This document shows positions 1 through 23,128 of a stretch of DNA of 23,128 nucleotides, one piece after another (within the stretch, counting starts at the first letter, position 1; every line of letters begins with the position of its first letter). The translations under genes and the position numbers were made by a program. The stretch is from a virus. The stretch lies in the IMG/VR virus record IMGVR_UViG_3300036046_000035, positions 1-23,128 of that record. The stretch is one strand, 5' to 3'. The notes below the pieces were generated by a model that saw only the letters and a program-made list of their open reading frames with translations, made no database searches and was not told the DNA's origin.

Positions 1-283
1 GAAGTACCGGATGGCCACGGAGCAGTGGCTCCTCAAGCATGAGATCAGCGTCGATCACCTGATCATGCGTCCGGACCACGACTGGCGCTCCGACCACGAG
101 CTCAAGCCCAAGATGCTGGTCGACTTCATCACCGGCCTGGACCCTGAGAAGGTCTGGACCGAAGAACATCTGGCTGTTTCCCGCAAGGTCGTCTGGTTCA
201 TCCTGGAAGACCGAGACAAGGTGGTGGAGGCTTGGCGCAACCTTGGCTTCCGCTGCTGGCAGACCCAACCTGGAGGATACTGA
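1..283 (+). CDS. C-terminal part of a HAD-type phosphatase resembling the polynucleotide kinase 3'-phosphatase domain (5' partial)
   Basis: The reading frame is open from base 2 and enters the window without a start (K-Y-R before the first Met at 11), so the gene probably begins upstream and only its end is visible. The visible 93 residues contain LIMRPDHDWRSD, a lysine in HELKPK, and near the end FILEDRDKVVEAWRNLGF followed by C-W-Q-T. This pattern (R-x2-x-D-x-R, later Lys, then ED-R-x2-V-x2-WR-x2-G-x2-C) is typical of the HAD phosphatase domain of T4 Pnkp-like enzymes, which remove 3'-phosphates from nucleic acid ends for repair. The N-terminal DxDxT nucleophile motif is outside the window, so catalytic competence and any kinase domain cannot be judged. 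If the Met at 11 were the true start the protein would lack the HAD nucleophile, which argues for the partial reading. It is followed after one base by the next gene, with its GGAGG inside this gene's 3' end. Confidence 0.65.
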   Translation, partial: KYRMATEQWLLKHEISVDHLIMRPDHDWRSDHELKPKMLVDFITGLDPEKVWTEEHLAVSRKVVWFILEDRDKVVEAWRNLGFRCWQTQPGGY

Positions 284-284
284 T

Positions 285-647
285 ATGGCCCAATCACCCG
301 CAGAGATCATGCGCCACAGCGCCGATGTGCAGGAGAGCCGCAACGCCGAATACGGCAGCGCCTACAAGCGCCACGGCCCGGCCATCGCCGGTCTGTTCCC
401 GGACGGCGTCGTTCTGGTCACCGAGGCCGACCACACCCGGTTCGCCATCTTGACCCTGCTGTTCGGAAAGCTGACCCGCTACGCCGGCAGCTTCGCGACC
501 GGCGGCCACGAGGACAGCCTGACGGACCTGATCGCCTACACCGCCATGCTGAAGGAGGTGGACCAAGAGACGCGCGAGGCGCTGCAGCTGGAGGCCAGCC
601 TCCGTGATCAGCGCAGCGCGGCCTACGACCCCCGGCTGGAGAAGTAG
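285..647 (+). CDS. DUF6378-like phage protein
   Basis: 120 residues. ATG at 285 is chosen over an in-frame ATG at 243 because GGAGG (272-276) lies 8 bases upstream and because 243 would overlap the previous gene by 41 bases. The sequence has an N-terminal R-x5-YGSAYKRHG segment, a central helix with ILTLLFGKLTRYAG and then a GGHEDSLTDLIAYTAML segment. That layout (short 'YG' start, central helix ending in K-x-x-R, then 'G..DS..D..AY') matches what I know of the DUF6378 family of phage proteins, whose function is unknown. It lies in a tight run with the downstream replication genes, so co-expression is likely. Family recognition is by eye. Confidence 0.75.
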   Translation: MAQSPAEIMRHSADVQESRNAEYGSAYKRHGPAIAGLFPDGVVLVTEADHTRFAILTLLFGKLTRYAGSFATGGHEDSLTDLIAYTAMLKEVDQETREALQLEASLRDQRSAAYDPRLEK

Positions 648-648
648 C

Positions 649-855
649 ATGCCGCTTCCCACGACCCCCGGCTCCAGCCCTGAGCTCGCTGCTGCACTCG
701 ACAGGATGAAAGGACAACTCCTCATAGTCCTGGTCAACAGGCTGGGTGGCGAAATCAGCATACCTGTGTCTGAGATCGATGCCACTGGCGGCTGGATGCT
801 TGACCTTGAGGTTCAGGGCACAGACTTCAACTTCAAGACTTCGAGGAAACAATGA
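649..855 (+). CDS. hypothetical protein, 68 residues
   Basis: I do not recognise this protein. ATG at 649 follows the previous stop by one base, with GGAG at about 637-640 as ribosome binding site; an in-frame ATG at 604 would overlap the previous gene by 44 bases. A short hydrophobic strand (LLIVLVNRLGG) and a strand-rich C-terminus suggest a small beta or alpha/beta fold. Its stop overlaps the exonuclease start as ATGA (852-855), which suggests translational coupling to the replication cassette. Confidence 0.7.
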   Translation: MPLPTTPGSSPELAAALDRMKGQLLIVLVNRLGGEISIPVSEIDATGGWMLDLEVQGTDFNFKTSRKQ

Positions 856-1424
856 AGGCGCTGATCTTCGACACCGAGACCACCGGCCTCTTCAAGTTCT
901 TCCACAAGCACCATGTGCGCCCGGAGCAGATGAAGCCCTATCCGTGGATCATCGAGTACTTCGGCCACGTCGTGACCGATGACGGTGAGGTCAACTCTGA
1001 GGAGGACTTCCTGGTCCGCCCCGGCGCGCTGAACCTGATCGACGAGACAATTACGCGCATCACCGGACTCAAGCCGGAGGACGTGGCCGATCAGCCGATG
1101 TTCGAGGCCTACGCCGACCGTGTTCTGGCTCAGGTCGAGTCGGCTGAGGCGATCGTAGCCCACAACCTGAGCTACGACATGCGGATGCTTGAGGTCGACT
1201 TCAAGCGGGTTGGCAAGTGGGAGCAGATAAAGGAAGCTCTGGCCGGCAAGCGCCTGATCTGCACTGTCGAGCAGTCAGAGCACTACAAGGGCCACCGCCT
1301 CAATCTGTCTGCCCTGCACGAGCATCTGTTCGGCAAGACCTTCGAAGGCGCTCACCGGGCGCGGGCAGACGTGGGGGCGCTCACCGCTTGCTATCTCGAG
1401 ATGCGCCGCCGGAAGGACATCTGA
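852..1424 (+). CDS. DnaQ-like DEDDh 3'-5' exonuclease
   Basis: 190 residues. All three exonuclease motifs are visible: ExoI FDTETTGL with D7 and E9; ExoII in VAHNLSYDMRML with D109; ExoIIIepsilon in HRARADVGAL with H168 and D173. This is the complete DEDDh set of two-metal-ion exonucleases such as the DNA polymerase III epsilon subunit. It lies immediately upstream of a DnaE-type polymerase (3 intervening bases), so the likely role is proofreading for that polymerase, in trans. The length fits an epsilon catalytic core without the usual C-terminal alpha-binding tail; I see no clear clamp-binding motif. Its start overlaps the previous stop (ATGA). A general DNA or RNA exonuclease role is possible, but adjacency to dnaE makes proofreading the best reading. 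Confidence 0.92.
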   Translation: MKALIFDTETTGLFKFFHKHHVRPEQMKPYPWIIEYFGHVVTDDGEVNSEEDFLVRPGALNLIDETITRITGLKPEDVADQPMFEAYADRVLAQVESAEAIVAHNLSYDMRMLEVDFKRVGKWEQIKEALAGKRLICTVEQSEHYKGHRLNLSALHEHLFGKTFEGAHRARADVGALTACYLEMRRRKDI

Positions 1425-1427
1425 GCC

Positions 1428-4292
1428 GTGGACCTAGTAAAGCTCAAGACGGGCTACAGCTTCCGCAACACTGCCGGCGACCTCAAGGACGTCATGGGCA
1501 GGCTCAAGGAGATTGGGGCGATCTACGCCCCCATCACCGACCGGGCCTCGACCTTTGGTTTCTACCGCTGGACCAAGATGGCTGAGAAGGAAGGTCTCAA
1601 GCCGATCTACGGCGTCGAGCTGGCAGTCACCCGGTCCATCAACGAGAAGAAGCCCTCGGTGGACTATTGGACGTTCATCGCCACCGAAGAGGTCGGAGCA
1701 GTCAACCGGCTTGTGGAGTTGGCGACGACGCAGTTCCGCTACCAACCGCTCCTGACTCTGGAGCAGGCTCTGGCGGCGGATGGTGTCGTCAAGATCACTG
1801 GCTCCCGCCCGCCCATGGACCTGGAATGCGAGCCCACCCCCGGCGTCTACATCGGCTTGGGCCCCTCGTCCCCGGTGGCCATCGTCAGGCGTGCTCTGGA
1901 CCACGGCTGGCCGTTCCTGGCCTGCTTCGACAACCGCTACGTCCGGGAAGAGGACGAGTTCCTGTATGAGATGCTGACGGGCCGGGGTGCTGAAGTCCAG
2001 ACCTATGCCCAGCATATCTTGACCGAGGACGAGTGGCGCGCGTCCATCGCCCACCACAACCTGCCGGCCGATCAGGTGACGTTGGCGCTTGAGCGAGCAT
2101 CGCTTGAGGCAAGGGCCTGCTCCAGTGTGCGCCTGCCACGCGCAACCCTGCCCCATCCCGAGCGTCCGGACACGCTTGAGAACATGTGCCGAGCAGGCGC
2201 AAAACGGCTGGGTTGCGACCTTTCCGACCCGGTGTACGCCGCGCGGCTGGAGCGCGAGCTGACTCTGATAAAGCAGAAGGACTTCGAGGACTACTTCTAC
2301 ATCGTGGCCGACATCTGTCAGTGGGCACGCGCCCGCATGATCGTCGGACCGGCGCGCGGCTCGTCCTGCGGCTCCCTAGTCTGTTGGTTGCTGGGCATTA
2401 CGACGGTCGACCCGATACCATTCGGGCTGATCTTTGAACGGTTCATCGACATCAACCGCAACGACATGCCCGACATCGACATCGACTTCTCTGACCAACA
2501 ACGCTACATGGTGTTCGACTACGCCTATGAGAAGTACGGTCGGGACAAGGTCGCTCGCCTTGGGACAGTCGCCCTGTTCAAGCCCCGGTCGGCCCTGCAG
2601 GAAGTCGGCGCGGCCATGCAAATCCCCAAGTGGAAGTGCGACGCTGTGGCTGAGTCCCTGATCGAGCGTTCAGGCGGTGACTCTCGCGCCCTTCAGACCC
2701 TGGAGGACACCCTGCGGACCATGCCCGCCGGTCAGGAGCTGCTGCGTGAGTATCCGGACGCAGTCATCGCCGCCCGGTTCGAGGGCCACCCCCGCCACTA
2801 CTCCCAGCACGCGGCGGGCATCGTGCTGGCCGATCGGCCCATTACCGACTACGTGGCCGTGGACCATCGCACCGGCGCGACCATGTGCGACAAGAAGGAC
2901 GCTGAGGATGGCTACAACCTGCTCAAGGTGGACGCCCTAGGCCTGACCCAGCTGTCCGTCTTCGAGGACGCCCTGGAGCTTGCCGGCCTGCCGCGCGACC
3001 ACCTTGAGACCCTGCCACTGGACGATCAGGCAGCGTTCGAGGTGCTCAACCAAGCCCGGTGGTCCGGCATCTTCCAGTTCAACGGCCAAGCCCTGCAGTC
3101 CATCACCAAGCAGTTCAAAGTCACCAAGTTCGACGACATCGTTTCGGTCACCGCCCTCGGTCGCCCCGGCCCCCTGTCGTCTGGTGGCGCCCACGAGTGG
3201 ATCAAGCGCAAGAACGGCGCCAGTCCGATCGAATACCCCCATCCCATCTTCAAGCCCTTCCTGGAAGACACCCTCGGGATCGTCATCTATCAGGAGCAGG
3301 TCATGGAGATTGGCCGGCAGATCGGTGACCTCGACTGGGGCCAAGTCACCGCCCTGCGCAAGGCCATGTCCAAGTCACTGGGCAAGGAGTACTTCGATCA
3401 GTTCGGTGACCCCTGGAAGGCTGGTGCCATCGCCAAGGGCGTTGACCCGGCCAAGGCTGAGAAGGTCTGGGACGACCTCTGTGCCTACGGCGCTTGGTCC
3501 TTCAACAAGTCACACTCGGTTGCCTACGGTCTGATCAGCTACTGGTGCTGCTGGCTCAAGGCCCATCACCCGTTCGCCTTCGCCGCCGCCACCTTGTCTC
3601 ACGAGACGGACCCGATGCGCCAAATCCAGCTGCTGCGTGAGATGGTGGCGGAAGGCTTTGAGTACGTCCCGGTCGATGCTGAGTATTCTGGTGAGAAGTG
3701 GTCGATCGGCTTCCGTGATGGCAAGCAATACCTCGTCGGCCCCCTCAGCTCTGTCAAAGGCATCGGCCCCAAGATGGTCAAGACCATCATCGGAGCGCGG
3801 GCGCGCGGCGAGCCTATGCCGGACCGGGCCAAGAAGCTCCTGGCAAATCCCAAGACGGACATCGACAGCATCTGGCCGGTTCGTGATGCCTTCAAGCGCC
3901 ACATGCCCGACCCGTTGGAGCGGAACATCGTCACCCCGCCGACCCCGGTCATCAAGGCACAGATCAAGGCCCAGGACTACACCGTGGTGCTCTTCGTCAC
4001 CCCGTCCAAGATCAACCCGCGCGACGAGAACGAGGCGGTGATCGTGGCCCGGCGCGGCTATGAGATCAAAGACGGGCGCACCACTTCGCTCAACCTGCAG
4101 CTGACCGATGACACCGACACTATCTTCGGCAAGGTCAGCCGCTACGACTACGAGAAGTTCGGCCGTGAGATCGTTGACCGGGGTCGCCCCGGCAAGGCTC
4201 TCTACGCCATCAAGGGCCGCATCCGTGGAGGCAGCAGCTTCCGCATGGTCATGATTCAGTCAATCAAGTACATCGGGGACATCGACAAGTGA
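1428..4292 (+). CDS. dnaE: family C DNA polymerase (DNA polymerase III alpha subunit-like) with degenerate PHP domain
   Basis: 954 residues from a GTG start three bases after the exonuclease stop. In order: an N-terminal PHP-like region (about 1-230), the palm with GPARGSSCGSLVCWLLG and catalytic MPDIDIDF (D349, D351, D353), the fingers with SVFEDALEL, YQEQVMEIG and SFNKSHSVAYGLISYWCCW, a helix-hairpin-helix-like VKGIGPKMVKTII (about 776-788), and a C-terminal strand-rich region that could be OB-like. Bacterial DnaE is usually about 1100-1200 residues, so this is a compact version lacking much of the C-terminal tau-binding region. The PHP metal-binding histidines are absent: the first motif reads KLKTGYSF where active proteins have HxH, and TDR replaces TDH. 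Proofreading is therefore expected from the separate exonuclease. The polymerase probably replicates the phage genome with the primase-helicase that overlaps its stop (GTGA, 4289-4292). Confidence 0.95.
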   Translation: MDLVKLKTGYSFRNTAGDLKDVMGRLKEIGAIYAPITDRASTFGFYRWTKMAEKEGLKPIYGVELAVTRSINEKKPSVDYWTFIATEEVGAVNRLVELATTQFRYQPLLTLEQALAADGVVKITGSRPPMDLECEPTPGVYIGLGPSSPVAIVRRALDHGWPFLACFDNRYVREEDEFLYEMLTGRGAEVQTYAQHILTEDEWRASIAHHNLPADQVTLALERASLEARACSSVRLPRATLPHPERPDTLENMCRAGAKRLGCDLSDPVYAARLERELTLIKQKDFEDYFYIVADICQWARARMIVGPARGSSCGSLVCWLLGITTVDPIPFGLIFERFIDINRNDMPDIDIDFSDQQRYMVFDYAYEKYGRDKVARLGTVALFKPRSALQEVGAAMQIPKWKCDAVAESLIERSGGDSRALQTLEDTLRTMPAGQELLREYPDAVIAARFEGHPRHYSQHAAGIVLADRPITDYVAVDHRTGATMCDKKDAEDGYNLLKVDALGLTQLSVFEDALELAGLPRDHLETLPLDDQAAFEVLNQARWSGIFQFNGQALQSITKQFKVTKFDDIVSVTALGRPGPLSSGGAHEWIKRKNGASPIEYPHPIFKPFLEDTLGIVIYQEQVMEIGRQIGDLDWGQVTALRKAMSKSLGKEYFDQFGDPWKAGAIAKGVDPAKAEKVWDDLCAYGAWSFNKSHSVAYGLISYWCCWLKAHHPFAFAAATLSHETDPMRQIQLLREMVAEGFEYVPVDAEYSGEKWSIGFRDGKQYLVGPLSSVKGIGPKMVKTIIGARARGEPMPDRAKKLLANPKTDIDSIWPVRDAFKRHMPDPLERNIVTPPTPVIKAQIKAQDYTVVLFVTPSKINPRDENEAVIVARRGYEIKDGRTTSLNLQLTDDTDTIFGKVSRYDYEKFGREIVDRGRPGKALYAIKGRIRGGSSFRMVMIQSIKYIGDIDK

Positions 4293-6508
4293 AGATCAAG
4301 TCGCTTTCGGACATCAAGGCTATCCAGGCCTATCTTCAGCGCGTCGGGGCGGAGCCTCGCTCCCTGTCCGCTGCCGTGGTCAAGGAGCAGCACGGCAAGT
4401 ACTGGCAGGACGTCGCCACCATCAAGTTTACCAAGAAGGGCGAGGTCCACTGCAACGACCTTCAATATGCCCCGACGGAGCTTGAGGCGGCGTCCATCGC
4501 GGCTGAGTGTGCCAACGTCACATGGCCGCAGATGAAGCCCATCGAGCGGATCATCAACCCGCCGGCAATGATCAAGAATGCCAGCCGCAAGGACATCTTC
4601 GAGTTCCGGGACGAGCAGGGACAGATCATCTTCGTGCAGGTGCGCATCGAAGCTGATGGTGGCAAGAGCTATGTGCCGTGGACCTACTTCGACGACGACG
4701 AGTGGCGCTGCTGCGAGCCGGAAGGCCAGCTGCCGCTCTACGGCCTGGACCGCATCGGCGACAACACCACAGTGTTCATCCACGAGGGTGCCAAGGCCGC
4801 ACAGCGGGTGCAGTGGATGGTGGACGGCGAGACCCGCGAGGCAAAGGACGCTCTGAAGTCCCACCCTTGGGGCCAGCAGCTGACCGGCGCGGCCCACCTT
4901 GGCTGGGTCGGCGGGGCCTTGTCGCCCTACCGCACCGACTGGTCGGCGCTCCGCAAAGCGGGTGTCAAGCGGGCCTACATAATCGCCGACAATGACGAGC
5001 CGGGCCGGGCGGCTGTGCCGGCCATCGCCCATCATCTGCGCATGCCGACCTTCATGATCCAGTTCACCGACGAGTTCCCGGTGAGCTTCGATCTGGCCGA
5101 CCCGTTCCCGGACGAGATGTTCAAGGAGAACGACGCCACCAAGTTCTACACCGGCCCCGCCTTCCGGGAGTGCCTGCACCCGGCCACCTGGGCCACCGAC
5201 CAGATACCCAACCCGGAAGGCAAGGGTCGCCCCATCACCGTCCTGCGGGACTGCTTCAAGGGGCTCTGGGCCTACATCGAAGAGACCGACACCTTCGTGT
5301 GCACGGAGATGCCGGACATCATGAGGACCGAGCAAATCCTCAACAAGATGCTGGCCCCCTTCAGCCATGTGGCCGAGACCTCCCGCCTCATCCTCAAGGC
5401 CTATCAGGGCCGTTCGACGCGGGTGTGCTACCGGCCTGATCACGAGGGGCTGGTGGTGACCTTCCGAGGCTCGTCGGCCATCAACCTGCACATTCCGTGC
5501 CAGATTCCGTCCGTTGCCGGCGACATCAAGCCCTTCCTGGACTTCATGCGCTACCTCTTCGTCCATGAGTCTGAGATGCTGGAGGCCCTGCGTTGGGTCG
5601 CCACGCTTATCGCCCGGCCCGACCTACGCATGGGCTACGGCCTGCTGCTGATCTCCGAGGCTCAGGGGGTCGGCAAGACCACCCTCGGAAGCTCCATCCT
5701 CGCGCCGCTGGTGGGGGTTCAGAACGTCAGCTACCCGTCTGAGAACGACATCAACGCGGACTTCAACGGCTGGGTCGCCCACAAGCGTCTGGCCGTGGTC
5801 AACGAGATCTACTCTGGCAGCAGCTGGAAGGCCTACAACGCCCTCAAGTCGGTCATCACCGACACCGAGGTGACGGTCAACCAGAAGTACATGCGCCAGT
5901 ATGAGATCGAGAACTGGTGCCACGTCGTCGCCTGCTCCAACTCCATGCGGGCACTCAAGATGGAGAACGACGACCGTCGTTGGTTCTATCCGGAAGTCAC
6001 CGAGGTGCCGTGGCCCAAGGAGAAGTTCGTGGCCTTCCGCAAGTGGCTCAACGGCGGTGGCCTCTCCATCATCAAGGCTTGGGCAGAGGGCTTTGAGTCT
6101 GCCGGCGCTTCCTACGTCACCCCCTCGGAGCGCGCTCCCATGACGGAGCGCAAGCTGGAGATGATCGAAGGGAGCCGGTCGGAGTCACAGGCTGAAGCGG
6201 CTGCGATCGCCGACACCCTCAAGGAGCTCGACAAGCCAGCCGCTGTCCTGATCAAGGACGTGGTCGGTTGGTGCCGTGAGCACGTTCAGGGCCGGGTCTT
6301 CGACACCGACTACGAGCTGCGCCGGTCAATGACCGACGCCGGGGTGCACGCTTGGCAGAAGCGCATCAAGGTCGGCGGGCGTCTGCAATACGCCATCGTC
6401 AATCCGAAACTGCTTGACCTTCTGCAGCGTGCAGAGGCAGAAGAGCAGACCCGGCTGATCCGGGAGAACGTCGTTAAGGTTAGCGACATAATGCAACAGG
6501 AGATGTGA
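4289..6508 (+). CDS. primase-helicase: Toprim-like region plus superfamily 3 (DUF5906/D5-type) helicase
   Basis: 739 residues from GTG at 4289, overlapping the polymerase stop. A Toprim-like segment has the conserved glutamate in FIHEGAKAA (E166) and the DxD pair in IIADNDEPGRA (D234, D236), as in DnaG-type primases. The C-terminal half has Walker A in SEAQGVGKTTLG (K463), then FNGWVAHKRLAVVNEIYSG (Walker B-like region) and VVACSNSMRALKMENDDRR, typical of SF3/DUF5906 phage helicases with the sensor Asn and arginine region. The expected role is unwinding the fork and laying primers for the adjacent DnaE. I see no N-terminal zinc ribbon of the DnaG type; the first 100 residues are unrecognised. 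It forms one operon with the polymerase and exonuclease and is followed after one base by a small membrane protein gene. Confidence 0.9.
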   Translation: MKIKSLSDIKAIQAYLQRVGAEPRSLSAAVVKEQHGKYWQDVATIKFTKKGEVHCNDLQYAPTELEAASIAAECANVTWPQMKPIERIINPPAMIKNASRKDIFEFRDEQGQIIFVQVRIEADGGKSYVPWTYFDDDEWRCCEPEGQLPLYGLDRIGDNTTVFIHEGAKAAQRVQWMVDGETREAKDALKSHPWGQQLTGAAHLGWVGGALSPYRTDWSALRKAGVKRAYIIADNDEPGRAAVPAIAHHLRMPTFMIQFTDEFPVSFDLADPFPDEMFKENDATKFYTGPAFRECLHPATWATDQIPNPEGKGRPITVLRDCFKGLWAYIEETDTFVCTEMPDIMRTEQILNKMLAPFSHVAETSRLILKAYQGRSTRVCYRPDHEGLVVTFRGSSAINLHIPCQIPSVAGDIKPFLDFMRYLFVHESEMLEALRWVATLIARPDLRMGYGLLLISEAQGVGKTTLGSSILAPLVGVQNVSYPSENDINADFNGWVAHKRLAVVNEIYSGSSWKAYNALKSVITDTEVTVNQKYMRQYEIENWCHVVACSNSMRALKMENDDRRWFYPEVTEVPWPKEKFVAFRKWLNGGGLSIIKAWAEGFESAGASYVTPSERAPMTERKLEMIEGSRSESQAEAAAIADTLKELDKPAAVLIKDVVGWCREHVQGRVFDTDYELRRSMTDAGVHAWQKRIKVGGRLQYAIVNPKLLDLLQRAEAEEQTRLIRENVVKVSDIMQQEM

Positions 6509-6509
6509 A

Positions 6510-6764
6510 GTGCTTGAGAGAACCTACACCTTGGCTGAGGTCAAGAAGAACCAGAGGCGGTCGGTCATCACAGGGGCCATTGCCGGCGCGTTCGGCATGG
6601 TCGGTCTGTTGGTGCTGATCGGCGAGACCGGCGGCAACTACATGCGGTCGGAGCTGCACAAGCAGGACGCTCAGCACGAGACCTACAGGCAGCAGTGCGA
6701 GGCGACGGCCAACCGGGCGCTGGGGGCCACGACCCTCGCTGAGAACGTCCTGAAGGGCCGTTAA
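6510..6764 (+). CDS. small single-pass membrane protein, 84 residues
   Basis: GTG start at 6510, one base after the previous stop, with AGGAG at about 6497-6501 as ribosome binding site. A charged N-terminus (KKNQRR) is followed by a hydrophobic helix around residues 18-38 (ITGAIAGAFGMVGLLVLIG) and a polar C-terminus rich in Gln, Glu and His. The positive-inside rule puts the N-terminus in the cytoplasm and the C-terminus in the periplasm. It could be a spanin- or holin-type lysis accessory or a host-membrane effector, but no motif decides this. Confidence 0.7.
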   Translation: MLERTYTLAEVKKNQRRSVITGAIAGAFGMVGLLVLIGETGGNYMRSELHKQDAQHETYRQQCEATANRALGATTLAENVLKGR

Positions 6765-6983
6765 GTGGCCTCTTTCGACGTGAGGGCGGCGGACGAGGCC
6801 CTGAAGCGCCGCGCCGTCCTCCTGCGGACCCTTGGTCTTGAGGCTGCAGCCGAGGGCTATGATATCGGGCACGGACCCATAACTTGGGATGGCCGGGACA
6901 TCGGCTTCGAGTGGCGATGGTTCCGGCCTGAAGAGCAAACTCCCGAGGGCTGGCTACGCTACTCCAAGAATTATTGGCAGTAG
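6765..6983 (+). CDS. hypothetical protein, 72 residues
   Basis: I do not recognise it. It starts with GTG directly after the previous stop (TAAGTG) and ends just before the first promoter/leader module. The protein is aromatic-rich at its C-terminus (FEWRWF, then YSKNYW). It appears to be the last gene of the replication operon. AAGGG about 8 bases upstream of the GTG supports the start. Confidence 0.65.
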   Translation: MASFDVRAADEALKRRAVLLRTLGLEAAAEGYDIGHGPITWDGRDIGFEWRWFRPEEQTPEGWLRYSKNYWQ

Positions 6984-6988
6984 GCCAA

Positions 6989-7026
6989 AAAGGCGCTTTT
7001 CTTTTCCTTCCGATTGGCGCATAAGG
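6989..7026 (+). promoter_or_regulatory. phage promoter-like element, copy A
   Basis: This non-coding block reads AAAG-N3-CTTTTCTTTTC-N8-TGGCGCATA and shares spacing and the constant parts with copies at 8710 and 12327. It lies directly downstream of the replication operon and upstream of the cysteine-peptidase-like gene. It lacks obvious host -35 and -10 hexamers; CATAAG could serve as a -10-like box. Activity as a promoter is inferred from position and conservation. Confidence 0.7.
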
Positions 7027-7031
7027 ATTGG

Positions 7032-7052
7032 GCCGGGGCGCGTTGCCCCGGC
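7032..7052 (+). promoter_or_regulatory. 5' leader stem-loop, copy A
   Basis: GCCGGGGC (7032-7039) pairs perfectly with GCCCCGGC (7045-7052) around a five-base loop GCGTT. It starts 9 bases after the end of the promoter block and 19 bases before the next ATG. Comparable hairpins with different stem sequences follow the other two promoter copies. It may be a 5'-terminal mRNA-stabilising hairpin or a binding site; the role is inferred. Confidence 0.65.
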
Positions 7053-7070
7053 GAACTCGAGAGAACCAAG

Positions 7071-7535
7071 ATGGCTCGCAAGACCAAGATCGCTCTGGCC
7101 CCTGAATATCAGAAGGCCATCGCCGCCTCCGGCGCTGCCGGCGACAACAACGACTGCTTCCCTACCGCCATCGCCCTGCTCACCGGCCTGGACACTGAGG
7201 CTGTTCGCAAGGCGTTCGCCGACGCTGGCCGTAAGAGCGGTCAGGGCACCCGCTGGGGCGTGGCCCGCGCCGCCGTCGGAGCTCTGGGCTACAAGATGGA
7301 GCGCCTGCCCATCAAGTGGAAGCACGAGATGATCGCCACCTACCCCGGCGTCCACAAGAACCTTCAGAACATCACCACCCGCCACCCGGCGCGCTTCGCC
7401 GCCCAGTGGGCCGGTCAGAACGTCCTGCTCCACGTCAATGGCCACGTCGCCGCCGTGGTTAATGGCCGGATGCTGGACTGGTCCATCAACCGCTCGATGC
7501 ACGTCCTGGACGTGTACAAGATCGTCAAGCTCTAA
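7071..7535 (+). CDS. putative papain-fold cysteine peptidase-like protein, 154 residues
   Basis: ATG at 7071 is chosen because an in-frame ATG further upstream (7014) would place the promoter and leader hairpin inside the coding region. The protein has NNDCFPTAIALLTG with C29 at the start of a helix, then a GRKSGQGTRWG segment, and near the end LLHVNGHVAAVV with H125 followed by NGRMLDW with D136. The Cys at a helix start, a His strand of the GH type and a following Asp/Asn strand is the arrangement of papain-like (C39/NlpC-type) peptidases and some transglutaminases or deamidases. Many phages carry short proteins of this type with unknown targets. It is the first gene after promoter copy A, so it is probably strongly expressed. 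It could act on a host protein or process a phage protein; a non-catalytic role is possible. Confidence 0.7.
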   Translation: MARKTKIALAPEYQKAIAASGAAGDNNDCFPTAIALLTGLDTEAVRKAFADAGRKSGQGTRWGVARAAVGALGYKMERLPIKWKHEMIATYPGVHKNLQNITTRHPARFAAQWAGQNVLLHVNGHVAAVVNGRMLDWSINRSMHVLDVYKIVKL

Positions 7536-7560
7536 CAGCAAACCGCAGGAGACTTCTGCC

Positions 7561-8235
7561 ATGACCGACACCAACGCCCCCGACCACTTCGTCTGGTTCA
7601 CTCCGAGCCGTGAGGAGTGGCTGCGCCAAGCTGCGATCAAGATGACTGCGTGGCTGGCCGAGATCGACCTGACCTTCAACCCGGCCACGATGCCGGTGTC
7701 GGTCGGTTTCCCCAAAATCCCGCACGGCAAGGGCAAGGCCATCGGTGTCTGCCACGTCAAGGGGGCCTGCCCCACGGACGAGACGCTCCGCCCGGTATTC
7801 ATCTGCCCTACACTGGCGGACCCGGTGATGGAGGTCCTGCCGACCCTGCTCCACGAGATGGTGCACGCGGCCCTCCCGGCTGAGGTCGGACACAAGGCTC
7901 CGTTCGCCAAGGCCATGGTCGCCCTCGGTCTGGCCGGCAAGCCGACCCACACCTATCTGGAGCCGGAAAGCCCGCTACACACCAAGATGCTGGCGCTGGC
8001 TGCCGATCTGGGCCACTACCCCCACGTGGCCATGGCTGATCGCCAGAAGCCCAAGAAGAAGGGCTGGCCCCGATATCGCTCCGTCAACGAGCCTTCCTAC
8101 AAGGTCATCGTCTCCCTCGATGCCCTCGACGAGTTCGGCCCGCCGCTGGACCCTTGGGGCGACGAGATGGAGCCCTGCCGAGTGGCCCCGATCAAGGTCA
8201 AGGGCGGCAAGACCGTCATCGAAACCGAAGCCTGA
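7561..8235 (+). CDS. SprT-like zinc metallopeptidase
   Basis: 224 residues from ATG 7561, with GCAGGAG 9 or so bases upstream; a longer frame from 7438 would overlap the previous gene. The zincin motif is clear: LLHEMVHAAL with H98-E99 and H102, followed by H111 in VGHKAPF as probable third ligand. The upstream segment ending in RPVFICPTLADPV and the SprT-like order (helix, strand, then LLHEMxHA) support the SprT/Spartan-like group, which cleaves DNA-bound proteins in cells. The C-terminal part has KPKKKGWPRY but I see no CxxC zinc ribbon, common in SprT proteins. A phage enzyme of this kind could clear DNA-protein crosslinks or attack a host factor; the target is unknown. Confidence 0.82.
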   Translation: MTDTNAPDHFVWFTPSREEWLRQAAIKMTAWLAEIDLTFNPATMPVSVGFPKIPHGKGKAIGVCHVKGACPTDETLRPVFICPTLADPVMEVLPTLLHEMVHAALPAEVGHKAPFAKAMVALGLAGKPTHTYLEPESPLHTKMLALAADLGHYPHVAMADRQKPKKKGWPRYRSVNEPSYKVIVSLDALDEFGPPLDPWGDEMEPCRVAPIKVKGGKTVIETEA

Positions 8236-8242
8236 AGACCCC

Positions 8243-8266
8243 CGGCGGGGGCAACCGTCCCCGCCG
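8243..8266 (+). terminator. GC-rich stem-loop after the SprT-like gene
   Basis: CGGCGGGG (8243-8250) pairs perfectly with CCCCGCCG (8259-8266) around an 8-base loop, starting 7 bases after the stop codon. No U-run follows (ACCCTTCCCCC), so a classical intrinsic terminator is not supported. It may be a pause site, partial terminator or 3' stabilising hairpin. Confidence 0.4.
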
Positions 8267-8307
8267 ACCCTTCCCCCGGCCCGAGGGCCAGCAAAACGTG
8301 TGCCGCA

Positions 8308-8547
8308 ATGCTTCTCCAAGACACCCACGACCTTCGGACCGGCTCCATCCTGACGGACATGCGCGGCTTCCGCTGGGTCTGTGTGGGAACGACCAACATT
8401 CCGCAGGGCATCGCCTATGTGTTCATCCGAGAGGTGAGCGGCCTGCACGGAACGTCCAAGATCAAGGACCGCATGTGGTCCAAGACCTTCAGCCAGACCC
8501 TGACCTTCGACGACTACTTCGCCAATGCCGATGACTTCCGACGCTAA
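8308..8547 (+). CDS. hypothetical protein, 79 residues
   Basis: I do not recognise it. It starts at ATG 8308 with only a weak ribosome binding site and ends in an overlap with the next open frame. The protein opens with LLQDTHDLRTG, continues with two strand-like stretches (RWVCVGTT, IAYVFIREV) and ends in DDYFANADDFRR, giving a probable small beta-rich fold. It is separated from the SprT-like gene by a 72-base gap holding a strong hairpin. Confidence 0.65.
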   Translation: MLLQDTHDLRTGSILTDMRGFRWVCVGTTNIPQGIAYVFIREVSGLHGTSKIKDRMWSKTFSQTLTFDDYFANADDFRR

Positions 8548-8713
8548 GGGTGTAGTCGTGCCGGCCAGCATCATCGTCAGGTGCCGGCAACGCGAGGCCT
8601 TCCACCGTCGCGCCGGCAACATCGCCCTGAGCCAAGCAACAAGGGACGAGCACAACAAGACGGCAGACCTGCTGGATGACATCCAGTCTCTGTTCACAAA
8701 TGGCCGGCAATAA
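8525..8713 (+). CDS. hypothetical protein, up to 62 residues
   Basis: The frame is open from ATG 8525, with alternative starts at ATG 8531 and GTG 8558. AAGGG at about 8546-8550 favours GTG 8558 (51 residues), which would avoid the 23-base overlap with the previous gene. The C-terminal half (QATRDEHNKTADLLDDIQSL) is helical and polar. No family is recognised. It is the last gene before promoter copy B. Confidence 0.5.
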   Translation: MPMTSDAKGVVVPASIIVRCRQREAFHRRAGNIALSQATRDEHNKTADLLDDIQSLFTNGRQ

Positions 8714-8748
8714 AGACCCTTTTCTTTTCGATCGATCTGGCGCATAAG
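8710..8748 (+). promoter_or_regulatory. phage promoter-like element, copy B
   Basis: Bases 8710-8746 are identical over 37 positions to 12327-12363 (copy C) and match copy A in the constant parts. The block overlaps the last bases of the previous gene and precedes the helicase gene. Its centre GATCGATC is palindromic. CATAAG or GCATAA may be a -10-like box, but recognition by a phage-encoded or modified polymerase is equally possible. Confidence 0.75.
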
Positions 8749-8756
8749 AATGAGGC

Positions 8757-8771
8757 GGCGCGAGTTGCGCC
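8757..8771 (+). promoter_or_regulatory. 5' leader stem-loop, copy B
   Basis: GGCGC (8757-8761) pairs with GCGCC (8767-8771) around the five-base loop GAGTT. It begins 11 bases after the promoter block and is followed by AAACTGGAG, which carries the helicase ribosome binding site. The middle stem pair is C-G here and G-C in copy C, so pairing is kept while sequence changes. Confidence 0.6.
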
Positions 8772-8788
8772 CAAACTGGAGCGAACTG

Positions 8789-10294
8789 ATGACCTTCCAA
8801 GCCACCCCCCAGCAGCAGACCTTCCTGTCGGCCCTGACGGACACCGTCAGCCACCTCGCCCTCGTGGCCCGCGCCGGTTGCGGCAAGACCTCGACCATCC
8901 TGATGGGCGTCGACGCCATCATGGCCAAGTTCCCGCGCGCTGAGGTTCTGGTCTGTGCCTTCAACAAGTCGATTGCCGACGAGGTGGGTGGCAAGCTCAA
9001 GAAGGCCGGTCACGTCAACTGGAAGCAGGTCCAAGCGTCCACCCTCCACTCGCTGGGCTGGGGCCTCGTCCGCTTCGCCTACAAGCTGGACAACAACGCC
9101 ATCGACGACAAGAAGGTGCGCCGCATCATCGAGACTCAGAACGAGCCTGAGTTCGCCGAGTTCGGTGCTCAGGTCGAGGCCATGGTGCGCTACGGCAAGC
9201 AGGCCGGTGTCGGCTTCTTCCCGGACCTGCCGATTGAGTCGTTCGACGTGTGGGCCCATCTGGCCAACCACTACGACGTCAACGGCTTCGACGACACGTC
9301 GGTCCTGGACACGGTCATCCAGCTGACCCAGAAGGTCTACCGCATCTCGCTGGCCCAGACCGATGTGGTCGACTTCGACGACATGATCCTGTTCCCTCTG
9401 GTCAAGAACCTGCGCGTCAAGTTCGGCAAGGACTTCATCTTCCTGGACGAGGCCCAAGACCTGAGCCGCAGCCGGCAGGCGCTGGCCCGCAAGTTCCTCA
9501 AGTACGGCACCGGCCGGATGATCGTGGTCGGCGACGACCGGCAGGCCATCTACGGCTTCACCGGCGCGGACGCGGCGGCGCTGGACAATCTGGTCCGCTC
9601 CCTGCAGGCCAAGGTGCTTCCGCTGACGGTGACGTGGCGCTGCCCCAAGGCCGTGGTCGCTCTGGCCCAGACGATCGTTCCGGACATCATGGCCGCCCCT
9701 TCGGCCCCGGAAGGCGAGGTGCTGCGCCTGACTGAGATGCCCAAGTCGTTCGAGCCGACCGACGCCATCCTCTGCCGCAACACCGCCCCGCTGGTGCAGA
9801 CCGCCTACGCCCTGATCCGTCAGGGAACGGCCTGCAAGGTCGAGGGCCGGGCCATCGGCGACGGCCTCAAGCAGCTGGCCAAGCGTTGGAAGGTCAAGTC
9901 CATCGACGCCCTGCTGAACCGCATCGACGCGTATCAGGAGCGCGAGGTGCAGAAGGCCATGGCCAAGGACCAAGAGCAGAAGGCTGAGCAGGTCATCGAC
10001 AAGTGCGAGACCATCCGGGTCATCTGCCGGGCCTGCATCGGCAAGGGCCAGACGACCGTGGCCGACGTGGTCTCTTTCATCGACAGCCTGTTCGCCGACG
10101 ACGTGACCGGCGTGACGACCCTCGCCACCTATCACCGGTCCAAGGGCCGTGAGTGGCCGCGCGTCTTTCTGATCAACCACAATGAGCTCTGCCCGTCGCG
10201 CGCTGCCAAGCAGCAATGGCAGCTGGAGCAGGAAGCCAATCTGGCCTACGTGGCCTTCACTCGGGCCCAGCAGACGCTGGCCTTCATCAACTGA
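8789..10294 (+). CDS. UvrD/Rep-like superfamily 1 DNA helicase
   Basis: 501 residues from ATG 8789, supported by GGAG at 8778-8781; an ATG at 8750 lies within the leader hairpin region and is rejected. Helicase motifs in order: Q-motif-like ATPQQQTFL, motif I in ARAGCGKTSTI (K33), motif II in FIFLDEAQD (D220, E221), motif III in VVGDDRQAIYGFTGAD, motif IV region TWRCPKAVVALA, motif V TYHRSKGREWPRVF and motif VI ANLAYVAFTRAQQTL. These define an SF1A 3'-5' helicase of the UvrD/PcrA/Rep group, though shorter than the usual 650-720 residues, with reduced accessory subdomains. It probably assists phage replication restart, recombination or repair. It is the first gene after promoter copy B. Confidence 0.93.
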   Translation: MTFQATPQQQTFLSALTDTVSHLALVARAGCGKTSTILMGVDAIMAKFPRAEVLVCAFNKSIADEVGGKLKKAGHVNWKQVQASTLHSLGWGLVRFAYKLDNNAIDDKKVRRIIETQNEPEFAEFGAQVEAMVRYGKQAGVGFFPDLPIESFDVWAHLANHYDVNGFDDTSVLDTVIQLTQKVYRISLAQTDVVDFDDMILFPLVKNLRVKFGKDFIFLDEAQDLSRSRQALARKFLKYGTGRMIVVGDDRQAIYGFTGADAAALDNLVRSLQAKVLPLTVTWRCPKAVVALAQTIVPDIMAAPSAPEGEVLRLTEMPKSFEPTDAILCRNTAPLVQTAYALIRQGTACKVEGRAIGDGLKQLAKRWKVKSIDALLNRIDAYQEREVQKAMAKDQEQKAEQVIDKCETIRVICRACIGKGQTTVADVVSFIDSLFADDVTGVTTLATYHRSKGREWPRVFLINHNELCPSRAAKQQWQLEQEANLAYVAFTRAQQTLAFIN

Positions 10295-10303
10295 GGAGCA
10301 GTT

Positions 10304-10633
10304 ATGCAGGACCACCTTCCGATCATCAAGGTGAGGAAGTTCCCGATGGCCGGTCGTCATGGCGACCGTGCCACGGTGGACACTCCCTACACCCGCTACG
10401 AGGTCCACCTCGTCAGCACCAGCAACCCGCTGAACAGCGTCATCGTCCGGGAGTGGTCCGGCTACGATGATTTCGGTTGCCGGGTCGAAGACCAACGGGC
10501 GGTCAAGAAGGAGGTGGATGAATACACTAACCGCCTTTGGGACTTCTTCGGCACCGAGGTTCAGTGGGTCAACATGCGCAAGGTTCCGCCGGTGCCGGCC
10601 GACCCTGAGTGGGAGGAGGTGGTCGATGGATAA
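10304..10633 (+). CDS. hypothetical protein, 109 residues
   Basis: I do not recognise it. The ATG is preceded by GAGGAGC 5-11 bases upstream. Strand-like stretches (RYEVHLVS, SVIVREWSGYDD) followed by a helix (AVKKEVDEYTNRLWDFFG) and an acidic proline-containing tail (PADPEWEEVVDG) suggest a small alpha/beta protein. It follows the helicase gene by 9 bases and overlaps the next gene by 8 bases, so it belongs to the same operon. Confidence 0.7.
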   Translation: MQDHLPIIKVRKFPMAGRHGDRATVDTPYTRYEVHLVSTSNPLNSVIVREWSGYDDFGCRVEDQRAVKKEVDEYTNRLWDFFGTEVQWVNMRKVPPVPADPEWEEVVDG

Positions 10634-11006
10634 CAACGAGAAACTCCTTCTGGCTCAGGAGCTCATCGAAGATCTGTGCGACCACGAGGGGGCGGAGGGC
10701 TTCAGCGAAAGCACTCGCGAGCTTCTGAAGCGATGGGAGGAGGCCAATAAGCCTCCAATGGTCCAGGGCCGCACAGCGGCGGAGATCGGGGCATGGATCA
10801 CGGAGCGTGACAGGCGATTTGAAGAGGCTCTGGAGGAGGCCAAGGGTTTGGCCAGCGCCGCCTCTGAGGAGGACTTCTCTAGGAGCGTGGCGCTCGTCTT
10901 CGAGCTCTGCCCGGCAATGTCTGCTGACAAGCAGGCGGACTTCATGGCACGGGCCTTCTGGCCCGTTGTCGAGCGCGCTCGACAATCAGAAAGGGAATAC
11001 AGATGA
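10626..11006 (+). CDS. hypothetical acidic helical protein, 126 residues
   Basis: I do not recognise it. ATG 10626 has GGAGG about 8 bases upstream and overlaps the previous stop; longer in-frame starts would overlap that gene much more. The sequence is almost all helix with many Glu/Arg pairs, including FEEALEEAKGLASAASEEDF, and could form a coiled coil. It ends in an ATGA overlap with the next gene. Confidence 0.7.
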   Translation: MDNNEKLLLAQELIEDLCDHEGAEGFSESTRELLKRWEEANKPPMVQGRTAAEIGAWITERDRRFEEALEEAKGLASAASEEDFSRSVALVFELCPAMSADKQADFMARAFWPVVERARQSEREYR

Positions 11007-11128
11007 TCATCAGGAAGCTCAAGTGCTGGCTCAAGGGCCACCGCTGGCGCTACAGCAAGCGCACGTCCATGCGCAAGCGGACCCAGTGGAACAGGTGTGC
11101 CCGGTGTCACAAGACGCGCAAGGCATGA
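11003..11128 (+). CDS. small basic zinc-ribbon-like protein, 41 residues (DUF1660-like)
   Basis: ATG at 11003 overlaps the previous stop and the TGA (11126-11128) overlaps the next start, so both ends are set by ATGA junctions. The protein has C8-x4-H13-x-W near the start, then C32-x2-C35-H near the end (CARCH), with many Lys/Arg between. This C-x4-H ... C-x2-C layout matches small DUF1660-type phage proteins thought to bind zinc. Nucleic acid binding is plausible from charge; the role is unknown. Confidence 0.6.
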   Translation: MIIRKLKCWLKGHRWRYSKRTSMRKRTQWNRCARCHKTRKA

Positions 11129-11385
11129 TCGTCCGAGACCCGGCCCGGCTCAAGGCCATGGAGCGGTTCCTGTACTGGTATGCGGAGACCCGACCCCATC
11201 AGGTCAAGAGGCTGTCGTTCGGCCCTCTCGGTAAGTGGGCCGTGGGACCGACAGAAGAGGGCCGGGTCCGATGGCTGTTCGAGGACGAGTGGGATTACAG
11301 CAGATTCTGCAAGGCCTATCGCGGGCACTTGCTGATTGCGGGATATCTCGGCCCGCTTGAGACCGAGACAAGGGTATTCAAATGA
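11125..11385 (+). CDS. hypothetical protein, 86 residues
   Basis: I do not recognise it. ATG 11125 overlaps the previous stop as ATGA and its own stop overlaps the next start as ATGA. The frame is open further upstream but that would cover two other genes. Features are a helix rich in aromatics and Arg (MERFLYWYAETRPHQ), a W-containing middle (GKWAVG, VRWLFEDEWDYSRF) and a short C-terminal strand. Confidence 0.65.
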   Translation: MIVRDPARLKAMERFLYWYAETRPHQVKRLSFGPLGKWAVGPTEEGRVRWLFEDEWDYSRFCKAYRGHLLIAGYLGPLETETRVFK

Positions 11386-11600
11386 GCAAGTTCGAGCTCT
11401 CCCTGCTCAGGGTGCTGGCGATCGGTGTGATCCTGCTGCTTGCCGGCGGCTCCCTGTGGACCATCTTCCGAGTCATGTGGCTCGGGAGCTACTGGGCATC
11501 TGCAAGCATCGTGCAGACGCTCTTTGTGGGGGTGATCATCCCACTCATAATCATCTGGGTCGTGATCAGACTCATCATCGCCATCACGAGGGCAAAATGA
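11382..11600 (+). CDS. small membrane protein with two transmembrane helices, 72 residues
   Basis: Two hydrophobic segments are visible, about residues 9-30 (VLAIGVILLLAGGSLWTIF) and 45-68 (QTLFVGVIIPLIIIWVVIR), joined by a short loop (GSYWASAS). Both ends carry positive charge, suggesting a hairpin with N- and C-termini in the cytoplasm. It overlaps the following lipoprotein gene by 4 bases. Holins and membrane-remodelling partners can look like this, but nothing in the sequence settles the role; partnership with the SPFH-like lipoprotein is inferred from adjacency. Confidence 0.7.
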   Translation: MSKFELSLLRVLAIGVILLLAGGSLWTIFRVMWLGSYWASASIVQTLFVGVIIPLIIIWVVIRLIIAITRAK

Positions 11601-12280
11601 AGAAGACCATCATCCTGGCCATCCTGGCCTGCGCGGCTCTGGCCACTGCGGCCTGTGACCGTGCCATCTCCAACATGCAGACCCTGATCTCCGACGACTG
11701 CGGCGTCACCTGGAAGGAGATCGCGCCCGGCGGCGCTGTGCCGGCGCGCGTGGGCGTCTGCGCCCTGAAGGTCACCATCCCTGGCTATCCCATGGCCGGT
11801 GAGGCGCGCTTCCGGACGAGCTTCGCCAACCGCGTAATGGCCGACGTCTCGATCAGCTACGAGTACACCATCACCGACGGCAAGAAGTTTCTGACCGAGG
11901 CCCGCTATCTGGGCCGGCAGAACTCCGAGGGCGACGGAGAGGCCAATGCGTCGGACAAGTACGAGTCGGCCGAGAACACCATCATCGACCGGCGCATCCG
12001 CGAGGCCGTCACGGCCATGCTGATGACCCAGGACATCGTCGACTTCGATCAGGGCAAGTCCGAGGACGCGCTGATGGCGGCGATCAATCGGGCGCTGGCC
12101 GAACGCGGTGTGGAGCTGGCCTCCATGGCGCTGGTGGTGACGCCGGACAACCAGACCCGTCAGGCCATAGACGTGGTGAGCGCGCGGCGCGTCTATGAGT
12201 CGGCGGCCATCCCGGCTCTGGGCGACGACATCATCGTGGCCCGCTCCGGCGCCAGTCAGGTGACGGTACAGAACAAGTAG
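11597..12280 (+). CDS. lipoprotein with SPFH/prohibitin-like domain
   Basis: 227 residues from ATG 11597, set by the ATGA overlap with the previous stop. The N-terminus is a signal peptide (KK, hydrophobic core IILAILACAALATAA) ending at C20, a plausible lipoprotein cysteine although the -3 residue is Thr instead of Leu. The body has VMADVSISYEYTITD, a helix with IDRRIREAVTAMLMTQDI, DALMAAINRALAERGVELA and VVTPDNQTRQAIDVVSA. That order (strand with D-V-x-V-x-Y, RxxR helix, then helix ending 'L...G(V/I)', then a strand and a Gln/Ala-rich helix) is what band 7/SPFH proteins show. Those proteins form membrane-associated rings, for example around FtsH (HflK/C). A phage protein of this type could interfere with host membrane proteolysis or superinfection. 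The fold call is by eye and needs a profile search. Confidence 0.65.
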   Translation: MKKTIILAILACAALATAACDRAISNMQTLISDDCGVTWKEIAPGGAVPARVGVCALKVTIPGYPMAGEARFRTSFANRVMADVSISYEYTITDGKKFLTEARYLGRQNSEGDGEANASDKYESAENTIIDRRIREAVTAMLMTQDIVDFDQGKSEDALMAAINRALAERGVELASMALVVTPDNQTRQAIDVVSARRVYESAAIPALGDDIIVARSGASQVTVQNK

Positions 12281-12326
12281 GTTCTGGGCCTGTGGAACCC
12301 GGCTGCAGAAATGTGGCCGGGGAACC

Positions 12327-12365
12327 ATAAAGACCCTTTTCTTTTCGATCGATCTGGCGCATACA
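12327..12365 (+). promoter_or_regulatory. phage promoter-like element, copy C
   Basis: 37 bases (12327-12363) are identical to copy B although the flanks differ. It lies in a 125-base non-coding gap between the SPFH-like lipoprotein and the next gene. The gap also holds a hairpin CCCGGC (12298-12303)/GCCGGG (12316-12321) without a T-run directly behind it, which could be a weak terminator for the upstream operon. Confidence 0.75.
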
Positions 12366-12374
12366 GAATGGACC

Positions 12375-12389
12375 GGGGCGCGAGGCCCC
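12375..12389 (+). promoter_or_regulatory. 5' leader stem-loop, copy C
   Basis: GGGGC (12375-12379) pairs with GCCCC (12385-12389) around the loop GCGAG, followed by AAACGGAG carrying the ribosome binding site of the gene at 12406. The placement matches copies A and B. Confidence 0.6.
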
Positions 12390-12405
12390 AAACGGAGTCA
12401 GAAGA

Positions 12406-12627
12406 ATGACCGCTCGCGAACAACGCATCGCCGACCTCAAGGCCACCGCCGCAACTTACGCCCGAGTTGGTGTTCAATGTCAGGCGGAAAAGAAGCTGGC
12501 GATCGCCGCCCGCTTCGAGGCGATGACCGATGAAGAATACTCGGCACACCAAGAGAGCCAGAACGCCACCACGACCCAAGCGATGCGCCGCTCGGCCGCC
12601 AAGATGGCCGCCAAGGTTTGCCGCTGA
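12406..12627 (+). CDS. hypothetical basic helical protein, 73 residues
   Basis: I do not recognise it. It is the first gene after promoter copy C, with GGAG (12394-12397) about 8 bases upstream of its ATG. It is largely helical with alternating Ala and Lys/Arg, and a middle DEEYSAHQES stretch. Its stop overlaps the next start (TGATG). Confidence 0.7.
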   Translation: MTAREQRIADLKATAATYARVGVQCQAEKKLAIAARFEAMTDEEYSAHQESQNATTTQAMRRSAAKMAAKVCR

Positions 12628-12881
12628 TGGCACGCAAGATGACCGCCGCTCAGGAGCTCACTTTGTCCCGCATCAACGCGGGCTGGCCCGAGAGTTTCAT
12701 CCACGCCGGGGAACCCCCGGCGCTGGCCTCTGCCCTGCTCCGAGTGTGCATGGGCGCTCACCACTGCATGGACGGGGAGCTGGTGCGTTGCCACCGCACC
12801 GTCCTCACCGACACGCCGGCAGGGTCCCAGACCCAGTCGTTCCGCATTCACCCCGACGGCAAAATGGAGCGCAAGCTGTGA
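12627..12881 (+). CDS. hypothetical protein, 84 residues
   Basis: I do not recognise it. ATG 12627 overlaps the previous stop by one base (TGATG) and is preferred to an in-frame TTG at 12618. The sequence contains C-M-G-A-H-H-C and later VRCHRTV, so three Cys and three His lie within about 20 residues; metal binding is possible but not shown. Its stop overlaps the next gene as GTGA. Confidence 0.65.
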   Translation: MARKMTAAQELTLSRINAGWPESFIHAGEPPALASALLRVCMGAHHCMDGELVRCHRTVLTDTPAGSQTQSFRIHPDGKMERKL

Positions 12882-13084
12882 CCGACAACCGTGCCAAGAT
12901 CGAGGCCACGCACTCGCCGTGCGCCATCATGATCACCAGCACCATCCCTTACGGGGGCGGGAGCTTGGTGTTCTTCACCAAGACCTACCCCCTCAACTCC
13001 ATGCTGCCGGGCAAGAAGGAGCGCCGCGTGGCCTTCTTCGGCGAGGAGCCGGGCATGGGCACATGGGACATGAGCTGTGGCTGA
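12878..13084 (+). CDS. hypothetical protein, 68 residues
   Basis: I do not recognise it. GTG 12878 overlaps the previous stop. The frame is open upstream to 12530 but that would run through two genes. It has strand-like stretches (CAIMITSTIPYGGGS, LVFFTKTYPL, RRVAFFGEE), so a small beta protein is likely. The gene overlaps the next by 8 bases. Confidence 0.6.
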   Translation: MTDNRAKIEATHSPCAIMITSTIPYGGGSLVFFTKTYPLNSMLPGKKERRVAFFGEEPGMGTWDMSCG

Positions 13085-13271
13085 TTCACCCTTTCTACCG
13101 CGCCAAGGTCGAACCCGCGCCATAGACCTGATAGGCAAGAAGGTCGAGGGCTTCCGTTGGCATCAGGGAGACATCATCATGGACCTTGAGGGTGGAAAGT
13201 CCCTGATCCTGGACACCAACATGACATTCGATGAGGACGGAAACCGCCTCGATTATGAAGGAACAGCTTGA
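13077..13271 (+). CDS. hypothetical protein, 64 residues
   Basis: I do not recognise it. GTG 13077 lies 8 bases inside the end of the previous gene. The protein has a repeated strand-turn look (KKVEGFRWHQGDIIMDLEGG, then SLILDTNMTFDEDG), resembling small beta-barrel or SH3-like proteins. Its stop overlaps the next start by one base (TGATG). Confidence 0.6.
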   Translation: MADSPFLPRQGRTRAIDLIGKKVEGFRWHQGDIIMDLEGGKSLILDTNMTFDEDGNRLDYEGTA

Positions 13272-14503
13272 TGACCGTCGTCCACCGCACCTACACCGAG
13301 TTCGATATTCGAGCCATCACGATCACCGGCCTCAGCGCCAAGCCGGAGAATGACAAGCGCCCGGCCATCGGAAAGTTCGGCACCGGCCTCAAGTACGCCA
13401 TCGCCGTGCTGCTACGCAACGGCTGCTCGGTCACCATCATCACCCCCGGCCAGCGGCACAAGCTGGTGGCTCAGGTCGGCGAGTTCCGGGGCCAGCCCTT
13501 TGAGGCCGTGGCCATGCGGTCGATCGCCAACCCGCCGACCAAGAACTCGCGCTACAAGCGCATGGTCCTGCCGTTCACGACCCACTACGGCATCAACTGG
13601 GAAATGTGGATGGCGTTCCGTGAGCTTCACTCCAACACGCTGGACGAGGGCGGCTGGACCAAGCTGTTCAGCAGGGAGCTGCCGGACGAGCACAAGTACG
13701 TCAGCGAGGGCTGCGCCATCCTGGTCGAGGGCGAGGCCTATGAGGCCGAATACTACAACATGCACCGCACGTTCTTGGACGCTGGACCGAGCGTGCGCTA
13801 CGAAGGTGGCGGGGTCCGCATCTACGACCTGCCGCACGAGGACTACGTCAATGAGTTCAAGTACTATCGCGGCCTGCGTGCCGGCGATGTGCAGGACAAC
13901 AAGATGACCCTGTTCATCTACGACGCGGTCGGAGAGGTCTACCTGACCGAGGAGCGACGGGTGCAGGACTATTTCTGGGACTGGCGGGTCGCCAACGCCA
14001 TCGCTGAGAGCGACGACGAGGAGCTGATCCGTGCCGTGCTGAAGGCCGACGACGACTACTGGGAGTCCACCCTCAACTTCCACCCGTCCATGCAACCCAG
14101 CGAGACCTTCCTGCGGGTGGCGGCCACGGCCAAGGTGCGCCAGCGCCACTACGAGTACATCAAGGCCCACAAGCCGGTCTCCATCAAGGAGCTCGACCTG
14201 GACCTGTACCCCACGCCGTGGAAGCTGGAGGGCTACGCCATCCTCGCCGGCAACGACAACCCGGTCGCCACCCGTCCAAACGGCATGACGGAAGAGGTCT
14301 GGAAGTCGATCTGGCTTGGACGGGTGGCGACCATCAACGCCCACGCCCCGTCGATCTTCAAGCCCGAGACAGACGAAGCCGCGCCCGGCCCGGTCGAGGC
14401 GGCTGAGGACGATGCAGAACGTGTGTTTCTGACCGAGGAAGCGCCGATCGTCGAAGAAGACTGCCGAGAGTGTGCTGGCTGCGCCAAGTGCATGCCCTTC
14501 TGA
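13271..14503 (+). CDS. GHKL-ATPase-like phage protein with motifs in permuted order and a C-terminal four-cysteine tail
   Basis: 410 residues from ATG 13271, which has AAGG 10 bases upstream; a TTG one codon earlier is not needed. Near the N-terminus is GLSAKPENDKRPAIGKFGTG followed by LKYAIAVLLRNG (G34-K35-F36-G37-T38-G39-L40-K41), very like the G2/ATP-lid end of GHKL (gyrase B, Hsp90, MutL) ATPases. About 80 residues later comes MAFRELHSNTLDEGG (E118, N122, D125, E126, G127), very like the N-box helix E-x3-N-x2-D-x-G that in ordinary GHKL proteins precedes G2. A strand GCAILVEGEAYEAEY then follows. No DxGxG G1 motif is visible. The C-terminus is acidic and ends with C398-x2-C401-x2-C404-x2-C407-MPF, a possible metal site. 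I infer a circularly permuted or convergent GHKL-like domain; the function is unknown. The gene lies in the small-gene operon behind promoter C. Confidence 0.7.
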   Translation: MTVVHRTYTEFDIRAITITGLSAKPENDKRPAIGKFGTGLKYAIAVLLRNGCSVTIITPGQRHKLVAQVGEFRGQPFEAVAMRSIANPPTKNSRYKRMVLPFTTHYGINWEMWMAFRELHSNTLDEGGWTKLFSRELPDEHKYVSEGCAILVEGEAYEAEYYNMHRTFLDAGPSVRYEGGGVRIYDLPHEDYVNEFKYYRGLRAGDVQDNKMTLFIYDAVGEVYLTEERRVQDYFWDWRVANAIAESDDEELIRAVLKADDDYWESTLNFHPSMQPSETFLRVAATAKVRQRHYEYIKAHKPVSIKELDLDLYPTPWKLEGYAILAGNDNPVATRPNGMTEEVWKSIWLGRVATINAHAPSIFKPETDEAAPGPVEAAEDDAERVFLTEEAPIVEEDCRECAGCAKCMPF

Positions 14504-14513
14504 GGAGAAAGTC

Positions 14514-14957
14514 ATGAAGCACATCGAGTTCCTGAGAGCCGCCAAGGCCAAGCTCGCCGACCCGGCGGCGTGGGCCCAAGGCTTCTACGCCTACAGACCG
14601 GCGGAGGACGGCTGGCGTCCGGCGGAGCTGGTCAATGGCACGGCCATGCAGAAGACCCACGCCAGCGACCAGGGGGCGACCTGCTGGTGCGTCCGTGGCG
14701 CGGTCATGTCGGTCGCCCTCAACGACCACTCGTCCGGCTCCGTTGAAGCATCGCTCAGGGCCCAGGACCTGCTGACTGCGGCATATCGTCGCATCAGCAA
14801 GGCCGGGCCTTCCATGCAGTTGACGCTGGGCGACGTGGCCAAGTTCAACGACGCGCCGGTCCGCCGGCACGCAGACATCATCAATCTCCTTGACGTCGCC
14901 ATCGAGCTGGCGGAGGAAGAGGAAGCCTGTGAGGAGCGACCCTATGACCACCACTGA
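14514..14957 (+). CDS. DUF6197-like protein, 147 residues
   Basis: ATG 14514 has GAGGAGAAAG just upstream; a longer frame from 14472 overlaps the previous gene. The sequence begins with a helix (EFLRAAKAKLADPAAWAQG), has ATCWCVRGAV (C-x-C then GA) in the middle, and DVAKFNDAPVRRHADIINLL then a helix at the end. The 'dp..W..g ... CWC..GA ... ND ... ll..A' pattern is that of DUF6197 proteins found in phages and actinobacteria; function unknown. It overlaps the next gene by 14 bases. Confidence 0.7.
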   Translation: MKHIEFLRAAKAKLADPAAWAQGFYAYRPAEDGWRPAELVNGTAMQKTHASDQGATCWCVRGAVMSVALNDHSSGSVEASLRAQDLLTAAYRRISKAGPSMQLTLGDVAKFNDAPVRRHADIINLLDVAIELAEEEEACEERPYDHH

Positions 14958-15306
14958 ACAACCTTGGCGTCCGCCGGAGGGGCTAAAGCCTGAGACCGTC
15001 TGGAAGGTTCTGGAGCACGAGGGCTTCCAGATTCTGGTCCAGAACGGATATGACGTCGACCCGCCCAAGGGCGACGAGGTCGAGCGCCCCTGTGTCCGCA
15101 TCAGCTGCCCCATGAACGGGGTCATGGTCAGCCTCGCCATGCGCGGCGGGGATGAGGCTTGGTGCCAGAAGGTGTTCGAAGCCACCAACGACCCTGAGCG
15201 CGCCCTCAAGGCCCTGATCCAGCAGGTCGAGCCTATGATGGACGTCCTGATCAACCCGCCGCTGGCTCCCCGTCATTCGGGCGGGCCGACCGACCAATAC
15301 GATTGA
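14944..15306 (+). CDS. hypothetical protein, 120 residues
   Basis: I do not recognise it. ATG 14944 has GAGGAGCG upstream and overlaps the previous gene's end. It contains a helix (PETVWKVLEHEGFQILV), strands (CVRISCPMNGVMVSLAMRGG), a second helical region (DPERALKALIQQVEPMM) and a polar proline-rich tail. A small two-layer alpha/beta fold is likely. Confidence 0.65.
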   Translation: MTTTEQPWRPPEGLKPETVWKVLEHEGFQILVQNGYDVDPPKGDEVERPCVRISCPMNGVMVSLAMRGGDEAWCQKVFEATNDPERALKALIQQVEPMMDVLINPPLAPRHSGGPTDQYD

Positions 15307-15316
15307 GGAGGGAACC

Positions 15317-15577
15317 ATGGACCTGGAAATACTCGAAGCGGTGCAGCCGCCCACGCGCGCCGAACGCATCAAGATGCTCCAGCAGGAGGCGGAGGCGGAG
15401 GCCAATCACCTGTTCGACGACTTCGCATCCAAGCTCTACTCACTGAGCGTGGCGGCGGACGAGCTGGTGGCTCTGGGTAGCAGCTTCGCAGCCCTGTCGG
15501 CGGCGGCGCGTGAGCTCCAGCCGCAGATTCGGCAATGGGCCTCCGTGGTCGAGGCAACGAGGCAGAAGAGGCGCTGA
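15317..15577 (+). CDS. hypothetical helical protein, 86 residues
   Basis: I do not recognise it. The ATG has GAGGAGGGAA upstream. It is almost wholly alpha-helical with heptad-like spacing (RIKMLQQEAEAEANHLF, then ELVALGSSFAALSAAARELQ), suggesting a coiled coil. Its stop overlaps the next start (TGATG at 15575). Confidence 0.65.
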   Translation: MDLEILEAVQPPTRAERIKMLQQEAEAEANHLFDDFASKLYSLSVAADELVALGSSFAALSAAARELQPQIRQWASVVEATRQKRR

Positions 15578-15795
15578 TGCCATCCCCCAGGAAGCCCGTT
15601 GAGCGTCACATTTACCTCAACGGAAACGACACCGGCCTAAGGGCCTTCTCGCCTAACGACGCTGTGGCCAAGATGAGCCGTGTGCTGCAACGTCGTGGGC
15701 ACCACAACGCAACTCCCGAACGGGTCGCCCTGACCAAGCGGGAACACAGTCAACGGGTCTGGTTCACGTGGCCGCCCGAGGAGGACAAGAAATGA
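15577..15795 (+). CDS. hypothetical basic protein, 72 residues
   Basis: I do not recognise it. ATG 15577 shares a base with the previous stop; the upstream in-frame ATG at 15535 would overlap that gene by 43 bases. It has a short strand (HIYLNGNDTG), a helix (SPNDAVAKMSRVLQRRG) and the strand RVWFTWPP. Basic residues suggest possible nucleic acid contact. The stop overlaps the next start as ATGA. Confidence 0.6.
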   Translation: MPSPRKPVERHIYLNGNDTGLRAFSPNDAVAKMSRVLQRRGHHNATPERVALTKREHSQRVWFTWPPEEDKK

Positions 15796-16376
15796 CGATC
15801 GACCTGAGACAAGCCATCCTGGCCCTGACAAACGTGACCCGCGCGCTGATGCGCGGCGAGCAGGTGGCGACCGATGAGCGCGTCATCGACAGTGTGCTGG
15901 GGCTCATGCCCGCTGGGCCAATCCTGGAGACCCTGTGGGCGGCGCTGCCGACGCCGGTCGCGGTGATGAGCTTCCGTGAAGGGCCGGACCGGTGGTCGGT
16001 CCAGGGCTGGTGGCCCACGCAGGAGCAGGCCGAACGGGTCCAGGCCATCCTCAGCAAGCCGCTGGATGATCACACGAGCGATCTGGCCCTTTGGGCGAAA
16101 GTGGAGGAGACCAAGTCGACGGCGGCGCAGCGTGAGCGGGAGCGCGCTCTGGAGAAGCGGCTGCTGGCCGAACGTGAAGCCTTCAGCCCGTCGGCACTGG
16201 ACAACCCCCTGCGGCAGGCGATGCGGCGTGAGCTGCTGGACATGGCAGGAAGCAGCTTCAGCACGGAAGGCGAGCAAGAGGCTTCGGTCGAGAAGGCCAT
16301 GGCTCGTCTGGCCGAGGCGTCGACCAAGCCGCTCCACGGAGCGCCGGCAGGGGAGGCTGGCTATGGCGATCAGTGA
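15792..16376 (+). CDS. hypothetical protein with charged helical C-terminal half, 194 residues
   Basis: I do not recognise it. ATG 15792 is set by the ATGA overlap. The N-terminal half looks globular (AVMSFREGPDRWSVQGWWPT), while residues from about 105 on are helical and rich in Lys/Glu/Arg (STAAQRERERALEKRLLAER), a probable coiled coil. It overlaps the next gene by 14 bases. Confidence 0.65.
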   Translation: MTIDLRQAILALTNVTRALMRGEQVATDERVIDSVLGLMPAGPILETLWAALPTPVAVMSFREGPDRWSVQGWWPTQEQAERVQAILSKPLDDHTSDLALWAKVEETKSTAAQRERERALEKRLLAEREAFSPSALDNPLRQAMRRELLDMAGSSFSTEGEQEASVEKAMARLAEASTKPLHGAPAGEAGYGDQ

Positions 16377-16536
16377 GGACCGCTTGAGGGAGATTCTGCG
16401 CGACGCCCTTCCTAGCTGCGGTGTCGCCAGAGCCCTGGAGCTTCCGGATGATGCCACGGTCGAGGTCGTGGTGGACCTGACTGTTGCTGAGTGGCGTGAG
16501 TTGTCCCGAAACATCGTTGAGGAGCATGAGGCTTGA
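16363..16536 (+). CDS. hypothetical acidic protein, 57 residues
   Basis: I do not recognise it. ATG 16363 has GGGGAGG 8 or so bases upstream, within the previous gene. It reads as helix, strand (ATVEVVVDLTV), helix, with many Glu. The frame is open upstream but covers the previous gene. The stop overlaps the TTG start of the nuclease gene. Confidence 0.6.
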   Translation: MAISEDRLREILRDALPSCGVARALELPDDATVEVVVDLTVAEWRELSRNIVEEHEA

Positions 16537-16943
16537 GCAAGCCCCGGTTCGCCCTTGAGGCTGATGTGCGGGCCGAGGTCCGGGAGACATTCCCGACGGC
16601 CCAGTGGGTCGAGGCGGCTGTGGGCGGGTCCCACGGCCTGCCCGACTGCTTCATCAACGACGTGGATGGCCTGATATCTCGTGTGGCCTTCTTCGAGCTG
16701 AAGGTTGCTGATGTGCGGGGAATCGAGGTGAAGTACTTCGTGCGCCCTGCTCAGCGCAAGCGGCTCAAGAAGATGATCCCGGCGGGCTACAAGTGCTGGT
16801 TCGTGGTCGGTGAGAAGGGCGGCGACCGGCTGTGGCGCGTTGTCCCAGATGAAAGGTCCATGAACGGTAGGTTCACTATTGGTGACCCCGGCGTGGTTCC
16901 AATCCTGGACCTGCGGACGGAACTTTTGGCCGGGGCTTTTTGA
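16533..16943 (+). CDS. PD-(D/E)xK nuclease (VRR-NUC-like)
   Basis: 136 residues from an unusual TTG start (16533) overlapping the previous stop; GGAG at 16521-16524 supports it. The nuclease core is visible: GGSHGLPDCFI with D38, then VAFFELKVA with E55 and K57, then RPAQRKRLKKMIPAG (conserved Q) and a strand CWFVVGEKGG. This is the G-x-PD ... ExK ... Q-x2-L pattern of VRR-NUC and related Holliday-junction-resolvase-like nucleases. A role in resolving branched replicative DNA before packaging is plausible because terminase genes follow; general DNA repair or host DNA breakdown is also possible. It is the last gene before the 444-base non-coding region. Confidence 0.82.
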   Translation: MSKPRFALEADVRAEVRETFPTAQWVEAAVGGSHGLPDCFINDVDGLISRVAFFELKVADVRGIEVKYFVRPAQRKRLKKMIPAGYKCWFVVGEKGGDRLWRVVPDERSMNGRFTIGDPGVVPILDLRTELLAGAF

Positions 16944-16970
16944 GACGGTGAATCGGGGGAAGTGGGCCAG

Positions 16971-17190
16971 GAACCTGGAACCAAGGCTGAGGGAAGGCGG
17001 GACCAAAGTGAGCGGTCCAGGTTTCAATGGCTTTCGATGGGTTCCAGGTTCGGTTCCAGGGACACGTTTGGGGACTCTGCCGGCTCTTCTCAGGTTCCTC
17101 TTTCCTTTATTCTCTGAAGACTCAGGAAAGATTTAGAGAAAGTTCTTCCGCCGAGTTTCGGAATACGGTGGATATTTGGAACTTGGAACC
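16971..17190. repeat. dispersed GAACCTGGAACC / GGTTCCAGGTTC repeat family
   Basis: GAACCTGGAACC at 16971-16982 is the exact reverse complement of GGTTCCAGGTTC at 17040-17051. Related copies are GGTTCCAGG at 17052-17060, GGTCCAGGTTTC at 17014-17025, CAGGTTCC at 17091-17098 and GGAACTTGGAACC at 17178-17190. Such iterated sites next to terS are what a small-terminase binding or packaging site could look like. Confidence 0.65.
17099..17140 (+). repeat. two interleaved inverted repeats (possible pseudoknot)
   Basis: TCTTTCCT (17099-17106) pairs with AGGAAAGA (17124-17131), and TTCTCT (17110-17115), inside that loop, pairs with AGAGAA (17135-17140), outside it. The crossing order is that of an H-type pseudoknot if transcribed. 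It could equally be a pair of protein-binding sites in DNA or chance in a pyrimidine/purine-skewed stretch. Confidence 0.4.
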
Positions 17191-17249
17191 TGTCGGCTTT
17201 CCGGCGTCTTCTGGTGCTGTACTTGGCGCTGCCGTCACAATACTTCCAC

Positions 17250-17284
17250 GGACCCTTTCCTTTCGCGTCGCTCCGAGGCAAAGT
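17250..17284 (+). promoter_or_regulatory. diverged copy D of the phage promoter-like element
   Basis: GGACCCTTTCCTTTCG at 17250 resembles AGACCCTTTTCTTTTCG of copies B and C, and the following TCGCTCCGAGGCAAAG aligns with TCGATCTGGCGCATAAG with a few changes. It lies about 105 bases upstream of terS. A 15-base part of it (17268-17282) recurs at 22030. It is probably a late-class variant; this is inference from similarity. Confidence 0.4.
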
Positions 17285-17387
17285 CACGCCCGCCCCCAAT
17301 GGCCGCCGGTGCGCCCCGGTGCGGAGGGCCGGGCCTGCGGAATGTCCTCCTGTTGGTTCGGCCCTCCTGATACTCTGAGAGGACTGA

Positions 17388-17966
17388 ATGACCGACGAAG
17401 CAAAAGGCCCCATCGAGGAGCGTGAGTTCCGTGACGGCATGTTCGTGCCCGGCGGCAAGGGTGGGCCGGGTCGTCCGCCTCTGGTGCCGACCGAGGACGA
17501 CATTCGCGTAGCCAAGAACGTGGCGCGTCTTGGAGGCACCGACCTTGAGATCGCCGTTGCCCTTGGCCGCGACATCAGCGTCATCAAGCGGTGGATGGTG
17601 ACACACGAGAACTTTTCCCTTGCCTGTAAGGTAGGGGGTGATATGGCCGATAACCGAGTTGAGAGATCTCTCTACCAAAGAGCAGTTGGCGGAACTCGGG
17701 CCGGTTACCGCGAGGCAGTCACCAAGGACGGTGACATCGTCAAGCTGGAGTGGGAGGAAGAGGTCCTCGGAGACGTGGCCGCAGCTTCCCGCTGGCTTGA
17801 GGCTCGCCAGCGCAAGGACTGGGGCGTCAAGTCCGTCATCCAGCATGAAGGCGAGCTGGAGGTGCGCAACAGCCGCGCCACCCTCGCCTCTGTTGTCGCT
17901 CGCGCCCTGAAGGCCAAGTCTCAGACCCCGGCCCCTGCGCCGGCAAGCGAGGACGACGCCTCGTGA
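17388..17966 (+). CDS. terS: terminase small subunit
   Basis: 192 residues from ATG 17388, with GAGAGG upstream. After a disordered Gly/Pro-rich start (PGGKGGPGRPP) comes a helix-turn-helix-like region (DDIRVAKNVARLGGTDLEIA, VALGRDISVIKRWM), then DNRVERSLYQRAVG, a segment very common in small terminase-like phage proteins, and a charged stretch ending WLEARQRKDWG. The C-terminus is low-complexity Ala/Pro. The protein should bind the packaging site and regulate the large subunit, which overlaps its stop (GTGA). Two CCTCC tracts upstream (17346-17350, 17363-17367) could pair with its ribosome binding site, allowing translational control. Confidence 0.87.
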   Translation: MTDEAKGPIEEREFRDGMFVPGGKGGPGRPPLVPTEDDIRVAKNVARLGGTDLEIAVALGRDISVIKRWMVTHENFSLACKVGGDMADNRVERSLYQRAVGGTRAGYREAVTKDGDIVKLEWEEEVLGDVAAASRWLEARQRKDWGVKSVIQHEGELEVRNSRATLASVVARALKAKSQTPAPAPASEDDAS

Positions 17967-19321
17967 ACCTAGCCGAGCTGGTCGATCTGCCAGACGATAT
18001 CCGGGAGCAGGTCATTGCCGATCTGCCTGAAGAGGATATTGAGGCCCTCCTGCACGACTGGCGCTTTCTCGCGCGCCCTGAGCAGCTGGCCCCGGAAGGA
18101 AGCTGGCAGACTTGGATCTACATGGCTGGCCGTGGGGCCGGCAAGACCCGTTCTGGAGCTGAGTGGGTCAGGGAGAAGGCCAAGCTGGGCTATGGTCGGG
18201 GTGCGCTGATTGCCCCGACCGCTGCGGACGCCCGAGACGTCATGATCGAGGGTGAGTCCGGTCTGCTGTCCGTAGGCTGGGAGCACGACGTTGATCACCG
18301 GGGGCAGCTGATGGGTCGTCCCATCTACGAGCCTTCCAAGCGCCGGGTCAAGTGGGCCAACGGTGCACAGGTTACGGCATACTCGGCAGACGAGCCTGAG
18401 CGCCTGCGCGGACCGCAGCACGACTTCGGTTGGTGTGACGAGATGGGGGCCTGGAAGTACGCCAAGGACGCATGGGACATGTTCCTCATGGGCCTGCGCC
18501 TCGGTGACAATCCACAGGCAATGATCACCACGACGCCCCGGCCCCTGCCCATCATCCGGGAGATCCTCAAGGCTCCCGGCACAGTCAAGACCCACGGCGG
18601 CACGTTCTCCAACCGGGCCAACCTTGCCGATCAGTTCGTAAACAAGATCATCACCAAGTTCGCAGGCACCCGTCTGGGCCAGCAGGAGATCGAGGGCATC
18701 CTGCTCGACGACATTGCCGGCGCTCTATGGACCGCTGAGATGGTCGACGAGGCCTCGCGCTACTTCCGGGAAGGGGGTGGCCTGCCCGACCTACGGAGGA
18801 TCGTCATTTCGGTTGACCCGTCCGGCACCGCTGGGGACGAGGACGAGGGTGACGCCATCGGCCTGATCGCCGCCGGTGTGGCCGAGATCAACGGCATGGA
18901 CCACGGATTCGTTCTCCAGGACGGCACCATCAAGGCCAGCCCTGACCAGTGGGCCCGGCGCGTCAAGCAGATGGCCGACCGCTGGGGAGCCGACTGCGTC
19001 GTCGCAGAGCGCAACTACGGTGGCGCCATGGTCGAGGCCGTGATCAAGGCCGCAGGAATCAAGTGCCGCTATAAGGAAGTCGTGGCCAGCCGGGGCAAGG
19101 TCGTTCGGGCTGAGCCAGTGGCCGCTCTGTACGAGCAGAAGCGCATCCACCATATGGCCATGATGGGCGAGCTTGAGAAGCAGCTCATGGCCTTCACCAA
19201 CATGGGCTACTTGGGTGACGGCTCGCCGGACCGGGGCGATGCTCTGGTGTGGGCGATCACTGACCTTATGATCACCGACAACGAATACAACTTCAACACC
19301 ATGGAGAAGGCTTGGTCATGA
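17963..19321 (+). CDS. terL: terminase large subunit (packaging ATPase-nuclease)
   Basis: 452 residues from GTG 17963, overlapping terS by 4 bases. The ATPase has Walker A in MAGRGAGKTRSGAEW (K61), LIAPTAADARDVM, and Walker B FGWCDEMGAW (D159, E160), then MITTTPRP as the coupling motif region. The nuclease has VISVDPSGTAGDEDE (D285), VVAERNYGG and a final acidic residue in PDRGDALVWAITDLM. This is the Terminase_6 type domain order. It should translocate phage DNA into proheads through the portal encoded next. The length is typical. Confidence 0.95.
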   Translation: MNLAELVDLPDDIREQVIADLPEEDIEALLHDWRFLARPEQLAPEGSWQTWIYMAGRGAGKTRSGAEWVREKAKLGYGRGALIAPTAADARDVMIEGESGLLSVGWEHDVDHRGQLMGRPIYEPSKRRVKWANGAQVTAYSADEPERLRGPQHDFGWCDEMGAWKYAKDAWDMFLMGLRLGDNPQAMITTTPRPLPIIREILKAPGTVKTHGGTFSNRANLADQFVNKIITKFAGTRLGQQEIEGILLDDIAGALWTAEMVDEASRYFREGGGLPDLRRIVISVDPSGTAGDEDEGDAIGLIAAGVAEINGMDHGFVLQDGTIKASPDQWARRVKQMADRWGADCVVAERNYGGAMVEAVIKAAGIKCRYKEVVASRGKVVRAEPVAALYEQKRIHHMAMMGELEKQLMAFTNMGYLGDGSPDRGDALVWAITDLMITDNEYNFNTMEKAWS

Positions 19322-21213
19322 CCCAGTCGATCAAGGGCACAGTCACCGCCGCCGACGGCATGGCCAACGTGGTCGCAGGTCTGGGGGCGGCCAATGCCAA
19401 GACCCAGATTCAGTACATCGCGCAGGTCGACCCTCTCTACCTCGAGACGAGCTACCGCAGCTCGACGTGGTTCGGCAAGATCGTGGACATTCCGGCCAAC
19501 GACGCTGTGCGGGAGTGGCGCCAATGGCAGGCCAAGGCTGAGGAGATCACCCTCCTGGAGGCCACCGAGAAGCGCCTGCAGGTCAAGCAGAAGGTGCGGG
19601 ACGCCCTGATCCTCCAGCGCCTGCTGGGCGGCGCGGTGCTCATCCCCACCGGCCTCCCCGGCGACCCTGAGAAGGAGCTGGACTTCAAGCGCATCACCAA
19701 GGACAGCATCAAGTCGCTGACCCTGCTGAATCGCTATCAGATTCAGGTCGAGGGACGGATCAACGACATCAACTCCAAGTGGTTCGGCCATCCGGAGTGG
19801 TACGTCTTCCAGGGCGAGCAGGGCCAGCCCCTGAAGCTCCACCCCTCCCGCGTGGTCCGCTTCTCAGCACGCCGGTTCACGCACCAGAACACCGGGGACG
19901 ACGGCTGGGGCGACAGCATCTGGCTGCGGATGGCCGACGCCATCCAGAACAGCGAGACCGCGACCGCCGCCCTCACGGCCCTGCTGGTCGAGGCCAAGAT
20001 CGACATTATCTCGATGCCGGACCTGACCAACAACATGGCGACCGAGAAGGCCGAGGCTGCGCTGATGCGTCGTATGACCATCGCTACTCAGCTGAAGTCC
20101 GTGGCCAATACCCTGCTGCTGGACAAGGACGACGAGTTCAACCAGAAGTCCTTCAACTTCGGCTCCATACCGCAGGCCGTGGAGCTCCTGCTGCAGGCCA
20201 TGTGCGGCGCGGCGGACATCCCCATGGAGCGGCTCCTCAACGCCCAGTCCAAGGGCCTTGGCAATGGGGCCGAGGGCGCGCTGAAGAACTACTACGACAT
20301 GGTCTCCAGCGGTCAAGAGCTGGACATCGACCCGGCCATCATGGACTTCAACGTCATGCTGGTCGCCTGCGCCTTGGGCAAGGTCGACGACAGCATCTGG
20401 TACGAGTGGCGCCCCCTCTACCAGATGTCCGAGAAGGAGGAGGCCGAGGTCGAGAGCACATATGCCACTGCCGCTGAGAAGCTGGTCAACACCGGCCTCA
20501 TCCCGCCGGACGTTCTGTCTGCTGCCGTGGTCGACCGCATGGTCAACTCCGGCAGCTGGCCTGCCCTGGAGGCCGCCATGGCCGCATCCAACCAGAAGGC
20601 TGAGGAGGTGCTGCGTGGCGAGCGTGAGTTCGAGCCGACCGAGGCTGAGCAGCAGGCGGCGGAGCGCCTTGCCGGCGGCACACCGGCCAACGAGGACGAC
20701 CCTGAGCCGGAGCAACGTCGCCGGGCGGCCAACGACGCGGCCCCTCGGACGCTGTACGCCTCCAGACGCCTCCTGAATGCGGATGATCTGCTGGCTTGGG
20801 CACAGGCACAGGGCTTCACCGGCCTCCTGAGCGCCGACAAGCTGCACGTCACCATCGCCTACAGCCACCAGCAGCTCGACTGGATGAAGGTTGGCGACGA
20901 CTGGAACAGCAGGGAGGACGGCACACTGCGCGTCGCCCCCGGCGGGGTGCGTCTGGTCGAAGCTCTGGGGGACGATGGGCAGGCCATCGTGCTTATGTTT
21001 ACCTCTTCGGCCCTCTCCTGGCGCCACGAGCAGATCAAGGCGGCGGGTGCCAGCTGGGACTGGGAGGACTACCAGCCCCACGTCACCTTCTCCTGGAAGG
21101 GTGCCGGCGACATGGACCTGCGCGCCGTCCAGCCCTACACCGGGGAGCTGCTGTTCGGTCCGGAGGTGTTCGCCGAGATCGACCCTGAGTGGCAGAAGAA
21201 GGTCAAGGGATGA
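19318..21213 (+). CDS. portal protein (DUF1073 type) with C-terminal 2H-phosphoesterase, Acb1-like domain
   Basis: 631 residues from ATG 19318, overlapping the terL stop; GGAG/AAGG just upstream favours it over TTG 19312. The N-terminal two thirds carries YRSSTWFGKIVDIPANDAVR, ALILQRLLGGAVLIP and SARRFTHQ, then SKGLGNGAEGALKNYYDMV, as in DUF1073 portal proteins. Residues from about 480 hold two HxT motifs, LHVTIAYS (H510-V-T512) and PHVTFSW (H588-V-T590), 78 residues apart, the hallmark of 2H phosphoesterases. The same domain occurs alone as the anti-CBASS enzyme Acb1, which hydrolyses cyclic oligonucleotide alarmones, and is known fused to DUF1073 proteins. An Ala/Glu-rich linker (about 435-480) separates the parts. 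The protein should form the portal ring; whether the C-terminal domain is active in defence is inference. Confidence 0.88.
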   Translation: MTQSIKGTVTAADGMANVVAGLGAANAKTQIQYIAQVDPLYLETSYRSSTWFGKIVDIPANDAVREWRQWQAKAEEITLLEATEKRLQVKQKVRDALILQRLLGGAVLIPTGLPGDPEKELDFKRITKDSIKSLTLLNRYQIQVEGRINDINSKWFGHPEWYVFQGEQGQPLKLHPSRVVRFSARRFTHQNTGDDGWGDSIWLRMADAIQNSETATAALTALLVEAKIDIISMPDLTNNMATEKAEAALMRRMTIATQLKSVANTLLLDKDDEFNQKSFNFGSIPQAVELLLQAMCGAADIPMERLLNAQSKGLGNGAEGALKNYYDMVSSGQELDIDPAIMDFNVMLVACALGKVDDSIWYEWRPLYQMSEKEEAEVESTYATAAEKLVNTGLIPPDVLSAAVVDRMVNSGSWPALEAAMAASNQKAEEVLRGEREFEPTEAEQQAAERLAGGTPANEDDPEPEQRRRAANDAAPRTLYASRRLLNADDLLAWAQAQGFTGLLSADKLHVTIAYSHQQLDWMKVGDDWNSREDGTLRVAPGGVRLVEALGDDGQAIVLMFTSSALSWRHEQIKAAGASWDWEDYQPHVTFSWKGAGDMDLRAVQPYTGELLFGPEVFAEIDPEWQKKVKG

Positions 21214-22019
21214 CCATGGCCTACCCGCTCGTCAGGCTTCTGAAGTCTGCAGGTATCAGGCGCAAGTCGATCACCCTGCAGCCGCAGGCCCTACCGCTAT
21301 ACGAAGAGGTCGAGCTGGCCAAGGCCACGCTGGCCCCGGTGCGTGTGTGGGAGACCTCCAGAACAACTCTGGTCGCCGCCTATGAGGCTGCTCTGAGCCA
21401 GATGACTCGGGACAGTGCCTCAGCGGACCTCAACACCGTTCTGATCGAGCTGGACGAGCGGTCCCAGCTGGCCATCCTGGACGCCACGGCCTTGGTTGAG
21501 GCTTGGTTGGCCTCCCTAGCCACGCGCCATGCCCGGCGGTTCGCTTCCCTCGTCCGGTCGGCCACGCGCATCGACCCTTGGCCCTACATCGATGTGCAGG
21601 CCAACGCTGAGGACATCGCAATATTCCTCCAGCGCATGGCCAACCTGATCACCGACATCAGCAATCAGGCCAAGAAGGACGTTGCCGAGGTCGTCTGGCG
21701 CTCCATCACCAACCGGGTTCCGTCGCGCACGGTGGCCAAGGAGATCGCAGAGCGTCTCCAGATCGCCCGCAACCGTGCCCTGTTCATCGCCAGCGACCAA
21801 GCCAACAAGGTCAACGCCTTCCTGACGCAGGTCCGTCAAGAGGAAGCGGGCATCGATGAGTTCATGTGGGAGACCGCAAAGGACAGCCGGGTCCGACCTG
21901 AGCACGTTGCTCTGCAGGGCCGAGTGTTCAAATGGAAAGAGCCGCCATCCGCGGGTCTGCCGGGCACCCCGCCCCGGTGCCGCTGCACAGGTCGTGCCCA
22001 CATTGACTTGAGCAAGTAA
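21210..22019 (+). CDS. phage head morphogenesis protein (Mu gpF-like)
   Basis: 269 residues from ATG 21210, overlapping the portal stop; an upstream frame start at 21189 is less likely. The first 170 residues are helical. The C-terminal part has VNAFLTQVRQEEAGIDEFMW, then ETAKDSRVRPEHVALQGRVF and PPRCRCTGRA, the conserved end (D-x-R-x-x-H ... G ... P-x2-C-x-C) of the Mu gpF/SPP1 gp7 minor head protein family. It lies between portal and prohead protease, its usual place, and probably binds the portal during head assembly. The Cys/His residues may bind a metal. Confidence 0.9.
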   Translation: MTMAYPLVRLLKSAGIRRKSITLQPQALPLYEEVELAKATLAPVRVWETSRTTLVAAYEAALSQMTRDSASADLNTVLIELDERSQLAILDATALVEAWLASLATRHARRFASLVRSATRIDPWPYIDVQANAEDIAIFLQRMANLITDISNQAKKDVAEVVWRSITNRVPSRTVAKEIAERLQIARNRALFIASDQANKVNAFLTQVRQEEAGIDEFMWETAKDSRVRPEHVALQGRVFKWKEPPSAGLPGTPPRCRCTGRAHIDLSK

Positions 22020-22020
22020 G

Positions 22021-22119
22021 ATGAATACTTCGCTCCGAGGCAAAATATCACTTGATCTGCCGAAGATTCGCAGGGCAGCTTCCGACCTGCAAATCGTTCT
22101 CTGGTGCCGGCCCCTATGA
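22021..22119 (+). CDS. possible 32-residue leader ORF coupled to the prohead protease
   Basis: This short frame begins one base after the previous stop and its TGA overlaps the protease ATG (ATGA at 22116-22119). The overlap style matches the rest of the operon. The protease start has no visible Shine-Dalgarno sequence, so ribosomes finishing this ORF could deliver initiation there. Its own start has only weak AAGTAAG upstream. No protein family is recognised; the peptide may be incidental. The 15-base repeat shared with 17268 falls inside it. Confidence 0.35.
   Translation: MNTSLRGKISLDLPKIRRAASDLQIVLWCRPL
22030..22044. repeat. 15-base repeat shared with the pre-terminase promoter region
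   Basis: TCGCTCCGAGGCAAA occurs here and at 17268-17282. AATACTTC also occurs in both places (22024-22031 and 17239-17246). Both sites lie between recognised late genes. The second site lacks the CTTTC-rich half, so it may be a partial late promoter, a processing or binding site, or coincidence. Confidence 0.4.
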
Positions 22120-23128
22120 TTCAGCTGTTCGACAGGTTGCCGCTTGAGGGGGTCCGTCAGACCGCCGATGGCTACCTGACGGCCATGGTCAAGGTGGCCC
22201 GAACCGGCATCCAGGAGTATGCCGGATACGAGGTCGACCCGGACAACAAGCATGGCCTGCGCGATAAGGCCATCGTCCGGGTGTACAGGCCCCCTGAGCA
22301 AGTGTTCAGCGACGAGACGCTCCACTCCTTCGCCCATCGCCCCGTCACCAACGACCATCCGCCGGTGCTGGTGGACTCCTCCAACTGGAAGCAGTACGCG
22401 GTCGGCCAGACCGGCGATGAGGTGGACGCCCGCGATGGCAAGTTCGTCAAGGTGCCGATGTGTCTGATGGACGCCGGGGTTATCCAAGACTACAAGGACG
22501 GCAAGAAGGAGCTCTCGATGGGCTACCAGACCGCCCTTGACTACAATCCGGGCGTCACCCCCGACGGTGAAGCCTATGACGTGTCCCAGACGGACATGCG
22601 CATGAATCACCTCGCCGTTGTCCGCCGGGCGCGCGGGGGGAGTGAACTACGCATCGGCGACAATCAACCTGGAGAACGTCAGATGACGCTCAAGACCATC
22701 ACCGTGGACGGCCTCCCGGTCGAGACCACGGACGCGGGCATCGCGGCCATCGAGAAGCTGCGTGGCATGCTTAAGGACGCCGCCACGGCCCACACCAACG
22801 CGATCGCGGCCAAGGACGCCGAGATCTCTGAGCTGAACGCCAAGCTGGCCAAGGCCGACGCCGATCTGGCCGCCGCCAACGGCAAGGTGCTGGACGACGC
22901 GGCCATCGACGCCCGTGTGGCCGTTCGTTCGCAGCTGCTGGCCGACGCCGCCGTGCTGGCGCCGACGCTGGCCACCAAGGGCCTGACCGACGCCGCCATC
23001 CGCAAGGCCATCGTGGTCGCCGCTCTGGGCGACGCCGCCGTGGCCGGCAAGCCGGAGAGCTACATCGACGCGCGCTTCGACATCCTGGTCGAGGACGCCA
23101 AGAAGGCCGGCAAGCTGGAGCAGGTCGT
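22116..23128 (+). CDS. DUF2213-type prohead protease fused to scaffold (3' partial)
   Basis: The frame is open from ATG 22116 to the window end (337 residues visible). The N-terminal ~185 residues match DUF2213: SFAHRPVTNDHPP (H74, H81), KKELSMGYQTALDY with S134 as probable nucleophile, and MNHLAVVRRARGG with H165. These proteins are prohead maturation proteases of the herpesvirus-assemblin-like serine type. From about residue 190 the sequence becomes helical and charged (AAKDAEISELNAKLAKADAD), as a scaffold. A good internal ribosome binding site and ATG (22683) mark this junction. The protease should cleave scaffold and capsid during head maturation; the major capsid gene is expected just beyond the window. 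GTG 22104 is an alternative start. No Shine-Dalgarno precedes either. Confidence 0.87.
   Translation, partial: MIQLFDRLPLEGVRQTADGYLTAMVKVARTGIQEYAGYEVDPDNKHGLRDKAIVRVYRPPEQVFSDETLHSFAHRPVTNDHPPVLVDSSNWKQYAVGQTGDEVDARDGKFVKVPMCLMDAGVIQDYKDGKKELSMGYQTALDYNPGVTPDGEAYDVSQTDMRMNHLAVVRRARGGSELRIGDNQPGERQMTLKTITVDGLPVETTDAGIAAIEKLRGMLKDAATAHTNAIAAKDAEISELNAKLAKADADLAAANGKVLDDAAIDARVAVRSQLLADAAVLAPTLATKGLTDAAIRKAIVVAALGDAAVAGKPESYIDARFDILVEDAKKAGKLEQV
22671..22685 (+). promoter_or_regulatory. internal ribosome binding site and start for a separate scaffold protein
   Basis: GGAG at 22671-22674 lies 8 bases before an in-frame ATG (22683-22685) at codon 190 of the protease/scaffold gene, exactly where the protease domain ends. 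It is stronger than the site at the gene's own start. This resembles the in-frame internal start of lambda Nu3 within gene C. Confidence 0.55.

Follow-up and report, generated by a model that had tools for sequence, protein, structure and literature searches.

Which RNA polymerase, if any, would use a sequence that recurs three times ahead of genes in a viral genome? The window, by which we mean the whole stretch of DNA analysed, comes from a viral collection, where it forms a record of 23.1 kb with 63% G+C. It encodes a DnaQ-like exonuclease, a DnaE-type DNA polymerase III alpha subunit (1428..4292, plus strand), which served as the marker gene for placing the phage and finding its relatives, a primase/helicase, a helicase and then terminase genes, the large subunit being assigned by similarity. 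The pattern CTTTTCTTTTC-N8-TGGCGCATA has exact matches at 6996-7023, 8719-8746 and 12336-12363, always on the plus strand, and no fourth match exists in the window even at three mismatches. Dinucleotide-shuffled windows gave 0.01 matches of the pattern against the three observed. All copies are intergenic, 40-45 nt upstream of a start codon according to our own gene calls, in a window where every called gene is on the plus strand and the intergenic share is 7.6%. The repeat that the original prediction had noticed in the gaps before gene runs is thus real, being exact, on one strand and far beyond chance expectation.

Each copy is described here as a putative promoter on the plus strand. Copy 1 (6987..7025) consists of an A-tract at 6987-6991, the 9-mer TTTTCTTTT at 6997-7005 with TTTTCT at -35, a 17-bp spacer and a -10-like CATAAG at 7020-7025, and it heads a gene for a protein of 154 aa of unknown function with a weak match to PHROG 3754 (7071..7535, plus strand). 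Copy 2 (8710..8748), ahead of a UvrD-like DNA helicase gene (8789..10294, plus strand), has an A-rich stretch at 8710-8714, TTTTCTTTT at 8720-8728 and CATAAG at 8743-8748. Copy 3 (12327..12365) has its A-rich stretch at 12327-12331, TTTTCTTTT at 12337-12345 and a -10-like CATACA at 12360-12365, and heads a called gene of 73 aa and unknown function (12406..12627, plus strand). Copies 2 and 3 share, as had been claimed, 37 identical bases (ATAAAGACCCTTTTCTTTTCGATCGATCTGGCGCATA) at 8710-8746 and 12327-12363. Since this identity extends across the otherwise free spacer GATCGATC, it suggests that one promoter was recently copied. The motif AAAG starts at 6989, 8712 and 12329; the first of these positions had been given correctly, while 8710 and 12327, given for the others, are the starts of the 37-mer. 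As a string of letters, TTTTCTTTT is its own reverse.

The proposed promoter would be read, from -45, as an UP-element-like A-tract (-45 to -41), CGC (-38 to -36), the T-rich box TTTTCTTTT (-35 to -27) where a TTGACA -35 hexamer would be expected, a 17-bp spacer from TTTTCT that often ends in TGGCG, a weak CATAAN-like -10 in which -12 is usually C, and a leader, some 35 nt long and in many copies hairpin-bearing, that runs up to the ribosome site. Where the -10 had played no part in choosing the copies (15-16 of them), the score for a -10 hexamer peaked sharply at N17 from TTTTCT, with a mean of +2.8 to +2.9; all remaining spacers between 10 and 24 scored below -1.7, and none of 200,000 random placements was as high. 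Information in the core set is found in A at -45 to -41, CGC at -38 to -36, the box at -35 to -27, TG at -17/-16 and the -10, and the A frequency of 72-94% at -45 to -41 agrees with the A-tract of an UP element (about -46 to -38). The box was the search key, and its own conservation is therefore partly by choice and its variants are under-sampled; the CGC, the A-tract, the -17/-16 positions and the -10 were not search keys, except for copies first found by GGCGCATA. Among 34 unique copies the base at -12 was C in 23, T in 6, G in 4 and A in 1, the sigma70 consensus being T, and the rest of the -10 core was A at -11 in 24/34, T at -10 in 24/34 and A at -9 in 27/34. The element thus has two parts with a spacer of about 17 bp, as in sigma70 promoters, and lacks a TTGACA-like -35, TTTTCT agreeing at 3/6 positions. 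The earlier view that this is not a standard -35/-10 pair accordingly holds for the -35 sequence and fails for the spacing (TTTTCT-N17-CATAAG or CATACA). Nor is GCGCATA, then proposed as a box, a fixed block: in relatives it is the variable -10 region, and the constant part is TTTTCTTTT.

An alignment search with DnaE yielded 80 loci, and the box was counted in these and in five additional contigs, about 1.1 Mb in all. There 26 occurrences of TTTTCTTTT lie 36-56 nt before starts, and 20 of these have a -10 core at N17; read antisense, the same sites gave 3 and 0. With the C moved elsewhere or a single base mutated, most 9-mers gave 0-2; the exceptions, TTTCTTTTT (13 and 4) and CTTTCTTTT (7 and 2), overlap the box or are its shifted or variant forms. 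The box is specific in sequence, strand and position. These counts bear on whether the element is a promoter at all, for a repeated sequence that contains a short inverted repeat (AAAG-N3-CTTT) could also be a repressor operator, or a replication or packaging signal that by chance precedes genes. Such a signal would hardly keep a single orientation to genes, lie at a fixed distance from the start codon and be accompanied, exactly 17 bp away, by a -10-like hexamer even in copies not chosen for it. The antisense occurrences lack these features, and we regard this explanation as very improbable.

Box-bearing rows cluster on the DnaE tree, where 10 of 500 shuffles were as low as observed, and in the well-supported set around the window the box is borne by 9/11 rows. 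They do not form one clade and call for at least 15 changes on the tree, some of which arise because short fragments are frequent among the box-free rows. The element, or a close variant of it, also precedes the orthologous helicase gene in four relatives (L026, L027, L030 and L038), the helicase proteins of which are 61-67% identical to that of the window. In box-free relatives the same place is taken by TTTACT, TTTACA, TTGTCT or TTGTGT, N17 and then TACATT, CATACT, TATATG and others, as picked by eye, and cultured isolate phages there have TTGACT-N17-GTAGAA or TTGCAA-TATAGT-like sequences. Because relatives and cultured phages have such promoters there, the helicase orthologues being preceded either by the same element or by an ordinary sigma70-like one, the element appears to occupy the place of a sigma70-type promoter in other phages. 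Two longer box-bearing contigs carry it repeatedly: G005 (68 kb) has 8 and G009 (66 kb) has 5 oriented copies of an AAAARNCGCTTTTCTTTT-like sequence, where 0.08 and 0.07 occurrences of the 9-mer, respectively, are expected by chance. Their -10 sides vary (CATACA, CTATAT, TCTACT, TATACA, TTTACT), and their divergent promoters carry TTTCCTTTT variants that were found without using the 9-mer. The original proposal of a dedicated phage promoter accordingly has good support: the copies have a consistent place and orientation, precede the same gene in related phages, recur many times in a single relative and keep a fixed sigma70-type spacing.

Beyond these loci, a search of viral contigs with the pattern AAARRCGCTTTTCTTTTC gave mostly apparent coding stretches, and the matches in L008-L011 likewise appear to be coding sequence. 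The clear new true copy was L095/G023, a contig with three copies yet almost no genes in common with other box-bearing contigs. BLAST did not find the element in a phage collection of 50,697 records; a match in Sphingomonas phage MMDA13 was a coincidence and lacks the box. Neither the whole records of R5C, Pan1 and CRP-6 nor the fetched parts of Strzyga and BabaJaga contain TTTTCTTTT. For the helicase, the nearest records come from alphaproteobacterial phages and are about 40% identical, but other window genes point elsewhere, so that the host is probably, not certainly, an alphaproteobacterium.

A G+C-rich hairpin lies downstream of every copy in the window, a feature absent from the original prediction. 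In the leader of copy 1 (7032..7052, plus strand) it has a stem of 8 bp (GCCGGGGC/GCCCCGGC) near the predicted transcript start (p 0.006 against shuffles); those of copy 2 (8757..8771, plus strand; GGCGC/GCGCC) and copy 3 (12375..12389, plus strand; GGGGC/GCCCC) have stems of 5 bp, each with p 0.10. Between copy 3 and copy 2 the third pair is exchanged from G-C to C-G, and stem sequences vary from copy to copy in general. Over 26 copies, perfect stems within 38 nt downstream of the -10 beat those of shuffled leaders (Fisher p 6e-6). The stems are also better than those of 108 other leaders by a Mann-Whitney test (p 6e-4), with the plain count of leaders at p<0.1 not significant (p 0.14). We regard the hairpin as a genuine, though secondary, component of the putative promoter, perhaps serving to protect the 5' end.

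With a probability of roughly three in four, we consider the element to represent a promoter class of uncultured DnaE-carrying tailed phages that is driven by host RNA polymerase and serves early and replication units. Host RNA polymerase with a primary-type sigma, its likely user, would start transcription at the element, the box would supply the -35 or upstream contact, and a large phage group would use the element repeatedly to turn on its early genes as short transcription units. The host enzyme is favoured because of the sigma70 spacing, the A-tract, the sigma70-like promoters at orthologous positions and the lack of phage sigma genes. That host sigma70 and the alpha subunits by themselves read the box has, in our judgement, somewhat less than an even chance. 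C or G at -12 in 27/34 copies is poor for a sigma70 promoter and speaks against the preferred reading. Since in addition TTTTCT matches TTGACA at 3/6 positions, the strict conservation of the box is left unexplained by host sigma70 alone.

The original prediction had raised the possibility of a phage-encoded or modified RNA polymerase, and a strong, lineage-specific motif in multiple copies would suit a phage polymerase or a phage sigma factor. No sigma70 r2 or r4 domain was found in G005, G009, G004 or other box-bearing contigs, some of which may be incomplete, while the controls were positive. A search for T7-type polymerases gave no match in box-bearing contigs and none in control genomes either, so that its negative outcome carries no weight. 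The two-part, 17-bp spacing is moreover of the bacterial holoenzyme type. The idea of a phage-encoded polymerase thus finds no support, and we hold a polymerase or sigma factor of phage origin to be the least probable of readers. A sigma r4-like match was seen in the box-free contig G011.

A C at -12 together with a CATA-type -10 is reminiscent of RpoH-type or other group 3 sigma factors, and a host alternative sigma of this kind would also agree with a box far from TTGAC. In 385 genomes from the class of L060, a Hyphomonadaceae genome, AAARNCGCTTTTCTTTT was not enriched (3 forward and 8 reversed matches), and in 257 Gb of bacterial and archaeal DNA the full element CTTTTCTTTTC-N9-GGCGCATA gave 4 matches, about what chance would give by our own estimate. 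The box is therefore not a host promoter element in the genomes searched, outside of which the real host may lie. Relatives also have sigma70-like promoters at the same place, and an alternative sigma as the reader seems unlikely. Judged by their consensus sequences, sigma54 and sigma28 do not fit the element, and neither does CtrA, the window containing no TTAA-N7-TTAA.

Early promoters of T4 combine UP, -35, TGn and -10 elements and are used by host sigma70-RNA polymerase (PMC2988021). They resemble the present element as a phage-wide repeat with sigma70 spacing, an upstream A-tract and conserved bases in excess of the host consensus that heads early genes. In T4, however, the host -35, TGn and -10 are matched very well, whereas here TTTTCT and a weak -10 with C at -12 accompany a conserved T-rich box of 9 bases. 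Mu Pm, a sigma70 promoter with a proximal UP element (PMC4390567), likewise has an A-tract upstream of the core promoter but requires Mor and has no such box. Promoters under CtrA control in alphaproteobacterial phages show that a regulatory site can be common to the intergenic promoters of unrelated phages (PMC9437464), a likeness that stops at the sequence, TTAA-N7-TTAA being absent from the window. Taken together, we strongly infer a lineage-specific phage promoter class that is known in kind and new in its box and its -10 preference.

The closest parallel for a box in place of a -35 element is the T4 MotA box, which is located 12 +/- 1 bp upstream of the -10 and substitutes for the -35 element (PMC2988021). 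As in T4 middle promoters, a phage-specific box here stands in for the -35 element and lies about 13 bp from the -10. A refinement of the host-polymerase reading would accordingly have the box bound by a phage cofactor that replaces the contact between sigma region 4 and the -35, giving cofactor-dependent early or middle promoters of a MotA/AsiA-like kind. Host enzyme plus cofactor would also be a form of the modified RNA polymerase that the original prediction had considered. A cofactor is suggested because the box is strict and not TTGACA-like; the box is also clustered by lineage, and its end lies near the MotA distance from the -10. The MotA box itself, (a/t)3TGCTTtA, differs from TTTTCTTTT, and MotA promoters need an excellent -10 and tolerate changes in the box, which is the reverse of the weak -10 and strict box seen here. 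No homologue of MotA or AsiA came to light in searches aimed at neither by name. The three copies in G023, a contig sharing almost no genes with the other box-bearing contigs, also tell against a cofactor, and we put it forward tentatively, as a possibility with well under even odds.

A comparison of gene content, mostly among loci with at least 7 kb upstream of DnaE, brought up a family of small phage proteins, conserved in their C-terminal domain, that might be such a cofactor. It occurs in 14/18 box-bearing and 5/27 box-free DnaE loci (Fisher p 1.4e-4, uncorrected for kinship or for coverage of the early arm), and its gene is downstream of the box on the same strand in 14/14 contigs examined. 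AlphaFold2 predicts a winged-helix-like fold for the 67-aa C-terminal domain (pLDDT 96), for which PDB matches were weak (best E 0.08); an N-terminal HTH match in two members was near noise level, and the best viral match is Gp18 of the alphaproteobacteria phage PhiJL001. No member was detected in G023, G010, G013, G004 or the window, which are for the most part fragmentary. In the window, however, only 1.4 kb precedes DnaE, and the divergent arm that carries the candidate's gene in relatives is missing. The family is a lead, not a result. In its boldest form, which we consider rather doubtful, a winged-helix cofactor expressed from box-driven units would bind TTTTCTTTT and let host polymerase start without a usable -35, a sigma appropriation unrelated to MotA/AsiA that would have spread through the clade.

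For a phage group without a close cultured member among the records searched, the box offers a testable, sequence-level marker of transcription control and allows transcription units to be delineated from the sequence by itself. Given the small size of the candidate protein and of the 60-bp promoter, both lend themselves to direct binding assays and in vitro transcription. Because neither the -35 nor the -12 fits the primary sigma consensus, the element would point either to relaxed promoter reading in the hosts of this large phage group or to a new phage cofactor.

Immediately downstream of the box, the T-rich element in the -35 region of the phage promoter class, five relatives carry a structured RNA roughly 110 nt long, in each case on the minus strand (L128:3773-3890, L140:1078-1187, L155:4264-4366, L162:2688-2798 and L072:14162-14272, the last locus being G003). 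Its stem is supported by covariation (8 double changes versus 2.2 in shuffles, 0/500) and encloses the invariant loop CCCAAGCATAA; the elements GGTAGG and GGAGCGAAAGCAGAAG come next. Comparison of this stretch with Rfam gave no family reaching the gathering score, and it may be a leader RNA or small RNA of a new kind.

Co-occurring with the box are small phage proteins that share a conserved C-terminal domain (NPRRxGTHGHxS...NPGITYEDYIxAGGRxxDLxWD), predicted to be winged-helix-like; minus-strand examples among further members are found at L160:2131-2688, L131:258-737 and L062:8604-9203 (G005). The same G005 locus encodes on its minus strand a ParB-like protein (PHROG 1033, L062:12190-13002) with its own box promoter, and this protein is 86% identical in G009. 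Three minus-strand box promoters (7138-7177, 9831-9870 and 12750-12789) were located in L099 (G023), a contig of 43% G+C with almost no gene content in common with the other box-bearing contigs.

In the window, the 444-nt gap upstream of the small terminase gene (16944-17387) contains C/T-rich stretches and lacks the box; it is a possible late control region.

Type II hammerhead ribozymes (RF02276) numbered zero in the window. Minus-strand copies were found at L140:92-155, L146:2115-2177 and L167:96-161, and five are arranged in series on the box-driven early arm of L128, the closest relative of the window by DnaE (970-1032, 1394-1457, 2429-2492, 2774-2836 and 3108-3169, minus strand). This serial arrangement suggests that the early transcript is cleaved at many sites.

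Follow-up and report, generated by a model that had tools for sequence, protein, structure and literature searches.

Gyrase, Hsp90, MutL, MORC, and histidine kinases are built on the GHKL fold, and in Hsp90 the middle domain supplies an arginine to the gamma-phosphate. The clamp cycle of GHKL proteins has been described (PMC12733681). In the ordinary order of the fold the N-box comes first, and phrog_6077, a family of Vequintavirinae phage proteins, follows it, reading N-box, G1-like strand, GxSxK, and G2. We provide evidence that a second phage family, phrog_8203, holds the same parts in a circularly permuted order; both families are annotated as of unknown function. Our subject is P0001, a protein of phrog_8203 encoded in the window, by which we mean the whole 23,128-nucleotide stretch of virus DNA that was analysed. 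We put at roughly 0.78 the probability that P0001 is a phage-encoded, circularly permuted GHKL relative that would act as a nucleotide-driven clamp or switch on a target near replication.

The P0001 gene lies on the plus strand at 13271-14503, and a renewed reading of this ORF and its translation returned the frame and the motif positions given in a preliminary description of the 23,128-base record, which is possibly a fragment. The gene sits between replication genes and head genes (Table 1). Its ATG overlaps the stop of a small putative ORF in the sequence TGATG, an arrangement in which translational coupling of the two is possible. An exonuclease subunit and a DNA polymerase, both encoded by the phage itself, are adjacent at 852-4292. 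The portal ORF (19312-21213) has a C-terminal stretch, residues 489-629, that matches phrog_755 'RNA ligase' (E 7.9e-19) and contains two HxT motifs, HVTIAY and HVTFSW, which we take to resemble those of 2H phosphoesterases. Around the loci of the family, where neighbouring ORFs were called mechanically and some wrongly, no neighbour family is widely common: the largest upstream set reaches 9 of 95 loci and the largest downstream set 7 of 89, and neither includes the locus of this record. The commonest neighbours are ligase-like and nuclease-like ORFs, together with large ORFs that correspond in size and place to the annotated primase.

Table 1. Coordinates in the window of the P0001 gene, its motifs and blocks, and the genes around it (aa, residues of P0001)
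Feature	Coordinates	Strand	Remarks
Exonuclease	852-1424		Replication side of the P0001 gene
DNA polymerase	1428-4292		954 aa; phrog_405, E 2.7e-215
Primase-like gene	4289-6508		Replication side of the P0001 gene
Helicase	8750-10294		Replication side of the P0001 gene
Small putative ORF 5' of the P0001 gene	13077..13271	+	64 codons counted from first GTG
P0001 gene	13271..14503	+	410 aa (coding to 14500); phrog_8203 family; circularly permuted GHKL-like
First strand, aa 2-7	13274..13291	+	Equivalent of G1 strand; T7 at adenine-binding Asp position of other GHKL proteins
Degenerate G1 position, aa 7-12 T-Y-T-E-F-D	13289..13306	+	Most relatives N/T-x-G-x-I-D
GxSxK lid motif, aa 20-24 GLSAK	13328..13342	+	G20, K24 invariant in 81 rows
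G2 motif IGKFGTGLKYA, aa 33-43	13367..13399	+	At N-terminal start of helix 38-49
Moved block X: strand 96-103, N-box helix 112-125, strand 129-133	13556..13669	+	N-terminal in phrog_6077 and ordinary GHKL proteins
N-box FRELHSNTLDEGG, aa 116-128	13616..13654	+	R117, E118, N122, D125, E126, G128 invariant, 81 rows
Block Z, aa 141-300	13691..14170	+	Position equal in both families; matched to region after Hsp90/MORC ATPase domain
LTEERR, aa 225-230	13943..13960	+	Family form LTEDRT; L225, E227, R229 invariant
CxxCxxCxxC tail, aa 398-410	14462..14500	+	C-terminal, predicted disordered, P0001 only
Head genes: terminase, portal, head protease	from 17388 onward

Profile comparison places P0001 in phrog_8203 (E 1.8e-36, residues 4-285 on profile positions 5-257 of 394), with a weaker match to phrog_6077 (E 3.4e-10) whose best stretch, residues 19-58, runs from GxSxK to G2. 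A tblastn search of phage records returned 72 records at E <= 0.01, all below 60% identity and including 53 from Pseudomonas phages and 8 from Bordetella phages; most are annotated as hypothetical and a few as 'HATPase', 'ATP-binding protein', or 'metallopeptidase'. At E <= 10 the total was 107, and the additions include Vequintavirinae proteins, one of them named 'histidine kinase-like ATPase'. Among viral contigs a single-sequence query found one relative and an alignment query was needed for the rest, yielding 222 confirmed relatives, of which 80 were retained; among genome contigs, 14 relatives were confirmed. In Pfam, P0001 has no match below 0.1, the 81 family members have none below 0.01, and P0001 does not reach the curated cut-off of HATPase_c or HATPase_c_3, by which Hsp90-family membership was judged. 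Searches of PDB sequences gave no usable match with P0001 and no match with profiles of the permuted and canonical-order alignments, and a PADLOC scan of P0001 gave no match. A model based on the ordinary order cannot cover the permuted family over its full length, and a widespread family (222 relatives in one scan) is therefore without a Pfam match. The sacsin ATP-binding model NF047352 matches P0001 in its second half only (profile 37-68 of 80 on residues 8-41, E 0.0028, below the cut-off) but the phiTE protein over profile positions 5-68, which accords with the permuted order.

P0001 carries AIGKFGTGLKYA at residues 32-43 and FRELHSNTLDEGG at residues 116-128, so that a G2-like motif does precede an N-box-like motif, as had been noticed at the outset. 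Conservation was assessed in two alignments. The smaller was assembled ahead of any motif pattern from P0001, eight proteins found by tblastn of phage records, and L001, found by a scan with P0001 peptides; its nine relatives are 26-34% identical to P0001. For the larger, six loci lacking the G2 regex were removed before counting (L042, L067, L082, L088, L091, and L123, of which five read GTGF and one has a cut ORF); the remaining 98 rows were reduced to 88 by leaving out L002 (the window's copy), L003-L010 (annotated phage records), and L017 (a duplicate), and then to 80 by a k-mer similarity cut, ahead of the 81-row alignment. A third set, of 101 proteins, restores five of the six removed loci and leaves out L017 and the truncated L032.

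Residues G20, K24, G34, F36, G37, G39, K41, R117, E118, N122, D125, E126, G128, L225, E227, and R229 are invariant in both the 10-protein and the 81-row alignments. The GHKL N-box pattern ExxxNxxD, formed by E118, N122, and D125, is thus present in 81 of 81 rows, as is R229; an N-box regex matches 99 of the 101 family proteins, missing L078 and L085; and the G2 pattern GxxGxG reads GKFGTG and is joined to a helix at 38-49. The residues that the preliminary description singled out as those homologues ought to keep (E118, N122, D125, and GxFGxGLK) are kept in both alignments. The scan of viral contigs was seeded with '[AP]IG[FKM]FGTG' and 'LTEDRT..', which partly builds G2 and LTEDR conservation into those rows, and the 11 genome-contig rows come from a scan seeded on G2 or N-box patterns; in the larger set, only the N-box of the 69 viral-contig rows therefore counts as unbiased evidence. 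Judged on sequence, the motif pattern of P0001 goes beyond chance.

In its G1 motif P0001 departs from ordinary GHKL proteins. It had been reported that no G1 motif is seen, and DxGxG is indeed absent from the P0001 sequence, but residues 7-11, whose counterparts in most relatives read N-x-G-x-I, mark a degenerate G1 position. The Asp position holds N in 58 and T in 22 of the 80 rows with a letter there, the first Gly is present in 72 of 81 rows, and the position of the second Gly is without Gly; P0001 itself has T7, Y8, and T9. Five residues past the Asp position, D12 is found in 77 of 81 rows. With the G1 Asp lost from the permuted family, adenine specificity is not assured, and the capacity to bind nucleotide may have changed or disappeared. 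Proteins of phrog_6077 (among them L012-L014, Vequintavirinae) make up a further phage GHKL family, likewise uncharacterised, that keeps the ordinary order and mostly lacks the G1 Asp, the position being S or N in 21 of 23 and D in 2 of 23. Two canonical-order members have a true DxGxG (DDGPGM and DFGTGL), and Pfam links the canonical-order family to GHKL through matches to HATPase_c_3 in 6 of 23 proteins (best 1.3e-5), HATPase_c in 3 of 23, and Sacsin in 1 of 23.

The preliminary description had proposed that the motifs stand in circularly permuted order, a proposal that the ordinary-order sister family phrog_6077 and the ranges of the structural matches now bear out. We divide the proteins into block X (strand, N-box helix, strand), block Y (G1 strand, lid, G2 helix, strands), and block Z (a middle-domain-like part). 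Sequence and prediction alike show that the canonical order is X-Y-Z and that of phrog_8203 and P0001 is Y-X-Z, the sequence N-box, G1, G2 being replaced in P0001 by G1 position, G2, N-box. An HMM built from the ten permuted proteins matches 29 canonical-order loci, and in 23 of them the N-box stretch (profile ~75-125) lies upstream of G1/G2 (~4-68); in the other six (L011, L013, L106, L114, L115, and L119) this HMM did not find the N-box stretch. Among the matches listed, the reciprocal search showed an out-of-order N-box in 5 of 31 permuted rows, and the E-values of both searches relate to a small ORF set. By hhalign, the permuted and canonical profiles align at 98.7% over their collinear part (query 18-239 on 61-242) and at 93.4% over the out-of-order N-box block (E 2.5e-7, query 87-121 on 4-39). 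Taken by itself, the N-box block scores 56.4 (96.3%), while 100 column shuffles gave at most 19.1 (at most 3.9%). What has moved is the first block only, about 40 residues, the remaining order being unchanged. A tree of the shared blocks splits the 81 permuted from the 23 canonical proteins by one bipartition, supported at 1.0 on the canonical side and at 0.10 across the midpoint root, and one rearrangement therefore suffices.

Predicted structures agree with this ordination. AlphaFold2, run on the 81-row alignment, gave a P0001 model with a mean pLDDT of 80.4 and 261 residues at or above 90; pLDDT exceeds 90 over most of residues 1-300 and is 70-75 at residues 21-40, the expected lid region, and confidence is low at 301-410. 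The model of a canonical relative, L118, has a mean pLDDT of 68.1, lower in its second half. The predicted secondary structures of the two match block for block: P0001 has strand 2-7, helix 38-49, strands 53-58, 61-72, and 75-86, strand 96-103, helix 112-125, strand 129-133, and the rest, and L118 has strand 2-9, helix 18-30, strand 36-40, strand 44-49, helix 76-87, strands 91-96, 99-108, and 111-119, and the rest, so that the first block of L118 is the counterpart of the 96-133 block of P0001.

Searched by VIA, the P0001 model has GHKL proteins as 48 of the 50 matches listed (Hsp90, TRAP1, MORC2/3/4, GyrB, ParE, TopoVI, MutL, and topoisomerase II); the other two are coronavirus spike and calpain. 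In the best match, residues 1-302 fall on Hsp90 82-456 (Z 7.3, 198 residues, rmsd 5.2), and Z stays below 8 throughout, a low score being expected of a permuted fold under a sequential aligner. The matched ranges begin past the N-box, at the G1 strand (residue 82 of 8h77, 73 of 2cg9, 67 of 4prv, 62 of MORC2, and 152 of 4z1i), and a gapless alignment of the first seven residues would place residue 7 on the adenine-binding Asp in each match, which we take to be D88 in Hsp90-beta, D79 in yeast Hsp90, D73 in GyrB, D68 in MORC2, and D158 in TRAP1. The L118 model matches Hsp90 both by Foldseek (E 1.2e-6) and by VIA (Z 10.7); the latter match begins at Hsp90 residue 17 and hence includes the N-box in order. 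Foldseek with the P0001 model found nothing in the PDB at E <= 0.001, only unrelated rows with none below E 0.06 and no GHKL protein among the best 50, and five viral models at E <= 0.001, all uncharacterised or unnamed. Structure prediction, as proposed at the outset, and a sequential structural search by VIA thus return a predicted fold of the Bergerat alpha/beta, GHKL type for P0001, not an unrelated one.

Four regularly spaced cysteines had been remarked upon in the last 13 residues of P0001; they are real (Cys 398, 401, 404, and 407) but occur in 1 of 98 family rows, the window's own copy, and are unfit for interpreting the protein. This count, with the low model confidence, led us to reject a family metal site, and the tail is an add-on of P0001 alone. 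The regex [EHQ]ExxH is matched in the C-terminal part of 69 of the 101 family proteins, 37 of which end EPL; 13 of the 32 without it end PF. P0001 has no [HE]ExxH in its C-terminal part. Three canonical-order proteins (L112, L117, and L118) have a C-terminal HExxH, and EExxH stands at a similar place in most permuted relatives (the YuA gp29 type), which look as though the first His of a metallopeptidase-like domain had disappeared.

Many relatives (L026, L033, L057, L075, L077, and others) have ends resembling the SSB tip, such as DDDIPF, DDEIPF, and GDEIPF, and large primase-sized ORFs with such ends occur in some of the same loci. A PF end with at least two acidic residues in the six before it is found in 15 of the 101 family proteins, 12 of them among the 32 without ExxH, and in 21 of 1592 mechanically called neighbour ORFs; as related sequences are not independent, we attach no weight to p-values for this comparison. 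Several of these 21 are about 800 residues long and correspond in size and place to the annotated primase. The sequence DDDIPF is that of the SSB tip, through which SSB binds its partners (PMC5872125). The acidic tails of the relatives and of the primase-sized ORFs suggest a common tail for docking on replication partners. For P0001 itself we rejected an SSB-tip reading, as its end, KCMPF, falls short of that acidic count.

By analogy with other GHKL proteins, P0001 is most likely an ATP-gated dimeric clamp near phage replication. Sequence and prediction show that its chain opens with the G1 strand and that the N-box helix comes in later from within the chain and restores the same pocket. This pocket would bind nucleotide and Mg: E118 would be the catalytic base, N122 would bind Mg, and the GxFGTG loop would bind the phosphates. 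The LTEERR (LTEDR) element is a candidate for the role that the catalytic-Arg element of the middle domain plays in Hsp90; from it, R229 in the Z domain would contact the gamma-phosphate. Nucleotide binding would then shut a dimeric clamp or switch in the manner of Hsp90, MORC, and MutL. The target of the clamp might be DNA or a protein of replication or recombination, as hinted by the gene adjoining replication genes and by the tails of its relatives.

Several other explanations deserve consideration. That P0001 has an unrelated, unpermuted fold in which a glycine-rich loop and an N-box-like helix coincide by accident is disfavoured and, in our judgment, very improbable: the sequential Foldseek search without a significant PDB match and the want of a Pfam family at cut-off speak for it, but three blocks match the canonical family by profile with the N-box block far above its shuffled controls, the secondary structures of both models agree per block, and the VIA matches listed are nearly all GHKL. 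Granting a permuted GHKL-type fold, its origin might lie in an insertion, a duplicate of the N-box block, or a copy taken from another GHKL protein, having entered the middle of the chain before the N-terminal copy was lost. Duplication and loss would also leave only the first block of ~40 residues moved and the others in order; the outcome, Y-X-Z, is however identical, the routes are not separable by sequence alone, and no intermediate with two N-boxes was seen, albeit without a systematic search. We hold this route to be possible, with the odds somewhat against it.

Function raises two further alternatives to an ATP-gated clamp. The permuted fold may no longer be an ATPase, serving as a pseudo-enzyme or as a sensor of another nucleotide, an NAD-like compound, or nucleic acid; the family-wide change of the G1 Asp to N or T, the missing second G1 Gly, and the mostly Asp-less phrog_6077 point in that direction. 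We consider this unlikely, however, given that all 81 of 81 rows keep the N-box Glu/Asn/Asp, the G2 loop, and the LTEDR Arg unchanged, which is unexpected in a dead site, and that base recognition might have passed to D12. A role in counter-defence instead of replication, like that of the T4 GHKL protein rIIA, strikes us as rather improbable. GHKL proteins like rIIA have been discussed as counter-defence factors (PMC7824862), and the family is surrounded in phages by many small uncharacterised genes; on the other side stand, as circumstantial points, the lack of a PADLOC match for P0001 and the primase-sized, ligase-like, and nuclease-like ORFs that are the commonest neighbours of the family.

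A permuted GHKL clamp thus remains our preferred reading, and a fuller version of it can be offered tentatively, at a shade under even odds: the family would represent the first described natural permutation of the GHKL/Bergerat fold, in which the N-box beta-alpha-beta unit moved inward once in a large phage family, the Asp that binds adenine disappeared, D12 may have taken on base recognition, and the SSB-tip-like tails of some members would tether the clamp to the replication machinery. Within the open-licence PMC literature we found no description of a permuted GHKL or Bergerat protein; among the papers found there, permutation concerned methylases (PMC7824862) and HEPN domains (PMC3710099), and one used a permuted GFP (PMC6372613).

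Comparison with known systems sets this rearrangement, common to a large family of uncharacterised phage proteins, in context. In P0001's own family, phrog_8203 (YuA gp29, M6 ORF071, and the Ssp-JY42 'HATPase'), the permuted order is common to the ten aligned proteins; most members have a C-terminal EExxH stretch, often ending GEPL, whereas P0001 lacks it and has its own Cys tail. T4 rIIA, likened by description, is a phage GHKL-domain protein of poorly understood role whose GHKL domain is N-terminal (PMC7824862). The second half of the sacsin N-terminal ATP-binding domain (NF047352) resembles residues 8-41 of P0001, but its first half, the N-box, is absent there in P0001. Hsp90/TRAP1 and the MORC ATPases, the best structural matches of the P0001 model, share the N-box, lid, and G2 followed by a middle domain; they differ in their ordinary order, retained G1 Asp, and far larger size, and their PDB sequences gave no profile match. 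Outside the family, phrog_6077 (phiTE_019 and the ABPH49 'histidine kinase-like ATPase') by profile has all three blocks, including GxSxK, G2, the N-box, and an LDRDR element, but keeps the ordinary N-box, G1, G2 order and, in some members, DxGxG and a C-terminal HExxH. The permuted family and this ordinary-order sister together constitute a natural experiment on which connections of the ATPase couple nucleotide to clamp closure.
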